Assembly: GCA_028820845.1 (NCBI GenBank)
Contig: JAPPII010000026.1
Coordinates: forward strand, 25,321 to 89,320
DNA length: 64,000 nucleotides
Reading direction: 5' to 3'
From: Candidatus Poribacteria bacterium
GTDB lineage: Bacteria; Poribacteria; WGA-4E; WGA-3G
Of this stretch, positions 1-64,000 are shown piece by piece. Both the position numbers and the translations under genes were made by a program. The notes beneath the pieces are model-generated. The model did no database searches. It was not told the origin of the DNA and worked only from the letters and a program-made list of their open reading frames with translations. Numbering within the stretch: position 1 is the first letter of the stretch; the number at the start of each line of letters is the position of its first letter.

Positions 1-324
1 ATGCTGAACTGTGCTCGGACTTGCAAGTTCTATCACAAAATCGGGTGTGTGAGATTCCTCCCAGGTCAGATAGGTGCCACGCTGCTTTTTCGCGACTCCC
101 CGAACGACAAAAACATCGGGGGCAACCGATTTCGTTGCATCGCCCATTTCGTAATAGATTAACAGATCTCCAGAAACATAAACATCATCATGTTCCCGAA
201 AGTGATGTTCAATCATTTGAAGGAGGTCCATAAGTAATTTACGATGCCAATCAGTTTCTGCCATAGGTTTACCGTCTGAAGAGGGATAGAAGGGTATTGG
301 AGCAGACACGACTTTTTGCTGCAT
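1..324 (-). CDS. Uma2-family protein (DUF820), C-terminus cut by window edge
   Basis: This gene reads leftward off the window, so only the first 108 codons are present. The ATG at 324 is preceded by a strong AGGAGGTGG Shine-Dalgarno sequence. The visible protein contains SVAPDVFVV, GTYLTWEE and PDFVIELASPST, the central block of the Uma2 family, which has a PD-(D/E)XK endonuclease-like fold with the Asp of the APD motif and the Glu of VIELASPS as putative metal ligands. Family members are usually near 190 residues, so roughly 80 are missing. The biological role of Uma2 proteins is unsettled and no nuclease activity can be claimed from sequence. It is transcribed in the same direction as the following PhyH gene but 114 bp away. 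Confidence 0.85.
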   Translation of the reverse strand, partial: MQQKVVSAPIPFYPSSDGKPMAETDWHRKLLMDLLQMIEHHFREHDDVYVSGDLLIYYEMGDATKSVAPDVFVVRGVAKKQRGTYLTWEESHTPDFVIELASPSTVQH

Positions 325-438
325 GGTTCCACCTCCTAAAAGGGTTATCAAATTGCTAAGGGGTTAGTCATTAAGAATAACATACAAGTTGTGATATGTC
401 AATTTTCAATGCTTTTTTTACGAGTTGCTACGCTCATT

Positions 439-1194
439 TTATTCATAATGAATTCGCTGACTTCCATCAAATGAGAATCGCGGCCAATCGCGTTCCCAGT
501 TTTCGGAGGCGTAAGGGATATAATGGCACGCTAACGCATGTCTACGGGTACCGGGCTGCAGAATTTCTGCACCGCCGTGGATTAATTTGCCGTCAAAGAG
601 AATCACATCTCCAGCGTTCACCATAACTTGAACCGCATCCACGCCATTTTCTTCAAAAACTTGTTTGACTGCTGGAAAATAGCGATTGTGCTGTTGTTGC
701 TCGTAGGTTTCTCCCGGTAGAAAGGTCATCGGCACGTCCTTTTTCGTAACTAATTGACCTTTATGTGAACCCGGTTGTACGATGAGGGGACCGTTATTCT
801 CATCAACACTGACCATCGCGATCCACGCAGACATGCAGTCGGGCAGATAGTATTGGTCTTGATGGAATGGATGCTCTGAACCTTCGTAAAAGTGCATTGT
901 CTGGATGCCTTCCGGTTCCCCGCCAAAGCAGTCTGTGAGTGGCTTGTGTAAGCGCGAATCGATCAGCAAGTCCAATACACGTTGGTCATATAGATGCTGA
1001 TTAAAGGTACGAGCCCCATATTTATCCTGTTGAAAGAATCCTTCGAGATGTTTATGCCCTGTGTGAAGGTCTTCCATGTGCGCTACAAAACTTTGACATT
1101 CTTCCGCTGAGAAGACGCTTTCAAGGACGAGATACCCGTTTTCCTGATAGAACGCTTTTTGCGTAGGTGTTAAGCCTCTCTTTTCGGATGTCAT
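439..1194 (-). CDS. Phytanoyl-CoA dioxygenase (PhyH) family protein
   Basis: A 251-residue Fe(II)/2-oxoglutarate-dependent oxygenase of the PhyH family. The iron-binding facial triad is visible as H111-x-D113 in the segment FHQDQYYLP and H206 in KLIHGG, with R217/R218 as the likely 2-oxoglutarate-binding arginine. Length and the PGSH segment near residue 141 are typical. Family members hydroxylate diverse small molecules (lipids, ectoine-like compounds, natural products), so the substrate is not predictable. The ATG at 1194 has a GAGGGGG Shine-Dalgarno five bases upstream. It is divergent from the S51 peptidase gene, with a 174-bp shared upstream region. Confidence 0.92.
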   Translation of the reverse strand: MTSEKRGLTPTQKAFYQENGYLVLESVFSAEECQSFVAHMEDLHTGHKHLEGFFQQDKYGARTFNQHLYDQRVLDLLIDSRLHKPLTDCFGGEPEGIQTMHFYEGSEHPFHQDQYYLPDCMSAWIAMVSVDENNGPLIVQPGSHKGQLVTKKDVPMTFLPGETYEQQQHNRYFPAVKQVFEENGVDAVQVMVNAGDVILFDGKLIHGGAEILQPGTRRHALACHYIPYASENWERDWPRFSFDGSQRIHYE

Positions 1195-1291
1195 TTTTCC
1201 CCCTCAAGAAGTTGCGGATACTGTTTATGCTTCTCTGCTTTTATTTTAACACAGTTGTTGATGAAATTGCAGTTAAATTTCCGAAGGTTTT

Positions 1292-1320
1292 TTGACAATG
1301 TTTGTTGAATCTGCTATTAT
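1292..1320 (+). promoter_or_regulatory. Sigma-70-type promoter for the S51 peptidase gene
   Basis: TTGACA at 1292-1297, a 17-bp spacer and TATTAT at 1315-1320 form a near-consensus housekeeping promoter in the divergent region. The start codon of the peptidase gene is about 48 bp downstream of the -10 element, leaving a short leader with an AGGAGA ribosome-binding site. Confidence 0.7.
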
Positions 1321-1368
1321 TATTCTTATTCTCGAAATAAAAGGATAAGAAGGTTTAGGAGACGATTG

Positions 1369-2118
1369 ATGAAAACAGTTCCTAAGATCGTCGCAGTCGG
1401 TGGCGGGGAAATCAGTGAGCAAGAAACCGCTACGATTGACAGGCGTATCATTGAATTAACAGGTAAAACACAGCCCAAGGCACTCTTTATTCCAACTGCC
1501 AGTAGCGATGCCCCTGGATACATTGACACCTTTGAAGCGTATTACGGTGGACATTTTGGATGTCAAACGCGCATTCTCACACTCACTCAAAATCCGCCAG
1601 GGTTTGAGGAGATGTCCGCATTGGTATTGGACTCAGACCTCGTCTATGTTGGGGGCGGGAATACCTATCGGATGATGAAACTGTGGCGGCGATTGGGATT
1701 AGATGCCGTGTTGACAGAAGCTGCATCCCGCGGGACTGTGCTATCGGGTCTCAGTGCTGGTGCGATCTGCTGGTTTAAATACGGACATAGCGATTCTCGC
1801 TCTTTCTCGAGTAATCCGAAGTGGGACTATATCCGCGTCAGAGGACTCGGGTTCATTAATGCAATATACTGTCCGCATTATCATTTTGAAGGGCGTGAAC
1901 CTTCTTTTTTCGAGATGATCGCAAAACGCGGGGGCATCGGAATCGCTTGTGATAACAACGCCGCGATTGAAATCGTCGGTGAGCAGTATCGTGTTCTCAC
2001 CTCTGCACCTACTGGAAAGGCATACAAGTTCTTCAAACGTAACGGAAACGTCGTTCCTGTGGAATTATCTCAGGATAGTGAGTATAGACCTTTAGCTAAC
2101 CTTTTAAGGCGGCAATAA
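1369..2118 (+). CDS. Peptidase S51 (dipeptidase E / cyanophycinase-like)
   Basis: A 249-residue serine peptidase of family S51. The nucleophile elbow is seen as SGLSAGAICW with S129 as the catalytic serine. Other hallmarks are the GGGNTYRMM segment (95-103) and the N-terminal VAVGGGEI strand. S51 members are cytoplasmic and cleave Asp-X dipeptides (PepE) or cyanophycin. Length matches the PepE-like group. The ATG at 1369 is chosen over the in-frame TTG at 1366 because AGGAGA lies six bases before it. A strong TTGACA/TATTAT promoter sits just upstream. It is a single-gene unit; the next gene starts 182 bp later. The exact substrate is open. Confidence 0.9.
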   Translation: MKTVPKIVAVGGGEISEQETATIDRRIIELTGKTQPKALFIPTASSDAPGYIDTFEAYYGGHFGCQTRILTLTQNPPGFEEMSALVLDSDLVYVGGGNTYRMMKLWRRLGLDAVLTEAASRGTVLSGLSAGAICWFKYGHSDSRSFSSNPKWDYIRVRGLGFINAIYCPHYHFEGREPSFFEMIAKRGGIGIACDNNAAIEIVGEQYRVLTSAPTGKAYKFFKRNGNVVPVELSQDSEYRPLANLLRRQ

Positions 2119-2300
2119 CATTGAATCTTATTTCGCGCCGCGTCAGGGGAACCCGAATCTAAAATTAGGCTTGATTGATCATAGCCACTGTGTTATCCTA
2201 TTTCCACTAAATATTTTTATCAGGAGGCACCTTTTCTTTCCGTGGTAAGAACCCCATCGGTCTTTTGGGGATGCGGGAAGCCTGGGTTGTTAGAGTTTTT

Positions 2301-3317
2301 ATGCAGGTCGCAGCAATGTTTGGTGAAGGTAAAGGCGGTGTCGTTGAGAAGCCGGATCCTCGGGCAGCTGGGGATGTCGTCGTTGTCAAGATTCATGCCG
2401 TTCCGATGTGTACGGAGTATAAAGGATTTATAGGCGGAGGTACTGGCGAACACTTTGGACACGAAGCCGCGGGTGAAGTCGTTGAAGTCGCACAACCCGG
2501 TCGTGTCAAAGTCGGAGACCGCGTCGTCGTGCAACCTCAGAGCGGTTGCGGTAAGTGTTCGCTGTGTGTTGTCGGGGAACATATCCACTGCCAGAGTCCG
2601 CGTCGCGTCAGCGAAACCCTCGGTACAGAAGCGGCTTCGGCAACTTACGCGCAATATCTCCACAAAATGGACGAATTGCTGTCTCCAATCCCAGACAGTG
2701 TGAGTTATGAACACGCAGGAATGGCGTGTTGTGGACTCGGACCGACATTCGGGGCAATGGAACAGATGCAAGTCAACGCCTTGGATACCGTCATGGTTAC
2801 CGGCTTAGGTCCGGTTGGGTTAGGCGGTATTATCAACGCACACTATCGCGGGGCGCGTGTCATCGGCGTGGACAGCCATCCCTATCGGGCAGAACTCGCC
2901 AAGAAGTTAGGCGCAGAGGCGGTGTTCAACCCAACGGATTCGGATGTCCTTGAACAAATTCTCGACTTCACAGATGGGGTCGGTGTTGACAAAGCTGTGG
3001 ATTGCTCAGGTGCGTCCGCCGCGCATCGGTTAATGGTCGATGCAGCACGCAGGAAGGGACAGGTTACATTCGTCGGTGAAGGTGGAGAGTTTCCGCTCGG
3101 TGCGAGTCGGGATATGATTCGGAAGGGGATTGTCCTCCGCGGGAATTGGCACTACAACCTTGGGGATTATCCCAAATTAATGCAGGTCATTCAATCTGTA
3201 TCCGACCAGATAGACACCTTTATCACACACACCTTCCCGATGCGTGACGTGCAACAGGCATGGGAACTCCAAGCCACCGGAGAGTGCGGTAAGGTCGTGC
3301 TGCATCCTTGGGAATAG
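2301..3317 (+). CDS. Zinc-dependent medium-chain alcohol/polyol dehydrogenase
   Basis: A 338-residue MDR-superfamily dehydrogenase. Catalytic-zinc ligands are the Cys in PMCTEYKG and the His-Glu pair of GHEAAG. The structural-zinc lobe is complete, with four cysteines in CGKCSLC and VGEHIHC. The Rossmann glycine motif is GLGPVGLGG. The family oxidises secondary alcohols, threonine or polyols with NAD(P). The start is uncertain: ATG 2301 fits the point where similarity begins (MQVAAMFGEGKGG) but has only a weak TAGAG site. An AGGAGG at 2223-2228 lies far upstream and fits no start in this frame well, and an in-frame ATG at 2271 has a poorly spaced GGGG. The reading frame is otherwise intact. 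It converges with the SAF-domain oxidoreductase 25 bp downstream. Confidence 0.88.
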   Translation: MQVAAMFGEGKGGVVEKPDPRAAGDVVVVKIHAVPMCTEYKGFIGGGTGEHFGHEAAGEVVEVAQPGRVKVGDRVVVQPQSGCGKCSLCVVGEHIHCQSPRRVSETLGTEAASATYAQYLHKMDELLSPIPDSVSYEHAGMACCGLGPTFGAMEQMQVNALDTVMVTGLGPVGLGGIINAHYRGARVIGVDSHPYRAELAKKLGAEAVFNPTDSDVLEQILDFTDGVGVDKAVDCSGASAAHRLMVDAARRKGQVTFVGEGGEFPLGASRDMIRKGIVLRGNWHYNLGDYPKLMQVIQSVSDQIDTFITHTFPMRDVQQAWELQATGECGKVVLHPWE

Positions 3318-3342
3318 TTGACGAAGAGCCAGCACGAAAAGG

Positions 3343-4695
3343 TTACCAGACGGTCGCGTCTTGGAGACGACGCAGTTTGAGAACGAAGGAATCCTCGTTG
3401 AGTTCTATCATATCGTAAGAGATCGCTTCCCCTTGGGAGATATCGCGTTTGAGTTTGACATCATAAGCCAGACCGAGGGGAAGTAGATTCTCAGCACGCG
3501 CAATCTCTGCCTTCTCAATCAGACCGTTAACGGTATACCCACCGCTGCCATCAAGCACCTCTCCGACTTTCAGGTTGCGTTTGGCAACCGTTATGACATC
3601 GGCGACCGGTGTCGGCAACGGTGTCCCCGTTGGTTGTCCGTAAAGCGCAGCTTTCGCAATCGAAATTGGAGCTTCAACGGCTACAAGGTGGTACGGACGA
3701 TAGAGAAGGTAGTTCTGACCGTCGCCACCCGGATGTAGGTTGTAACTGGCGAGGTCTTCTTGTGTAAACGGGTGATCCGTCCGAATCACAACGAACACGC
3801 CCATCCGAAGTGGATCGTCTAACATCGTCTTGCCATCGGTTGCGATGCTGTTTGCGAGTTCGACGACACCGTGGCGGCTCAAAATGCCGCCTGCTTCTTT
3901 TGTGCTGAAGACTTGGGCGATGTCGGAAATGTTCACTGAAGGTTCGTGCATCCCGCGAATATCGGGTGGGAGTCCAGCCATGTTCGCCAACGAGGTCATC
4001 TCAATCTGCGCCTTTGAACCATCTCGGAACGAGTTGAACATCTTGAAGTTAATCGTGCGCCGTTCAATGAGTTCTTCACTAAACCCGAACCGTTGCGGAA
4101 CGGTATCGGGTATTCCAGCGCGGTCGTCATCATAAAAGACTGTGCCTCGCCCCGCAGCGACAATCTCGAAACCAAGCGTTTTTGCCCACTCAACGATGTT
4201 CATCGTCACACCGGGCTGGTCACCGTCAACGAGGGTATAGACAACACCAGCATTATCCGCCAAGCGTCTCAGGAACGAACCGACGGTAACATCTGTCTCG
4301 ACGTTAACCATCACGAGATGCTTTTTGTGCATCAGGGTGTGGTAAGCCATTTCTGCCCCGACTTCCGGGATACCGGTTGCTTCGACAACGACATCGATGA
4401 GATCCGATTGGATAATATGCATTCCGTCCACAGTAATTGCTCGTTTCCAACTGCGGATGGTGTCGTTCAAGGTGTTCGTATCCTGAACGCGTGAGATTTC
4501 ATCAACTGGGACATTGCTGGCAGTATATGCGTTCGTGGCGTGTGCCAGATTGATGTCGGCAATCGCGCTCGCTACGATACCTTCCATTTGTGAAAGCTGC
4601 GCGACCAACCCCGCACCGAATTTCCCGGCACCAATGATACCCACACGAATCGGATTGTTTGTCGCTGCACGCTCGGCGAGTTGTCTACTGAACAT
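3343..4695 (-). CDS. NAD(P)-binding oxidoreductase with C-terminal SAF domain
   Basis: A 450-residue protein with an N-terminal Rossmann fold (VGIIGAGKFGAG, residues about 18-29) resembling the homoserine-dehydrogenase/Gfo-Idh NAD-binding domain, and a central catalytic-like region containing VDGDQPGVTMN. The C-terminal half includes a segment typical of SAF domains (antifreeze/FlgA-like) around GEVLDGSGGYTVNG. Proteins of this layout are found in sugar and sugar-acid catabolic loci, often annotated only as oxidoreductase or SAF-domain protein. The substrate cannot be read from the sequence. The ATG at 4695 has AAAGGAAC upstream. It is followed on the same strand by no close partner, and the GNAT gene upstream of it is 27 bp away, so the two may be co-transcribed. 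Confidence 0.8.
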   Translation of the reverse strand: MFSRQLAERAATNNPIRVGIIGAGKFGAGLVAQLSQMEGIVASAIADINLAHATNAYTASNVPVDEISRVQDTNTLNDTIRSWKRAITVDGMHIIQSDLIDVVVEATGIPEVGAEMAYHTLMHKKHLVMVNVETDVTVGSFLRRLADNAGVVYTLVDGDQPGVTMNIVEWAKTLGFEIVAAGRGTVFYDDDRAGIPDTVPQRFGFSEELIERRTINFKMFNSFRDGSKAQIEMTSLANMAGLPPDIRGMHEPSVNISDIAQVFSTKEAGGILSRHGVVELANSIATDGKTMLDDPLRMGVFVVIRTDHPFTQEDLASYNLHPGGDGQNYLLYRPYHLVAVEAPISIAKAALYGQPTGTPLPTPVADVITVAKRNLKVGEVLDGSGGYTVNGLIEKAEIARAENLLPLGLAYDVKLKRDISQGEAISYDMIELNEDSFVLKLRRLQDATVW

Positions 4696-4722
4696 ATAAG
4701 GTTGTTCCTTTGATTGCGGACG

Positions 4723-5304
4723 CTATTCAAGTGTCCCTTGAGTTGATTTTTCGTATGCTGCGCGTGTAATTTCAAAGTCCAACGTCTTTCCATCGTCCAC
4801 TTCTCGTACAACCGTGAATCCAAGCGATTCCCACAACCTTTTTGAGCGGGGGTTGTCAACGTTGACATCTACTGGACAGAAACGATCAATCCCTAATTTT
4901 TCAAAAGCGTGCGCCATCAAGCACCGGATAACCTCTTTTCCATAGCCTTTACCCCACAATGTCTTATCCCAGATTCCGATGGGTGACCGCATCACTTTTT
5001 CACCCTCAATTTTCGCTCGTTCCAAGTTCATCCACTGTAAACATACCTCGCCAATCGTTCTGCCGCTCGTCTTTTCTACGATCGCAAACAGAAATCCATC
5101 TTTCCTCATGTATTTGCCCGCACTTTTGAGGTATTCCTTTGTTATAGGTTCGTCGGGTGGCTCTCCCTCCATTGCTTCCAGAAACTCAGGTTCGTTGTAA
5201 AAAGGTACCGCAATGTCAAAATCGGCTTCCTTAAAGGGTCTCAGTATCAGACGCTCCGTTTCCAAGTGAATATTATGTTCTGCAAAATTATCTGGTTGTG
5301 TCAT
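4723..5304 (-). CDS. GNAT N-acetyltransferase, RimJ/RimL type
   Basis: About 193 residues. ETERLILRPF near the N-terminus, LWGKGYGKEVIRCL (acetyl-CoA pyrophosphate-binding motif A) and NVDNPRSKRLWESLGF are hallmarks of the RimJ/RimL/MarR-like GNAT group, which acetylates amines on proteins or small molecules. The preferred start is ATG 5304, because similarity begins just after it and it clears the upstream gene. An in-frame ATG at 5349 would add 15 residues and overlap the retropepsin-like gene by 22 bp. The two genes are probably in one transcript. Acceptor unknown. Confidence 0.87.
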   Translation of the reverse strand: MTQPDNFAEHNIHLETERLILRPFKEADFDIAVPFYNEPEFLEAMEGEPPDEPITKEYLKSAGKYMRKDGFLFAIVEKTSGRTIGEVCLQWMNLERAKIEGEKVMRSPIGIWDKTLWGKGYGKEVIRCLMAHAFEKLGIDRFCPVDVNVDNPRSKRLWESLGFTVVREVDDGKTLDFEITRAAYEKSTQGTLE

Positions 5305-5327
5305 ATTTGAAATTTCCGTATCAGTTG

Positions 5328-5741
5328 TTAGAGAATTTCTATAATCCATTTGCCATCGTGTGCGGGATTATAGATAAGTCCCTCTTTTATATCAAGACAG
5401 AGATCGAGATGTTCCAATACCATGTGTCCAACGAGAACAGGGGACCCCTCAGGCAGATCGGTAACTTGTATTGACCTTGTGCGTCCCAGAATCGTAAATT
5501 GAACTTCTGAATAGAGGATGGGCTCAACAATGCCGGTAGCTGCACGAGCTCGCGTCATTTCAATAGGCGTGAGACCGAGTTGTTCAATGAGAGAAGTCGG
5601 TAAGCAAAGACCCGTCGCACCGGTATCAACAAGGGCATCTGGGACGGTAAGCCGCCGCACGTCTTCCGGCTTCATAACACCCAGCTTTACGGCTACCAAG
5701 TCATATAGATTTTCGAGTTCAATTTGTGTGGTGGGTCTCAT
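5328..5741 (-). CDS. Retropepsin-like (clan AA) aspartyl protease family protein
   Basis: A 137-residue protein containing ALVDTGATGLCLP, the D-T-G-A active-site signature of single-domain retroviral-type aspartic proteases, followed by hydrophobic-hydrophobic-Gly strands and VLVGHMVLEHLDL, equivalent to the second family motif. Such proteins act as homodimers, each supplying one Asp. Bacterial cytoplasmic members of this size are mostly uncharacterised. The ATG at 5741 has an ideal AGGAGG seven bases upstream; an alternative upstream ATG at 5795 lacks this. It ends 23 bp before the preferred start of the GNAT gene, suggesting a two-gene unit. Confidence 0.8.
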   Translation of the reverse strand: MRPTTQIELENLYDLVAVKLGVMKPEDVRRLTVPDALVDTGATGLCLPTSLIEQLGLTPIEMTRARAATGIVEPILYSEVQFTILGRTRSIQVTDLPEGSPVLVGHMVLEHLDLCLDIKEGLIYNPAHDGKWIIEIL

Positions 5742-5873
5742 TTCTTTCCCTCCTATTTTAGTGTTGATTTTTGATGTTGATTGTCGTATTGGCACTCACA
5801 ATTATAGCAGTCTAAACAGGAAATATCAAGATAAACAAAGTCTGCTACAATGTAACTATCACACCTACAAATC

Positions 5874-8027
5874 CTACAGACTGAATAGATAGGTAAACTT
5901 ACTCAAAACCGTCCATTCGTGTCCGTTGAGACCTTCCGATGTGTTCCATGCCTGATCGTACACGAGATAGAAATCGCTACCGGGACGATAGATGTAATTA
6001 ATCAAAAAGTTCGCGCTCGCACGTTGGGCATCGTCATTCCACTGTGCGTACAGTTTGGTAAAGAAACGGGTGTTCAACGCGTAACTAATGCGGGTACCAA
6101 TGACGTTTGTTGTAAAGCGTTCGCTTTCAGGCAATTTAATCCAATTGCGCTGGTATCGCGTTTCGATCGCCAGTTGATAGGTCATCCGCCACTGGCTATC
6201 TATGTCGAAACCGACACGGTTGCCGTTAAAGTAATCCCCAAAGTCTATTCCACCGAATACGCTAAACGGACGGCTGGTCTGGGTGAAAACAGTGAGCGAG
6301 ACCTCGTTCATCTCGTAATCGCCAGCCGGAATCTCAACATCACTGATTGTGAAAGGTTCGTTAACACGATCAAAGACCCGTTTGAAATCAAGATTGAATC
6401 CGTCATCAGAGTCCCAGAGCATACTCCCACCGGTGGATAGGTCCCAACCGATGAGACTGTTATCGTGGTCCAACAGATAGCTGCCAGAGAAAAGCGCGCC
6501 AACGTCTCGTATGCTGTACTGTCTGATTTGGCGTTCGTAACTGGTATTCAACATCAACGAGCGGATGTCTGTCCGATTTACGAATCCCATTTTGCTTGTA
6601 AATTCAGGACCGATGTCGAGATAAGAGGCGTTAATGCGGAATTGGTCGTTGCGCCAATCATTTGAGAGATACCATGCGAAATCGCTTTCGTCGGGCTCTG
6701 GAGACCAACTGCCGACGGTCATTGCGCGCATCCGCCACTGATCGTGTGGTCGAAAAAATAAATCTACTCCACCGTTGCGATGGTAGTTGCCGGTAACGTC
6801 ACTTTGTCGGTTAGTGAGAATGAAACCCATACTTGAATCGCTGAGTATATCGCGCTGCATTCTTAGCACAGAGAAATTCGTCAACGGTACGTCCGATGTA
6901 GCATCGGTCGTCATATTGAGCGCACCGATACTGTAGGGTCCGACTTTCCCTGTGAGTTTACCACCACCAAGGAGTCGAACCTGTTGTTCGTTTTCGATAC
7001 CGATCCGACGGCTGTAAAAAACCGACAACGGGGGTGGACCGAAATCTCCGATACCTGCACCGAAGGCGAACAGTCCGCTGCCCTCAAGAAAAAATTCGCG
7101 GCGTTCGGGGAAAAAGAGATCGAATCGTGTGAGGTTGACCTCTTCCTGGTCTGCCTCTACCTGCGCGAAATCGGTGTTTACAGTCAAGTCCAGTGTCAGG
7201 TTTGATGTTATTCCGTATTTCATATCAAGCCCGAGGTCGCCTTCGGTTGTCCGCTTCCAAATTGTATCGTCGAGATTCCTCGCCAACCCGCCGAGGAGGT
7301 ACGGTTTGACATCAAAATAGGATGGCGATGTGATGCCTTGGAGTCCAATCACTTTGCCTTGATAGGTAGGGTGATAGGTGCCGGGCCAACTCTCGCTGCG
7401 AGGCACTTGTATCCATTGCGATGTTTCGTTCTTTCGCGCGATGTTCCGTCCAAAATTCACGCCCCATACCATCGAGTCGCTCTTTTTGAACCGCAGCTGG
7501 TTAAAGGGAATCGCGATTTCGACCGTCCATCCTTTATCGTGTCGCTGTCCGCCCGCTTCCCAGATACAATCCCAGCTCCCGTTAAGGTTCTCCCCACCAT
7601 CCGTGACTGCGGTATCTGACATCGCACCAAGGGCATTCATCCGAAAAAAGAAGCACTGCCGTTTATCGCCATAGGTGTCGAGCATTACGTAAACATTATC
7701 ATTTTGCCAAAGCTGCCCGTCGCGCCGCATCTCGTTGGCAACGACTTTTTCGGGTTCGGAGTCGTAGCATTCAAATCCGATATAAAGTTTCTCTGTGTCG
7801 TACAACATCCGCACCTCAGTGCGTTCGCTAATGGGTTGCCCTTCATCGGGTGATTGTTGCGTAAAGTCGTCGATAACTTGTGCCTCTGTCCAAGCCTCTT
7901 CATTGAGATGTCCGTCAATTTCGATTGTTTCTTGTGTTAGCAAGGGTCTAATTTCTTTGCTGGCTCTGGCGTTTAAATTTATTGCTGCAACCACTACCAA
8001 TACCAATAAAGCTATTCTGGAACGCAT
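5874..8027 (-). CDS. Secreted CBM9-like/DUF5916 outer-membrane protein
   Basis: A 717-residue exported protein. Residues 1-22 form a signal peptide (hydrophobic core ALLVLVVVAAINL). Residues about 28-220 match the carbohydrate-binding-module-9-like domain at the front of DUF5916 proteins (IDGHLNEEAW, LYIGFECYDSEPEKV, WTVEIAIPF). The remainder alternates short amphipathic strands with aromatic residues, as in outer-membrane beta-barrels (PERREFFLEGSGLF is characteristic), ending with a hydrophobic KFTYLFSL. The family is often near polysaccharide or peptide degradation genes, but its function is unknown. A TAAAAGAGGAGG ribosome-binding site precedes the ATG. A GH32/43-like enzyme gene lies upstream on the same strand, consistent with glycan handling at the cell surface. 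Confidence 0.85.
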   Translation of the reverse strand: MRSRIALLVLVVVAAINLNARASKEIRPLLTQETIEIDGHLNEEAWTEAQVIDDFTQQSPDEGQPISERTEVRMLYDTEKLYIGFECYDSEPEKVVANEMRRDGQLWQNDNVYVMLDTYGDKRQCFFFRMNALGAMSDTAVTDGGENLNGSWDCIWEAGGQRHDKGWTVEIAIPFNQLRFKKSDSMVWGVNFGRNIARKNETSQWIQVPRSESWPGTYHPTYQGKVIGLQGITSPSYFDVKPYLLGGLARNLDDTIWKRTTEGDLGLDMKYGITSNLTLDLTVNTDFAQVEADQEEVNLTRFDLFFPERREFFLEGSGLFAFGAGIGDFGPPPLSVFYSRRIGIENEQQVRLLGGGKLTGKVGPYSIGALNMTTDATSDVPLTNFSVLRMQRDILSDSSMGFILTNRQSDVTGNYHRNGGVDLFFRPHDQWRMRAMTVGSWSPEPDESDFAWYLSNDWRNDQFRINASYLDIGPEFTSKMGFVNRTDIRSLMLNTSYERQIRQYSIRDVGALFSGSYLLDHDNSLIGWDLSTGGSMLWDSDDGFNLDFKRVFDRVNEPFTISDVEIPAGDYEMNEVSLTVFTQTSRPFSVFGGIDFGDYFNGNRVGFDIDSQWRMTYQLAIETRYQRNWIKLPESERFTTNVIGTRISYALNTRFFTKLYAQWNDDAQRASANFLINYIYRPGSDFYLVYDQAWNTSEGLNGHEWTVLSKFTYLFSL

Positions 8028-8490
8028 TTTTCCTCCTCTTTTAGAGTTTTTCTTCCTTACAAACGTAATGCCTTTGGTTGTCGTCTTAAAAAAGAAACAC
8101 CCCCACCGAAATCTCCATTTTGTGATGTCCAGTGATGGGCGTTGTATTGTGTAACTTCAAAAATCTATTATCTGCTACTCATAAGCCCACCCCTGTCTGG
8201 TACATAGAAATAGCGCACAGCACAGCACCAATACCAACTGATGTGCAAAGGCGGTTTTTATGTATCAACGTGGTAAGCGGCAGATAAAGCATTTGATGAT
8301 CCTGTTTTGGAATTTTATGTATGTTAAGTATTATGGCACATTTTGCCCTTGAATGTCAAAGTTTTTTAAATTCCTGATAGAATTCTATAAGAACCTTTAA
8401 CCTTCAGTTTTCTGAAAAATTCACATTTTTTTCACGAAATCGGAATGATTTACAACTTTGGTGGAAAGATTTAAATCGGTAGGGTGATTA
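8028..8490. other. Intergenic region between DUF5916 and GH genes
   Basis: 463 bp with no credible gene. It is AT-rich in its right half. It holds the ribosome-binding site of the DUF5916 gene at its left end and one plausible minus-strand promoter (listed separately). No terminator hairpin or repeat family member was recognised. Confidence 0.6.
8330..8359 (-). promoter_or_regulatory. Possible sigma-70-type promoter for the DUF5916 gene
   Basis: Read on the minus strand, TTGACA (8359-8354), an 18-bp spacer and CATAAT (8335-8330) resemble a housekeeping promoter. The start codon is about 300 bp downstream, so the leader would be long. The match could be chance in AT-rich DNA. Confidence 0.35.
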
Positions 8491-10020
8491 CTAAATGCGA
8501 AAAGCATAAAGTCTCGCCCGATTCAGCACAAATCGGAGGCGCAACGGTTGTTCTGCATCTGCTAACGTCGCCGACTTCCATTGCACCGAATGTCGGACAT
8601 CGTCCGTTGTCGATGGAACGCAATCATCAACCGAAAATCCAGGTTGAACCTTTCCATCGGCTGTCAGCACTTCAACATTAACCTGACCACCACTCGCATC
8701 GATGTTAATCTCAAGCCCTCCGTTCGGAATCTGCAACGGCACGGTTTCAACAATACCACCCTCCGCATCGGCATCAAGCGAAACAAAACCGTCTAACCGC
8801 CACTTCGCAAGCCCGATTTCCTTATGTCTGTCCTTCATCTGGGCACCGTGCGTGTGAACCGTTCCTGTATAATACCAGTGAATTTCATCGTCGGTGATGA
8901 TTGGTTCAATAGCCGTTCCCATAATCATACCGCAATCAAATGTGCCGCGCTCACCGCGTGGAATAAGTGGAGTCCGGTCCGAATCAGTGTAATCCCAGTT
9001 AAATCCGTCTCGGCTACAAACGAGTTGCGCGTCAATCGGTCCGTCAACAGGGATTTCATGCTCCGCTGCACCCGGTCCTGTCACATACAACACCCCAGCG
9101 AGACCGATGTAAATGTTATGATAAAGAAAGCCAGACATATTGTGGATTTCGGCACGATCCGCGCCGTACCGCTGCACGCCAACTTCGTCATCCGCATCAG
9201 TAGCACCGAACATCGGCACAAGCGGCTTCCACGGTCCCTCTAAGCGCGGGCTTTCGGTATATGCGATCATGCGTCGGGCATCTTTATCGTTCGCACGGAT
9301 TAGCGCATACGCTCGGAACATCTCTATTTTTTTATCCCAAATAACATTGAACGCGCCTTCATTATCCCGATCTGCGACCGGTTCCAAATAATCTGAGTCG
9401 TCCCATCGGATACCATCCGGGGACGTGAGCAGGAAGACGTTGCGATACCGTCTGCAGAAACCGATCATCTTATACCGTCTCTGCGAATCCGGTTCATCAT
9501 CATCACGGAAGACACACGCCCCGTGGAGGTCCCACACGATATTATTGTTCGGGTTGCCGTTGAATTCAAAGAGTCCGAGATTCGGTTTCGTCCATGTCAA
9601 TCCGTCGTCACTCTCAGCATAGCACGTGAGATCACCGCGGTCATTTTCGACAAACTTCCGTCCATAAGCGTCGTGTGTTTGTCCTCTGTATGTTGACGGA
9701 TTACGGTCGGGACGTGGAACGTAAAGTCCGGGAATCTCATTCGCTTCAAACCGCCAATGCGGTCCCATACGACACATGTACCACATGCGATATTTTCCAT
9801 ACGCAGCGTCGTACAGCGTGGTGCCGTAGAGGTGGACACGTCTTGACTGGTCAGGTCCCCCGTGTTCCCATGGGTTTTCAGGATCGGGTTTAAGGACGGA
9901 GACATCGTGCTTTACGCATGGATGCAGCGTGCGTTTTACGCCGCGTTTAGAAGCAATCAGGGCATCGTCGATAAACAGTTCTGTGCCGACGTTAAGTGTC
10001 TGAACGGTATTTGAATTCAC
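8491..10020 (-). CDS. Glycoside hydrolase-like five-bladed propeller protein (GH32/43-like)
   Basis: A 509-residue protein without an obvious signal peptide. The N-terminal ELFIDDALIASKRG and repeated blocks such as YRMWYMC, LTCYAESDDGLTWTKPNLG, YKMIGFCRR, VFLLTSPDGIRWDDSD and LVCSRDGFNWDY are typical of the five-bladed beta-propeller enzymes of GH32/GH43-like families found in Planctomycetes, Verrucomicrobia and Poribacteria. The C-terminal ~90 residues (LEINIDASGGQVNVEVL) form a beta-sandwich as in GH32 proteins. Catalytic acids cannot be assigned with certainty. The start is GTG at 10020 with TTGAGGAAA upstream. It lies upstream of the surface-exposed DUF5916 protein on the same strand, which supports a glycan-related role. 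Confidence 0.75.
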   Translation of the reverse strand: MNSNTVQTLNVGTELFIDDALIASKRGVKRTLHPCVKHDVSVLKPDPENPWEHGGPDQSRRVHLYGTTLYDAAYGKYRMWYMCRMGPHWRFEANEIPGLYVPRPDRNPSTYRGQTHDAYGRKFVENDRGDLTCYAESDDGLTWTKPNLGLFEFNGNPNNNIVWDLHGACVFRDDDEPDSQRRYKMIGFCRRYRNVFLLTSPDGIRWDDSDYLEPVADRDNEGAFNVIWDKKIEMFRAYALIRANDKDARRMIAYTESPRLEGPWKPLVPMFGATDADDEVGVQRYGADRAEIHNMSGFLYHNIYIGLAGVLYVTGPGAAEHEIPVDGPIDAQLVCSRDGFNWDYTDSDRTPLIPRGERGTFDCGMIMGTAIEPIITDDEIHWYYTGTVHTHGAQMKDRHKEIGLAKWRLDGFVSLDADAEGGIVETVPLQIPNGGLEINIDASGGQVNVEVLTADGKVQPGFSVDDCVPSTTDDVRHSVQWKSATLADAEQPLRLRFVLNRARLYAFRI

Positions 10021-10195
10021 GTTATTTTCCTCAATAGTGGTGCGGTTTTTGCTATAGGAAAACTCAGAAAAATGCTATACTTTAACGGAAACGGTGGAAA
10101 AAATAAAATCTGTCTTTGTAAACCGTTATGATATAGTAGAAGGGTGTTTCGCGCAAGAGAAATCGCATAACCCATTTTAGTATGAGGACCTTTGA

Positions 10196-11089
10196 ATGCT
10201 CAATCCCGACAGGTGTCCTATCATCATACTGGGTGTAGAACGCAGTGGGACTTCTGTCGTTGCTGAGATGTTGCACAAATGGGGCGCGTATGCGGGACCT
10301 CCCGAAAAGTTGCATAGTGCTGATATGCACGCCCCCAGAGGGTATTGGGAGTACGAACCTTTGTGGGATTTACTCGCCGAGTTAGGGGATTTTGATACTG
10401 GCGCGACTTGGTGGGATCCTGATTTCCAACACCGAATGAGGAAAAAAGCTGCTATCCCTGTGTATAGGAAGAAAGCCACTGAACTAATGGCTGAAATGCA
10501 CAACGGAGGTCCTTGGTTCTGGAAAGACCCTGCACTCAGCCATTTTTTGCCGTTTTGGAAACAGATATGGGACGACGCGATTTACATAATCACAGTTCGC
10601 AATCCACTTGACACAGCAGTCTCATGGCAGAAGTTCATTATGCCACCGAATGTGAAAGGCAATATCTCTTTCGTTGCAATGAATTTACTACGTTGGCAGC
10701 ATATAATGACGCTAATCCTCCAACACACGGAAGACGCACAACACCGCCTCTTTCTGGGTTACGAAGATATTGTCCGTTATCCATACAGTCAGACTGAAAG
10801 ACTGGCTGCTTTCTTGAACGCAAAGTTTGGAAATCGAGTCTCACTGGTTCAAGCGATGGTTGATGCGGTTGATCCTCACCTATGGCGAAATGATTGTGGT
10901 GTTTCGTTTGAACAGGCGACTGAAGCAACAGACGAACAGAAAGCACTCTATACTTTTGTCAGACAGAAAATTGACAATCCACTTAAACCTTTTGACGTCG
11001 CAAAATATCCACTACCACCCGGCTATCTTGAGTTTCTAAACATTCAAGAGGCATTGCTGAAAGTTTATCGCGAGCTTGAACACCAATGA
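10196..11089 (+). CDS. Sulfotransferase family protein
   Basis: A 297-residue PAPS-dependent sulfotransferase. The 5'-phosphosulfate loop is GVERSGTS (13-20) and the 3'-phosphate-binding region is VRNPLDTAVSW (134-144). H-A-P-R-G-Y-W-E around residue 45 is common in bacterial family members. It transfers sulfate to hydroxyls or amines of an unknown acceptor, possibly a surface glycan. The ATG at 10196 has GAGG eight bases upstream. Its stop overlaps the next GNAT start as ATGA, indicating translational coupling. Confidence 0.87.
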   Translation: MLNPDRCPIIILGVERSGTSVVAEMLHKWGAYAGPPEKLHSADMHAPRGYWEYEPLWDLLAELGDFDTGATWWDPDFQHRMRKKAAIPVYRKKATELMAEMHNGGPWFWKDPALSHFLPFWKQIWDDAIYIITVRNPLDTAVSWQKFIMPPNVKGNISFVAMNLLRWQHIMTLILQHTEDAQHRLFLGYEDIVRYPYSQTERLAAFLNAKFGNRVSLVQAMVDAVDPHLWRNDCGVSFEQATEATDEQKALYTFVRQKIDNPLKPFDVAKYPLPPGYLEFLNIQEALLKVYRELEHQ

Positions 11090-11571
11090 ACACCCACAGC
11101 ACAACTCCAGCATGGAGGAGACTGGAGCCTCAACTTGATGCAGTCTTGGCTCGATTTGATATTCCTGCGTCTTTTTGGATTCAAGCGTGGTCACCGAACT
11201 ACTTTGACGCTATGTGTGCCCTTTCGAGTGGCGAGGGGTGGACGACTCCTGAACAGAGACCTAAGGAGACGTTGGTCGCTTGGGAGAATTCGTGGCCCAC
11301 TCTTGTTGCTGTGGATACTGGTGGGAAGTTGGTGGGTTTTCTACGGGCAATCACGGACACACAGATCACGACCTACCTGTGCGAGGTTCTGGTCGCTCGC
11401 GAATTCCGGCGGCTTGGGTTGGGCAGACTACTTATTGATGTCTGTCAGGGGCTTGTGCCAACGACGAGACTTGACCTGCTGTCAACGGACGAGTCGGATG
11501 ACTTCTATCGAGTTATTGATTGTGTCGATTTTCAAGGTTTTAGACGACGGTCTAAAGTGACAGGTCGTTAA
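11086..11571 (+). CDS. GNAT N-acetyltransferase
   Basis: A 161-residue single-domain GNAT. The core is PTLVAVDTGGKLVGFLRA followed by the acetyl-CoA motif A REFRRLGLGRLLIDV and the closing DFYRVIDCVDFQG. It overlaps the sulfotransferase stop by four bases (ATGA), so the two are probably made from one transcript and may act on the same metabolite. Acceptor unknown. Confidence 0.85.
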   Translation: MNTHSTTPAWRRLEPQLDAVLARFDIPASFWIQAWSPNYFDAMCALSSGEGWTTPEQRPKETLVAWENSWPTLVAVDTGGKLVGFLRAITDTQITTYLCEVLVAREFRRLGLGRLLIDVCQGLVPTTRLDLLSTDESDDFYRVIDCVDFQGFRRRSKVTGR

Positions 11572-11628
11572 GTCATAGTATTCACGTCCTATAGCACAAC
11601 GGTTTTTGTCAGAGTGTGAGGTTAGGTT

Positions 11629-12039
11629 TTGTACATTGATACAGTCCCAGCACAAAATCATATACCTGATCATTATAGCGATTATCTTCAGGGTTATCGT
11701 GCGGTTCGTTTGCTGAAAGAAAACGGAACAATCCTTGGTGAATGCGTTTGGCGTGTGGGATCAGGACATAATATCGAGATTACGGAATTCGGTATCTTTG
11801 AAGAAGAGAATAGACGAAAGGGTTGGGGGACTCGGTTATTAGAGGCTGCATTTGAAGATATGCGCCAGTACTTTGCGAAAATTGACCGTCCTTTGTGGAA
11901 GGTATATTTGTTTTGTGAGGAAAACAACGAGGAAGGTCGCGGTTTCTATGAATCGCGAGGGTTTCGATTAGATGTTGTTTTGAATGATTTTTGGGCAGAT
12001 GGCAATGCGGTCATGTATAGTCAAATTCTAAAATTTTAA
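11629..12039 (+). CDS. GNAT N-acetyltransferase
   Basis: A 136-residue GNAT with motif A as EENRRKGWGTRLLEAA and C-terminal EEGRGFYESRGFRLD. The chosen start is TTG 11629, preceded by GAGG at 11617; no ATG lies at a sensible place. The 57-bp gap from the preceding GNAT and 19-bp gap to the Nudix gene suggest one transcript with the sulfotransferase. Probably acetylates a small molecule. Confidence 0.8.
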   Translation: MYIDTVPAQNHIPDHYSDYLQGYRAVRLLKENGTILGECVWRVGSGHNIEITEFGIFEEENRRKGWGTRLLEAAFEDMRQYFAKIDRPLWKVYLFCEENNEEGRGFYESRGFRLDVVLNDFWADGNAVMYSQILKF

Positions 12040-12058
12040 CCCGATCAAGGAGTTGTGA

Positions 12059-12484
12059 ATGTCACGTGCGCAGTGCCTTGTTCATAAACAGAAAAGAATT
12101 CTAATGGTCAAACACCGTCATAAAGGGGAAGAGTGGTGGTGTCTCCCCGGTGGAGGTATTGAAGAGGATGAAACGCCGGAACAAGCTGCGCTGAGGGAAC
12201 TTCGGGAAGAGTGCCGTGTCGAAGGCACTATAATCCGCCCAATATCTGTTATTACTTTTGCACCTGGTGATCAATATTATACCTACTTGATAGAAATAGG
12301 TGCGCAAGCAGTATCTTTGGGAAATGACCCTGAACTAAAAGATGACCAGATTCTTGTGGACGTTGCGTGGATGTCTCTGAACGAACTCACAGAACGAGAT
12401 AGAGTGTTTCTATGGACTGCTGGCTTGCTGACGATCCCTGAATTTTCTGAGGAAATCTGGCACTTGTCTAACGCGCCGCCGTAA
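12059..12484 (+). CDS. Nudix hydrolase
   Basis: A 141-residue Nudix protein. The Nudix box spans residues 32-54: the first glycine, E38, R46-E47 and E50-E51 are all present, so metal binding should be intact. The usual glycine near its end is arginine (ECRV). Family members hydrolyse nucleoside diphosphates linked to another moiety, including oxidised nucleotides and sugar nucleotides. The ATG has AAGGAG seven bases upstream. It follows two GNATs and a sulfotransferase on the same strand. Confidence 0.9.
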   Translation: MSRAQCLVHKQKRILMVKHRHKGEEWWCLPGGGIEEDETPEQAALRELREECRVEGTIIRPISVITFAPGDQYYTYLIEIGAQAVSLGNDPELKDDQILVDVAWMSLNELTERDRVFLWTAGLLTIPEFSEEIWHLSNAPP

Positions 12485-12571
12485 TCAGTCAATTTCCTGT
12501 GTCTATACTTTCAGGATTCTAAAGCTCAACCACCTGAAAATTGTGCTAATTATATGCCAAGGAGGGACTTT

Positions 12572-13495
12572 ATGGAGCGAGCTATTCGTGTGATGGAACG
12601 TCTGAAAGGTCCTATCGTGCCGGTGAACGCCTGCTTTGGCGATGATGATTCATTAGATGTCAGCGCAATGCGGAAGTATGTCAATTGGTTGTGTGAGCAG
12701 AACATTCCGGTGATCCTCCTCACCTACGGCAGTAGCGAATTTTGTAGCCTAACAGACGAGGAAATCTGGCTATTGACTTCTGAACTTACGGAAGAAATAT
12801 CGGGCCGCTCGCTGTTTATTGCTTCGACAGGTTGGTGGCACCCCGGGCAATGCCGAGAGTTTTTGAAACACTGCGATAGCGACGGTGTGGATGCTGTCAA
12901 GATCCAGATTCATCCCGGTTTAGGTGTCAAGCGCGATGTCATTGTCGGCTATTTTGATAGTGTTCAGGACACCGCACCGATCCCTTTATTGGTTTGGGGC
13001 GCGTGGCAAGATCCTTATCCTGTAGACATCGTTGCGGAATTAGCAAAACGTCCGCAAGTAGCCGGTATCAAAAACGACGGGCCTCCGTTCTACGCTTACT
13101 ACGACATCATTCGCGCCACTGCTGACGAAAACTTTGCAGTCATCAGTGGTGGGCAGATGCGTAATTTCATGTTCGGGTACCCGATCGGTTCAACAGCATA
13201 TCTGTGCACCATCGCTCCGTTCCGACCCGACATTGCATTGGAATTTTACAATGCTCTGACCATAGGACGTAGTGATGATGCACAGGAGATTGTATTTCGT
13301 TATGAAGAACCTTGGCTCAAGGTAGCAACAAGATTGGAATGGTTGCCAAGCATCAAATCAGCACTGCATCTTCACGGACTCTATCCAAACCACCGCCTCC
13401 GAACCCCTGCTATTTCACATACCGACGAAAAACATCAGGAAGTGCGAAGGGTGTTAGATCGAATCTTTGGGAACATCAAGCCTGTTGAACTCTAA
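12572..13495 (+). CDS. DapA/NAL-family aldolase-like protein
   Basis: A 307-residue TIM-barrel protein of the dihydrodipicolinate synthase/N-acetylneuraminate lyase family. The Schiff-base lysine is K167 in VAGIKND. The substrate-carboxylate loop is TYGSSE (51-56) instead of the usual TTGE. The conserved catalytic tyrosine region (normally YNxP) reads LLVWGAWQDP, so the tyrosine appears absent, which argues against a true DapA and for another keto-acid aldolase/dehydratase or a changed chemistry. Start chosen at ATG 12572 because AAGGAGGGAC lies directly upstream; an ATG 18 bp earlier lacks a site. Likely monocistronic. Functionally it fits sugar-acid catabolism with the enolase-family genes nearby. 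Confidence 0.82.
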   Translation: MERAIRVMERLKGPIVPVNACFGDDDSLDVSAMRKYVNWLCEQNIPVILLTYGSSEFCSLTDEEIWLLTSELTEEISGRSLFIASTGWWHPGQCREFLKHCDSDGVDAVKIQIHPGLGVKRDVIVGYFDSVQDTAPIPLLVWGAWQDPYPVDIVAELAKRPQVAGIKNDGPPFYAYYDIIRATADENFAVISGGQMRNFMFGYPIGSTAYLCTIAPFRPDIALEFYNALTIGRSDDAQEIVFRYEEPWLKVATRLEWLPSIKSALHLHGLYPNHRLRTPAISHTDEKHQEVRRVLDRIFGNIKPVEL

Positions 13496-13590
13496 TTGAT
13501 GGACGGAAATGGTTAAACTTCGTAAGGTTCGCCTTCATTCAAACGCGAGCTCAACTGTCATTCTCGCTTATTCGATGTAAAGGTGTTCTA

Positions 13591-14475
13591 ATGCATCAAA
13601 TAACTAAGATTACAGCAGACAACGTGTGCGATTTTCTTAAAAGATTCGCTCCAAATATATCTATTGAAGATCTAAAACCTATATCCAACCGCCACCGTGG
13701 TGGCGATAGTTTTACCTTCTACTACCGCGACGATGCTATCCTCAAGATTGCGCGCAACGCCTACCGAGCCAGACTTCTAAAAGAAGTTAAACTCACAAAA
13801 TACCTGCACGCATTATCAATGCCTTTCACTGTAGCGAAACCGATCATGGTACACGACGAGGGATTCTATGCGATGTTTTCAAGAATCAACGGTTCTTCAC
13901 TACCCATAGAAGCACTTAAGACATTTACCGCCAGAGAATTAGAAGCCTTTGGCAAATCTCTCGGCACCGCTCTCACCTTTCTGCACAGGCACAGATTCTC
14001 AGATGCGGTTTTAGACCATATCCCACATGCTACCGATCCTTTCGCAGTGGCAATTCGTGACACAAGGCAAAAACTCGCGTTTATTGCAGAAAATACCACG
14101 GAAATCTATACAAGCCGATGGCGTGAAAAGCTGGAAAACCTACAAGAGCATCTAAACCAGAGATGGACTGTCGTTCACACAGATCTCCAAATAAACCATC
14201 TGTTTTTTGTACAGGAAAATCTTGAACACCCCGCCATTATTGATTGGGCTGATGCCTTGCTGCACGATCCAGCGATAGATCTATCTGAGTTCGCTATAGA
14301 GATGTACTCAGATTTACCGCCTGATGGCATTGTTGCCAAAAAGGTTATTGATGTGGTTCTGAAGTACTATCAGACAGACGACCCTGCGATTACAGAGAAG
14401 ATTGAGTTTGGAGTTCTCGTTTTTCAAATTGGGCGCGCCTACCAATGGGTAAAGAACTCGGTAGATCAATCCTAA
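13591..14475 (+). CDS. Aminoglycoside phosphotransferase-family (APH/choline kinase-like) protein
   Basis: A 294-residue kinase-like protein. The Brenner motif H-x-D is H196-T-D198 with N202 as metal ligand, and the D218-W-A-D221 segment corresponds to the second metal-binding DxD-like motif. The ATP-site lysine is likely K53 in AILKIAR. Family members phosphorylate antibiotics, homoserine, choline, thiamine or fructosamines. ATG 13591 is preceded by AAAGGTG. The neighbours give no clear pathway. A 62-residue open frame overlapping its 3' end is not considered real. Confidence 0.8.
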   Translation: MHQITKITADNVCDFLKRFAPNISIEDLKPISNRHRGGDSFTFYYRDDAILKIARNAYRARLLKEVKLTKYLHALSMPFTVAKPIMVHDEGFYAMFSRINGSSLPIEALKTFTARELEAFGKSLGTALTFLHRHRFSDAVLDHIPHATDPFAVAIRDTRQKLAFIAENTTEIYTSRWREKLENLQEHLNQRWTVVHTDLQINHLFFVQENLEHPAIIDWADALLHDPAIDLSEFAIEMYSDLPPDGIVAKKVIDVVLKYYQTDDPAITEKIEFGVLVFQIGRAYQWVKNSVDQS

Positions 14476-14702
14476 TTTACCTGATTCGCCTAAACATCAT
14501 AGGTCTGATCGCTCCAATCTATTTGTGGATATTGAGGCAAGTAAACTTCCTGATCGCAAATTTCTCCATTGCGATTTCTCCAATGGTGGTGTATATTATA
14601 TTAAACTTGGATATTTCAGAATCGTACCCTTAAGTCCTAAGTTGCCATATATGTAACAGAATTGCTAAGTTTATAATCCTGTCCATGTAGCAAGGAGATT
14701 CT

Positions 14703-15869
14703 ATGAACATTAAAGAAATTCGCGCCGTAGAAATTGAACTGAACCCAAAACCGACAACAACGCCGCGCACACTCAGTCGCGCCAGACAATTTCCAATGAA
14801 TCGTCCGGTAACCCGTTATGCCGCAGCCGACAGAAGAGGCGAACATGTCTCCGGTTCGGGATGGAGCCGACCTGCCTGCATTGTAACAGCAGAAGACGGC
14901 ACGTGGGGTTTCGGTCTCTCGCTTTATGGCGGTCCTGTAACCCGAATCATTAACGATCATTTTGCTCCGCGGCTCGTTGGTGAAAATTGCATGGCGACTG
15001 AAAAATTGTGGGACTTGATGGTGCGATCTTGCGCTGCCTTCGGTGCCACCGGCTTGACGAGTTACGCCATCAGTGCTGTTGATTGTGCCCTCTGGGACCT
15101 CAAAGGCAAAATCCTAAAGAGACCGGTTTATGAGCTGCTCGGCGGCCCCCAAAAGGAAAAGATTTTCTGCTACGCCTCCGGTTTCGATCAGGAATGGTAT
15201 ATGGAGCTCGGCTTCAAAGCGACAAAACTCTTCACACCGTGGGGGCCGATACACGGATTAGAAGGCTTGCGGAAACTCGAAGAATTGGTCGCAACCACAC
15301 GGGAAGCAATTGGCGATAAGGTTGATTTAATGTTGGATTCTTGGACAGGGTTTGATTTGGAACATACCGTGCGCGTCTGTGAGACTCTGAAGCCTTACGG
15401 TCTGAAGTGGATGGAGGATTACATTCCACCTGATGATTTTGTCGGTTATGAAACAGTCCGTCAACGACTTCCGTGGCAGACGCTCGCGACGGGAGAACAC
15501 TGGTATCTACCAACCGTTTTTGCGGCAGCAGCAGGGAGACGACTCGTTGACATCTTTCAACCCGATGTTTTGTGGTGTGGTGGGATTACTGCTGCAGCGA
15601 AAATCTGTCACATCGCAGAGGCGAATGGGATTAACGTAATTACACACGCTGGAATGAATTATCCTTACGGTCAGCATCTCGCACTTGCGATGCCTGCGAT
15701 CACGTGGGGTGAACGTTCTGAAGGCGTTTCGGCTCCGGGGGTTCCTCTCGAAGAGATGGTTAAATTGCCCGGAACTTCTGTCATCAAAGACGGTTATGTC
15801 GCTCCGTCGGATGCCCCCGGTTTCGGTCTCGAAATTGACGAAACATGGATAGAAAATGTGATGGTATGA
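14703..15869 (+). CDS. Enolase-superfamily dehydratase (L-rhamnonate dehydratase-like)
   Basis: A 388-residue mandelate racemase/muconate lactonizing enzyme homologue. Metal ligands D212 (LMLDSW), E238 (KWMEDY) and E265 (ATGEH) are present, as is the general base H315 in ITHAGMNYPYGQH. The KWMEDYIPP, FQPDVLWCGG and HAGMNYPYG context resembles L-rhamnonate dehydratase, which removes water from sugar acids to give 2-keto-3-deoxy acids. AAGGAG precedes the ATG. It overlaps the downstream methyltransferase by four bases (ATGA). The product type would suit a DapA-like aldolase such as the one at 12572-13495, though that link is inference. Confidence 0.88.
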   Translation: MNIKEIRAVEIELNPKPTTTPRTLSRARQFPMNRPVTRYAAADRRGEHVSGSGWSRPACIVTAEDGTWGFGLSLYGGPVTRIINDHFAPRLVGENCMATEKLWDLMVRSCAAFGATGLTSYAISAVDCALWDLKGKILKRPVYELLGGPQKEKIFCYASGFDQEWYMELGFKATKLFTPWGPIHGLEGLRKLEELVATTREAIGDKVDLMLDSWTGFDLEHTVRVCETLKPYGLKWMEDYIPPDDFVGYETVRQRLPWQTLATGEHWYLPTVFAAAAGRRLVDIFQPDVLWCGGITAAAKICHIAEANGINVITHAGMNYPYGQHLALAMPAITWGERSEGVSAPGVPLEEMVKLPGTSVIKDGYVAPSDAPGFGLEIDETWIENVMV

Positions 15870-16639
15870 ATGACGAAATTACGATTGCCAATCGAGCGCG
15901 TTGGGAAGCTGAAGTCCGAAAAAAGGGAGGCTTTACTGTTCCCTGGCTCGATCTGGATAGAGACGATATTCTAAAATATGCTGAGGGTCGGCTTGACCCG
16001 ATTTCTTATGAACTCTACCAAATCTACCCGGCGTATCTACTCAAGGATGTTGCCGACAAAGACGTGTTGTGTCTCGCGGCGGGTGGTGGGCAGCAGTCGG
16101 CGGTATTCGGTCTGCTCGATGCCAATGTAACTGTGATTGACTTTACACAAGGGCAGCTTGATGGAGATATTACCGCTGCGAAGCATTACGGCTATCCGGT
16201 AAAAACGCTTCGCCTCAACATGCGGGACCTGTCTGCAATTGAGGACGCATCGTTTGATTTCGTCTATCAGGGTCCTTCTATGAGTTGGGTGCCGTCGGTT
16301 CATGAAATCTATACAGGCGTATCAAGAATCATCCGTCCAGGGGGTTGGTATCGCGTAGATTTTGGCAACCCTGCCAATCATTCCTTGGAATGGGATGGTG
16401 AATACTATCGTGTCACGGAGCCGTATTCTGAACGGATTTATAGGTATTCAGACGGCGCATTCGATTTCCGGCACTACCTGAGTGATATATTCAACGGACT
16501 CTTGGAGAACGGATTTCGGATTGAGCATGTTGAGGAACGTCCTTGGACCCAACCAGATATTGAAGCGACACCGGGGAGTTGGACGCATCAAATGGCTTAC
16601 AACGTGAGCTTTGCCGTTATCGCGAAGAAAGAGATTTGA
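15866..16639 (+). CDS. Class I SAM-dependent methyltransferase
   Basis: A 257-residue Rossmann-type methyltransferase. Motif I is VLCLAAGGGQQSAVFG, followed by VTVIDFTQGQLDGD and the SFDFVYQGPSMSWV segment. The ATG at 15866 overlaps the stop of the enolase gene as ATGA, showing translational coupling. The adenosine-deaminase-like gene follows six bases after its stop, so all three form one operon. The methyl acceptor is unknown. Confidence 0.88.
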   Translation: MNDEITIANRARWEAEVRKKGGFTVPWLDLDRDDILKYAEGRLDPISYELYQIYPAYLLKDVADKDVLCLAAGGGQQSAVFGLLDANVTVIDFTQGQLDGDITAAKHYGYPVKTLRLNMRDLSAIEDASFDFVYQGPSMSWVPSVHEIYTGVSRIIRPGGWYRVDFGNPANHSLEWDGEYYRVTEPYSERIYRYSDGAFDFRHYLSDIFNGLLENGFRIEHVEERPWTQPDIEATPGSWTHQMAYNVSFAVIAKKEI

Positions 16640-16644
16640 GTCTT

Positions 16645-17592
16645 ATGTCTATAAACTTCATTGAAGCACTCTCTACAGATAACTTGACCGCTATAAAGGC
16701 AGCCCCTAAAACTGACCTTCACTCTCACGCTTTCTTAAGTACACGATTAGAAAATCTGGAACATTGGTTAGGGCATTCCTTAGAACATCCCCCTCCTAAG
16801 ATGAAAGGACTGGAGGGGATGATGGCATACGTAAACGCAGTTTTAAGCGATCACATAATAACTCCCAAAAGTTTTAAGTTTGTCGCATCGTCAGGGATAA
16901 AGGACGCAATACAAGATGGCGTTGTTGTGCTTGAGATGAGTTTCGACATTCGGTTGGCTGAATACTATCCCGATGAGTTAGTTGGGGTGCGGCCCTTTCT
17001 TGAGGCATTGGTTGAGCAATATCGGATACAAGTTGATCTACGTCCGGAACTCGGTTTTCCTCGGACACACGCTGATGATCCAAAATTGATGGCATTGGCG
17101 CATGAAGCCGTCGAATTGGGGTTGTTTCGATCCATTGATCTGTATAGTTATGAAGAAGCATGTACGCCTGAAGCCGTCCAGTCTTTATATGCCAAGGCAC
17201 GTGCTGCCGGAATGAAACTGAAAGCACACGTCGGTGAGTTCGGGGATGCGGAAGAGGTACGACGAACCGTCGAAGTCCTCGACTTAGACGAGGTCCAACA
17301 CGGTATTGCTGCCGCTGAATCGATTGAAGTGATGCGGTGGCTTTCGCAGAATCAGATTCAGTTAAATGTCTGTCCAACGAGCAACGTGATGTTAGATGGC
17401 GTGTCAGATCTCGCCTCACACCCCATTCGCATTTTATTTGATAACGGCGTGCCAGTGACGATCAACACAGACGACCTGATGATATTCGGGCAGAGCGTCT
17501 CCGAAGAGTATCAGAACCTCTACCGCGCAGGCGTTTTCAGTGCGGAAGAGTTAGATAGCATTCGGCATGCATCCCTTGAAAGTCTTGATTGA
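16645..17592 (+). CDS. Adenosine deaminase-like amidohydrolase
   Basis: A 315-residue TIM-barrel deaminase. Zinc-binding H26-x-H28 (DLHSHAF), the HVGE glutamate, the QHG histidine, CPTSN and NTDDL metal aspartate are all in order, which defines the adenosine/adenine/AMP deaminase family. It would convert an aminopurine or related base to the hydroxy form. The C-terminus stops soon after SIRHASLESLD, about 15-20 residues shorter than typical members. It begins six bases after the methyltransferase stop and ends 11 bp before the convergent Gfo/Idh gene. Confidence 0.85.
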   Translation: MSINFIEALSTDNLTAIKAAPKTDLHSHAFLSTRLENLEHWLGHSLEHPPPKMKGLEGMMAYVNAVLSDHIITPKSFKFVASSGIKDAIQDGVVVLEMSFDIRLAEYYPDELVGVRPFLEALVEQYRIQVDLRPELGFPRTHADDPKLMALAHEAVELGLFRSIDLYSYEEACTPEAVQSLYAKARAAGMKLKAHVGEFGDAEEVRRTVEVLDLDEVQHGIAAAESIEVMRWLSQNQIQLNVCPTSNVMLDGVSDLASHPIRILFDNGVPVTINTDDLMIFGQSVSEEYQNLYRAGVFSAEELDSIRHASLESLD

Positions 17593-17603
17593 TGCCAAAA
17601 TGG

Positions 17604-18683
17604 TTACTCAACCCGTGGTTGTCTGGCAGTTGGATTTCTTTGTAAACGAACTTTTGAGTCTGTCAGCGGGAGTTCAACACGCGCGCCATTGTGTAGATGT
17701 GATTCAATGATACCAAAAATCAGTTCAGTGCTGGCATACGCGCACCGAACACCGCCTCGGGTCGGTTCTCCAGTATCTAATGCGTGAACGAGGTCTTTAA
17801 TCAAATTTGCTGTGCTACTGGTCCGTTCAAATTCAGGAAAAGTTTCGGGAACCTGACAGTTCCGCCACCCGGGTACATCTTGTTGTTTGCGGAGATGCCA
17901 CTGCCAACCGTTGTTCCAGCAGGTAACCGTTCCTCTATCACAAATCGCTTCCCATTCACTACCCCGTGGCGTTAGTAGTGCGTGTGCCGTCACACCATTT
18001 TCAAACTGGATTGTTCCTCCACCGGACGGATCGGCTCGCAGCGCATTCCCATCAAAAACCGAATCGCCTTGTGGCAGATAGCCTGTGATCCAACTCGCAG
18101 GCGCGTCGCTATTCAAACGTAAAATTAAGTCAAAGTGATGGCTGGCTGAGTTGAAAAGTGTACCGTTTGAATAGATAATCAAGGTGCGTAGTTTACCAAT
18201 TTCGCCACTGTCAATAATCTCTTTCATCTTGTCAAAGCCTGTATGCCACCGGCGATTTGTACCGAGGTTAAAGGCGACATTGTTTTGTTCTACCGCAGAC
18301 ACCATTGCTGCTGCCTCGTCCATAGAAGCCGCCATCGCCTTTTCCGCATAAATGGCTTTCACACCGTGTTCTGCTGCGTAAACAACAATTTCTGCGCGAT
18401 GCTCTGGTTGTGTGGCAACGCTGACGATATCGGGCTGTTCTTTTTCCAGCATCTCACGATAATCGGTATACTGATTCGCTTTTGGGACATTGTATCGGTT
18501 TCCGAAATGTTCCATGACTTCGGGGCGCAGATCGGCACATGCGACAAGGTCGGTTCGTTCTTCGGCAAAAAAGCCTGCAGCGTGGGAATACGGCAACTTA
18601 ATCGCTTCGTAATCGGGGACTTCGTTGTCAATAAATGCCCCCATCCGGCTACAACCAATAACAGCGGCACGATACGTTTTCAT
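17604..18683 (-). CDS. Gfo/Idh/MocA-family oxidoreductase
   Basis: A 359-residue NAD(P)-dependent oxidoreductase. The Rossmann motif is AVIGCSRMGAF and the catalytic EKP-like motif reads YAEKAMAAS, with proline replaced by alanine. NRRWHTGF and SASHHFDLILRL belong to the C-terminal catalytic domain. Family substrates are sugars, inositols and glycans. The ATG at 18683 has an AAGGAG site seven bases upstream; longer in-frame starts add a segment without family similarity. Confidence 0.87.
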   Translation of the reverse strand: MKTYRAAVIGCSRMGAFIDNEVPDYEAIKLPYSHAAGFFAEERTDLVACADLRPEVMEHFGNRYNVPKANQYTDYREMLEKEQPDIVSVATQPEHRAEIVVYAAEHGVKAIYAEKAMAASMDEAAAMVSAVEQNNVAFNLGTNRRWHTGFDKMKEIIDSGEIGKLRTLIIYSNGTLFNSASHHFDLILRLNSDAPASWITGYLPQGDSVFDGNALRADPSGGGTIQFENGVTAHALLTPRGSEWEAICDRGTVTCWNNGWQWHLRKQQDVPGWRNCQVPETFPEFERTSSTANLIKDLVHALDTGEPTRGGVRCAYASTELIFGIIESHLHNGARVELPLTDSKVRLQRNPTARQPRVE

Positions 18684-18881
18684 GGATATTCTCCTTATCC
18701 TGAATAAAATGATTCGATGGATCCTTCTACCGCATTCGATCAATTGCTCATTTAGTAAGAGAATAACCAATTTCGTGAAACACGTCAAGAAAAAAGAACT
18801 TTGGATTGTTCACGTGATGCCTCCTAAAGTGCATCCAAAATTGTATGTAGGTGAAGGATTATCACGTTTTATCATATCTTA

Positions 18882-20120
18882 ATGCCTTTATTGAGGGAAC
18901 TGCAACCTATGGCAATGTCCGTTTACGCAGGTACAACTTTAAGTGAAGCACAAAAGATTATCACGGGCGATTACGCGGCTTTTGATTGGCGGGAGTGTGT
19001 TACCTATCGCCGGGTTTATATTGGTATGAACCCAGCGATTCGGGATGCTGAGAATGCACTCGACAACGACACGGATAAACCCGTCGTTGTTGCTTTGCTG
19101 CTCAAATCAGAGAAGATGCTTGTCAAAGATCGGGTCAGGCGTCTCAGCGCGATCAAAGGCGCACGCATTATACCGGACGAAGAGCTTCTCAAACGGACGG
19201 GTTACCTCTTCGATAATGAAAAGTTGGTTGGACTTCCCGAAGGTATTGTGACGCGAGCAAGCAACGGTGTTTACATTGTGCAGTGCGATACAGATCAATA
19301 TCAATGTTCGCTGCGCGGAAAACGGGATGCATTTAGCACAAATCAACAGGTTTATGTTGGGGACCGCGTCAAAATTCAGGTGATTGATGAAACCCATGGT
19401 ACGATTGCAGCCGTCATGCGGCGCAAAAGCGAATATAAACGCAAAGGAACACAATCTAAAGGGGTTATTCGCATTCCAAATCTCGATGGATTGGTTATTG
19501 TTTCTTCTGTAAAAGAACCTCCAATCTGGCAGCGAATGCTGGACAAATTCCTTGTTATTGCCGAAGCGTCGGGGATTGAGCCACTTATCTGTTTCAATAA
19601 AATTGATATGCTTAAAGACCGAGCGGAAGTGGATTCGATAACCGCAGTCTACGAGAGAATCGGGTATCGAACAATCCTTACAAGTGCAACGACTGGCGCG
19701 GGAATAGAGGATTTGAAAGCGTGGATGAAAGGAAAGATTTCGGCACTCACTGGATTATCGGGGGTCGGGAAATCTTCGCTTTTGAATGCTATTCAACCCG
19801 GTTTGAAATTGAAGACGAACGCGGTGAACCCGAGACGAGGCGGAAGACACACGACCGTTTCAACCCAACTTTACAATTTGGATTTCGGCGGTTTTATCGC
19901 CGATACACCGGGGCTTCGCGAGTTGCACTTTTGGGACATCGAATCTCGTTTAATGGACCGCTATTTCCCAGAAATAAATTCACTCCGAGAACGTTGCGTC
20001 AAAGGTGCCTGCACGCATGTTCATGAGGAAGGTTGTGCGGTGCAGGCTGCCCTGAAAACAGGAGACATCTCAGAGTTTCGGTATCAGAGTTACTGTGAAT
20101 TTCAAGAGTATAAGAGATGA
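18882..20120 (+). CDS. rsgA: Ribosome small-subunit GTPase RsgA with extra N-terminal region
   Basis: A 412-residue circularly permuted GTPase. OB-fold about 121-185; G4 NKID (239-242); G1 GLSGVGKS (291-298); G2 RHTT (323-326); G3 DTPG (341-344); C-terminal zinc site C372, C377, H379, C385. RsgA matures the 30S subunit. Typical RsgA is 290-350 residues and starts at the OB fold. Here about 120 residues precede it, and KPVVVALLL through ELLKRTGYLFD resembles the second half of YbaK/ProX-like aminoacyl-tRNA editing domains (LASxEEvxxxTG pattern). That resemblance is by eye and tentative. The start could be ATG 18882 or ATG 18909; both have weak sites. The stop overlaps the next gene as ATGA. 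Confidence 0.9.
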   Translation: MPLLRELQPMAMSVYAGTTLSEAQKIITGDYAAFDWRECVTYRRVYIGMNPAIRDAENALDNDTDKPVVVALLLKSEKMLVKDRVRRLSAIKGARIIPDEELLKRTGYLFDNEKLVGLPEGIVTRASNGVYIVQCDTDQYQCSLRGKRDAFSTNQQVYVGDRVKIQVIDETHGTIAAVMRRKSEYKRKGTQSKGVIRIPNLDGLVIVSSVKEPPIWQRMLDKFLVIAEASGIEPLICFNKIDMLKDRAEVDSITAVYERIGYRTILTSATTGAGIEDLKAWMKGKISALTGLSGVGKSSLLNAIQPGLKLKTNAVNPRRGGRHTTVSTQLYNLDFGGFIADTPGLRELHFWDIESRLMDRYFPEINSLRERCVKGACTHVHEEGCAVQAALKTGDISEFRYQSYCEFQEYKR

Positions 20121-20833
20121 GTATTCATCAAACCGATATTGAACTCATGAAAATGCAAGTTGAAGTGCTATTCACGCAGGACGAGAATGGGTGTCTTCAA
20201 CATATCAACGAACCTACCGGTGCTGCAGAACCAGCACCTCGTTTCTTCTTTGGATACACCAACGAAGGTTCAATATGTAAGTTCCGGCACAATCTTCCCG
20301 ACCACGTAGTTACACAACTCAAAGAAGTTGCCGCTGCTGAACCGCTGCCCATGAATCCGCAGAAGATTCCAAAGAACCGTAGGCAATTCGAGGATATTCT
20401 TCAAAGTCACGCACCGATTGAACGGGTCTGGGTTGGGCCCGCCTATCGCTTTCCTGAACACATTGCCCCACCGACAAATGTTATCCACTTATTATCAAGT
20501 AAAGATGCAAGACTTCTAAAGGGAGATTTAGCCGACATAAGGCCGGAATTAAATAGTCCGCACCCGTGTTTAGCAATCATAGAGGATTCGCAGGTAGTGT
20601 CAATTTGCCGAAGTGTCCGTGCCTCGGCACGCGCCCATGAAGCAGGCGTTGAGACTCTGGCTGGTTATCGGCGGCGTGGGCATGCAACATCGGTTGTCGC
20701 AGCGTGGGCTTTGGCTGTTCGTACCTTAAACCTTATTCCGCTCTACAGCACTTCGTGGGCCAATATCGCTTCTCAAGGTGTAGCACGGCGATTGGGCTTG
20801 GTGCAGTATGGTGTGGATTATCACGTGACATGA
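20117..20833 (+). CDS. GNAT-family acetyltransferase
   Basis: A 238-residue protein whose C-terminal half is GNAT-like: ETLAGYRRRGHATSVVAAW is motif A, and YSTSWANIASQGVARRLGL is the closing helix typical of the GNAT_acetyltran (PF12746-like) group. The N-terminal half has no recognised motif beyond what that family carries. It starts within the rsgA stop (ATGA), so it is translationally coupled to the GTPase. No functional link to ribosome maturation is known. Confidence 0.8.
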   Translation: MSIHQTDIELMKMQVEVLFTQDENGCLQHINEPTGAAEPAPRFFFGYTNEGSICKFRHNLPDHVVTQLKEVAAAEPLPMNPQKIPKNRRQFEDILQSHAPIERVWVGPAYRFPEHIAPPTNVIHLLSSKDARLLKGDLADIRPELNSPHPCLAIIEDSQVVSICRSVRASARAHEAGVETLAGYRRRGHATSVVAAWALAVRTLNLIPLYSTSWANIASQGVARRLGLVQYGVDYHVT

Positions 20834-20861
20834 TGTATGGAAACGTCCTACAACTGTGAAC

Positions 20862-20890
20862 TTGACATCTACCGCACATTATGGTAGACT
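20862..20890 (+). promoter_or_regulatory. Sigma-70-type promoter for the CehA/McbA gene
   Basis: TTGACA (20862-20867), 17-bp spacer and TAGACT (20885-20890), placed 46 bp before the start codon with an AGGAGG ribosome-binding site between. Confidence 0.65.
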
Positions 20891-20936
20891 ACGGCATTCG
20901 TAATAGAAACCAATCAACGATTAGGAGGAACACACT

Positions 20937-23273
20937 ATGCAACGAATGACAAATCGATATAGCACTCCGCTAAGAAAAGGATCCAACAGACATTTTCATT
21001 TCCTATGTATCGGCTGCCTATTGCTCATCACTTTCACTTCAGTCGGGTTCACTGCTGAACTGGACCTCGTCCGTGAAGTAGAATTTCAACCGCTCGTGTC
21101 AGCAACCCAACGGCTCATTGAAGCACTCGATTATCTCGGTTCACCCCTATCTGAAGGCGACCTCTCAGCAATCGAGGAAGCCTTGGTCTCCGAGGATCAC
21201 CAACAAGCAATTGCTGACATTCAGAAGGTGCTTGACCTATATTGTCTGGTCGGTGTCAACATCAATCCTGAGAGCCGTGTGAAGGTTAAGGAAGGTCCGG
21301 TAAATAAGGAGCTGATGCAGCAGGGGTGGCGGACTTTTTTGGTGAAAGTTCACAACGAGGCTGGCGTGACGGCACCCTTAGCCGCAGAAAGCGCGAATGC
21401 CGCACCCCTTTATAAACGTTCTACCGGCAGTCCTGATCCGGAGACAACCGTGCCGAAAAGCGATATTCCACATCGTTTTTTGGATATTGAAGTCTATACC
21501 AATCCACCTTTGAAAGCGAGTCTTTCGGGATTAGAACTGGAGTATCGTATCGTTCAACTCTACAGTCGCGATGCGGGAAAGCGAGAAGCGACCCTTAGTT
21601 TCAACGTTGGTCAAGGGACACAGGACCTCGGCTTCCGAAGCGAAGTACCTATCCTATTCGACTGTGTAACAGCGGTGGCGGTAACCTTGGAAGTGTTGGA
21701 CTTCGACGGGAAACCAACAACAGCGGGTTTTATCATTCGCGACGCATTAAATCGGGTGTATCCGTCACGTGGACGCAGACTTGCACCCGATTTCTTCTTT
21801 CACAATCAAATTTATCGGCACAGTGGTGAATCTGTTCTCCTACCACCCGGTAACTATACCGTTGAATACACACGCGGACCCGAATATAAGATAAAGACCC
21901 AAACCATTACCGTTCCGAATGCCGAGACGCATCAAGAAACCTTTCATCTGGAAAGATGGATCCATATAGCAGCAGAGGGTTGGCGTTCCGGCGACCATCA
22001 CGTACACGCCGCTGGGTGTTCACACTATGAAAGTCCGACGGAGGGGGTTACGCCTGAGGACATGATGCGCCATATTCTCGGTGAAGACCTTAATGTAGGG
22101 TGTGTACTCTCTTGGGGACCGTGCTGGTATTACCAAAAGCAGTTTTTTGATGGCAAGGTTCACGAACTCTCGACCGACGACTATGTGATGCGCTACGATG
22201 TGGAGGTTTCAGGATTCCCGTCCTCGCACGCCGGACATCTCTCCATACTCCGACTCACTGAGGACGACTACAACGGTGTTGAACGCATAGAGGAGTGGCC
22301 GAGTTGGGATCTGCCTGTCCTCCAGTGGGCAAAGGAACAGGGCGCGGTGACAGGCTTCAGTCACAGTGGTTGGGGCTTAAAAGTGGATGGAGACGAACTC
22401 CCTAATTACAACATGCCGCCTTTTGATGGTATCGGTGCGAACGAGTACATCGTGGATGTCGTTCATGATGCTGTCGATTTCATCTCTACGGTAGACACAC
22501 CGGCTATTTGGGAACTGAGTATCTGGTATCACACTCTCAATTGTGGTTTCCGCACGAGAATCAGCGGCGAGACGGATTTTCCTTGCATTTACGGTGAACG
22601 CGTTGGGTTGGGTCGTATCTATGTAAAAATGCCCCCCGGTCCTCTTAATTTCGATGCATGGGTAGACGGATTGAAGGATGGTCGCTCCTACGTCGGGGAT
22701 GGCAAAAGTCATCTGTTGAACTTCACTGTTGGCGGTGTACCCGTGGGAGAAAAATCGCCAACCGGAGAGATTAGCCAGTTGGATTTGGAAGAGCCCGGCA
22801 CGGTAACTGTCACTGCACGTATTGCTGCACGCCTTAACGAGACACCGAATCTTGAGATAAAGAATCGTCCATTGGAACAGCAACCCTATTGGGACGTGGA
22901 ACGCGCTCGCATTGCGGAAAGCCAGAAGGTGCCTGTTGAACTCATCGTCAACGGGCAATCGGTTGAGACGCAAGAAGTCGTGGCTAATGGTGAAGTCGTT
23001 CCCGTTCAATTTGAGGCATCCATTGACAGGTCGAGTTGGGTTGCACTACGCATCTTCCCGTCGTCTCATACGAATCCGGTTTTTGTTATTGTGGACGGCA
23101 AACCAATCCGTGCAAGTCGCAGGAGTGCACAGTGGTGCTTGGAGGCTGTAGAAGTCTGCTGGAACGCAAAGGTTGACCGTATTCGAGAGGAGGAACGCGA
23201 TGCCGCCCGCGAGGCGTATAACGTAGCATCGCAGACCTATCAGAAGATTCTTGGAGAATCCGATGTGGATTGA
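20937..23273 (+). CDS. CehA/McbA-family PHP-like metallohydrolase, secreted
   Basis: A 778-residue exported protein. Residues about 22-40 form a signal-peptide hydrophobic core ending near TAELD. A middle beta-rich domain (about 180-340) precedes the metallohydrolase, which starts at GDHHVH (352-357) followed by HAAGCSHYE. Later metal-binding candidates include GFSHSGWG and SGETDFPC. This order defines the CehA/McbA group, named for carbaryl and other ester/amide hydrolases, although most members are uncharacterised. A strong promoter and AGGAGG site precede the ATG. The two following PhyH genes lie 24 and 56 bp apart, so the three probably form an operon. Confidence 0.87.
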   Translation: MQRMTNRYSTPLRKGSNRHFHFLCIGCLLLITFTSVGFTAELDLVREVEFQPLVSATQRLIEALDYLGSPLSEGDLSAIEEALVSEDHQQAIADIQKVLDLYCLVGVNINPESRVKVKEGPVNKELMQQGWRTFLVKVHNEAGVTAPLAAESANAAPLYKRSTGSPDPETTVPKSDIPHRFLDIEVYTNPPLKASLSGLELEYRIVQLYSRDAGKREATLSFNVGQGTQDLGFRSEVPILFDCVTAVAVTLEVLDFDGKPTTAGFIIRDALNRVYPSRGRRLAPDFFFHNQIYRHSGESVLLPPGNYTVEYTRGPEYKIKTQTITVPNAETHQETFHLERWIHIAAEGWRSGDHHVHAAGCSHYESPTEGVTPEDMMRHILGEDLNVGCVLSWGPCWYYQKQFFDGKVHELSTDDYVMRYDVEVSGFPSSHAGHLSILRLTEDDYNGVERIEEWPSWDLPVLQWAKEQGAVTGFSHSGWGLKVDGDELPNYNMPPFDGIGANEYIVDVVHDAVDFISTVDTPAIWELSIWYHTLNCGFRTRISGETDFPCIYGERVGLGRIYVKMPPGPLNFDAWVDGLKDGRSYVGDGKSHLLNFTVGGVPVGEKSPTGEISQLDLEEPGTVTVTARIAARLNETPNLEIKNRPLEQQPYWDVERARIAESQKVPVELIVNGQSVETQEVVANGEVVPVQFEASIDRSSWVALRIFPSSHTNPVFVIVDGKPIRASRRSAQWCLEAVEVCWNAKVDRIREEERDAAREAYNVASQTYQKILGESDVD

Positions 23274-23297
23274 AATAAACTTTTAAGGAGCTGTGTT

Positions 23298-24065
23298 ATG
23301 AAACTTACACCACAAGAGGTCGAACAATTCAGACAGGTAGGCTATCTCAACATAGAAAAACGACTCATTGATGACAAACACCTTGCCGTGCTACGTGAAC
23401 ATTACGACGCACTCTTTGCACAGAAACGCCACACAATCGGTGAGGGGTTGCGTAACCTCGCAGTCGTCGGGGACTCGGAAAGCGATGAAGACGCTGATCG
23501 TGACGAAGAAATGTTACAGATCATGGAGATGTGGCGTTTGGATGAGGAATATCGGAAACTGCTCTACCACGAACCGTTGTTAGACATCGCCGAGAGTTTG
23601 ATCGGTCCCGATATCCAGTTATTCCACGATCAGGCTCTCTACAAACCCGCCTATCACGGGGGTGAAGTCTATTGGCATCAGGACAATGCGTATTGGCAAT
23701 GCGACCCGCCGAATCTTGTGAGCATCTGGATAGCACTCGACGATGCCGACGAAGAGAACGGTTGTATGAACGTTATCCCCGGCAGTTACTTGGAAGGATT
23801 AGCGGCACACGGACGCGCACAGTCAGAGAAAGGTAAGTTGCCAGCGTTGTTGGAGGTGAATGCTGATGTGAATCGTGCTATACCCGTGCCAGTTAAAGCT
23901 GGATGTGGGATGGTGCATCACTGCATGACACTCCACCAGACGGATCCGAACCGCTCATCCCGAGACCGCCGAGCGATGGTCCTTCATTACATGCAATCGG
24001 GTACGCGGAATCGCGATGGCGAAGTGATGAAAGACAACCCACTGCTACGCGGTAAGTTGGCGTAG
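23298..24065 (+). CDS. Phytanoyl-CoA dioxygenase (PhyH) family protein
   Basis: A 255-residue Fe(II)/2-oxoglutarate oxygenase. The iron ligands are H127-x-D129 in YWHQDNAYW and probably H213 in MTLHQTDPN, with R224/R225 as the 2-oxoglutarate anchor. MNVIPGSY is the usual turn. AAGGAG precedes the ATG at the expected distance. It follows the CehA/McbA gene by 24 bp and precedes another PhyH gene by 56 bp. Substrate unknown. Confidence 0.92.
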   Translation: MKLTPQEVEQFRQVGYLNIEKRLIDDKHLAVLREHYDALFAQKRHTIGEGLRNLAVVGDSESDEDADRDEEMLQIMEMWRLDEEYRKLLYHEPLLDIAESLIGPDIQLFHDQALYKPAYHGGEVYWHQDNAYWQCDPPNLVSIWIALDDADEENGCMNVIPGSYLEGLAAHGRAQSEKGKLPALLEVNADVNRAIPVPVKAGCGMVHHCMTLHQTDPNRSSRDRRAMVLHYMQSGTRNRDGEVMKDNPLLRGKLA

Positions 24066-24121
24066 CGCATCTTGATACAATACCTTTCGCGGTCTATCAC
24101 TATTCTTGTAGGAGCCAGACA

Positions 24122-24877
24122 ATGCGAATTCAGCTGACGGATGAAGAGCAAGCAGACGGAAAAATGTGTGCTGCGAATCTCGATTTGGCGGTTCGGTTAC
24201 TCCGAGAGGTCGGTGCTGTTATCCTTGAGAACGCTGTGCCGCTTGCGCTTGTCAGGGAGGCACAGACCGCCTATTTCGAGATTGTTCGACAGGGAAAGGA
24301 ACGGAAAGCGCGGCATGTCGTCAAGATGCCGTTTCTCCATCACCAATTTATCACCAATCCGTTCTCGCTTCAAGTGATTGAGGCTGCTATGGGCAAGAAG
24401 ATCGCACTATTCCGTTGCGGAATTCATAATATACCGCCAGATGTAGATGGCAAGCAAGTGGAAAAAGCACCGCATCGTGACGGCAATCACCTGTTTCCTG
24501 AATTGCCGTGTGTGCTACCGGTTACGGGTATTTATGTTGATATTCCGTTAGTTGATTTCTTAGAGGAGAATGGTGCTACAAAAATCTGGCCCGGCTCGCA
24601 TCTGATTATGGATTCTCCACCTGAGGATGTTCGGTATCTCGGTGAACGGAGTAAGCACTTACCCGCGCTACAAGCGGTCATGCCTATAGGTTCTCTCATC
24701 CTTCGTGATATGCGATTGTGGCATGTCGGCATGCCGAATAAGACCGGCACCCACCGACCCATGCTGGACATCGGCTATGGACGTGTCCTGCCCCATACCG
24801 GTGAACGCCTTCGGGTGCCTCAAGAGATTAAGCAGCACTGGTCCCAAGCAGCCAAGAAACTTCTCAGAACTGGCTAA
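24122..24877 (+). CDS. Phytanoyl-CoA dioxygenase-like protein
   Basis: A 251-residue PhyH-fold protein, divergent from the neighbour. The triad is H118-x-D120 (APHRDGNHLF) and H201 (LWHVGMPN), with R212 in THRPML. KIWPGSHL marks the family turn. GTAGGAG lies nine bases upstream of the ATG. It is the last gene before a 1.2-kb repeat-rich gap. Pairing of two different PhyH enzymes behind a metallohydrolase suggests successive steps on one compound, but this is inference. Confidence 0.88.
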   Translation: MRIQLTDEEQADGKMCAANLDLAVRLLREVGAVILENAVPLALVREAQTAYFEIVRQGKERKARHVVKMPFLHHQFITNPFSLQVIEAAMGKKIALFRCGIHNIPPDVDGKQVEKAPHRDGNHLFPELPCVLPVTGIYVDIPLVDFLEENGATKIWPGSHLIMDSPPEDVRYLGERSKHLPALQAVMPIGSLILRDMRLWHVGMPNKTGTHRPMLDIGYGRVLPHTGERLRVPQEIKQHWSQAAKKLLRTG

Positions 24878-25048
24878 ACCTTCCTCATAGCCGAATTCCT
24901 AATTTTACCCCTTACTACCTTTCTGTCTTAGACAATCCCTTTCGGCGCGACGTACGAATTCTAACCTGAAGCACGCTCTATCCTCTATAAGATCCACTCC
25001 TTGATAAATAGGAACCCTTCTGCGCGCCTTAATAGGGGCATTTATGGT

Positions 25049-25070
25049 GGCGAGGTTTCCGAACCTCGCC
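25049..25070. repeat. Inverted repeat, 9-bp GC-rich arms
   Basis: GGCGAGGTT - TCCG - AACCTCGCC is a perfect hairpin with a four-base loop. No coding context. It resembles the REP-like hairpins at 25997 and 52280 in size and layout. Confidence 0.8.
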
Positions 25071-25074
25071 AGAT

Positions 25075-25102
25075 GCACAAACTAACAGTTTATGCTACAA
25101 GG
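25075..25102. repeat. Dispersed hairpin repeat, partner of 48953-49002
   Basis: GCACAAACT - AAC - AGTTTATGC followed by TACAAGG. The arms pair with one mismatch. The core CAAACTAACAGTTT and the GCTAC tail match the reverse complement of the repeat at 48953-48975, so this is one dispersed family present in both orientations. Confidence 0.75.
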
Positions 25103-25133
25103 TAGAGGTTATGAGATTGGTGTGATTTTTTTT

Positions 25134-25164
25134 CTACAGTCCCGTCGCGGCGACATTTCTGTAG
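25134..25164. repeat. Nested inverted repeat
   Basis: An outer CTACAG/CTGTAG pair encloses a perfect inner GTCGC-G-GCGAC hairpin (25144-25154). Confidence 0.65.
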
Positions 25165-25183
25165 CCATAGGGAATCAACGGTA

Positions 25184-25203
25184 TTCATGCCTTATGGCAT
25201 GAA
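25184..25203. repeat. Inverted repeat, 8-bp arms
   Basis: TTCATGCC - TTAT - GGCATGAA, a perfect hairpin with a four-base loop within the repeat island. Confidence 0.7.
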
Positions 25204-25244
25204 CCGGGGTTCAGCGGCGTTGGGATTCATAGTTTTCATAGTTT

Positions 25245-25451
25245 TCATAGTAACGTTTTGAAAATTGTGCTTTTAAAACCCGCATAAAGTCAGGTGTGGC
25301 GTGGGTTTGTCGGCTGTCTATGAAAGGGGCGTTTTTTTTCTGTTACTATGAATCTGAATTTTTCATCTCTCGGAATTACCTTTGTAACACCAATGGTGGC
25401 GTGGGTTTAGGCGGGTTTCTCCTTTTAAGGATTTTTGGGGGTTACTATGAA
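25245..25451. repeat. Degenerate ~100-bp direct repeat with an inverted copy
   Basis: GTGGCGTGGGTTT occurs at 25296 and 25396, and GTTACTATGAA at 25342 and 25441. The two blocks are therefore repeated about 99-100 bp apart with diverged filler. TCATAGTAAC at 25245-25254 is an inverted copy of the second motif about 97 bp further upstream. Just before it is a 9-bp tandem repeat AGTTTTCAT (25231-25248). Confidence 0.65.
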
Positions 25452-25553
25452 AGTGGTGTGTCTCTGTTTTGATGTTGAATCAGCCTATTCTTGGTGAAAA
25501 CAGGCGTGAATATAGTATTAACTTAACGATATATTTCTTCGTAATTCCCCTTA

Positions 25554-25579
25554 AAAATGTTACACTGGTGTAACATTTT
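25554..25579. repeat. Palindrome with 12-bp arms around TGTTACAC/GTGTAACA
   Basis: AAAATGTTACAC - TG - GTGTAACATTTT is a perfect inverted repeat with a two-base centre. It is operator-like in form but lies about 500 bp from the nearest start codon. TGTAACATTTT also recurs at 25671 (same strand) and near 51983-51994 (minus strand). Confidence 0.7.
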
Positions 25580-25996
25580 GTGTGTGGTGTGTAACGTTAG
25601 AGAACATAGTGGCCATAGGGGTTCGTTGGTGTTTAATTTTTCTGTTGTAAAAAAATAATTTGGCGAAAAGTGTAACATTTTTGAGTTAGCGGTCAGCGGT
25701 TAGCAGCCAGTAAGAAACTTATATAACCGCTGAAAATGTTGTGTCGGTTTTCGTGCCGGCGTTTTGTAGACTGATACAATATTCCCTCTTTGGAAAGGAT
25801 TATGATATATTATACTGTTTTTATTAACGGATATCAAGTTAAAAATGGTATTTGACTGTTCAATAAACGAATTTCTGATGAATTTCTCCGCGTATGTGTT
25901 AAACTATTTGGAAGATAATTGAGGGTGATACATAAAAATGCTAACAAACTATGGTAGATTTTAGAATTACTTTTACATTGGGACGGGTGAGGTTAC

Positions 25997-26017
25997 GGGC
26001 ACCCACAAGGGGTGCCC
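25997..26017. repeat. REP-like inverted repeat, 8-bp GC-rich arms
   Basis: GGGCACCC - ACAAG - GGGTGCCC, followed by CCTACAAG. Palindromes of this type are widespread REP-like elements in bacterial intergenic DNA. It ends 65 bp before the ankyrin gene. Confidence 0.75.
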
Positions 26018-26081
26018 CTACAAGATGTAAACTTATTTTCATAATTCACCATAAGTAGGTCTATCATCACAAGGAAATAAA

Positions 26082-26894
26082 ATGAACCAAAAACGCATTG
26101 AACGCTGGCGGACAGAATTTGAAACAGCAGATGCAGAGACAGTTCGACAAATGCTTGCTGAAGCACCGGAACTCGTAAACGTAAAAGTGAATCGAACATC
26201 ACCGCTTTTTACTGCAAGCATTAAGATCAAAGATCTCGATAAAGTCAAGGCACTTGTAGAGGCAGGTGCCGATGTAAACAATAGTGACCTCGGTACGCAT
26301 TGGCCAAGCTCTGATTATGAAATTAACCGGTATCTCATCAGTCAGGGAACCGAGGTCAATCAACCCTCCTATCTTGGGTTTCACGGCGTTGGTGTCACTA
26401 ACTTCGATTCCTTTCTGCTCATGGTGGAAAACGGATTGGATCCGAATTTCGCATGGCCCTACAACGGCGAAACCGTACTCCATGTGCAATCCCGGCACGA
26501 TGACGATACGCATCTTGCACAAGCCTATATCCTGATTAAATCAGGCGCGGATGTCAATGCACAGGCACTGAGCGGACTTGATGAAGAACCCATCATGGAT
26601 AACGAGCATTTCGTTGAATACGGTAAGGAAACACCGCTACATTTCGCCGCCCGGTTGGGCAATTTACGGATGGTTCGGTTATTGTTAGACCACGGTGCCG
26701 ACCCATCGCTGAAAACAGTCAGTCGAATGTATCGTCCCAAACAGTTCACCGAATGGACAGATGAGGTCACATCACTGGTCTGGCCCCTACGTGAATTCAA
26801 GAGGGTTGTGTTTCAACCCTATGAGGGAGAGACACCTCTCGACATGGCATTGCGTGAGGGCAACGAAGAAATTGTCAACACACTCAAGCGATAA
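26082..26894 (+). CDS. Ankyrin-repeat protein
   Basis: A 270-residue protein with ankyrin repeats: VKALVEAGADVNNSD, ILIKSGADVNAQ, TPLHFAARLGNLRMVRLLLDHGADPSLK and TPLDMALREGNEEIVNTLK are clear; the middle repeats are degenerate. No signal peptide or membrane segment. Ankyrin repeats mediate protein-protein binding; the partner is unknown. AAGGAAATAAA precedes the ATG. A second ankyrin protein is encoded at 49073-49762. Confidence 0.9.
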   Translation: MNQKRIERWRTEFETADAETVRQMLAEAPELVNVKVNRTSPLFTASIKIKDLDKVKALVEAGADVNNSDLGTHWPSSDYEINRYLISQGTEVNQPSYLGFHGVGVTNFDSFLLMVENGLDPNFAWPYNGETVLHVQSRHDDDTHLAQAYILIKSGADVNAQALSGLDEEPIMDNEHFVEYGKETPLHFAARLGNLRMVRLLLDHGADPSLKTVSRMYRPKQFTEWTDEVTSLVWPLREFKRVVFQPYEGETPLDMALREGNEEIVNTLKR

Positions 26895-26926
26895 CGGCGT
26901 TTAACATTTTTGTGGAAGGTAAGTCA

Positions 26927-27703
26927 GTGAACATTGTATCAATTGACCCAGATAAACGAAGTTTACTTATTCCGCTCTTTGCCAATTATCTTCCGCAGTG
27001 CATCTTTGTCAACAGCGTTCTTGAAGGGCATAGTGGTATTGCGCTTGCGGATTCAAAAACAAATCCACGGGTTGCCCAGTTAACGCATCCCGGTTGGGCG
27101 ATACTCGGCGGCGATGTGACACATCCGATAGCGCAAAAATTGGTCCAACAATTATCAGAAATGTGGGTTATTCCTACCTCAGAGGTATGGCGTGAGTTGA
27201 TATTTCAAGTCCATGGTCATCATCTCAAACAAATGCAAGGCATTACATTTTCTTCGGAATCACTCAATCTCAGACATCTGCAGAACCTCCAAAAACGAAT
27301 CCTTCTTGATTACCACATTGAACAAGTTGACATCCCCTTGGCGACCCGACTGAAAAATGAAGGGCTTTCCAGTTTCCCAGGTTTCAGTTCATCGGCTGAT
27401 TTTGCTGAACGGGGAATCGGCTTCTGTGCAACAATCGAGGGGCGCATTGTTAGTCACGCTGTCTCATTGATGCAATGTCGCGAAGGGATTCATATTGGGA
27501 TTGAAACGCATCCTGACTTTCGCAACAAGGGATTCGCGACGGCTGTCGGTGCTACATTGCTTGTACACTGCTTGGAGCAAGGCATTTATCCGCATTGGTC
27601 TGCCAGTTGTGAGAATGCCCCTTCTATTCATTTGGCTGAGAAACTCGGATACGTCCGCGATGAGGCGTATGAGGCACTCGGTGTGCCTATAAAAACTTCG
27701 TAA
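26927..27703 (+). CDS. GNAT-family acetyltransferase
   Basis: A 258-residue protein with a C-terminal GNAT domain: HIGIETHPDFRNKGFATAVGA is motif A, and WSASCENAPSIHLAEKLGY is the closing motif of the GNAT_acetyltran (PF12746-like) family. The N-terminal ~130 residues carry a helical region common in that family. Start chosen as GTG 26927, seven bases after GGAAGG; a GTG at 26912 would add five residues. Only 32 bp separates it from the ankyrin gene. Confidence 0.82.
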   Translation: MNIVSIDPDKRSLLIPLFANYLPQCIFVNSVLEGHSGIALADSKTNPRVAQLTHPGWAILGGDVTHPIAQKLVQQLSEMWVIPTSEVWRELIFQVHGHHLKQMQGITFSSESLNLRHLQNLQKRILLDYHIEQVDIPLATRLKNEGLSSFPGFSSSADFAERGIGFCATIEGRIVSHAVSLMQCREGIHIGIETHPDFRNKGFATAVGATLLVHCLEQGIYPHWSASCENAPSIHLAEKLGYVRDEAYEALGVPIKTS

Positions 27704-27909
27704 TTTTTGTGTCTCAAATACGTCCGAAAGCAGTATAATTTAGATAAAACAAAAATACTTTTACCACGAACACCTGGCGGATTATGCCGAGTTGAAGGCA
27801 AAAGGCCTCATGTCAAGGGGAGAACTCTAATGCTATCTGTGTCCATCAAGATGTCTGTCTCGCAATTTCAGATACCAGCATCAATAATCACTAACATAGG
27901 AATTTAGAA

Positions 27910-28602
27910 TTGGTTAGATATAAGGTAATCATCTTCGATTTATTTGAAACGCTCGTCTCAGAATTCGACGCGGGTCACCCTTCAATCATTGAAGTCGCGC
28001 AGACCTTACAGTTGCCTGTAGAGGACTTTCAGCAAGAATATGTGAAGCATCGACCGGCACGAACTACGGGACAATTAGACTATGCAACGTCTCTCCGTTA
28101 TATCGTTGGGAAGCTTGATGGAAAATCTCCTGAAAGTACGATTAAGACACTCGCTGAACGCCGCCAATCTGCTTTTACCGCACATCTGCGTTGTATAGAG
28201 CCCGAAATCCTTGATATGCTCAATGAAATTACCACTTCAGATATTAGGATCGGTCTCATCAGTAATACCGATGGTTCTGAAGTCTTAGATTGGCAAAGTA
28301 GTCCTTTGTCCGGCTTCTTTGAGGTGACCATATTTTCCCATGCGGTCAGGATGGTCAAGCCTGACCCTCGCATCTATCAACATGCATGTAAAAATTTGGA
28401 CGTTGCGCCTTCAGACTGCGTATTCATAGGGGACGGCAATAGCGACGAACTTCGAGGCGCAGCCCAAGTTGGGATGTCCCCATTTTGTGCCGCGTGGTTC
28501 CTCCGTCAGCATACAGACTTGCTCGGAGAGGATATTGTGATCCAGCGAGCGGCAGGCTATCCAGTATTGACCCATCCATCAGAGTTGGCGGATCGGGTGT
28601 GA
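27910..28602 (+). CDS. HAD-superfamily hydrolase
   Basis: A 230-residue haloacid-dehalogenase-like hydrolase. Motif I D10 in IIFDLFETL, motif II SNTDG, motif III lysine in VKPDPRIY and motif IV GDGNSDELRGA are all present. Such enzymes are mostly small-molecule phosphatases. In motif I the second acidic position is Glu (DLFET), as in several dehalogenase-type members. It starts at TTG 27910 with AGGAA upstream, because no ATG is suitably placed. The 206 bp before it holds nothing recognisable. Confidence 0.87.
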   Translation: MVRYKVIIFDLFETLVSEFDAGHPSIIEVAQTLQLPVEDFQQEYVKHRPARTTGQLDYATSLRYIVGKLDGKSPESTIKTLAERRQSAFTAHLRCIEPEILDMLNEITTSDIRIGLISNTDGSEVLDWQSSPLSGFFEVTIFSHAVRMVKPDPRIYQHACKNLDVAPSDCVFIGDGNSDELRGAAQVGMSPFCAAWFLRQHTDLLGEDIVIQRAAGYPVLTHPSELADRV

Positions 28603-28778
28603 GGCATTTGTGTCGCCTGTTAATAATGTTGTTTGCGTCAGTTTTTTCTCTCTTCCCACAATCCTTTCTTTTTCTGAAAAATTATGCAACCATTTTCCGC
28701 CAACGCGCGCCATATATAATGCAAGTTGGTTCGTTGGGTTTCTGTCTAAAGATATAGAAACACGAACGGAGGTAATAT

Positions 28779-29150
28779 ATGAGAAGCAAACCTTACACGA
28801 TGCTGATGCCAATTTTGAAAGTGAAAGACTTGGATGCTGAAGTAGCATTTTATTTATCGTTGGGATTTGAACTCTCTTACGATGATGAAGACTTCAAGGC
28901 AATACAGTATGGGGATGATATTGAGTTTGGGCTTGGTCGCAAAAGCGATGTCAACGTTGAAGTCGTCTCTCAACACTTTACTTGGCAGATTGCCGTAAAC
29001 AGTGTCCAAGAAATTTTAGATATTTGTGGTGAGAAAAATCTTGAGATAGTGCAAGGTCTAAAAAAGTACACCTACGATTTTGGTGATGTCTGTACAATTA
29101 TAGTGAGGTCCCCTAATGGATATAATGTTGTTTTTGAGGGTGACTTGTAA
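28779..29150 (+). CDS. VOC-superfamily (glyoxalase/bleomycin-resistance-like) protein
   Basis: A 123-residue vicinal-oxygen-chelate protein. MLMPILKVKDLDAEVAFYLSLGF (first strand and helix) and the closing IIVRSPNGYNVVFEGDL are family landmarks; the terminal Glu is the usual metal ligand. Members include glyoxalases, dioxygenases and drug-binding resistance proteins. GGAGGTAATAT precedes the ATG. Confidence 0.82.
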   Translation: MRSKPYTMLMPILKVKDLDAEVAFYLSLGFELSYDDEDFKAIQYGDDIEFGLGRKSDVNVEVVSQHFTWQIAVNSVQEILDICGEKNLEIVQGLKKYTYDFGDVCTIIVRSPNGYNVVFEGDL

Positions 29151-29201
29151 TAGATAGTCGTTTTTGGACAACGCACGCAATTATGGTGGGATATAGCTGT
29201 C

Positions 29202-30005
29202 ATGGAAAAAGAAAATGAAGTTGAAACTGGCGAATGGAATCGACTTGTGAAAGATGCTTACAACTCACTGGAATTTTTGGTCACGATGCATTACCTTCGG
29301 GAATACCTTCCTGAAACAGGTAAGGTTTTAGATGCTGGTGGCGGACCAGGGCGTTACGCGCTCGAACTTTGTCGGGCAGGTTATGATGTTGTGCTTTTGG
29401 ATATTGACCCAACATACACGGCTTTTGCTGAAGAAAAAATCAAGTCGGAACCGGAATCCGTTGCAAACCGATGGGTCGCGTCGGTCGTTGGAGATATACG
29501 CGACCTTTCACGTTTTAACACGAATGACTTTGACGCAGTGCTATGTCTCGGCGGTCCGTTAACATATATCAGTGATGAAACCGAGCGAACCCAAGCAACT
29601 TCTGAATTGGTTCGGGTCGCCAAACCTGGTGGGATTGTCTGCATCGCCGTTGTGGGATACCTCGCAATGTTGCGGACGGTTCTCAGTCGAGTCAGTGAGG
29701 AACTGATAACGCCCCGGTACTGGGAGTTAATACGGGAAGGAAGAGGAAATAATATTGTTGGCGATACGCTGTGGCATTTTTTTCGGGCTTCTGAACTTCA
29801 ACAACTCGCTGAATCGTGTGGATTGACGACACTGGAGATGGTGGGCTGTGAGGGACTTTCAACGGGGTTACCCGAAGCTACCAACGCGGTGGCGGAGGAT
29901 CCAACAAAGTGGGAACGTTGGGTCGAGTTAGTCTTGGAAACAGCGACGGAGCCCGCTATCGTGGATATGGCTGCGCACATTTTGTACATTGGACGGGTTG
30001 ACTAA
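29202..30005 (+). CDS. Class I SAM-dependent methyltransferase
   Basis: A 267-residue methyltransferase. Motif I is VLDAGGGPGRYALEL, followed by VVLLDIDPTY and FDAVLCLGGPLTYI, and RVAKPGGIVCIAV (motif III). The C-terminal helical part is longer than minimal members. The acceptor is unknown. No strong Shine-Dalgarno sequence; the start is set by family similarity and the only nearby ATG. Confidence 0.87.
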   Translation: MEKENEVETGEWNRLVKDAYNSLEFLVTMHYLREYLPETGKVLDAGGGPGRYALELCRAGYDVVLLDIDPTYTAFAEEKIKSEPESVANRWVASVVGDIRDLSRFNTNDFDAVLCLGGPLTYISDETERTQATSELVRVAKPGGIVCIAVVGYLAMLRTVLSRVSEELITPRYWELIREGRGNNIVGDTLWHFFRASELQQLAESCGLTTLEMVGCEGLSTGLPEATNAVAEDPTKWERWVELVLETATEPAIVDMAAHILYIGRVD

Positions 30006-30174
30006 TTTCATTCACTTTGTTGCAAAATTTTGAGAATCGTTAATTATTCTGAGAGGTATGGAAATTAGAAGTCAGCTGCCAACCATCGGTTTCCATCAGA
30101 ACTTGGATTTGTAGGATTGGAGGGTGGGAAGATAGAGAATTGGAAGAAGATAGGGATGAAAGGTGGAATCACTA

Positions 30175-30203
30175 ATTGCCTGAATCAGGATTTGTGGGAT
30201 TTT
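30175..30203. repeat. Dispersed repeat copy (minus orientation), partner of 52179-52207
   Basis: Read on the minus strand this 28-bp stretch matches the copy at 52179-52207 at about 23 of 28 positions, with CTGATTCAG fully conserved. Both copies are intergenic. The tail reaches the 3' end of the restriction-endonuclease candidate gene. Confidence 0.6.
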
Positions 30204-30212
30204 CTGTAGATT

Positions 30213-30878
30213 TTATATCTGATCTCGTAGCGTATGCATGTTAAGTTCGTTCATGAGTTGTCGGGCAACGGCATCGCTGGCTTTCATACTGGCATCTGCC
30301 ATTTCCGTTGGGGGTTTCAAAGGAATTTCCACTGGTATAAGATTCGATGGGTCTTGCGCAAAGCGATTAAGAGCCGGACGTTTTATTTGTAAATTATCTG
30401 CAACCCGATTAAGATCGTCTGCTTGTGCCATCGCTGGGTCACCATAGACAATTCCCACATTGGATAAAACGAACAGAGTGGCGGTCTCCCCATCAGTTCT
30501 GCTGTCTCCTCTTGTGTTGACGAGAATAACGCTCCCACCTTTTGTAAAAGAACTTTTGAGAGAAAACATCTGTCCACTGGGAAGTCTCAAATCTCCACCT
30601 TGTGCTTCTGACCCGCAGCCTTCAATTTCTATCCCAGTAGAGCGCATCAACGCTAAAGTAAAGACCTCAATAACACCGCCCACGGTAAACCTATTTTCAT
30701 AGATCGCCGTGTTATATCTTTCAACAAGGTGCTTGACTCCTGTCTCGTACTCCTCCTTTGCCTCACTACTCAGATTTTCCTTCAAGTGTTTGAAGCAGTT
30801 CCTTTCCATCTCAAAGTTCATCGTTTCTCCGCTTGTTTCGGTCTCCCGGAACAAAAACATTTGCCCGTTTTGTGCCAC
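30213..30878 (-). CDS. Putative type II restriction endonuclease (partner of adjacent methyltransferase)
   Basis: A 221-residue protein with no family I can name. GGDLRL (D96) followed ten residues later by FSLKSSF (K108) matches the D-x(n)-(D/E/S)-x-K pattern of PD-(D/E)XK nucleases, with E71 as a possible extra acid. It lies 17 bp downstream of a beta-type DNA methyltransferase on the same strand, the usual arrangement of a type II R-M system, and this context is the main support. The long start is GTG 30878 after GGGG. An internal ATG at 30821 has a better site (GGAG at seven bases) and may be the real start. Confidence 0.6.
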   Translation of the reverse strand: MAQNGQMFLFRETETSGETMNFEMERNCFKHLKENLSSEAKEEYETGVKHLVERYNTAIYENRFTVGGVIEVFTLALMRSTGIEIEGCGSEAQGGDLRLPSGQMFSLKSSFTKGGSVILVNTRGDSRTDGETATLFVLSNVGIVYGDPAMAQADDLNRVADNLQIKRPALNRFAQDPSNLIPVEIPLKPPTEMADASMKASDAVARQLMNELNMHTLRDQI

Positions 30879-30895
30879 TGTTCTACCCCTTGTAT

Positions 30896-31786
30896 TTACG
30901 AACCGAACATCACCAATTGATCTTCAGACCTCACTTCTTGTTTTTCTACCTTTGGTAGTAGATGATATTTCCGTCGCGGTTCTTCATACAGCCGTTGACA
31001 CGTTAGTTCAATATATTTGGATTCGATCTCGTATCCGATACATTTGCGTTTGAACCTCAAGGCTCCCCGAGCGGTTTGTCCGCTTCCCAGAAATGGATCG
31101 AGTATCTCATCGCCTTCTTCAGAATAGAGTAGCACTAACCGTCGGACGAGTTCATCAGGGAATGGACACGGATGGTCGATCGTTTTCGGTGGAACGGGTG
31201 CAATATGCCAAATCGAGTTGGCTATATCGCGTTTGAATACGTCGTCTATTGGGAGCGTAGGCTGTGAACCGTATCTGGGTTTATCGCCTTTACGGAATAT
31301 GAGTATGTATTCGGTCATTATATTCGGGTAATAGTAACCGGGCTTTTGGTGCTGGATAAATGAACCGGCGCGTCTCACACCACCGGTTACTTTGTTCCAT
31401 ATTATATCTTGGTGGAAGTGCCAGTCTGTGTCGTTCAACTGACTTGTTAAATCAAATGGTGCCGGATAGTGTTTACCTTTATGAAGGATTGTCCCGATAA
31501 CGATAGCACAAAACCCACCGTCAATTGTGACCCGATAGACTTCAGAGAATACTTTTTTGAGGGTCGTAAGCCAATCCTCATAAGTTTTACCGAGTCCGTC
31601 ATAGTTCCGTTCCCTATACCACGCTTCATTGTCACTGGTGTGGGTATCATAGTCAATGGCGTTCCAGTATGGAGGCGAGGTAATTGTCAAGGCGATAGAA
31701 TTATCCTCACATTCCGGCATATTGAGACACGAGGCGTGATAAAAACGGTAATTTTCGTCTGTGATCGCTGGGCGATTTTCAGGCAT
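30896..31786 (-). CDS. DNA methyltransferase, beta-class with SPPY catalytic motif (likely N4-cytosine)
   Basis: A 296-residue DNA methyltransferase. Catalytic motif IV TSPPYW (36-41) precedes SAM-binding motif I LDPFLGSGQT (229-238), which is the beta-class order. SPPY rather than DPPY points to N4-cytosine methylation, though some N6-adenine enzymes deviate. The target-recognition region lies between, about residues 60-180. AAGGAG is five bases before the ATG. It is followed by a putative nuclease, together a probable type II restriction-modification system. Recognition sequence unknown. Confidence 0.88.
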   Translation of the reverse strand: MPENRPAITDENYRFYHASCLNMPECEDNSIALTITSPPYWNAIDYDTHTSDNEAWYRERNYDGLGKTYEDWLTTLKKVFSEVYRVTIDGGFCAIVIGTILHKGKHYPAPFDLTSQLNDTDWHFHQDIIWNKVTGGVRRAGSFIQHQKPGYYYPNIMTEYILIFRKGDKPRYGSQPTLPIDDVFKRDIANSIWHIAPVPPKTIDHPCPFPDELVRRLVLLYSEEGDEILDPFLGSGQTARGALRFKRKCIGYEIESKYIELTCQRLYEEPRRKYHLLPKVEKQEVRSEDQLVMFGS

Positions 31787-32234
31787 ACGGACTCCTTATC
31801 TTAGAAAGGTATGGAATTCATCAAGGTTGAAGATTTTATCTCTGTGTCCCGATTTACTTGCCGTTGCCTTGATTTCCGAAAAAAGTAGGATTTATTGGTT
31901 ATCAAATTTTCCAGCTCAGTCTATTTATCCGCTGCGAGGGTATGGCAAATATATCGTGTGGACGCTTTGCAGTGCCACCCAAACTGGCTTGAATAGTATA
32001 GCATATAGGTGGAAAGAAGGCAAGAAAAAATGTAAGTTTAGCAGGCACCCACAACAAATCATTGGTAGTGTTATATAGTTGGAACTATGGTAAAATATAC
32101 ACCAGAGGATAGGCGAGGCGTTTTTGATAGAGGGTTCTCCCAGGAAATCCTACCAGCGGTGAGAAATCTCTTTCTGATCCGCCACTCACTGAAGTGTCTA
32201 TTTGTTTTCATAATTCACCAGAAAAAGAAAATTT
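31787..32234. other. Intergenic region upstream of the R-M pair and a methyltransferase gene
   Basis: 448 bp between divergent genes. Short open frames exist (for example at 32087-32287) but lack a good ribosome site and family similarity. No repeat, tRNA or clear promoter was recognised. Any control elements of the R-M pair should lie here. Confidence 0.5.
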
Positions 32235-32990
32235 ATGTCGAACACTGCACTCAAAACTACTTTCAATACCGCCGCAACGCTCTATGAAGAGGTCCGTCCG
32301 GGATACCCTGAAGAACTCATCCAAGATGTCATAGGCCTTTCTGGTCTCAGAAGCCACAGTAGAATCCTTGAAATCGGCTGCGGCACAGGAAAAGCGACCC
32401 GCTCTTTTGCAGAACGCGGATATGAACTGGTCTGTCTGGACATCGGTGCCGACCTAATCGCTGTTGCGAGTGAAAGATTGAAGGCGTTTCCAAATGTTTC
32501 GTTTGTGAGAGAAGCGTTTGAGGCGTGGGAACCGGAAGGCAAATTCGATTTAATCATTTCTGCTACTGCCTTTCATTGGGTGGATCCAAAAGTAAGATAC
32601 CTGAAGGTGTCCGAGGTTCTCGGATCAGGCGGTTTCCTTGCTGTTTTCTCGAATCAGCATGTCAGAAAGGATGAGGGATTCTTTGCGGAGAGCCAGCGTC
32701 TCTACGATAAATACTATGCTCCGCTGACCACGAGTCGCCCTACACACGCCACAAATTTCCCCGGCATGGAAGTTTTTCAGACTCCAATTAAGCGCGCCTA
32801 TCCATGGACACAAACGTATTCATCTGAACAATACATCAAACTCTTGGGTACTTATTCAGGACACATCGCCTTGTCTGACAAAAATAGGGGTCTTCTATTT
32901 GACGGAATTGTTAATCTCATTGAGACGAAATACAACGGTCGGGTAACCAAACACTACCAAGCCGTTCTTGACCTTCGGGAGACAAAATGA
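32235..32990 (+). CDS. Class I SAM-dependent methyltransferase
   Basis: A 251-residue methyltransferase of the type with N-terminal FNTAATLYEEVRPGYP, motif I ILEIGCGTGKATRSFA, then LVCLDIGADLIAVA and ISATAFHWVDP. This YEEVRPGYP-FHWVD pattern is common among ubiquitous small methyltransferases of unknown acceptor (similar to the one at 47142-47936). Its stop overlaps the next enolase-family gene as ATGA, so the two are coupled. Confidence 0.88.
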   Translation: MSNTALKTTFNTAATLYEEVRPGYPEELIQDVIGLSGLRSHSRILEIGCGTGKATRSFAERGYELVCLDIGADLIAVASERLKAFPNVSFVREAFEAWEPEGKFDLIISATAFHWVDPKVRYLKVSEVLGSGGFLAVFSNQHVRKDEGFFAESQRLYDKYYAPLTTSRPTHATNFPGMEVFQTPIKRAYPWTQTYSSEQYIKLLGTYSGHIALSDKNRGLLFDGIVNLIETKYNGRVTKHYQAVLDLRETK

Positions 32991-34063
32991 AAATCACAAA
33001 AATTGAGAGTTTTCAGATTGAAACACCACGTTACTACGGGCACATATCAGGGCATGTTATCGTCAAAGTCCATGTAGACGATGGTCCCGTCGGATTGGGG
33101 GAAGCCTCCGACAGTAGAGCCGAGGATTTAGGTTCAGTCGCTAAACGCTACAACGATTTACTCGTCGGACGGGACGCCACCCGTATCACGGAAATCAACG
33201 AGTTCCTACGTGCACAAAATTTCGATAGCACGGTTAGCAATCTACACCTCGCTTCCGCCATTGATCTCGCCCTTTATGACCTGAACGGCAAGGTCCAAGG
33301 TGTACCCGTTTATCAAATGCTCGGCGGTAAGATGCGCGATAGTGTCTATTGTTGCTACCCAATCTTCGGGTGGCAGGTGCGGGAAGACTTTGAAAAGACG
33401 GCGGGTTATCTGCAACGGTTGGTAGATCTCGGACACCATCTCTTTCGCTACTACGTATCGGGTGATAGTGCTTTGGATGACCGGTTCCTGACGGAAATGA
33501 AGTCGAGGTTCGGTGAGAAAATTAAACTCAAACAGATTGATTTCTCCGGTCGCTTCAACGACTGGGAGACCGCTTTGCGTTATGCGGATGTACTTCGACA
33601 TCATACCCCCTACCATTTTGAGCAACCCTCGCAGAGTCTGCGGGTATCTGCCGAGTTCACCAAACGCATGGATTTGCCTGTGAGCCGACACATTAGCAGT
33701 TTAGAGCACGGATATGCGGCAGCCGAACGCGGTGCTTGCACTGTTTTTAATGTGGCGTGTGTATCGGGAGGTCCCACGCATATTCGTCGCCTGTTTGCCT
33801 TAGCAGAGGCGGCGGGACTCAGGTGCCTCATCGGCACCGATCAGGAATCGACACTCGGAACAGCGGCGCAAGTCCATGTCGGCGTTTCAATGCCCAACCT
33901 CTCTTTGCCGTGTGATCCGATGGGACCCGTGCTTTATACGGCATCACCGGCAAAAGAACGCATCCGAGCAGAAGCCAGCCATCTCTATCCACCTGAAGGA
34001 CCCGGACTCGGTGTCGAATTGGATAACGACAAACTGAAGGCGTTGACAGTTGCATCGGCGTAG
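32987..34063 (+). CDS. Enolase-superfamily protein with aberrant active site
   Basis: A 358-residue mandelate racemase/muconate lactonizing-like protein with the normal capping domain (VHVDDGPVGLGEA) and barrel. Metal ligands one and two are present, D185 (KQIDFSG) and E212 (HFEQP). At ligand three the sequence is LPVSRHISS (232-238), with no Asp or Glu. The KxK motif on strand two reads HLFRYYVSG, so both catalytic lysines are replaced. GTDQEST near residue 285 is retained. It may use other chemistry or have lost catalysis. Overlaps the upstream methyltransferase by four bases. Convergent with the pectate lyase gene 18 bp away. Confidence 0.82.
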   Translation: MKITKIESFQIETPRYYGHISGHVIVKVHVDDGPVGLGEASDSRAEDLGSVAKRYNDLLVGRDATRITEINEFLRAQNFDSTVSNLHLASAIDLALYDLNGKVQGVPVYQMLGGKMRDSVYCCYPIFGWQVREDFEKTAGYLQRLVDLGHHLFRYYVSGDSALDDRFLTEMKSRFGEKIKLKQIDFSGRFNDWETALRYADVLRHHTPYHFEQPSQSLRVSAEFTKRMDLPVSRHISSLEHGYAAAERGACTVFNVACVSGGPTHIRRLFALAEAAGLRCLIGTDQESTLGTAAQVHVGVSMPNLSLPCDPMGPVLYTASPAKERIRAEASHLYPPEGPGLGVELDNDKLKALTVASA

Positions 34064-34081
34064 AATTTGGATTTAGGTCGG

Positions 34082-35140
34082 TCATTCCTTCGGGAGTTTG
34101 TGTTTTTCTCTCCACCGTGAATACTCATCTGTGAGTAACTTGGTAGCCCAGCTACCGTAGTAGGCGTAGCCCGTGCGGCGTTCCTGTCCGATCTCGGAGA
34201 ACACGTAGCGGACCACCGAGTCGCGATCGAGAAAGATGGGACGGTTGCTGTCGATCTCGTAGAAACGCGCCCAGAGCGGCCCCGCGTTGGGATCCGCGAC
34301 GACTCGCCTATCGTCCTGCCCCGCGGCATCAGTAAACTTCTCTAAGCGGATGCCGTGGATTGTGACCCTCCTGAACCATGCAACAGCCCCCTCGACAGCG
34401 GCGATAATCGCTGGTGTGGGTTCTTCGACTGACATCAGAAAGCGCACGACCCCGACGCTTTCAGCACCTGAGAGTGATGGCGGCTCATAGGAACGCGCCC
34501 ACGCAGGTTCAAGCGTTTTCTCGTCATGCTGCGCACACCAAGCAGTGAGTTTACCCTCTTGTTTAATCTGCGTGCGTAGGATGCAGTCGATGCCCTTGGT
34601 TACAGCAGCTTTCGCCTTCGTGCGATCCTCCATTTCCAAGAACCCATAGTCTGAAGATTCAGAGATGTCTCGGAGAAGTTCGAGAATTCGCGTCATAGCA
34701 CTGTCATTGAACGTGATGTGGCGATGGTAGCCTTTGCTTAGGGGATAGAACTGAGGCCAGCCACCCGTCGGGTATTGCGCTTCAAGGATATGGGAAAGAC
34801 CTTTGAGAAATGCCTCTCGGTAGCGCGGCTCGTTTGTCGCACGAAACGCACGCGCCAGGAACCGTAGTTCGCCGGTGGTAGCACTGTTGTCAAACGTTCC
34901 GTGTAGGTCGTCACTTTTGCCATCAAACGGCTCAGATGCCGTGTCTCGATTCTTGGGCCAACTGCCGTGCGGTGTCTGCCACGTAAGGACATTGTCGGCA
35001 ATGCGGCGGCCTTCCGCGCTTTGAAACCATTCGGTGGGCTGCTTCGCGTAGCGGGAAGGAACGGTTGCATCGGAAACTGACAAAAGCAAAAGGCACAAAA
35101 TACAGACGAGAGTGAGTTGTAATTTTATACGTAACTTCAT
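34082..35140 (-). CDS. Pectate lyase, PL10 family, secreted
   Basis: A 352-residue exported polysaccharide lyase. A signal peptide (hydrophobic LVCILCLLLLSV) ends near residue 25. PL10 landmarks appear in order: SWPKNRD, TFDNSATTGELRFLA, GGWPQFYPL, ITFNDSAM, TAWCAQHD, PPSLSGAESVGVVRFLM, GPLWARFYE and the C-terminal YAYYGSWATKL. It cleaves polygalacturonate by calcium-dependent beta-elimination, normally using an Arg as base. An AAGG site precedes the ATG. It is the only clear pectin-degrading gene in the window; galacturonate-processing partners are not adjacent. Confidence 0.9.
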   Translation of the reverse strand: MKLRIKLQLTLVCILCLLLLSVSDATVPSRYAKQPTEWFQSAEGRRIADNVLTWQTPHGSWPKNRDTASEPFDGKSDDLHGTFDNSATTGELRFLARAFRATNEPRYREAFLKGLSHILEAQYPTGGWPQFYPLSKGYHRHITFNDSAMTRILELLRDISESSDYGFLEMEDRTKAKAAVTKGIDCILRTQIKQEGKLTAWCAQHDEKTLEPAWARSYEPPSLSGAESVGVVRFLMSVEEPTPAIIAAVEGAVAWFRRVTIHGIRLEKFTDAAGQDDRRVVADPNAGPLWARFYEIDSNRPIFLDRDSVVRYVFSEIGQERRTGYAYYGSWATKLLTDEYSRWREKHKLPKE

Positions 35141-35284
35141 GAAGGTATCCTTTCAGGTTTAAATTGAACTCGCGTTAATTTATTCTATTTCTATAACCTG
35201 AGTTTAACAATACTATTTTTACCAATTGATGTCAAGCAGAGGCATTCAATTGCAGGGTCATTCAGTTTTCCAAAATTTACATTC

Positions 35285-35339
35285 GGATGCCCCAACTTGT
35301 TGGGGAAAAGTGTGCCGCCCCGAATAAATTCGGGCATCC
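35285..35339. repeat. Cruciform-forming repeat (three-way inverted repeat)
   Basis: Outer arms GGATGCCC (35285) and GGGCATCC (35332) enclose two hairpins: CCCCAAC-TT-GTTGGGG (35290-35305) and CCCGAAT-AA-ATTCGGG (35319-35334). The arms of the outer and inner stems share bases, so alternative foldings compete. Probably a small dispersed element. Confidence 0.7.
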
Positions 35340-35400
35340 AGAAACGGGAAGGCTTCAGATATGTAAACTTAACCCTTAAAACTAAATAGCTCTGATTCAA

Positions 35401-35429
35401 TTGACATCTATTCCTAAGTGTGATAGGTT
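35401..35429 (+). promoter_or_regulatory. Possible promoter for the ABM gene
   Basis: TTGACA (35401-35406), 17-bp spacer, TAGGTT (35424-35429). The first nine bases TTGACATCT are identical to the promoter at 20862. The -10 element is weak. Confidence 0.45.
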
Positions 35430-35504
35430 AATGCAAGCTCGGTACTATCACACCGAAATTGGAAAGAAATCGGACTTGAAAATCCTTTATAGGAGGAAAA
35501 GAAC

Positions 35505-35825
35505 ATGTTTGTTATCATCGCTCCCATTCAGATTAAAGAAGGACACAGAGAGGCGTTCATCGAATCAATGATAGACGATGCCAAAGGCTCTGTTGCGAAT
35601 GAACCCGGCTGCCTGAGGTTTGATGTCATTCAGGACGGTGCCGATCCGAATCGGATCTGGCTCTACGAGGTTTATGTGGACGAAGCAGCGTTCCAAGAGC
35701 ATCTGAAAGCACCACACTTCATTAAGTGGCGGGATACCGTTAAAGACTGGTTCGCTGAAAACGACTTTAAAGGCGCAGGCAGCGGCAGTTCCATGATATA
35801 CCCGCCAGACGACGACTGGAAATGA
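35505..35825 (+). CDS. Antibiotic biosynthesis monooxygenase (ABM) domain protein
   Basis: A 106-residue dimeric alpha+beta barrel protein. IIAPIQIKEGHREAFIESM, NEPGCLRFDVIQD and YEVYVDEAAFQEHLKAPHF are ABM-family landmarks, as in YgiN/LsrG-like proteins. Members include cofactor-free monooxygenases and isomerases. A textbook AGGAGG lies before the ATG. The ASCH gene begins ten bases after its stop. Confidence 0.87.
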   Translation: MFVIIAPIQIKEGHREAFIESMIDDAKGSVANEPGCLRFDVIQDGADPNRIWLYEVYVDEAAFQEHLKAPHFIKWRDTVKDWFAENDFKGAGSGSSMIYPPDDDWK

Positions 35826-35835
35826 ATCAATTTTG

Positions 35836-36204
35836 ATGGTTAATGCCTTGTCCATAGTTTCACCATCTGTACAGCATATTATCGCCGGAAAGAAGGTCGT
35901 CGAAATCCGACGTTGGCTTCCGCCAAAGCTCCCATTTCTCGATCTCGTGCTTGTGGAGAACGAAGTCTACTTGACCGAAGAAGGACAGGAAGACCCGAAT
36001 GGATTGGCGCGTGCAGTCGTGGACATTACGGGTATTCACGAATGGACACGCGAAGAAGCGGAGTCGCAAGGGATGGATTGGATGCCTAACTATGTCTGTT
36101 GGGAACTGTCCAATGTGCGACCCATAGTACCGCCTATCCGTTGTCTCGCAAGACGGAAGATTTATAAAATCGATATTAACGCTTGCTTACCCATTAATCG
36201 TTGA
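35836..36204 (+). CDS. ASCH-domain protein
   Basis: A 122-residue protein starting with LSIVSPSVQHIIAGKKVVEIRRW, the ASCH (ASC-1 homology) signature in which Lys and Glu of GKKxxEiR line the ligand pocket. ASCH proteins bind RNA or modified nucleosides; some are amidohydrolases acting on N4-acetylcytidine. The ATG at 35836 is preferred over the adjacent TTG. Close spacing to the ABM gene suggests co-transcription. Confidence 0.78.
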   Translation: MVNALSIVSPSVQHIIAGKKVVEIRRWLPPKLPFLDLVLVENEVYLTEEGQEDPNGLARAVVDITGIHEWTREEAESQGMDWMPNYVCWELSNVRPIVPPIRCLARRKIYKIDINACLPINR

Positions 36205-36256
36205 CTTCTACTTGATCGTCAAAGTGCCAGTTGTCATACCAGAGGGAATTACTGAT

Positions 36257-36865
36257 ATGATGCAATTCACTGATGCACTCGTTAAAACGTACGAAAAATA
36301 CGCTCAAGAAAGGGCGTCTTACTCTCCTGATGCATTCAAGGTGCAAGAACGATCAGAATTTCTCAAATTCTTGAAGAATGAAGGACGAGAAACACTCCTC
36401 GAAATCGGGTGTGGACACGGTCAGGATGCGCTGTTTTTTCAAACGCAAGGCCTCCGGGTTTTGGCGGTGGACAATACGCCGACAATGGTGAAACTCACTA
36501 CAGAAAAGGGTATCCGTGCACAAGTCTTAGATTGCTACGATCTCGGCGAAATTGACGAGACTTTTGATGCAATCTATACCATGAATTGTCTTTTACACAT
36601 ACCGAAACAGGATTTTGACCGGGTTTTGGGTCTAATTTCAGGGCGACTCAACGAAAACGGTTTAATGTATCTTGGTCTATGGGGTGATGAAAATTTTGAG
36701 GGTGTCTGGGAAAAAGACAGATATGAGCCGAAGCGGTTTTTCTCTTTTTGGAAGATAGAGGCACTTCTTGAAGTCCTACAACGGTCCTTTAGATTGGAGT
36801 ACTACCGACGATTAGAGCCTCATGAAGGTAGGGTCTTCAATTCTCTTATTATTCGTAAGCGATGA
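36257..36865 (+). CDS. Class I SAM-dependent methyltransferase
   Basis: A 202-residue methyltransferase with motif I LLEIGCGHGQDALFF, then VLAVDNTPTMV and FDAIYTMNCLLHIPK. The acceptor is not predictable. Start chosen at ATG 36257, after AGAGGG; an upstream TTG start at 36212 would add 15 residues with no family similarity. Confidence 0.87.
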   Translation: MMQFTDALVKTYEKYAQERASYSPDAFKVQERSEFLKFLKNEGRETLLEIGCGHGQDALFFQTQGLRVLAVDNTPTMVKLTTEKGIRAQVLDCYDLGEIDETFDAIYTMNCLLHIPKQDFDRVLGLISGRLNENGLMYLGLWGDENFEGVWEKDRYEPKRFFSFWKIEALLEVLQRSFRLEYYRRLEPHEGRVFNSLIIRKR

Positions 36866-36896
36866 TTTGAGACCTATATATCAATGGAGGTCTGAA

Positions 36897-37284
36897 ATGA
36901 GACGAGTAATTTTCTGTTGATGCCGTTGGGTTTGCTGCATACCAACTTTGGATGCAGATGTTGCAGAAGGGCGATGTGGATATAGGGTTTACAGAGCATG
37001 CAGCGTGGATATTATGGGAAATGCGAGAGAATGCTGCGGCATATCTCCGTGAAATCACCCACCGCTTTCCAGAAGCATCAAGCCGTGTGCTATCCGATGC
37101 GGCGACGTTTTATGAGGCGGAAATCGAAGCCGTTGTGAAACTTGTAAACATCTGCAAAGAATACGAAAATTTTACGAAAGCCACGAGGCGAGAAGCGGTA
37201 GCGGCACTCGATGCTGCCTTGGATGCTGAGAAAAAAGCGATTGGAAAAATTGAGGTAGCTTTGGTAACTCTGCCGAAAAATTAA
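36897..37284 (+). pseudogene. Small helical protein of unknown function, 5' end frameshifted
   Basis: The largest open frame starts at ATG 36952 (110 residues) without a ribosome site. An ideal GGAGG sits before ATG 36897 in another frame, which stops after seven codons. Removing one T from the TTTT run at 36910-36913 would join them: MRRVIS followed by VDAVGFAAYQLW and then the long frame. The upstream codons read as coding sequence, so a one-base insertion, real or a homopolymer error, is likely. The protein is mainly alpha-helical (EHAAWILWEMRENAAAYLRE, then an Ala/Lys/Glu-rich C-terminus). I do not recognise a family. The nucleotidyltransferase gene follows at 37313. Confidence 0.6.
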
Positions 37285-37312
37285 AATGAAAACCTTTCAG
37301 GGAGGTGTCCAA

Positions 37313-38146
37313 ATGAACGAAGACATCCGTTTCAGTCAGGAGGATCAACAGTTCGTTGATCGCGCCATGGATTTTTGCCAACAAATGGGTGAGCGTGCCG
37401 TCCTCATGCTGATAGGGAGTCGTGCCGCTGGTTTCACCGATGGATGGTCGGATCTTGACCTATGTATCATTGGTGATAAGCGTCACCTTTCCGATGAAGA
37501 TCGGGAAACTTATGAGCAAAGTTGGCAGCTTTTCGTTGATCGAGGTGATTTTGAGGCACACTGGTCGTTTTACGATGAAAGTGACCTACGGGCGTGGTTG
37601 GAGACGGGTCCAGATGAGATGATGTGGGTTATTGCGACTTCACAAACTCTCTACGGTTGTTCAAGTACTGCTGAAGAACTCAAGCATCGCTATTGTGTAT
37701 ATCCACCAGCGATCGCGGAGCGCAAGTTAAAGTGGATGTTCGGCAAGTATTATTTTTCACAGCGCGGTCCTTTGGCTATGGCAGCCCGAAATAAGGTGGA
37801 AACGGCATTTGTTGCGGTTGGAAACGTCATCGAGTACCTCTGTAAAGTGTGTTGTGTCGCCGACAGACAACCGTTTCCCTATGAAAAATGGGTAGTTGAA
37901 GTAGCTAAACAGACACGATTGGGCGCAATGGTGTATCCATCAATTCAACGCGCTGTGAATGGTATTGGAGACTTCCTCGACCCGCCAGCCGACCAGAATT
38001 GGCGGGACTGGACACCGGTGAAAGAATTACGCGGGACATTGCCGATTGTTCAAAGCGGGTTGAAGGAACTCGGTTGGATTGGCGATTGGATTGACGATCC
38101 GAATGCAGTTTACTTCGATGAGACAGCGAGACGACCCGCACCCTGA
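37313..38146 (+). CDS. Nucleotidyltransferase-domain protein
   Basis: A 277-residue protein of the DNA polymerase beta-like nucleotidyltransferase fold. The catalytic signature is GSRAAG (35-40) followed by SDLDL (46-50), supplying the two metal-binding aspartates; ALWS-like third acid could lie in FEAHWSFYDES. The C-terminal two-thirds is helical and resembles aminoglycoside nucleotidyltransferase-like proteins. Start ATG 37313 has GGGAGG upstream. It could modify a small molecule or a tRNA/protein; not resolvable. Confidence 0.8.
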   Translation: MNEDIRFSQEDQQFVDRAMDFCQQMGERAVLMLIGSRAAGFTDGWSDLDLCIIGDKRHLSDEDRETYEQSWQLFVDRGDFEAHWSFYDESDLRAWLETGPDEMMWVIATSQTLYGCSSTAEELKHRYCVYPPAIAERKLKWMFGKYYFSQRGPLAMAARNKVETAFVAVGNVIEYLCKVCCVADRQPFPYEKWVVEVAKQTRLGAMVYPSIQRAVNGIGDFLDPPADQNWRDWTPVKELRGTLPIVQSGLKELGWIGDWIDDPNAVYFDETARRPAP

Positions 38147-38206
38147 GCGTCAACAGAAAATACGAATACACCCGTCGCAAAATAACTAAAACAGAAAGAA
38201 ATTACT

Positions 38207-38899
38207 ATGACACAATCGTCTCTTGAAGTTGGAAATATCGTCGAATCTATTGCGCATGTTGATGTGCCTCAAAAAGCAGACTATGAAGGTAAATTTATTA
38301 CACTATCGCCAATCAATCCACAAACCGATGTTGCGGAACTCTATGGATGCTCTCACGGATCGGATGTAAAGGAACAGATATGGACCTACATGAGTTACGG
38401 TCCTTTTGACGATGAGCACAGCATGCAAACGTGGCTTGAGGACGGAGCCGAATCGCAGGATCCACTCTTCTTTACCGTCCACCATCTTGAATCGAAGCAA
38501 CGGGTCGGTATGGTGAGTTTTCTCAACATCGTTTCAGATATGCGGCGACTGGAACTCGGACATATATGGTATTCACCGGATTCTCAGAGATCAAACGTGA
38601 ACACGGAAGCCATGTATCTAATGCTCTGTGAGGCTTTTCATAGACTCAAATACCGCCGAGTTGAATGGAAATGTGATTCCCTAAATGAACGTTCCCGGGC
38701 AGCGGCACTGCGACTCGGTTTTAAGTTTGAGGGTATCTTCAGACAGCATATAATCGTAAAAGGTCGAAACAGAGACACTGCGTGGTATTCAATGTTGGAC
38801 AGTGAGTGGGCTGCTATTAAGAAGAACATGGAGATGTGGTTGTATCAGAATCCAGACCGGCAGTTATCCTTAACGGCACTCAATAGCAGCAAATCTTAA
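38207..38899 (+). CDS. GNAT N-acetyltransferase, RimJ/RimL-like
   Basis: A 230-residue GNAT. GKFITLSPINPQTDVAELY, LELGHIWYSPDSQRSNVNTEA (motif A region without the usual glycine-rich loop), RRVEWKCDSLNERSRAAALRLGF and FEGIFRQHIIVKGRNRDTAWYSM are typical of the subgroup that includes small-molecule acetyltransferases of the RimL type. The sixteen-base gap to the sugar isomerase gene suggests shared transcription. Confidence 0.87.
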   Translation: MTQSSLEVGNIVESIAHVDVPQKADYEGKFITLSPINPQTDVAELYGCSHGSDVKEQIWTYMSYGPFDDEHSMQTWLEDGAESQDPLFFTVHHLESKQRVGMVSFLNIVSDMRRLELGHIWYSPDSQRSNVNTEAMYLMLCEAFHRLKYRRVEWKCDSLNERSRAAALRLGFKFEGIFRQHIIVKGRNRDTAWYSMLDSEWAAIKKNMEMWLYQNPDRQLSLTALNSSKS

Positions 38900-38914
38900 C
38901 TAAGGAGTATATTC

Positions 38915-39712
38915 ATGGGAAAATTCAGACTCGCTTGCCATCTCATCCAGTTTAGAGGTGAACAGCGGGATAATCCAGAAAAAGTATTGCGTGAAGTCGC
39001 CGATGCAGGTTGGGACGGAGTCGAAGGTTTAGGAATTGAAAGTTCCGATCAACTCGTTGAAATGGCAACCCTTGCCCGTAGCCTCGGTCTTCATATCGTT
39101 AATGCCGGTGGTGCTGGACTTGATAGAGTCCGTTTCAACATTGTTTTGGGTAATGATGCCGCCGAAGTGCCGTCGTTGAGACGTTCAGAATGGGGTGGAC
39201 CCGATCCAAGCGATGCCGATTTCGAGAATGCCGCACGAACGTTAGATGAGATGCTCGCTTTCTGTGATGCACACAACATCAAAGGCTTCCATCACGCACA
39301 TCTCGGTACTTTGCTGGAAACCGTTGATGATGCCGAACGACTCTTGGCAGCAGCACCGAGTCTCTGGTTGCTATTTGATACAGGACATATACTCGCTGCG
39401 GGAAGCGATCCAATGCAGGTTTTTGAAAGCGAGAATTTGCGAAATCGGATTGGGCATGTCCATCTCAAAGACTGTCACGCCGACGATCCGGAAACTTGGG
39501 ATTATCGGACGCAACGTTTTGGTGAGCAGGCACGTTTTGCTGAACTCGGTGGGGGAAACTTGGGACTTGATGTTAAAGCCGCATTGGAAGGACTCGAAAC
39601 TGTCGGTTATGATGGATGGGTCTCTGTGGAACTTGATCGTCCGTATCCGCCGCGTCCACCCGCCGAAGCTGCAAAGGTTAACCGAGATTATCTACGGAAT
39701 CTGGGGTATTGA
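38915..39712 (+). CDS. Sugar phosphate isomerase/epimerase (xylose isomerase-like TIM barrel)
   Basis: A 265-residue TIM-barrel protein of the AP endonuclease 2 / IolE-like family. DAGWDGVEGLG near the N-terminus, FHHAHLGT, LLFDTGHILAAGSDP, IGHVHLKDC and WVSVELDRP carry the conserved acidic and histidine metal ligands. It would isomerise or epimerise a sugar or inositol derivative. AAGGAG precedes the ATG. Thirteen bases separate its stop from the ATPase gene. Confidence 0.87.
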   Translation: MGKFRLACHLIQFRGEQRDNPEKVLREVADAGWDGVEGLGIESSDQLVEMATLARSLGLHIVNAGGAGLDRVRFNIVLGNDAAEVPSLRRSEWGGPDPSDADFENAARTLDEMLAFCDAHNIKGFHHAHLGTLLETVDDAERLLAAAPSLWLLFDTGHILAAGSDPMQVFESENLRNRIGHVHLKDCHADDPETWDYRTQRFGEQARFAELGGGNLGLDVKAALEGLETVGYDGWVSVELDRPYPPRPPAEAAKVNRDYLRNLGY

Positions 39713-39725
39713 ATGGAGGCATCCT

Positions 39726-41048
39726 ATGCTGAAGCGAATCAAAATTCAAGGATACAAATCACTCTTGGATCTTGAGTTAAACCTCAAACCTCTTTCCGTG
39801 TTTGTCGGTCCCAACGCTTCGGGAAAAAGCAATTTCCTTGATGCTTTGCAACTTCTGTCCAGGATAACGACCTGTCAAACCTTAGAAAACGCATTTGAAC
39901 CTCCGTACCGAGGGCATCCGCTGGAATCGTTCACTTTCGGAGACGGAGGTATCAAGAGTCTCCTTGAAAAGGAGATTGTGTCGTTTCGTATAGAGGTGGA
40001 CGTTCAACTTTCCACCGCCGTTATTGAAGGGGTCAATCAGCGTATTCAGAAAATAAGGGAGACAGCAGCGAAAAATACAAAAGACGGAAATAAACCTGCT
40101 GCAGACCGACTGCCGCCCGTGCGCGAGAAAGATTTGCGGTATCGGATTGAGATTGAAATGCTCCCCAAGCAAGGAATTTTGCGCGTGGCGGACGAATATC
40201 TCGCAGCATTAACCGACGAGGGGCAGCCAAAACAGAGTAGGAAGCCTTTCTTAGAACGAATGGAAAATCGGTTGCATTTACGGATGGAGGGACAGGCACA
40301 TCCACTCTACTATGAACGTTATCTTAACTACAGCATCCTTTCGAGATCGCACTATCCACCGCACTACCCCCATTTGGCTGCAATGCAGCGAGAGTTGGCA
40401 AACTGGCTGACCTTCTACCTTGAACCGAGAGAACAAATGCGACTCCCAAATCCCGTCAAGGCAGTTCACGATATAGGGCCAATGGGAGAGGATCTCGCCG
40501 CCTTTCTCAACACCTTGAAGGCTCTTAATAAGGCACAATTTGAATCCGTCGAGAAATCGCTTCATACCATGATCCCCTCTATAACGGGAATTGAGGTCAG
40601 TGTCAACGAATTAGGTGAGATCGAATTGGATCTATGTGAAGGTGAAAAACGCATTTCTGCCCGCCTCTTATCGGAAGGCACCCTCCGAATTCTGGGACTT
40701 TTAGCACTCATGGGTGCCGAAGACCCACCAACATTGATAGGATTTGAGGAACCCGAAAATGGCGTTCACCCTCGCAGAATTCAGCGCATTGCCCGATTCC
40801 TGGAAACGCGTACGACACTTGAAGATACACAATTTATTGTGACAACGCATTCATCGCTTCTACCCGATCTCGTTCCTCCCGAATCTTTATATGTATGTCG
40901 TAAGGTTGAGGGGAACACAGAAATTGAACCTTTCAATATGATGCATGTCGGACCCCTATGGAAAAAGTCAGAAATTGAGGTAGCATTGGACGACGAAGAC
41001 GCATTATCCCCTTCCGAACGCATCTTGCGCGGGGATTTTGATGCATAA
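39726..41048 (+). CDS. AAA-family ATPase (RecF/SMC-like, AAA_21)
   Basis: A 440-residue ATPase. Walker A is GPNASGKSN (28-36). A central variable region contains a charged helix (EKDLRYRIEIEMLPKQ). SEGTLRILGLLALM is the ABC-type signature-like segment, and LIGFEEPENGVHP is Walker B with the catalytic glutamate, followed by the D-loop and TTHSSLL (switch histidine). This set matches COG4637/COG1106-type ATPases, sometimes seen in defence or DNA-repair contexts. No effector nuclease gene lies next to it, so a defence role is not supported here. GGAGGCATCCT precedes the ATG. The gene is convergent with the gamma-glutamyltransferase gene. Confidence 0.87.
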   Translation: MLKRIKIQGYKSLLDLELNLKPLSVFVGPNASGKSNFLDALQLLSRITTCQTLENAFEPPYRGHPLESFTFGDGGIKSLLEKEIVSFRIEVDVQLSTAVIEGVNQRIQKIRETAAKNTKDGNKPAADRLPPVREKDLRYRIEIEMLPKQGILRVADEYLAALTDEGQPKQSRKPFLERMENRLHLRMEGQAHPLYYERYLNYSILSRSHYPPHYPHLAAMQRELANWLTFYLEPREQMRLPNPVKAVHDIGPMGEDLAAFLNTLKALNKAQFESVEKSLHTMIPSITGIEVSVNELGEIELDLCEGEKRISARLLSEGTLRILGLLALMGAEDPPTLIGFEEPENGVHPRRIQRIARFLETRTTLEDTQFIVTTHSSLLPDLVPPESLYVCRKVEGNTEIEPFNMMHVGPLWKKSEIEVALDDEDALSPSERILRGDFDA

Positions 41049-41072
41049 AGTCAGGCTATTTTCGCTCTCGTT

Positions 41073-42689
41073 TTACCCCAATCCTGCAGCATGCCTACCA
41101 GTCGCTGGATCTCCGGCAGCATAGAACATTCCGTCCGCTTTATTGATATAGAGCATAACAGGGACTGCAATAGCACCGCTGTGTGCCCTGACTTGATGTC
41201 CACGTCTCGCAAGTTCTTCACATACATCTTCACCTACACTCTCACTGATGGTCAATGAACCCGCTTGTCCAAAGGTCTCTGATCGGTTCGGGTTCGGGTC
41301 AAACGAATTTTCGTGATGTGCTGTGGCAAAACGCGGTGCCGTGACAGCAGCTTCCGGTAGCATATCGAACTCAACGAAATCGAGCAGCAAATTCATCGTC
41401 GCTTGGTCTTGCAAGTCTCCACCCGCAACACTGATTGCTAAAATCGGAGATCCGTCTTTAAGCACCAGTGTAGGTGTAAGCGTAATTCTCGGACGCTTTC
41501 CGGGTTGGATACAGTTCGGGTGTCCCGGCGTTGTATTGAGACTCCGCAGACGGTTGCCATAACTGACACCCGTCGGGCCGACTGTGCCACCTGCGTGATA
41601 GACGTTTGCACTCGGCGTAGCAGAAACGACATTTCCCCATCGGTCGGCAACGACGCAGGTCGTTGTTCCACCGACACCCGGTCTGAAAACACCGTCCGCT
41701 TTTAGCGGTTCCATATTGTCTACGTCGCCGGGTCGTGCTTCGAGTGAGGCTTTTTGCATATCAATGAGAGGTCGGCGGATTTCGGTATAAGCATCGGAAA
41801 GCAGGGCTGATAACGGGACATCCACAAATTCTGGGTCGGCGTAGTACGCATCCCGATCCGCCATCGCCAGTTTGAGTGCTTCTGTGACCACATGCACGTA
41901 GTCTGCTGAGAAGTGTCCCATCGCTTTGAGATCGAAGCCTTCTAATAACCGCAGTGCCTGACAGAGATAGGGACCTTGCGTCCACGGACCGCACTTGTAC
42001 ACCGTATAGCCTTGATATTCTACCGATACGGGATCTTCAACAAGCGTAACATGCGCAGCGAGGTCTCGCTTACGAAGGAAGCCACCCTTGTCAATGTAAA
42101 AGCCTTCTAATGCATCGGCAATATCGGTATTAACGCCGTTCCGTCCGTAGAACCGATCGCTTGCGGCCTGGACTTTTTCCTCACGACTCCCGGATGTTTT
42201 CCGTTCTTCTTCGACCATCCTACGGAGGGTGACCGCCAAATCAGAGTGCCAGTCTGCCTCACCAGCATCCAGTAGTGCGAGTGTGGGACCCACGATGTCC
42301 TCAAATGTTTTTGTGCCATACAATTTGAGCGTTGTCGTGCAGAGGTCCACAACCGACGGCACAGGTGCCATTTTGATGTCACCGTTCGGGATCCCGTTTT
42401 CCATGTACCAATCGATAGCATCTTGTGAAAGCGGTGCGCGTCCCTGTCCAGAGAGCGATTTCACTTCCTGTTTTCCTGCGTCATAGATAAGGAGCGGCAC
42501 CTCACCACCAATAGAACAGGCACCGTGGTCTGTAACGTTAAGGGCAAGAATCGTTCCGGCTGCTGCATCTGCTGCATTACCGCCTGCTTCCAGAATCTCA
42601 ATCCCTGCTGCGACAGCTCCCGCACCACCGGCTGCAACGGCTCCTGTTTTACTGACTGCGTTCCAGCCAATTTCTTGCGTATTTGACAT
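41073..42689 (-). CDS. Gamma-glutamyltransferase family protein
   Basis: A 538-residue Ntn-hydrolase. The autoprocessing threonine lies in GVGGTTTCVVADRWGN (Thr about 342-344), which would split the chain into large and small subunits. EAGGNAADAA near the N-terminus and SGQGRAP are family landmarks. No signal peptide is evident (MSNTQEIGWNAVSKTG), so it looks cytoplasmic. It transfers or hydrolyses gamma-glutamyl groups, as in glutathione breakdown, or acts as a cephalosporin-acylase-like amidase. Start ATG 42689 is preceded by GAGGAGAG; an ATG seven codons upstream has no site. Confidence 0.9.
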   Translation of the reverse strand: MSNTQEIGWNAVSKTGAVAAGGAGAVAAGIEILEAGGNAADAAAGTILALNVTDHGACSIGGEVPLLIYDAGKQEVKSLSGQGRAPLSQDAIDWYMENGIPNGDIKMAPVPSVVDLCTTTLKLYGTKTFEDIVGPTLALLDAGEADWHSDLAVTLRRMVEEERKTSGSREEKVQAASDRFYGRNGVNTDIADALEGFYIDKGGFLRKRDLAAHVTLVEDPVSVEYQGYTVYKCGPWTQGPYLCQALRLLEGFDLKAMGHFSADYVHVVTEALKLAMADRDAYYADPEFVDVPLSALLSDAYTEIRRPLIDMQKASLEARPGDVDNMEPLKADGVFRPGVGGTTTCVVADRWGNVVSATPSANVYHAGGTVGPTGVSYGNRLRSLNTTPGHPNCIQPGKRPRITLTPTLVLKDGSPILAISVAGGDLQDQATMNLLLDFVEFDMLPEAAVTAPRFATAHHENSFDPNPNRSETFGQAGSLTISESVGEDVCEELARRGHQVRAHSGAIAVPVMLYINKADGMFYAAGDPATGRHAAGLG

Positions 42690-42855
42690 TGATTTTCTCT
42701 CCTCTATCATCGGAAGTTATTCTGATTTTCTAATGCCGTTCTCTGCGTTAGAGCATAGCACAATATTTTATCTCGTGCAACATCTAAAGGGGCGTAAAGT
42801 TTTTGACACCAAACCGCTAAGTGTTAATCTCTAACTGGCAATACATTAATAGGAC

Positions 42856-42884
42856 TTGACACACACCACCGATTAGGCTTAAAC
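42856..42884 (+). promoter_or_regulatory. Promoter for the P1-family peptidase gene
   Basis: TTGACA (42856-42861), 17-bp spacer, TTAAAC (42879-42884). The -35 is consensus and the -10 weak. It lies about 40 bp before the start codon. Confidence 0.5.
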
Positions 42885-42924
42885 TTTAACAGAAATTCAG
42901 AAGGCTCGCTGCGTGAGGATTAAA

Positions 42925-44043
42925 ATGTTTAAGGACGTGCCGACCCAAAATCGAATAATAAAAATTAACCATTTCTCTCTGCTAATCACTATGGTGCTGT
43001 TGGCTTCTGCTGTGTTAGCAAATGAGAGCCAGGACACATCACAAAGGAATCCAAAAATGGTAGACAATCCAGAGCCTGTAACGAACGATAATGCACACCT
43101 CGTACCTAAAACTACATTTGAAGGTCCTGTTCTTGAATTTGACTTCCCATCTCTGCATATAGGTGTCGCGGAGTATGAGGAAGGACCTACAGGATGCACT
43201 GTGTTCTATTTTCCTAACGAGGCAAAATCTGTCGTTGATATTCGGGGCGGAATGCCTGGAACCATTCAAGGTATCGCTGCTGCAGATGGTGGTGTCAGTG
43301 CTATCTGTTTTGCGGGTGGTTCTCTTTACGGTTTAGAGGCTGCAACCGGGGTATCTGCTGAGATATTCGCGCAGAGCCGTTATTCAGGTATCTATGACGT
43401 ACGTGGGGCTATCATCTATGATTTCTTCCGAGATAACTGGATCTATCCCGATAAAGCGTTGGGTCGCGCAGCTTTACGTACGGCGAAGTCGGGTGTTTTT
43501 CCGCTCGGTGCCAGAGGCGCAGGTCGTTCCGCGACTTGTGGGAAATGGCTATTGAAACCTTTCCAAAGCGAAAGTGCGGGGCAGGGTGGGGCTTTCCACC
43601 AAACCGGACCCACAAAGGTTGCGGTATTTAGTGTCGTCAATTCGCTCGGAGCCGTTATGAATCGCCAAGGCGAAGTCGTTAGAGGGCATTACAACCCGCA
43701 AACGGGCAAAAGGCATACACTCAAGGATGTTGTGAATTTGCCTCCCGCCGATGATAGTAAAGCGAATCCGTCAGTGGGCAATACGACTTTAACCTTGGTG
43801 GTTACCAATCAGAAACTCAACATCGACGAGCTCCGCCAATTGGCTAAACATGTTCACAGTTCAATGACACGGGCGATTTATCCATTTCATACCAGTGCTG
43901 ATGGTGATGTCTTATATGCTGTGACAACAGATGAGGTGGACAATCCGGATATCAATCACTTCGTCTTAAGTCATATCGCTTCCGAGTTGGCGTGGGATGC
44001 TGTCTTGAACTGTTTCGAGAAAGACAAACCAGAGAGCCCTTGA
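42925..44043 (+). CDS. P1-family (DmpA-like, S58) peptidase, exported
   Basis: A 372-residue Ntn-hydrolase-like peptidase with an N-terminal signal segment (FSLLITMVLLASAVLAN, cleavage near ANES). FPNEAKSVVDIRGGMPGT, GGVSAICFAGGSLYGLEAATGV and LGARGAGRSATCGK are P1/DmpA landmarks. The autocleavage site region is SVGNTTLTLVVTNQKL, with Thr as the probable nucleophile where DmpA uses Gly-Ser. Members are aminopeptidases, often acting on D- or beta-amino acids. The ATG at 42925 follows TGAGGATTAAA; a GTG 12 bases earlier is less likely. Confidence 0.85.
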   Translation: MFKDVPTQNRIIKINHFSLLITMVLLASAVLANESQDTSQRNPKMVDNPEPVTNDNAHLVPKTTFEGPVLEFDFPSLHIGVAEYEEGPTGCTVFYFPNEAKSVVDIRGGMPGTIQGIAAADGGVSAICFAGGSLYGLEAATGVSAEIFAQSRYSGIYDVRGAIIYDFFRDNWIYPDKALGRAALRTAKSGVFPLGARGAGRSATCGKWLLKPFQSESAGQGGAFHQTGPTKVAVFSVVNSLGAVMNRQGEVVRGHYNPQTGKRHTLKDVVNLPPADDSKANPSVGNTTLTLVVTNQKLNIDELRQLAKHVHSSMTRAIYPFHTSADGDVLYAVTTDEVDNPDINHFVLSHIASELAWDAVLNCFEKDKPESP

Positions 44044-44089
44044 GTTGAAATCAGCGAAAAGGCAAAATAGGAATCATAGAAAGGGAAAT

Positions 44090-45154
44090 ATGGCTGAATA
44101 TAAGATTGCGATAATTCGGGGTGATGGAATCGGGATTGAAGTGATCGAGGAGGGTCTCAAGGTCCTCAACGCTATCGCCGATAGGTATGACATCAAATGG
44201 GACTTTGTGGAGTTTCCTTGGGGCTCCGACTACTATTTCGAGCATGGGTACATGATGCCAGCAGATGCCCTTGATACCCTTGCAGCGTTCGACCAGATTT
44301 ATCTTGGCGCAGTCGGACACCCCGACATCCAAGACCACATTGCGCTCAATGGACTTCTGCTGCCAATCCGACGTAGATTCGATCAGTACGTCTGTGAACG
44401 ACCCAGTGTCCTCTACCCCGGCATTAACACACCACTGAAAAACAAAGAGGCTTGGGATATTGATTTCGTAGTGATAAGAGAGAACACAGAAGGCGAGTAT
44501 GCCAACGTCGGTGGTTTTCAGTACCAAGGGTTTCCTGAAGAGATCGGTGTGCAGGTTGGGATATTTACGCGCCACGGCTGCGAGCGCATTATCGCTTATG
44601 CCTTCGAGCAGGCGCAAGCACGAAATAAGAAGCGCAAAGTTACTTCAATCACCAAGTCAAACGCGCAAGGTTACGGCATGATTGTATGGGATACAGCCTT
44701 CGAGCGGGTCGCTGCAAAGTATCCCGATATAGAGACAGAATCGCTGCTCGTTGATGCAGCGTGTATGGATTTCGTACGGAGACCGGAGGACTTTGATGTG
44801 GTCGTCGCGAGTAACCTATTCGGGGATATTCTCACCGACATCGGCGCGATTATCACCGGCAGCATGGGACTGGCACCGAGCGGCAATATCGACCCACAAC
44901 GCCGATTTCCCTCAATGTTCGAGCCGGTTCACGGGAGCGCGCCAGACATCATGGGGATGGGCATCGCGAATCCGCTGGCGGCAATTATCTCTGGTGCGAT
45001 GATGTTGCGGTTCATGGGTGAAGAAGCAGCAGCGGAAACGATAGATGCAGCTGTACTGAAGGTCGTCGAGGAAGGCAAAACCCTCCCATCCGACCTTGGT
45101 GGTCAAGCCAAAACCTCGCAGGTCGGTGATGCTGTGGTGAATGCGCTGGATTGA
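44090..45154 (+). CDS. Tartrate dehydrogenase-like isocitrate/isopropylmalate dehydrogenase family enzyme
   Basis: A 354-residue NAD-dependent decarboxylating beta-hydroxyacid dehydrogenase. IAIIRGDGIGIEV, RRRFDQYVCERPS, VIRENTEGEYANVGG, the catalytic lysine in ITKSNAQGYG and metal aspartates in SNLFGDILTD are conserved. GGFQYQGFPEEI and the absence of the LeuB-type arginine set match tartrate dehydrogenase/decarboxylase rather than LeuB. It would convert tartrate or D-malate to oxaloglycolate/glycerate or pyruvate. Start ATG 44090 follows AAAGGGAAAT. The 46-bp gap after the peptidase may allow co-transcription. Confidence 0.85.
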   Translation: MAEYKIAIIRGDGIGIEVIEEGLKVLNAIADRYDIKWDFVEFPWGSDYYFEHGYMMPADALDTLAAFDQIYLGAVGHPDIQDHIALNGLLLPIRRRFDQYVCERPSVLYPGINTPLKNKEAWDIDFVVIRENTEGEYANVGGFQYQGFPEEIGVQVGIFTRHGCERIIAYAFEQAQARNKKRKVTSITKSNAQGYGMIVWDTAFERVAAKYPDIETESLLVDAACMDFVRRPEDFDVVVASNLFGDILTDIGAIITGSMGLAPSGNIDPQRRFPSMFEPVHGSAPDIMGMGIANPLAAIISGAMMLRFMGEEAAAETIDAAVLKVVEEGKTLPSDLGGQAKTSQVGDAVVNALD

Positions 45155-45249
45155 GGTTGAAACCTTGCCAGTGGTTCATCAGTATACTTTACAATTTTGC
45201 GTAAGGTCATTAAAAAAATAAAACCGTCGTATTATCTAAGAGGTGGCTG

Positions 45250-46248
45250 ATGAAGGAACAAGACCCTTCGCAACTCAATCCTAAAAACTATGAGTTACCG
45301 CTGAAGGGGCACGTATACTGTCAAATTTTATTTGATGAAGTCTTTCTACCCATCTTAAAAGAAAGCTTTCCGGATGTCCTGCCCCGTCTCAGTGCTGGAG
45401 TCATCGGATTAGGATCTGATGTTCTTGGTGCCGATGACGAACTGTCACGCGATCATGACTGGGGACCAAACAAGTGCCAACTACTGTTATCGGCACAGGA
45501 TATCGCGGAATATGGTTCTTCTATTTCTCAGGCTCTGGAAGCGGCTATTCCAGATACGTTTTTAGGAATTGACACTACCAAATTGCAACCTCGGACGATA
45601 CAGATAAGCACTATCGACGCAGTCTATCGTGATTTTCACGAATCTGCCTACCCGCCGGTGACGATCGAGGAATGGGCTGCCGCTGATGACAACAACCTCT
45701 ACTACGCGTCGTCTGGTTTTGTGCTCTATGACCCTTCTAACGCCCTCAGCGAACGCATATCCGCTTTCCAAAAGGCATACTACCCTGCAGACATCTGGAG
45801 GTGGAAGGTCGCAAGTGATCTATGGGGAATTTGGCACAATGGCGACTACAATTCGAGCTATCGTTTAGCGAAACGCGGTGATGGTATAGGTTTACTCATC
45901 GGACAAGGAGCTTTTGTCGAATGCACGTTAAGACTTTTGTGTCTACTCAATAAACGTTTTCCAGTATATTGGAAATGGCTGCACTGGCAGGCACAAAGTC
46001 TCCCGAAATGGGTAGACATTATAGGACCGTCTCTCAAGAAACTCGAATCAGCAAACAATCATAAAGCGCGCGGCGAGATCATCCACAACATCTGTCAATC
46101 AATTCGGGAGATTCTTTACAAAATGGATTTACTTCCCGATACAGAATGGCGCAATTTCATGGGCAGCCAAGTAGTTGCCCTGCAAATCGAATCGGCTCAG
46201 GTGAAAGAGTTGATTCGGGAAGAAGAGCCCCATTTGTATGTATGGTAA
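45250..46248 (+). CDS. DUF4037-domain protein (nucleotidyltransferase-like)
   Basis: A 332-residue protein. GLGSDVLGADDELSRDHDWGP (broken here as GSDVLG at 55-60 and D68-H-D70) is the DUF4037 signature and resembles a nucleotidyltransferase active site with G-S and paired aspartates. The helical C-terminal part (IWRWKVASDLWGIWHNGDY and following) also fits DUF4037. Function is not established for the family. GAGGTGGCTG precedes the ATG. Confidence 0.82.
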   Translation: MKEQDPSQLNPKNYELPLKGHVYCQILFDEVFLPILKESFPDVLPRLSAGVIGLGSDVLGADDELSRDHDWGPNKCQLLLSAQDIAEYGSSISQALEAAIPDTFLGIDTTKLQPRTIQISTIDAVYRDFHESAYPPVTIEEWAAADDNNLYYASSGFVLYDPSNALSERISAFQKAYYPADIWRWKVASDLWGIWHNGDYNSSYRLAKRGDGIGLLIGQGAFVECTLRLLCLLNKRFPVYWKWLHWQAQSLPKWVDIIGPSLKKLESANNHKARGEIIHNICQSIREILYKMDLLPDTEWRNFMGSQVVALQIESAQVKELIREEEPHLYVW

Positions 46249-46276
46249 CTGAAATGACGAAAGGAAACGAGAAACG

Positions 46277-47137
46277 GTGATCGAAATACGGTCCCACCCC
46301 CACGCAAGCGAACTTATTTCACTTTCAGGTATCTATCTGGAACAAAATGAGTGTGAAAACAATCTGCCGATCGGTTTAGCCTATAGACTCGCTGAAGACC
46401 CATACTACTACACCTCTGAGTTACCCGTTTTATTAAGTATTTTGGAACAAGGGCAAGTCGTGGGAGTCGCAGTAATGACACCACCTAAGCGAATCATCTT
46501 AAGCAGAATTGACACGGATATCCAAGCTGCTGCAATTCATCTTGTGCGTCACCTGCGTAAAATTAACATTCAAATACCGGGGGTTGTTGGACCAGCAACA
46601 GAAGCCCAAGCCTTTGCTGATGGTTGGATTGAAGGCAGGTCTGGCGTATCGGTGAGGCTCAGCAAGCGCATGCGTGTATTTGAAGCGAGAACCGTCGCGG
46701 ATCTCCCGCTTTCACCGGGACAGATGCGTTTCGCACGTCCAGACGATGATCCGCTCATGGCGCGATGGATTGTCGGTCTGTCGGAAGCGATAGGGGAACC
46801 CGTCAGTCTTGAGAGTGCTAAAAGTCGCACTGAGAAACTTATCACGGATCAACAACTATACGTATGGGATAACGAGGGTCCCGTGTCTATTGCTGGCGTG
46901 TCCCGTCCAATGAGAAACGGAACAACAATCGGTCTCGTGTACACGCCACCTGAGCACCGCGGTAAAGGATACGCGACTTCGTGCGTTTTGTTGCTAACAA
47001 AGAAACTCCTTTCGGATGGCTATTCCTTTTGCAGCCTATATACCGATTTATCAAACCCGACTTCCAATAGCATCTACACCAAAATCGGTTATGTGCCTAT
47101 AGGGGATGCGTTGGAATTGGATTTTTTGCCCATCTAA
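46277..47137 (+). CDS. GNAT-family acetyltransferase
   Basis: A 286-residue protein with a helical/beta N-terminal region and a C-terminal GNAT domain: IGLVYTPPEHRGKGYATSCV is motif A and YTDLSNPTSNSIYTKIGYVP the closing motif. This two-part layout is common for bacterial GNATs acting on unknown amines. Start is GTG 46277 after AAGGAAACG. The DUF4037 gene is 28 bp upstream and a methyltransferase gene begins 4 bp downstream, so the three are likely one transcript. Confidence 0.85.
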   Translation: MIEIRSHPHASELISLSGIYLEQNECENNLPIGLAYRLAEDPYYYTSELPVLLSILEQGQVVGVAVMTPPKRIILSRIDTDIQAAAIHLVRHLRKINIQIPGVVGPATEAQAFADGWIEGRSGVSVRLSKRMRVFEARTVADLPLSPGQMRFARPDDDPLMARWIVGLSEAIGEPVSLESAKSRTEKLITDQQLYVWDNEGPVSIAGVSRPMRNGTTIGLVYTPPEHRGKGYATSCVLLLTKKLLSDGYSFCSLYTDLSNPTSNSIYTKIGYVPIGDALELDFLPI

Positions 47138-47141
47138 AAAT

Positions 47142-47936
47142 ATGGAAATCACAAGACCTCGACAATACTGGGACGATTACGCCTCCCGATTCAAGCACCG
47201 AAGTTTGGCAGAAACTTATGAGCTGCGACCCCCGTATCCAGAGGAGATATATCAGATACTCCTCAATTTGCTCGGGGAATCGCGGGGAAAAGTTCTTGAT
47301 GTCGGATGTGGTACTGGAAAGATAGCACGAGCACTCGTCAATCACGTAGACGGCGTTGATGCGGTTGACTTCTCACAAGAGATGATCCGAGTCGGGAAGT
47401 TACTCGTTAATGGAGATCATCCCAACCTCCGATGGATTCGTGGCCCTGCTGAGACAGTGAAGTTATATCCACCCTACAATATGATAACGGCAGGAGCCAG
47501 TATTCATTGGATGGAGTGGCGCGTAGTTTTCCCAAGGTTCAAGGAAGTGCTGACAGCAGATGGTTATCTCGTCATCATTGATGGAGACCGTCCTGTTAGA
47601 TCGCCTTGGGGGGATGCAGAACTTTCACTCATTCACAAGTATTCCACCAACAGACACCATGAACAAATTGACTTGATTCAAGAACTCGTGGATAGAGAAC
47701 ATCTACACGTGATTGGCGATAAGCGGACAACACCGGTCGGTTTCTCCCAACCGCTTTCAGACTATGTTCAGTCTTTTCATTCGAGAGAAAGCATGTCCAA
47801 AGAACACATGGGTAAAGAAAACGTCAGAGCATTTAATGCAGAACTATCGCATGTATTATCTGATTTTGTTGATGATGAAGGATGCCTCAGTTTCCAATTA
47901 GAAGCAAGAGTTACTTGGGGGAAACCATTGGCATGA
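47142..47936 (+). CDS. Class I SAM-dependent methyltransferase
   Basis: A 264-residue methyltransferase. YELRPPYPEEIYQILL, motif I VLDVGCGTGKIARAL, then VDAVDFSQEMIRVG and TAGASIHWMEW belong to the same widespread subfamily as the protein at 32235-32990. Start ATG 47142 is four bases after the GNAT stop; a longer in-frame start overlaps that gene and adds no similarity. Acceptor unknown. Confidence 0.87.
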   Translation: MEITRPRQYWDDYASRFKHRSLAETYELRPPYPEEIYQILLNLLGESRGKVLDVGCGTGKIARALVNHVDGVDAVDFSQEMIRVGKLLVNGDHPNLRWIRGPAETVKLYPPYNMITAGASIHWMEWRVVFPRFKEVLTADGYLVIIDGDRPVRSPWGDAELSLIHKYSTNRHHEQIDLIQELVDREHLHVIGDKRTTPVGFSQPLSDYVQSFHSRESMSKEHMGKENVRAFNAELSHVLSDFVDDEGCLSFQLEARVTWGKPLA

Positions 47937-47992
47937 AACAAGGGATTACTCGTCCACCTAACATATTGGCTTGATACTGATAATGGAAGAAT

Positions 47993-48865
47993 ATGCTCCA
48001 ACTGACTGAGAAAAACTACCACGCAGCAATTATTGAAAACTTCCCACAGTTGCCGATTGAAACATGGGAGCCACTCTACGAAGGTTGGGCGAATCGAACG
48101 TTTCTGGTCAACCAGCGGATAGTTTTTCGCTTCCCTAAACATCAGGTTGCAGCGCGCGGCTTGGTACGTGAGATGCGTTTACTAACCGAACTTGCCCCTA
48201 CTGTTCCCTTGCCTATTCCGCAGTATCTCTACCACGGGCAACCCACGCAATATTATCCATTCGTGTTTGGTGGATATGCCTTTATTAACGGAACGCCACT
48301 GAATCAGTGTTCACCGCAAGTCCAATCAGCAACGTGGTGGCAACCGCCGTTAGGAGATTTTCTCACCGCGCTGCATCGTTTTCCTATAGACCGTGTGCAA
48401 CACTTATTTGAATCCGATGTTTATACGACATCACAGACGTGGCAGGAAGGGATAACCAAGATGTGGGGAAAAATACGAACCTGCATCTTTCCAAGGCTTA
48501 CTCACCGACAGCAAGAAGAAATTACTACCTATTTCGAGCAGGTAATGGCAAATCCCTCTATCTTTTCCTTCACCCCCGTTTTTATTCACCAAGACTTTTA
48601 TTCACACAACATTCTGGTTGATGTCGATACGGAAACCGTTACTGGGATTATTGATTGGGGATCTTGCACAGTTGGTGATCCGGCAGAAGATGTTGGCGGT
48701 TTGACTGCTTACTACGATGGCATTATTGACGATGGATGGCATTCTCGCTGCGCTTTTTACCGCCGGACCGCCCCATTTCCGGATTTACTCTATGTTCTCG
48801 AACACAATCAACAGGAAAAAGTAGCGTCAATCATGGGAAAGATTGACGCGTTATGGACACCATGA
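47993..48865 (+). CDS. Aminoglycoside phosphotransferase (APH)-family protein
   Basis: A 290-residue APH-like kinase. VFIHQDFYSHNILVD holds the catalytic H-x-D and the downstream Asn, and GIIDWGSCTVGDPAEDV the second metal-binding aspartates. IVFRFPKHQVAARGLVREMRLL corresponds to the ATP-binding lobe with Lys. These residues are a better match to true APH enzymes than the homologue at 13591. GGAAGAAT precedes the ATG. Substrate could be an antibiotic or a metabolite. Confidence 0.87.
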   Translation: MLQLTEKNYHAAIIENFPQLPIETWEPLYEGWANRTFLVNQRIVFRFPKHQVAARGLVREMRLLTELAPTVPLPIPQYLYHGQPTQYYPFVFGGYAFINGTPLNQCSPQVQSATWWQPPLGDFLTALHRFPIDRVQHLFESDVYTTSQTWQEGITKMWGKIRTCIFPRLTHRQQEEITTYFEQVMANPSIFSFTPVFIHQDFYSHNILVDVDTETVTGIIDWGSCTVGDPAEDVGGLTAYYDGIIDDGWHSRCAFYRRTAPFPDLLYVLEHNQQEKVASIMGKIDALWTP

Positions 48866-48952
48866 GTCAACTCACACGATTTCGATAGATCAGGCGAAAG
48901 ATGGACACCTCACATTTATAGTGAATCCTATAATTGTTTGGACACTCCTATC

Positions 48953-49002
48953 GTAGCGCAAACTGTTAGTTTGCGGGTCCTCCAGCCTTCAGTTTGTGCT
49001 AC
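48953..49002. repeat. Dispersed nested inverted repeat
   Basis: GTAGCGCAAACTG (48953-48965) pairs with CAGTTTGTGCTAC (48990-49002) with one mismatch. The same left arm can instead pair locally: CGCAAACT-GTT-AGTTTGCG (48957-48975). Two competing hairpins are therefore possible. The core matches the repeat at 25075 in opposite orientation. It lies in the 207-bp gap between the APH and ankyrin genes. Confidence 0.75.
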
Positions 49003-49072
49003 AAGTGTTCACATATTTTTCGACTTTACGATATTGTTGGAAACACAATTAACCTAACAGAGGAGAATAGAT

Positions 49073-49762
49073 ATGCAACTCGGTTCAATTCATGACGCTG
49101 CAGCAAGCGGCGACCTCGATTTAGTGAAGAAAATCGTTGAGCAGGAACCGCTGTCAGTTAATCAGGACGATCAATACGAATGGCGTCCTATATTTCATGC
49201 CGGATTAAGACGGCATTATGATGTTGTGAAATATCTAATAGACGCTGGTGCTGATTTGGCAGCGCATGATGGCTATGTGATTCACTATGCCGGAGAAGTA
49301 CCGGACAATAAGGAAGTCGTATCACTGCTCGTTGCGTATGGAGGTTTGGATGCGCATGCCAAACCATTGAGTGAAACGGCACGTCAGTTCATATACGCCG
49401 TTTTCTTAGCCAATGTGAAGCGCGTCAGTGCAATGCTTCGGGACAACGCAAAGTTAGTTCAAGAGCGTTACGCTCGTGGCGATACAGCTTTACACCACGC
49501 GACTCGAAACGGGGACTTGGAAATTGTAGAACAGTTAGTCAGTAGTGGTGCGGATGTCAATGTAACATCAGAGCATGGACATTTTCCACTATACTGCGCA
49601 GCCGGTCATGGGCATGTAGAAACGACACGGTATCTTGTAGAATATGGCGCAGATTTGAAAGCGAGACTCTCCGATGGCAAAACAGTTGTTGAGTGGCTAA
49701 AACAATTCGCGGATCACGACCGTCGCTTGAAATTTTGTCTGGATGTATTGGAGAGATATTGA
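49073..49762 (+). CDS. Ankyrin-repeat protein
   Basis: A 229-residue ankyrin protein: IHDAAASGDLDLVKKIVEQ, DVVKYLIDAGADLAAHDG, TALHHATRNGDLEIVEQLV with SGADVNVTS, and FPLYCAAGHGHVETTRYLV with EYGADLKAR. Five or six repeats fill most of the chain. No signal peptide. AGAGGAGAA precedes the ATG. It is convergent with the GT-C-like gene, 10 bp apart. Confidence 0.92.
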   Translation: MQLGSIHDAAASGDLDLVKKIVEQEPLSVNQDDQYEWRPIFHAGLRRHYDVVKYLIDAGADLAAHDGYVIHYAGEVPDNKEVVSLLVAYGGLDAHAKPLSETARQFIYAVFLANVKRVSAMLRDNAKLVQERYARGDTALHHATRNGDLEIVEQLVSSGADVNVTSEHGHFPLYCAAGHGHVETTRYLVEYGADLKARLSDGKTVVEWLKQFADHDRRLKFCLDVLERY

Positions 49763-49772
49763 TTGCTCTCGT

Positions 49773-51890
49773 TCAATTTTGGCGCGGCAGCGCACTGTTC
49801 GATTGAATCGTAAAACCGCTCCAAACCCATCTTTGGTACCTGCTTTTTTTGTGGGTATATATCACTTGCGTTAAATGTTCATCTGTAATCGTGATGTTGT
49901 AACGTCCATCAATCGTCTCGTTTCCAACAGGAACCCGCAATCGCTGAATCTGCTTCTCGCCATTCGCGATAAGGTTTATCTCTAACGGTTCAGCTCTATC
50001 CGCTTCGTCTACTATATTTGTGCTGAAATAGCATGTCACTTCGTAGGTGCCATTCGGAAGCGCGACTCGGAAAACTGCGTCTTCTTGCCCCAAAATGCTA
50101 TCTGTATAAGGTTGTGCAACCGCCAATTTGTTTTGTGATTCTTCACGCTCCGACACCGTTAGCCAACCGTATTTCCCATCAGTGTAAGTTGTATCTACAT
50201 ACACAGGAATGTGTCCCGGTGCTGTCCGACCCTCTTCGGGCTGCATGTCAAAGGAGACAACGGTGCCGCCCCCCCAAATCTCTGGATCGGGGGACGCGCG
50301 CTTGCGGCGATAGAGTCGGTTGTAGTCGTTGGAATCGATGAGGTCATATTCCTCTTCCAGACCGCTGACATCGCCGTATTCCGTCCGCCAGATGATAGCA
50401 TAGTCAGCAGGAAATTTCTGATCCCTATCCTCTTCCTTATACTGTAGCGGAAAATGGTCGGTATCCGCCTCGTAGTTGTCGAGGTAGGCGATGCCTTTAT
50501 GCACTGCCAATAAACACTCAAGGTGACCGAAGGGTTCAACGTATTTCGGTTCAAAACCGAGCGAATCTGAAAAACCACCCCATTCCCCCGGTTCACTCAT
50601 CAGAATCGTATGCTTTTCGTCCATACCCTCCAACGAGAGCGCATTGGCGATGTCGCGGTTCAACAGACGATAGGTGTGAACGTGGTAACCGAGATGCCAT
50701 AAGGATAGCGCGATGATAAGTCCTGCGACCGCGTAGTTTGTATATCTATGCAGGTTGACGGCAAAGAATGGAATCAGGATAAGGAATATGTACAGATGGA
50801 ACCGATCGTTTATCCAACCGCCACTGTAACCCGACCAAGGGACTATGAAAAACATCGCAGTGATAACGACTGACATGATTAGAAACCCATCCATCTGTGT
50901 CACAGCACGCGTCCAGAGCCGTTCGCCGGTCTCTTTCCATGCCTCTGATGCTCGGAATTGATACCACTGCCAGATTCTATTGATAACTGTGAGTACAAGG
51001 ACAATGGCAAAAAAGACCAGCAGCACGCGTCCGATGAGCACTTGATCGTCGTGGAAAGAGACCAAGGATTTCATGCCGAAGAAGTAGTCCATTACCCATT
51101 CAAAGCCTTTATGGTTGCTGTTACCTCCGTGGTTGTTGGTCAGATAGAAGTAGTAGGAGAATAGGATAAAGTAAGCAGGTGTAAGGCTACCTATGAAGGT
51201 CAGTGTAGGTTTATGTCTCCCTATACCTTCCTTAAGTCTGTGCATGAGTGGCTCTGATGTCTCCTGATTACCCCATACCCGATGTAACACATCATAAGCC
51301 GATAAGAAGAGAGGAAAGAACGTCAATGACATGATAAGCAACGCATAAGAGTGATAATGCGTCAGATAGGTCACCAACGACAATAGGTATATGACAATGA
51401 TGTTTGTCAGCCGAAGTTTATCTTTCACTCTCCACCAGTAGCCCATCGTAAAGAAAAACAGGGACATACTGAGGACAAAGTTGTAAAAACCCATGTGGAG
51501 CAGGTAGTTGTAGGCAAAGATAAACCCAAGCAGGCCGAAGACTATATTTCTCTTTGCGATACTATTGAGAAAATAAAAGAGGGAGAGCGGAAGGAGACCG
51601 ATGCAGAGCGTCAGCACAATCTTTTCACAAACAAGGGGCGGGAAAACGTACAACAACACGAGTAACAGCGCGTGGGATGTCCAATTCGGAAAGATGGTCG
51701 CGTTGAGTTCATAGACTTCACGGAGTCGATAGTTTTCGTGATTATGATACTCCTTCACCACATAAGAGTTGTAGATATGACTCGCACCATCCTGCGTTGG
51801 GAAATACTTGAAACCCCAGACCGGCAGAAGGTGCAGCACCATCAACACAATGATTGTAATGTATCCAATAGACAATTGACCGACTTTCAT
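49773..51890 (-). CDS. Polytopic membrane protein, GT-C glycosyltransferase-like
   Basis: A 705-residue protein with about ten to twelve hydrophobic segments in residues 1-430 and a soluble C-terminal region. FPTQDGASHIYNS in the first large loop resembles the acidic catalytic loop of GT-C glycosyltransferases. The last ~160 residues are beta-rich (VFRVALPNGTYEVTCYF), like malectin/carbohydrate-binding modules, presumably outside the membrane. It may transfer lipid-linked sugars to surface glycans or proteins. Start ATG 51890 has GAGGTG nine bases upstream; a GTG at 51902 is possible. Not assignable to a named family with certainty. Confidence 0.75.
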   Translation of the reverse strand: MKVGQLSIGYITIIVLMVLHLLPVWGFKYFPTQDGASHIYNSYVVKEYHNHENYRLREVYELNATIFPNWTSHALLLVLLYVFPPLVCEKIVLTLCIGLLPLSLFYFLNSIAKRNIVFGLLGFIFAYNYLLHMGFYNFVLSMSLFFFTMGYWWRVKDKLRLTNIIVIYLLSLVTYLTHYHSYALLIMSLTFFPLFLSAYDVLHRVWGNQETSEPLMHRLKEGIGRHKPTLTFIGSLTPAYFILFSYYFYLTNNHGGNSNHKGFEWVMDYFFGMKSLVSFHDDQVLIGRVLLVFFAIVLVLTVINRIWQWYQFRASEAWKETGERLWTRAVTQMDGFLIMSVVITAMFFIVPWSGYSGGWINDRFHLYIFLILIPFFAVNLHRYTNYAVAGLIIALSLWHLGYHVHTYRLLNRDIANALSLEGMDEKHTILMSEPGEWGGFSDSLGFEPKYVEPFGHLECLLAVHKGIAYLDNYEADTDHFPLQYKEEDRDQKFPADYAIIWRTEYGDVSGLEEEYDLIDSNDYNRLYRRKRASPDPEIWGGGTVVSFDMQPEEGRTAPGHIPVYVDTTYTDGKYGWLTVSEREESQNKLAVAQPYTDSILGQEDAVFRVALPNGTYEVTCYFSTNIVDEADRAEPLEINLIANGEKQIQRLRVPVGNETIDGRYNITITDEHLTQVIYTHKKSRYQRWVWSGFTIQSNSALPRQN

Positions 51891-52178
51891 TATCCGTTTC
51901 ACCTCATCAGCGCGTGTACGTGTGATCTTTCCAATACTGCTTAAGCCTTATTCTAATGAATTTTCCTTTTTGTTGCAACACACAAAATGTTACACACCAA
52001 AGTCGTTCAGTTTTCGCTGTCCAAATTCGCTGGTTTGTAGTAGGGTAATTTATTGCCTGTTCCTGGCAAGTTAAAATTGAGCAACTATGGACACATATAT
52101 CTTTTGATGAACTTTTTAAAAATATATCGATAATACTACAAAGAAAGTTATCTGTCAAAGAGGTAATCGTAATCTTGT

Positions 52179-52207
52179 AAATCCTGTAAATTCTGATTCA
52201 GACAATC
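52179..52207. repeat. Dispersed repeat copy, partner of 30175-30203
   Basis: AAATCCTGTAAATTC followed by TGATTCAGACAAT. It matches the reverse complement of 30175-30203 at about 23 of 28 positions. It sits just left of the MITE. Confidence 0.6.
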
Positions 52208-52222
52208 AATAAGTGCCAACTA

Positions 52223-52358
52223 ATACCAATTCTAATTGATAATTCCTCTTAAAAGGTTGGCTATTTTTCAGCACTGCTCGGTGCGGTTAGAAACCGCACC
52301 TACTGGGTGTGACGTGAGTGGGTTCGGTTAATGCGAGATAAACTTTTAGAAATGGTAT
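52223..52358. mobile_element. MITE-like element with terminal inverted repeats and 5-bp target duplication
   Basis: A 136-bp non-coding element. Left end ATACCAATTCTAA (52223-52235) and right end TTAGAAATGGTAT (52346-52358) are inverted repeats matching at 12 of 13 positions. AACTA directly flanks both sides (52218-52222 and 52359-52363), consistent with a target-site duplication. Inside is a strong hairpin GGTGCGGTT-AGA-AACCGCACC (52280-52300). It has no coding capacity, so it would need a transposase in trans. It lies 18 bp upstream of the -35 box of the toxin-antitoxin promoter. Confidence 0.75.
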
Positions 52359-52376
52359 AACTACCCTATATTAAAC

Positions 52377-52405
52377 TTGCTATCTATCCCAAATTGTGAT
52401 AGACT
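52377..52405 (+). promoter_or_regulatory. Promoter for the HigBA-like module
   Basis: TTGCTA (52377-52382), 17-bp spacer, TAGACT (52400-52405), about 75 bp before the toxin ATG and just right of the MITE. Confidence 0.5.
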
Positions 52406-52478
52406 ACTCTCAAGATTGATATGTATAATATTGAAAGATGACTATCTACCACAGCTTAGGTATTCCCAGCTGTATCTC

Positions 52479-52766
52479 ATGCATATTATTACTCGAAAAC
52501 GCCTAAACGAGTTTGCTCAAAAACATCGGAATACGCAAGTATCGCTTGAACGTTGGTATCGATTAATGAAACGGGGCAGCTTTCGATCGTTTGCTGAGTT
52601 GAGAACAGAGTTTCCTCATGCGGATCAAGTTGGAAAATTAACCGTTTTCAACATTAGTGGTAACAAAGTGCGTCTTATTGTGGCGATACACTATAATCGC
52701 CAAAAAGTCTATATTCGCGCAGTGTTAACACACGCTGAATACAATAAAAGTAAATGGAAGGAGTGA
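52479..52766 (+). CDS. HigB-type toxin (mRNA interferase, HigB_toxin family)
   Basis: A 95-residue protein starting MHIITRKRLNEFAQKH, with ERWYRLMKRGSFRSFAELR, VFNISGNKVRLIVAIHY and the C-terminal KVYIRAVLTHAEYNKSKW. This is the HigB_toxin family (PF09907-like) of RelE-fold ribosome-dependent mRNA interferases; the His-Ala-Glu-Tyr end carries expected catalytic residues. The toxin gene comes first, as in HigBA systems. Start set at ATG 52479, where family similarity begins; no good ribosome site is seen, which suits low translation. The antitoxin gene begins three bases after the stop. Confidence 0.88.
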   Translation: MHIITRKRLNEFAQKHRNTQVSLERWYRLMKRGSFRSFAELRTEFPHADQVGKLTVFNISGNKVRLIVAIHYNRQKVYIRAVLTHAEYNKSKWKE

Positions 52767-52769
52767 ATC

Positions 52770-52997
52770 ATGGTGAGGGAAGTCCAAACGGCTCAGAACG
52801 TGTGGCCAATGCTAACGGAAGTTGTATTCGTTCCTCATGCCCAGAGCGAGTACCAACGCCTCACAGAAGTGCTGGACAATTTAATCGATGTCGTAGGTGA
52901 GGATGAAGATCATCCTTTGGCTTCACTGATGGAAGTCATTGGTATCTTGATTGAAAAATATGAAGATGAACATGTCCCAGAGTTGACCGAAATATAA
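52770..52997 (+). CDS. HigA-like antitoxin lacking the HTH domain
   Basis: A 75-residue acidic protein. [42 protein letters not shown] matches in parts the N-terminal, toxin-facing helical segment of COG5499-type HigA antitoxins (pattern LxxLVEAYEDEH). In those proteins a ~60-residue Xre-type helix-turn-helix follows; here the frame stops right after VPELTEI, and the next 30 bp lead to another gene, with no HTH in any frame. GAAGGAG overlaps the toxin end and precedes the ATG. It may still bind the toxin but should not repress its own operon. Confidence 0.78.
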
Positions 52998-53029
52998 CCT
53001 ATTTAATTTTAACTACTTTTGAGGCAACT

Positions 53030-54142
53030 ATGCACGATCCACGACTTGATAAACTCGCAGACGTTCTCACAACCCACTCCACCAAGATCCAACCCGGCGA
53101 ATTTGTACTCATTGAAGGCATTGACATTCCACAGGAGATGGTGATCGCCCTCATCCGCGCCGTGCGAAAAGCCGGTGGGATCCCGCTCGTTGAACTCAAA
53201 CAGAATCGTATCCAACGTGAAATCATTCTGGGGGGAGACGACGCTGGTATAAAATTGATGGGTGAATATGAAACATATCGCATGAAAAGGGTACAGGCGT
53301 ACATCGGCATACGCGGGAGCCATAATATCACAGAGATGTCTGATGTACCGACAGAAGTAATGCAACGCTATCAAAAGTATTGGCAGCGACCCCTCAACGA
53401 TATCCGCGTTCCGAAGACGAAATGGGTTGTCCTGCGGTGGCCCCACCCGGCGATGGCGCAGCAGGCACAGATGAGCACAGAGGCGTTCGAGGATTACTAT
53501 TTCGACGTTTGCACGCTCGACTACAGTCGGATGGAGCGCGCTATGGAACCCCTCAAGGCTCTCATGGAAGAAACGGATGAAGTTCACATCGTCGGTGAGG
53601 ACACCGATCTACGGTTCAGTATCAAAGACATCCCCATTATCCCTTGTGCTGGTGAGAAGAATATTCCCGATGGCGAATGTTTCACCTCCCCTGTCCGGGA
53701 TTCTGTCAACGGTACGATCCATTTCAACACACCGACAATCTATCAAGGTACAACCTTCACAGACATCCGACTCCGCTTTGAAAACGGCAAAATTGTCGAA
53801 GCATCAGCGAATAATACTGAAAGACTCAACGCCATCCTTGATACCGATGAAGGCGCGCGCTATATCGGCGAGTTTGCTATTGCGTTCAACCCTTACATAA
53901 CAAATCCGATGCTTGATATTCTGTTCGATGAGAAGATCGCTGGATCCTTTCACTTCACACCTGGGCAGGCTTACGAGGAAGCCGATAACGGTGTCCGTTC
54001 CTCTGTTCATTGGGATATGGTGATGATCCAAACGCCGGAATATGGCGGTGGCGAAATGTCCTTTGACGGGAACCTGATTCGGAAAGATGGTTGCTTCGTC
54101 CATCCGGCATTAGAGGCACTGAATCCGGAGAATTTGATATGA
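53030..54142 (+). CDS. Aminopeptidase, peptidase M29 family
   Basis: A 370-residue metalloaminopeptidase of the thermophilic M29 type (AmpS/PepS). Metal ligands are seen in [12 protein letters not shown] (Glu), GEFAIAFNP (Glu) and the [10 protein letters not shown] / SSVHWDMV histidine-aspartate pairs. M29 enzymes are cytoplasmic dimers with broad specificity. Length is slightly below the usual ~410. GAGGCAACT precedes the ATG. The stop overlaps the next gene as ATGA. Confidence 0.9.
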
Positions 54143-54624
54143 GTAGAAAACAACACCCCGTATACGGCGATCCACAACGATTTGAAGTCGTCGCAGATTT
54201 TATTGCTTCGCGGTACGGCAATGAGATCCAGTCCGTTGCCGATGTTGCGGGCGGAAAGGGGATATTGACGCGGCTTCTTAGTAAAAAGAAGAACTTTACA
54301 TGTGATCTCATTGATCCGAGACGCACAGTCCTCAAAGGCATTGCGCATCGACCTGAACAGTTTGAACCCGATATGGCGGATTATTATGACCTGTTAGTCG
54401 GACTCCATCCAGATGGCGCATTGCGTCAATTGGGAGAGGCAGCACTCGTTCGTCCTGCGGTCATAATTCCGTGCTGCAACTTCTGGGATGAACAGCGTCG
54501 CGGGCAGTATGAACTGTTAACGGCAATTGAGGATTTCTATCGCCGACACTCTGTCCGGTTTGAACGGATTGCGCTTGGCTTCAAGGGACCGAAGAATATC
54601 GCTATCGTATCTGAACCCGCTTGA
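54139..54624 (+). CDS. Small SAM-methyltransferase-like protein
   Basis: A 161-residue protein with a Rossmann glycine motif [16 protein letters not shown], followed by TCDLIDPRR and [17 protein letters not shown]. It matches a methyltransferase core lacking extra substrate domains. The start ATG overlaps the aminopeptidase stop (ATGA), so translation is coupled. The sulfatase gene starts 24 bp downstream. Function unknown. Confidence 0.75.
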
Positions 54625-54648
54625 ACCTTAAAGCAGATAAGGAATAAT

Positions 54649-56085
54649 ATGGCACGACAACCCAATATTCTATTTCTCCTGACTGATCAGCAACGTTTCG
54701 ATTCACTCGGTTGCAACGGTGCCCCAATTTGCAGAACACCTGCCGTTGACGAAATCGCTGCGACAGGTATGCGATTTACGAACGCCTATACCCCGATCGC
54801 CCTCTGTTCACCCGCACGGGGGTCGCTCCTCACTGGACTTTATCCACACAATCACGGGCAGCTATCGAATATGGGGAACTTCAACGGCGTGTTTGCAAAT
54901 CAAATTCTCGACAAACCGACATATCCAAAACTTTTGAGTGAGGTAGGCTATCGGGTGAGTTGTGTCGGTAAGTGGCATCTTGCCAAAGAAGGTGATACAG
55001 AATTCTGGGGTTACGACAAGTGGCACCCCTATCGTGAGTGGCATCAATGGCTTCGGGATGATGGCATCGACTTCCGAATCGACAGGGATGCTGTCCAACC
55101 TTTTGAGTGGGGCGGTGAAGCACCTTTCTATGGAAGACACCCACTTCCCGTCGAACGCACGATGGAGGCGTGGACGGCGGATAAAACGATTGAATTGCTC
55201 AACGGTTATGCAGGTTCTGAAAAACCCTTTATGATTGCTGCGAATTTCTTCGGACCGCATTTCCCCTATGCCGTGCCAGCACCTTACGACACACTGTACG
55301 ATCCTGATAGCGTTGAGCGGTGGGGCAATTTCGATGAACAATTCATAAACAAACCGCTTATCCAACAGAAAGAGATGCTCCGTTGGAACGCCAGTCACCT
55401 GACATGGCCCGATTGGCAGAAGGTTATCGCCGCCTATTGGGGATACTGTACCTTCATTGACGACCAAGTCCGACGGATTCTCGACTGCCTTGAAGCGAAC
55501 GGTTTAGCGGAGGATACTGTTATCGTTTTTTCAACCGACCACGGCGATATGCTCGGCAGCCATCGCCTTTTCAACAAGGGTTTCCACATGTATGAGGAGA
55601 CGCACCATATTCCGCTCGTTATTCGCTGGCACGGCACAACATCACCCGGGACGACCTGTGATGAATTTGTGAACCTCGTAGACCTCATGCCGACCTTCTT
55701 GGAACTCGGCGGCGCAGCAGTCCCTGATACTGTTGACGGTAGATCCATTGTGCCGCTGTTACGCGGGGAAACTGTAGATGACTGGCCCGACGATGTATTC
55801 GCTGAATTTCACGGCTATGAGCCGACCCTCGCCTCTGTCAGAATGGTGCGAACGGATTCGTGGAAATACGTCTACAATCCGTACAGCGAGGACGAGCTCT
55901 ACGACATGAAGAGCGATCCACACGAACTCCGCAACTTAGCGAATCACCTCGGTTACAAGCATGTCCTCCGCCGTATGAAAGCCCGTATGGTCGATCGCCT
56001 GCGTCAGACGAGAGACAACATCGTCCAAGAAGGCGGATGGCAGAGCAATTCGTTTGATCTACTTGTCTCAGATCGGGAGCGGTAG
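54649..56085 (+). CDS. Type I (formylglycine) sulfatase
   Basis: A 478-residue sulfatase without a clear signal peptide. The modification site is C53-S-P-A-R followed by GSLLTGLYPHNHG; the Cys would be converted to formylglycine by a sulfatase-modifying enzyme, which is not in this window. Metal ligands appear in FLLTDQQRFD and VFSTDHGDMLGSH, and GKWHL supplies the conserved Lys-His. It hydrolyses sulfate esters, probably from sulfated polysaccharides. The lack of a signal suggests a cytoplasmic location, for example on imported oligosaccharides. Confidence 0.92.
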   Translation: MARQPNILFLLTDQQRFDSLGCNGAPICRTPAVDEIAATGMRFTNAYTPIALCSPARGSLLTGLYPHNHGQLSNMGNFNGVFANQILDKPTYPKLLSEVGYRVSCVGKWHLAKEGDTEFWGYDKWHPYREWHQWLRDDGIDFRIDRDAVQPFEWGGEAPFYGRHPLPVERTMEAWTADKTIELLNGYAGSEKPFMIAANFFGPHFPYAVPAPYDTLYDPDSVERWGNFDEQFINKPLIQQKEMLRWNASHLTWPDWQKVIAAYWGYCTFIDDQVRRILDCLEANGLAEDTVIVFSTDHGDMLGSHRLFNKGFHMYEETHHIPLVIRWHGTTSPGTTCDEFVNLVDLMPTFLELGGAAVPDTVDGRSIVPLLRGETVDDWPDDVFAEFHGYEPTLASVRMVRTDSWKYVYNPYSEDELYDMKSDPHELRNLANHLGYKHVLRRMKARMVDRLRQTRDNIVQEGGWQSNSFDLLVSDRER

Positions 56086-56479
56086 CCTGAATGTGAGTAC
56101 TGTCCGGTACATGCCATCCGCAAGAAAAACTGAAGTGTGTGAGAAAACGCAGCCGCCAGCGCGGTGCTATGTCTATAGAAATGCCATCCTATCCTAAAGC
56201 CTCATTTCCAGCCGTTTGATATGCCAATTACACCTAAAATTGTCCAAAATTTTTAAATATATCTCGCCACAACCTTTTTGTTCGTCGTAATTTTAGATTT
56301 TGGTTGAAGCATTGCGTGACAAAATATTTTTTTTCACATGATGTAACGTTTTGGGAAAAAAATGTGTCTTTATAATCATAGGGCCTGTATTGCATTGCAC
56401 AAAGTCCGAGACTCACTATCTAATTGGACGTTTCAGTGGATGTCAACACGACCAAATCTGTTCATGAGGAGGAAACTCT
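56086..56479. other. Intergenic region upstream of the ECF sigma gene
   Basis: 394 bp, AT-rich in the middle. It carries the ECF-type promoter at 56342-56369 and a GAGGAGG ribosome site at its right end. A 60-codon minus-strand frame covering the promoter is a shadow. Nothing else recognised. Confidence 0.6.
56342..56369 (+). promoter_or_regulatory. ECF-type promoter, TGTAAC-N16-GTGTCT
   Basis: TGTAAC (56342-56347), 16-bp spacer, GTGTCT (56364-56369). The flanks match the site at 62731-62758: a T-run then AC-TGA before the -35, an A-run at the end of the spacer and TTTA after the -10. TGTAAC with a 16-17-bp spacer is the usual ECF promoter layout (compare sigma-X of Bacillus). It lies 111 bp before the sigma gene, which suggests autoregulation. 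Confidence 0.6.
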
Positions 56480-57862
56480 GTGGAGAGAGCAGACGATGTT
56501 CAATTGATCCATGCCGTTTTATCAGGCGACGACTCAGCATTCAAAGTTTTAGTTGAAAAATACGAAAAAAAGGTTCACGCCATCGCGTACGGAAAAATCG
56601 GTGATTTCCAGCATGCAGAAGACATTACACAAGAGACCTTCCTCAGCGCATATCAAAAGTTGTCAACGTTGAGAAACCCGAGTCGGTTTTCCGGGTGGTT
56701 GTATGTTATTGCGAAGCGGCTTTGTCAGAATTGGCTGAACAAACAAAAACCCGCGCTGCAATTGCAATCGTTGGAGGACACACCTATGGAAGAAGTGGTG
56801 AAGTCTGATTATGCGCGTTACGTATCGGAACAGCGCGAAACAGAAGCAACTGAAAATCGTCGTGAGATCGTCAACAAACTTTTGGAAAAATTGCCGGAGG
56901 GTGAACGGGCAGTGGTGACGCTCCATTATCTCGGCGAAATGACAACAACGGAGATTAGCAAATTCTTGGGGGTGTCGGTGGAGGCAATAAGGACTCGACT
57001 CCATCGCGCCCGAAAACGGTTACAAGAAGAAGAAGCACTCTTGATCCAAGAAGTTCTCGGCAGTTTGCAGATACCCGCGCGTATCAAACAGAAGATTATG
57101 CAAGAGATTGCTAACATGCAACCGACACCTGCTCCGAAAATGAAACCGCTCTTGCCGTGGGTGGCTTTCGGAACTGCTTTGGGTGTTACAGCTCTATTGA
57201 TTTTGGGTGTCGGCAACCTAAACCTTGAACATTTTCAGCAACTTTACAAGACTTACTTTGCGAGTGATGAGGAAACCACAAAAGGTGAAAAGGATTTCAC
57301 TCCTGATTTTACCCTAACACTCGGCACCCATAGGAGTGGGGCTGATTTGTTAGCGGCACTGGCGGCAGAAAAATGCCAGGTCAGTCTGTGGTCCATGCAA
57401 GCTCTTGAAAATCCGGATTTCCCGGTAGCCGCAGCGGAAATAACGGTTGATATTGTTGTGGTTTCTATGCTGGAGCTGGGGTTTGCTGAGGGTGAGTTTG
57501 CTACGCTTGATACGATTTATGCGCGTGCGAAACAGATGGGACTTGAAACGTGCCCGGTTGAGATTGCCCCGCAGCTGCGTCTGCGACTTCTTGACCAACC
57601 CGATTGGATGACCGGGGATCGGCTCTCGGAATTTTTCGTCGCGAGTGAACCGTTTGTGCTGACGCGTGAGGGGTTACCGAAGATTTTCAGCATCGTGCGG
57701 GATGATAGATACCCGCACCCTGAAACCGGTAGAGGGCTATGGTTGATTGCAAATGGCACCCTTGGAGCCGGGGATCCAGAACTCCCTGGCAGGCTGTTTA
57801 GTGCCTCCGATCCTACAGGGTTTGACCACAAAGGTCGTTTTGCATTCGTTATTCCGAAATAG
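56480..57862 (+). CDS. ECF sigma factor with transmembrane helix and extracytoplasmic C-terminal domain
   Basis: A 460-residue protein. Residues 5-90 are sigma region 2 (DDSAFKVLVEKYEKKV, AEDITQETFLSAYQKL, FSGWLYVIAKR). Residues 134-182 are region 4 (LPEGERAVVTLHYLGEMT, GVSVEAIRTRLHRARKRL). A single hydrophobic helix lies at about 224-247, and residues 248-460 form a domain I do not recognise, predicted outside the membrane. Typical ECF sigma factors are ~190 residues and use a separate anti-sigma. Here the sensor or anchor seems fused. Start GTG 56480 follows GAGGAGG. The 1555-residue protein gene begins 28 bp after its stop. Confidence 0.88.
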   Translation: MERADDVQLIHAVLSGDDSAFKVLVEKYEKKVHAIAYGKIGDFQHAEDITQETFLSAYQKLSTLRNPSRFSGWLYVIAKRLCQNWLNKQKPALQLQSLEDTPMEEVVKSDYARYVSEQRETEATENRREIVNKLLEKLPEGERAVVTLHYLGEMTTTEISKFLGVSVEAIRTRLHRARKRLQEEEALLIQEVLGSLQIPARIKQKIMQEIANMQPTPAPKMKPLLPWVAFGTALGVTALLILGVGNLNLEHFQQLYKTYFASDEETTKGEKDFTPDFTLTLGTHRSGADLLAALAAEKCQVSLWSMQALENPDFPVAAAEITVDIVVVSMLELGFAEGEFATLDTIYARAKQMGLETCPVEIAPQLRLRLLDQPDWMTGDRLSEFFVASEPFVLTREGLPKIFSIVRDDRYPHPETGRGLWLIANGTLGAGDPELPGRLFSASDPTGFDHKGRFAFVIPK

Positions 57863-57890
57863 ATAGCACACAACTTATGGAGACACCTTT

Positions 57891-60800
57891 ATGAAAACAA
57901 CAAAAACGTTATCCTTCTTCTTTAAAAACTTCTCAAATCCAAGACGACTAATTTCGTTCACTTTCGTTATCATCTTAGTAGTCTTAGGCGTGCAAGGAAT
58001 TAGTTACGGACAGCGTTTGAACGTTGGCGGACCGCGCGCTGTACGGATGATTTACTTTCTACCCAACGACCGTCCATACCAATCTGACGTAGTTCAGAAG
58101 ATGAAAGATCAGATGGTTGCCCTTCAAACCTTTTTTGCCAAACAGATGCAAGCACATGGATACGGAAAAAGGACTTTTCGTTTTGAAACTGATGCCAAGG
58201 GTAAGCCGAAGGTTCATCGCGTCGATGGTCAGTATTCTGATAGTTACTATGTTGCTAAGAATGGAGGATATTGGGAGGAGCTGGAGCAGAAATTTGATAT
58301 GCGGGGACCCAATATTTACTTTGTTGTTTGGGACAATAGTACAGGTCTCATCTCCGGAGGTATAGCGGGAATAGGAGGATCTTCAGGGAAAAATAGTGGC
58401 TTGCTGGATGTCCCTACCGGATTCTCCTTTGGAACAGCAGCGCATGAACTGGGGCACGCCTTTGGATTGGGTCACGATTTTCGAGACGGTAGGTATATCC
58501 TTTCGTATGGTCCAGAACAGAACAGATTGTCTGCATGCGCTGCCGAGTTTTTGGCAGCGCGTCCATATTTCAATCCCGATATCCCGTTTGAAGAGGGACC
58601 GGCACCGACTATTGAACTGATTTCATCACGTACATATCCAGCGGGCTCGAAGAGCGTCACAATTCGGCTAAAAGTCAGTGACACAGACGGAGTTCACCAG
58701 GTTCTCCTATTTGGTGTTGGTAATCTAATCGCGTGTCGCGGGTTAGCAGGCAAAAAGGAAGCCATCATTGAATTTGAATATGATGGTGTTCATACAGCTA
58801 AGGGTTATATCAGTCTTTCTGATGCTGTTTCACATGCCATGGGGGTGCAAGCTGTTGATATAAACGGGGATGCAGATTATATTGAGTTTCAACTTGCAGA
58901 AATCTCACAACACCATATCCATACGTTTGAAGGACATACAGGTACAGTCGACTCCATGATGTTCTCACCTGATGGGAGAATGCTTGCATCAGGTGGATGG
59001 GAGTTGGTCAAGTTGTGGGATGTTGAGACGCAGCAAAATATTGCTACTTTTGAAGGAAGCTCGGTAGCATTTTCTCCCAATGGTAGAACGTTAGCAATTG
59101 GTGATTTTGGCTGGATTAAGTTGTGGGATGTTAGGACAAAACATAATTTCGCTACTCTTGGACCTATAGTAGATGGCGTGTATTCTTTGGCGTTTTCACC
59201 CAATGGGAAAATGCTCGCTTCGGGATCACATGATGGAATGATCGCGTTGTGGGATGTCGCAAGGCATCGTGATATTTTCACCTTTCAAGCGTATACGCGT
59301 TCGGACAAATGGACAAATAACAGTGTTATTTCTTTAGCGTTCTCGCCTGATGGGAAAATGCTCGCTTCGGGGTCTTATGATCCGATGATTAAGCTATGGG
59401 ATGTTGCTACGGGAACGAATATTGGATCCATTCGGGAAGAAGGACTTGCCCCTTATATCTACTCTTTAGCGTTCTCGCCCGATGGGAAAATGCTCGCTTC
59501 GGGGCGCGGAAATGGACCTGGTAACGTCAAACTGTGGGACGTTGCGACAAAACGCAATATTGCGTTTTTTGATCATATATTAGAGGTCTATTCCGTAGCG
59601 TTTTCACCTGAAGGTTCAATTCTCGCTTCGGGCTCACGTGATGGCATGGTCACGTTGCGGGACGTTGCCACGGGTACCCACATTGCTGATTTACCGCATA
59701 CCTCTGGTGCATGGTCTGTTGCTTTTTCACCCGATGGATCTACCCTGGCCTCCGGAACACGGGATGGCGTGGTCAGCTTTTGGAATCTACCGCCAAGGGC
59801 GTTAGTCGCTGAATCTCAGCGTCCGCCTCTGTATTGGATAGATGCCGAGCGTGGCACACTCCATCGCCTCATCGGTGACACAATAGAAAACTTTCTGCCA
59901 AACGTCCGGAATGCTATGAGTCTCGCCGTCGACATCGTAAGCGGAGAACTCTATTGGACAGAGAAAACCACACCCCGCACCGGGGCTCTCCTCCGCGCAA
60001 ACCTCAATGGAAATCCAAACCCCCAACTCGTCAAGAATCTAACAAGCGTCCCTCAAGGTCTTGCACTTGATACCACAAACCGTAAGATTTACGTGACAAA
60101 CGCTTACGGTAAAGTTCAACGTCTCAATTTCGACGGTTCAAACTTCCAACCCAATCTTATTACTGGTTTGCAGACTCCAAATCACCTGGCATTAGATGTG
60201 ACGCGTGGCAAGATTTATTGGACGGAACAGACGGACGATAGAACAGGTAAAATACGACGGGCAAACCTTGATGGCACAAATATTGAATTAGTCAAGGACT
60301 TAACGAGCGTTCCCCATGGTATAGCTGTTGACACTGTAAATGGCAAGATTTACTTAGCGAGCCCCTACGGTCAGGTGCAGCGGCTAAATCTTAATGGTTC
60401 AAACTTTCAACCCAACTTCATCAGAGGCTTGGAATCTCCGAAAAACCTTGCTGTAGATGTGGCGGACGGAAAACTCTATTGGACGGAAAAAGGAGGCATT
60501 AGTCGCGCAGATCTGAACAGCAAGCATAGAGAGAATATCGTCGCAGGCTTAGATGCCCCCGCCAATATTGCCTTAGGTATTATGAATCAGGTGGCAGTTG
60601 ATACTGAGATGGAAGTTGATTATAACTTCTTTAGTATCGCGTTCAGTCCTGATGGGAACCGCTTTGCTACCGGCAATCACGATGGGACGACACGGCTGTG
60701 GAATGCCAATACAGGTAAAGAGTTACGGGTTTTCGGAGGGCATACCGGCTCTGTTGACAGTGTTGCGTTCAGTCCTGATGGTGTTCGCCTTGCTACCGGC

Positions 60801-62558
60801 AGTGCGGATGGCACGGCACGGCTCTGGGAGGTCAACACGGGTAAACAGATACGGGTTTTCAGAGGACATACCGAGGCTGTCACAAGTATTGCGTTCAGTC
60901 CCGATGGCACACGCCTTGCTACCGGCAGTCGGGATGGCACGGCGCGGCTCTGGAATACCAACACGGGTAAACAGATACGCGTATGGGATGGTGTTGGCGG
61001 TTGGAGTTTCCAGACTATTTACAGCGTTGCTTTTAGTCCAAATGGAAATCAATTTGCTATAGGGACTGTTGGTGTCGGTTCCCAGATATGGAATACCAAC
61101 ACGGGTGCGTTGATACGGGAGTTGGATACGGGCAGTGTGCGTAGCCTTGCTTTTCATCCTGAAGGGAAGCAACTTGCGACAGCCGGTTGGGGTGAGGCGC
61201 AGCTCTGGAATACCAACACAGGTGGACTCATACGCACTTTCGGAAGCAATGAGGGTACGGGCATGGCTCTCGCGTTCAGTCCTGATGGGAGCCGCATCGC
61301 TACAGGTAGTCACATTGGGACCGTGCGGCTCTATAATGTCAACACGGGTAAACGTATATGGACTTTTAAAAAAGGATATCCGGGAATCAGTAGCGTGGTC
61401 TTCAGTCCTAATGGGAAACACCTCGTTACAATCGATGCGGATGGCACTGCGCTGGCCTTGAATGCTAACACGGGTAAACCCGTATTAACCCTCATGGATG
61501 AGCCAGGTGAATCGCAAATTGTATCAATCCCTGACGCGAACAAGGTTGTATCCATCCCCGACGCGAACTTGGCAAAGGCTATCCGAAAAGCCTTGGAACT
61601 GGGAAACAACGCCCGCATCACAAATCAGCACATGTTGAAACTCACCGAGTTAGAAGCCAGGAACAGGAAAATAAAGAACCTGACGGGTCTTGAGCACGCC
61701 AAAAACCTCACCCGATTATATCTCGATCGAAATCAAATTCGCAACCTCAATCCGCTTTCAGGATTGACACGCCTCAAGACGCTAACGCTTGACGAAAACC
61801 AAATCAGCAACGTTGGTCCGCTCACGAAACTAACACAATTAGACTGGTTGTTGATTGGCGGCAATCCGATTAAGAATGCCGGTGTCCGCTTGCTTGCCGA
61901 ATTGAAGCATCTCAGAGGGTTATCCCTCTATAACAGTCAGATAAGTAACATCACACCGGTGGGAAAGTTGACGAAACTCGAAAGTCTCTGGCTTGACTAT
62001 AATCAGATCCGCGATGTCTCGCCGCTTTCGGGGTTAACGAACCTTCGGACGTTACATCTCCGGGATAATCAGATCCGCGATGTATCTCCGATAGGGAAGT
62101 TAACGCAACTGACGAGTTTACGGCTGACCGATAACCCAATAGCAGATGTCGGTCCCCTTGCGAGTCTTTGGAAACTCGAAGATGTGGATATTGAGATTCC
62201 GCCAGCCGCCCCTGGGCATGTCGGCGTTGCACCGCCTGAAGTCACATCGTTGCTCGAAAACTACCCGAACCCGTTCAATCCAGAAACGTGGATTCCCTAT
62301 GAGTTAGCGACGGATATGGATGTGCGCATCACGATTTACAACGCCCAGGGTGTTGTGATCCGGACGTTAGAGTTAGGGCAGCAGTCGGCAGGATATTACA
62401 CCACTCGGAGCCGTGCGGCACACTGGGATGGTCGGAACGCACTCGGAGAACCCGTCGCAAGTGGCGTGTATTTCTATACATTGTCCACGGAGTCCACACG
62501 TGACTCCGTTACCGCCGGCGAATTCACGGCAACGCGTAAGATGCTGGTACGGAAATAA
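57891..62558 (+). CDS. Giant secreted protein: metzincin protease, WD40, YWTD, WD40, LRR and FlgD/T9SS-like tail
   Basis: A 1555-residue exported protein. Signal peptide 1-42. Metzincin-type zinc site HELGHAFGLGHD (185-196), matching HExxHxxGxxH. WD40 block one (about 343-634) has seven F-S-P-x-G repeats; a YWTD-type propeller (about 645-899) has six blades (LYWTEKT, KIYWTEQT, KLYWTEKG); WD40 block two (about 913-1201) has seven. Internalin-type LRRs occupy about 1217-1437 (NLTRLYLDRNQIRNLNPLSG). The end (1453-1555) carries ENYPNPFNPETW and ASGVYFYTL, as in FlgD-like/Por sorting domains. It likely acts at the surface in binding plus proteolysis. Probably co-transcribed with the sigma gene. 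Confidence 0.9.
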   Translation: MKTTKTLSFFFKNFSNPRRLISFTFVIILVVLGVQGISYGQRLNVGGPRAVRMIYFLPNDRPYQSDVVQKMKDQMVALQTFFAKQMQAHGYGKRTFRFETDAKGKPKVHRVDGQYSDSYYVAKNGGYWEELEQKFDMRGPNIYFVVWDNSTGLISGGIAGIGGSSGKNSGLLDVPTGFSFGTAAHELGHAFGLGHDFRDGRYILSYGPEQNRLSACAAEFLAARPYFNPDIPFEEGPAPTIELISSRTYPAGSKSVTIRLKVSDTDGVHQVLLFGVGNLIACRGLAGKKEAIIEFEYDGVHTAKGYISLSDAVSHAMGVQAVDINGDADYIEFQLAEISQHHIHTFEGHTGTVDSMMFSPDGRMLASGGWELVKLWDVETQQNIATFEGSSVAFSPNGRTLAIGDFGWIKLWDVRTKHNFATLGPIVDGVYSLAFSPNGKMLASGSHDGMIALWDVARHRDIFTFQAYTRSDKWTNNSVISLAFSPDGKMLASGSYDPMIKLWDVATGTNIGSIREEGLAPYIYSLAFSPDGKMLASGRGNGPGNVKLWDVATKRNIAFFDHILEVYSVAFSPEGSILASGSRDGMVTLRDVATGTHIADLPHTSGAWSVAFSPDGSTLASGTRDGVVSFWNLPPRALVAESQRPPLYWIDAERGTLHRLIGDTIENFLPNVRNAMSLAVDIVSGELYWTEKTTPRTGALLRANLNGNPNPQLVKNLTSVPQGLALDTTNRKIYVTNAYGKVQRLNFDGSNFQPNLITGLQTPNHLALDVTRGKIYWTEQTDDRTGKIRRANLDGTNIELVKDLTSVPHGIAVDTVNGKIYLASPYGQVQRLNLNGSNFQPNFIRGLESPKNLAVDVADGKLYWTEKGGISRADLNSKHRENIVAGLDAPANIALGIMNQVAVDTEMEVDYNFFSIAFSPDGNRFATGNHDGTTRLWNANTGKELRVFGGHTGSVDSVAFSPDGVRLATGSADGTARLWEVNTGKQIRVFRGHTEAVTSIAFSPDGTRLATGSRDGTARLWNTNTGKQIRVWDGVGGWSFQTIYSVAFSPNGNQFAIGTVGVGSQIWNTNTGALIRELDTGSVRSLAFHPEGKQLATAGWGEAQLWNTNTGGLIRTFGSNEGTGMALAFSPDGSRIATGSHIGTVRLYNVNTGKRIWTFKKGYPGISSVVFSPNGKHLVTIDADGTALALNANTGKPVLTLMDEPGESQIVSIPDANKVVSIPDANLAKAIRKALELGNNARITNQHMLKLTELEARNRKIKNLTGLEHAKNLTRLYLDRNQIRNLNPLSGLTRLKTLTLDENQISNVGPLTKLTQLDWLLIGGNPIKNAGVRLLAELKHLRGLSLYNSQISNITPVGKLTKLESLWLDYNQIRDVSPLSGLTNLRTLHLRDNQIRDVSPIGKLTQLTSLRLTDNPIADVGPLASLWKLEDVDIEIPPAAPGHVGVAPPEVTSLLENYPNPFNPETWIPYELATDMDVRITIYNAQGVVIRTLELGQQSAGYYTTRSRAAHWDGRNALGEPVASGVYFYTLSTESTRDSVTAGEFTATRKMLVRK

Positions 62559-62870
62559 TTTTTTCCATTTTTATCGCTCTGAGCCGGGCAACGGGTTTCT
62601 GATAACTTGTCCGCAATGCGATTTCTAAAAAAGCAATCGCCTGCTGCCGAGAAACAGAAGGGAAGCCTTCAAGAAAATAGTCAAGATTCTCCCTTGCTTG
62701 GACTTGAAAGTTTCATTTTTTTTGACCTGATGTAACATTTCGCGAAAAAATCGTGTCTTTAATATTGTCTATTGCCATAATATAGTAGGACTCACGCAGC
62801 ATGCTCATCTGTCTCACAGAATCTCGGACAGTCAACATTGCGCAAGTCCTGATAAAATAGGAGAAATCAG
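62559..62870. other. Intergenic region with second ECF-type promoter
   Basis: 312 bp between the giant protein gene and the LRR lipoprotein gene. It contains the ECF-type promoter at 62731-62758 and an AGGAGA ribosome site. No terminator hairpin was recognised after the giant gene, so read-through is possible. Confidence 0.6.
62731..62758 (+). promoter_or_regulatory. ECF-type promoter, TGTAAC-N16-GTGTCT
   Basis: TGTAAC (62731-62736), 16-bp spacer, GTGTCT (62753-62758), 112 bp before the LRR lipoprotein start. Spacing, flanking T-run, spacer A-run and distance to the gene match the site upstream of the ECF sigma gene, so both are probably read by the same sigma factor. Confidence 0.6.
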
Positions 62871-63794
62871 ATGAAAATATGTAAAGGTCCCTTGCTTGCA
62901 ATTTTGCTGTTATGTGTGTATGTAATAAGCTGCGAAAAGGCTCAGCAAATAGTCGGGCCAGCCGTGGAGCCGCCAGCAGAAGCCGTGTTCATGCCGGATG
63001 CGAAAGTAGCGGCGGCGGTGCGTGAAACACTGGGTCTGGCAGCAGACGCACCGATTACCGCCGAGGAACTACAAAACCTAAGAACACTTAAACTCACTGA
63101 CGGTATAGCGGACTTCACTGGCTTAGAATATGCCGTAAATCTGACAGAATTAGTGGTGCCGGGTATTCATCCGCTATCAGATGTTTCCCCACTCGCAAAT
63201 CTTACGAATCTGACAAACCTGAGTTTTGGCGATAACCGGGTATCAGATATTTCCGCACTCGCAAATCTCACGAATTTGAAACGATTCGGTATATCAGGAA
63301 CCCAAGTATCGGATATTTCCGTACTCGCAAACTTTACAAATCTCACAGAACTGCGTTTGGGAAGTGGCCTAGGAGATGGTGTCCCGCTATCAGGTATTTC
63401 CGTACTCGCAAATCTTACGAATCTGACAAAACTGAAATTAGCCAATCTTCCGGTATCAGATGTTTCTGTTCTTGCAAATCTTATGAATCTCACAGAATTG
63501 GAAATAGCGGCTAGCGATGTATCAGATATTTCTGGGCTCGCAAATCTCACAAATCTTACAGAACTGAGACTGTGGGGTACAGAAGTATCAGATATTTCTG
63601 TCCTTGCAAATCTCACAAATCTCACAGAACTGAGACTGGAGTCTAGCCAGATATCGGACATCGCGCCCTTGGTGGCGAATACAGGATTGGGCAGCGGCGA
63701 CATCGTCGATTTGCGGGATAATCCTTTGGATGAAGCTGCCACTAACACTCATATCCCGGCACTCCAAGCCAGAGGTGTTACAGTAGAATGGTAA
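62871..63794 (+). CDS. Leucine-rich-repeat lipoprotein
   Basis: A 307-residue lipoprotein. The signal peptide ends in the lipobox VIS-C21. After a short linker come internalin-type repeats of about 22 residues with consensus SDISVLANLTNLTELRL, roughly eight to nine copies from about residue 70 to 285. A cap (VLANLT to ARGVTVEW) closes the array. The repeats are also conserved as ~66-bp DNA units. LRR lipoproteins act as surface binding proteins. AGGAGA precedes the ATG, and an ECF-type promoter lies 112 bp upstream, linking it to the sigma gene at 56480. Confidence 0.9.
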   Translation: MKICKGPLLAILLLCVYVISCEKAQQIVGPAVEPPAEAVFMPDAKVAAAVRETLGLAADAPITAEELQNLRTLKLTDGIADFTGLEYAVNLTELVVPGIHPLSDVSPLANLTNLTNLSFGDNRVSDISALANLTNLKRFGISGTQVSDISVLANFTNLTELRLGSGLGDGVPLSGISVLANLTNLTKLKLANLPVSDVSVLANLMNLTELEIAASDVSDISGLANLTNLTELRLWGTEVSDISVLANLTNLTELRLESSQISDIAPLVANTGLGSGDIVDLRDNPLDEAATNTHIPALQARGVTVEW

Positions 63795-63836
63795 CATAAC
63801 CTGAATTTGATATAAGATAAGGAACTTTATAAAAAA

Positions 63837-64000
63837 ATGAAAACGCTATCTGTCATTCTACTCCTCATAATTTGTACACTTATACAACTCACTTTTGTAA
63901 TGATTGCTTTTAGTGTTACGTTCAGTCCTGATGGAAACCGCCTCGCCACAGGCAGTGCGGATGGGACCGTGCGGCTCTGGAATGCTAATACAGGTAAAGA
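63837..64000 (+). CDS. WD40-repeat protein, 3' end outside the window
   Basis: Only the first 54 codons are present. A hydrophobic N-terminus (ILLLIICTLIQLTFVMIAF) looks like a signal peptide or anchor. It is followed by VTFSPDGNRLATGSADGT and VRLWNANTGK, a WD40 repeat nearly identical in protein and DNA to block two of the giant protein at 57891-62558. AAGGAAC precedes the ATG. The gene starts 43 bp after the LRR lipoprotein stop and is likely in the same transcript. Confidence 0.82.
   Translation, partial: MKTLSVILLLIICTLIQLTFVMIAFSVTFSPDGNRLATGSADGTVRLWNANTGK

Follow-up and report, generated by a model that had tools for sequence, protein, structure and literature searches.

Poribacteria are symbionts of sponges, and the locus described here comes from one of their genomes. 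Some ECF sigma factors carry a C-terminal extension with a transmembrane (TM) helix, and in IutY (ECF243) this extension is FecR-like. According to excerpts of PMC8999054, proteolytic release of such membrane-fused sigma factors has been shown for IutY and is expected for ECF48/ECF52/ECF53; the same excerpts describe WD40-like C-terminal extensions in ECF57 of Planctomycetes, for which activation by protein interaction has been suggested. A separate, co-transcribed anti-sigma gene is, in the available part of PMC8103513, no longer regarded as defining for ECF sigma factors. In Clostridium thermocellum, the sigma-I/RsgI systems consist of paralogues with distinct promoter specificity and of outside-facing sensors that control surface systems (PMC10575876, in excerpt). 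A mutual-information code, in which ECF residues predict the cognate promoter bases, was reported by Todor et al. 2020 (as cited in an excerpt of PMC10880074). Our literature search, in the titles and excerpts that it returned, yielded no paper on ECF sigma factors of Poribacteria and none on the control of eukaryote-like repeat proteins in these bacteria; nor was any paper found on ECF covariation or on ECF sigma factors with propellers.

Here we analyze a stretch of 64,000 nucleotides ("the window") on contig C26 of a host assembly of 5.69 Mb that is 95.5% complete. Two similar sites in the window are very probably promoters read by an ECF sigma factor that is encoded in the window and predicted to be membrane anchored, and that would activate both its own operon and the neighboring one for surface proteins. 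Three elements of this reading are directly backed, i.e., the sites themselves, their conservation before orthologues, and the covariation of residues and bases in the sigma family.

Results

Two ECF-Type Sites and the Genes behind Them

The pattern TGTAAC-N16-GTGTCT occurs on the + strand at 56342-56369 (site 1) and 62731-62758 (site 2), with no other match in the 64-kb window (two matches compared with 0.04 expected; none of 100 shuffles reached two). Site 1 lies 110 nt before the GTG start of an ECF sigma gene at 56480, and site 2 lies 112 nt before the ATG start of an LRR lipoprotein gene at 62871; a first-pass annotation made from the letters had given gaps of 111 and 112, of which the second stands and the first is corrected. 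The annotation had also described a similarity of about 45 bp including a T-run and an A-run, and a position-by-position comparison agrees: the sites share a T-run 5' of the -35 word (56327..56334 and 62716..62723), an A-run in the spacer, and TTTA after the -10. The -35 word TGTAAC occupies 56342..56347 and 62731..62736, and the -10 word GTGTCTTTA occupies 56364..56372 and 62753..62761. Over 31 positions the two sites differ at five, every one in the spacer. The T-run is kept in sigma-gene and target sites, with the consensus TTTTTT..cAC..GA over 28 sites of each kind.

All genes of the locus are on the + strand. A leader (56370..56479) extends from the -10 core to the start codon of the sigma gene (56480..57862, 460 aa) and is similar in sequence among orthologues, the likeness between species covering ~100 nt; RNAalifold on 23 leaders, in a very gapped alignment, gave no fold, and the shuffles likewise gave none. 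A sulfatase gene (54649-56085, same strand) adjoins the locus on its 5' side. Beginning 28 nt 3' of the sigma stop is the gene for a 1555-aa predicted secreted protein (57891..62558). It has WD40/propeller repeats by Pfam and LRR repeats by internalin-type NCBIfam matches, all under whole-protein cut-offs. Reading of the sequence predicts a metalloprotease-like motif in this protein (HELGHxxGLGH, 58443-58475) and, at the locus, a signal peptide and a lipobox, the latter being the lipobox-like N-terminus (VISC) of the 307-aa LRR protein (62871..63794). After a further 42 nt, a gene for a WD40/LRR protein with a sorting tail starts at 63837 and continues beyond the window (63837..64000) into an assembly gap. 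An N-run lies within this gene (L097, ~8320-8425), and its reading frame across the gap is uncertain. Its product is the further WD40 protein named in the annotation.

The sorting-tail domain of the 1555-aa protein (62262-62498) scores 30.1 bits against the T9SS-type model TIGR04183 (cut-off 23); the host genome has 66 matches to this model of type IX sorting tails, of which this domain is one. For the T9SS machinery, the host genome has a SprA_N match below cut-off only; SprA_N was found in none of 14 control genomes. A clustering of sorting-tail genes near sigma genes was considered and rejected: within a distance of 8 kb, such a gene was seen by eye for five of the 18 family members, which is near the density expectation.

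At genome scale, the 12-base core, with a spacer of 15-17, shows no depletion relative to chance: it occurs twice in 5.69 Mb and its reversed-pattern control three times, so that it is not rare, and we therefore dropped its genome-wide rarity as evidence. The 33-nt extended word, allowing up to three mismatches, has three sites in the genome, compared with none for the control. The third extended site precedes a sigma paralogue on contig C114, 70% identical; it reads TGTAAG, and its paralogue has a different recognition residue. With two extended TGTAAC sites and this one TGTAAG site, the regulon in the host genome looks small. Across the genus, a 31-nt form with up to three mismatches gave 160 matches, compared with 4 for the reversed pattern; the 160, a table sum, are spread over 35 of 38 genomes and take in related words, TGCACC among them.

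A Sigma Factor with a Predicted Membrane Helix and Many Paralogues

The sigma domain gave Pfam matches above cut-off to PF04542, PF08281, PF04545, and PF07638, and the protein scores 104.1 bits against TIGR02937 (cut-off 42.9). Regions 2 (residues 24-90) and 4 (129-183) are present, and region 3 gave no Pfam match at E 0.001, which is the arrangement of ECF (group IV) sigma factors and confirms the identity assigned in the first-pass annotation. An AAC-type -35 and a GTC-type -10 are found 5' of its own gene. Where a canonical ECF locus has a co-transcribed anti-sigma gene, the sigma gene is followed by that of the 1555-aa propeller/LRR protein.

C-terminal to region 4, as in membrane-fused ECF sigma factors, residues 224-242 (LLPWVAFGTALGVTALLIL; 57149..57205) form a TM helix predicted by hydropathy only (mean 2.06 over 19 residues). 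It is followed by a C-terminal domain, residues 271-460 (57290..57859), predicted to be extracytoplasmic. This domain had no sequence match in Pfam, NCBIfam, or PDB, and none in PDB by profile at E 0.1. In the full-length model its pLDDT, in blocks of 10, lies between 47 and 90; modeled alone, it had a mean pLDDT of 57.3 and no PDB match at E ≤0.001. Structure matches (VIA) of the whole sigma model cover residues 14-193 only. Among the matches listed, 58 relatives of the domain, of 106-328 aa, were found, and no wider family was seen. For the whole protein there were 1725 database matches, including the window's own, and the best 120 of these cover 99-100% of the window sigma with at least 70% identity; the three of the best 120 that carry an organism name are all Poribacterial.

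The sigma family has 18 members in the host genome (at least 44% identity) and 74 in the complete genome G005. A helix near residue 220, with more than 100 aa C-terminal to it, was predicted in 14 of the 18 host members and in 54 of the 74 G005 paralogues; the remaining 4 and 20 have no helix near residue 220 by this hydropathy measure. A helix within residues 1-180 was predicted in none of 134. When 10 paralogues were scanned for extra domains, we found LRR in two, BNR/sortilin-type propellers in three, and WD40 (L216), AhpC/TSA, and helix-turn-helix domains in one each, with none recognized in the other two. Both the predicted membrane tether and the paralogue family go beyond what the first-pass annotation saw. 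In G005, 12 paralogues are arrayed on one strand within 48 kb (G005:C1:1525026-1573142, L216-L218), with frames mostly of ~1000 aa and an ECF-type word often 20-75 nt before the start codon.

Promoter Words before Orthologues and Paralogues

In most other-species orthologues, T-run-GATGTAACGTTTTG..AAAAAA.GTGTCTTTA or a close variant is kept ~70-270 nt before the start; in two (L043 and L045) no such word was seen within the stretch covered. Paralogues have other ECF-type words, with -35 elements such as TGCAAC, TGCACC, and TGCACG, -10 elements such as GCGTCA, TCGTCT, and GTATCT, and spacers of 15-17. A generic ECF rule applied to 300 bp upstream, which like the residue classes used below was set after the data had been looked at, fits 70 of 133 paralogues (35/74 in G005 and 9/18 in the host). 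For comparison, 20 Markov sets gave a mean of 0.9 of 133 (maximum 4) and the reverse strand gave 2 of 133; among random genes 8 of 258 fit, five of these eight being themselves sigma-family paralogues. Over all 140 sigma domains, the rule gave no site for 59; in the host genome it gave none for nine of the 18. The 37 sites located among the 74 G005 paralogues comprise 22 distinct -35/-10 words.

In the leaders of L007/L098, L038, L041, and L044, the -10 word (GTGTCTTTA, GTATCTTTA, or a variant) is repeated ~12-28 nt downstream. At L118, L156, L251, and G005:C1:1173717, genes for one and the same type of sigma are preceded by two TGTACC-N16-GTGTC copies, separated by 82-83 nt.

Covariation between Sigma Residues and Promoter Bases

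Mutual information was calculated between the located words and ~200 columns of the sigma alignment, with 79 sigmas in a first run and 81 of 140 in a later one. In both runs the top column was residue 172 for -35 base 3, residue 175 for base 5, and residue 171 for base 6, the three bases of TGTAAC that covary with the sigma. For -10 base 2, residues 90 and then 84 ranked highest in both runs, with residue 87 third among 79 sigmas; for -10 base 3, residue 84 came first with 81 sigmas, and residue 63 first and 84 third with 79. In the 81-sigma set, base 3 of the -35 is T in 28 sigmas with a residue other than Ser at 172 and in two with Ser172, and C in 51 with Ser172 and in none with another residue (2/81 exceptions). 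Base 6 is C in 65 sigmas with K/R171 and in one without, and another base in two with K/R171 and in 13 without (3/81 exceptions). Base 5 agrees with R/Q175 in 73 of 81 (eight exceptions), and -10 base 3 agrees with K/R/H/M84 in 80 of 81 (one exception).

On a tree built without columns 171, 172, 175, and 84, base and residue changed on the same branch 4 times for residue 172 (0.15 expected), 11 times for 175 (1.7), 5 times for 171 (0.44), and 5 times for 84 (0.19). Tree support for -10 base 2 was weaker (3 compared with 0.3 expected for residue 84, and 2 compared with 0.26 for residue 90). The top-ranked columns for -10 base 6 and for spacer length lie outside any plausible contact region, which calls for caution about phylogenetic noise.

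Nine further sigma genes were fetched afterwards, their words but not their residues having been seen beforehand. Residue 84 and the -10 agree in 9/9, residue 171 and base 6 in 6/7, and residue 172 and base 3 in 6/7. An exception is G060, where TGTAAG precedes a sigma gene that encodes R171 and has a broken frame. In G008, K84 is present in each of the three sigma gene pieces read (contigs C42 and C7), and GTATC, as the code predicts, at each of the three target sites; no word was found before these pieces.

The covariation had been found before the crystal structure of SigW region 4 with -35 DNA was consulted. In the excerpt of that paper (PMC6713349), base contacts are given for K170 (the G paired at -31) and T171 (-34), with H174 next to -32/-33. 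In the alignment, the window sigma has R171, T172, and H175 at these positions; within the -35 word, -31 is base 6, -34 is base 3, and -32 is base 5. The covarying residues 171/172/175 are thus in agreement with the crystallographic -35 contacts given there. As far as sequence comparison can tell, the covariation and the conservation of the word support transcriptional autoregulation of the sigma factor.

Genes behind the Target Sites

The fetched genus loci contain 60 TGTAA-type sites, of which 28 stand before a sigma gene (26 different genes), another 28 before a gene of some other kind, and 4 have no following ORF of 120 aa. The first ORF is on the strand of the site in 54 of 56 cases. Of the 26 same-strand targets, 14 (spread over 9 of 15 genomes) show an LRR/WD40/sorting-tail pattern, compared with 2 of 289 random genes; the nominal P of this comparison is too small because the related genomes are not independent. 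By Pfam, dockerin (8), WD40 (7), and LRR_4 (7) domains were found among the 26 targets, each occurring in at most 2 of 120 random genes (a bound set by the lowest count, 2, among the 25 most frequent families there, which include none of the three). The 12 targets without the pattern include a transposase; eight were scanned, giving one cohesin/vWA protein, the transposase, one weak carboxypeptidase-regulatory match, and nothing in five. Behind the sigma genes, 15 of 28 sites have an LRR/WD40/sorting-tail gene among the next three ORFs. The proposal of the first-pass annotation that the sigma factor drives itself and adhesion-like surface genes is therefore largely supported at the sequence level, by covariation, crystal contacts, orthologue conservation, and these LRR/WD40/sorting-tail targets.

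Discussion

The mechanism that we envisage begins at the membrane, which the single predicted helix (224-242) would cross, so that the N-terminal ECF part faces the interior of the cell and the C-terminal domain the exterior. A signal sensed outside by the C-terminal domain would lead to cleavage by an RseP-type protease, i.e., we infer that the sigma factor is released by regulated intramembrane proteolysis, with a proteolytic release like that of IutY. M50 (RseP-type) and S41 proteases are encoded in the host genome, and their presence is common rather than specific (M50 in 14/14 and S41 in 10/14 control genomes). The freed sigma would bind TGTAAC via R171/T172/H175 and the GTGTC -10 via region 2.4, transcribing the sigma and the propeller protein from site 1 and the lipoprotein and the WD40 protein from site 2; the genes 3' of the sigma and lipoprotein genes would be co-transcribed with them, given the gaps of 28 and 42 nt. 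Transcription of its own gene by the sigma would constitute positive feedback. The switch would be one member of a paralogue family, and a variant of the word was located for about half of this family.

Could the two sites instead be housekeeping sigma-70 promoters, with a -10 (TATAAT/TTTAAT) after GTGTCT or nearby and TGTAAC incidental or an activator site? Site 1 does read GTGTCTTTATAAT, many sites continue TTTAATA, and a consensus scan gave two weak matches near site 2 (62722-62751 and 62759-62786, each 9/12). The same scan lists no match at site 1, and its five matches in the 8-kb region compare with a shuffle mean of 9.3. Over the 28 + 28 sites TGTAAC is kept and TATAAT is not, and the bases of TGTAAC change together with the recognition helix of the sigma encoded 3' of them, so that we consider a sigma-70 origin very improbable. 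It seems scarcely credible, too, that the similarity stems from the copying of a promoter fragment, or from a mobile repeat, and plays no part in regulation today. Duplication would share words as well, and one target is a transposase gene, but the flanks are unlike beyond ~45 bp, orthologues in many species retain the word, and its specific bases change with the sigma residues.

An ECF promoter before the lipoprotein gene might also be read by another of the 18 host family sigmas, or by several with cross-talk. The paralogues' words are related, the ECF rule fits only 9 of the 18, and in G018 the targets differ from the clearest sigma at -10 base 3 (the word of the H84 sigma has GTATC, and four non-sigma sites have GTGTC); a further misfit is seen in G017 and G025, with TGTAAT target sites and no matching sigma word seen. 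Against this, none of the nine other located host words is TGTAAC; the window sigma, with R171, has TGTAAC, as does the lipoprotein site, and the closest host paralogue (C114) has W171 and TGTAAG. G001 and G009, which have both kinds of sigma, each have a single TGTAAG target, which matches the word of the W171 sigma at all of 31 nt and precedes a 735-aa gene; cohesin, dockerin, and vWA domains were found in the G009 product. A sigma word from the same genome was available for 26 of the 32 targets, and these are nearer to their own genome's sigma word than with genomes permuted (mean distance 2.73 compared with 3.49, P 0.002). Reading by another family member thus appears unlikely, and we favor the window sigma as the reader of both sites.

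If the code holds, regulons would be readable from DNA, with residues 84, 171, 172, and 175 predicting the word of each sigma. The family also provides naturally diverged pairs of sigma and promoter, in which the avoidance of cross-talk among paralogous regulators could be studied. For a relative with 74 members, about half with a recognizable word, control circuits could become predictable from DNA alone. It is conceivable, if on balance doubtful, that Poribacteria run dozens of one-protein sensor-TM-sigma switches per cell, each with its own word before its own gene and chosen surface genes, as a near-orthogonal barcode deciding which LRR/WD40/cohesin-type proteins face the sponge.

Like the canonical ECF sigma factors B. 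subtilis SigW and E. coli sigma-E, the window sigma has regions 2 and 4, an AAC-type -35, likely autoregulation, and the same base-contacting positions; unlike them, it joins a predicted TM helix and an outer domain to the sigma part in a single polypeptide, and its gene is followed by that of a propeller protein, not an anti-sigma. The C-terminal extension with a TM helix is shared with IutY (ECF243) and ECF48/ECF52/ECF53 (e.g., SCO4117). The window sigma differs from these in having no Pfam match at E 0.001 to the zinc-finger anti-sigma part and carbohydrate-binding C-terminus of ECF52, or to the FecR-like anti-sigma extension of IutY. A WD40 extension such as that of ECF57 was found in one of the 10 paralogues scanned (L216) and is absent from the window sigma. 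The sigma-I/RsgI systems, as portrayed in the excerpt cited above, resemble this family in their several sigma paralogues with distinct promoter specificity, their outside-facing sensors (here predicted), and their control of surface systems, although they use a different sigma type and two separate proteins, whereas the window sigma and its predicted sensor form one chain. Compared with the code of Todor et al. 2020, as the citing paper describes it, the divergence here lies within one genus and comes with target genes. Autoregulated ECF sigma factors, membrane-fused ECF sigma factors, and a residue-base code are already known in kind; what is new is the combination of a large expansion, one-chain predicted sensors, diverging words, and surface-protein targets.
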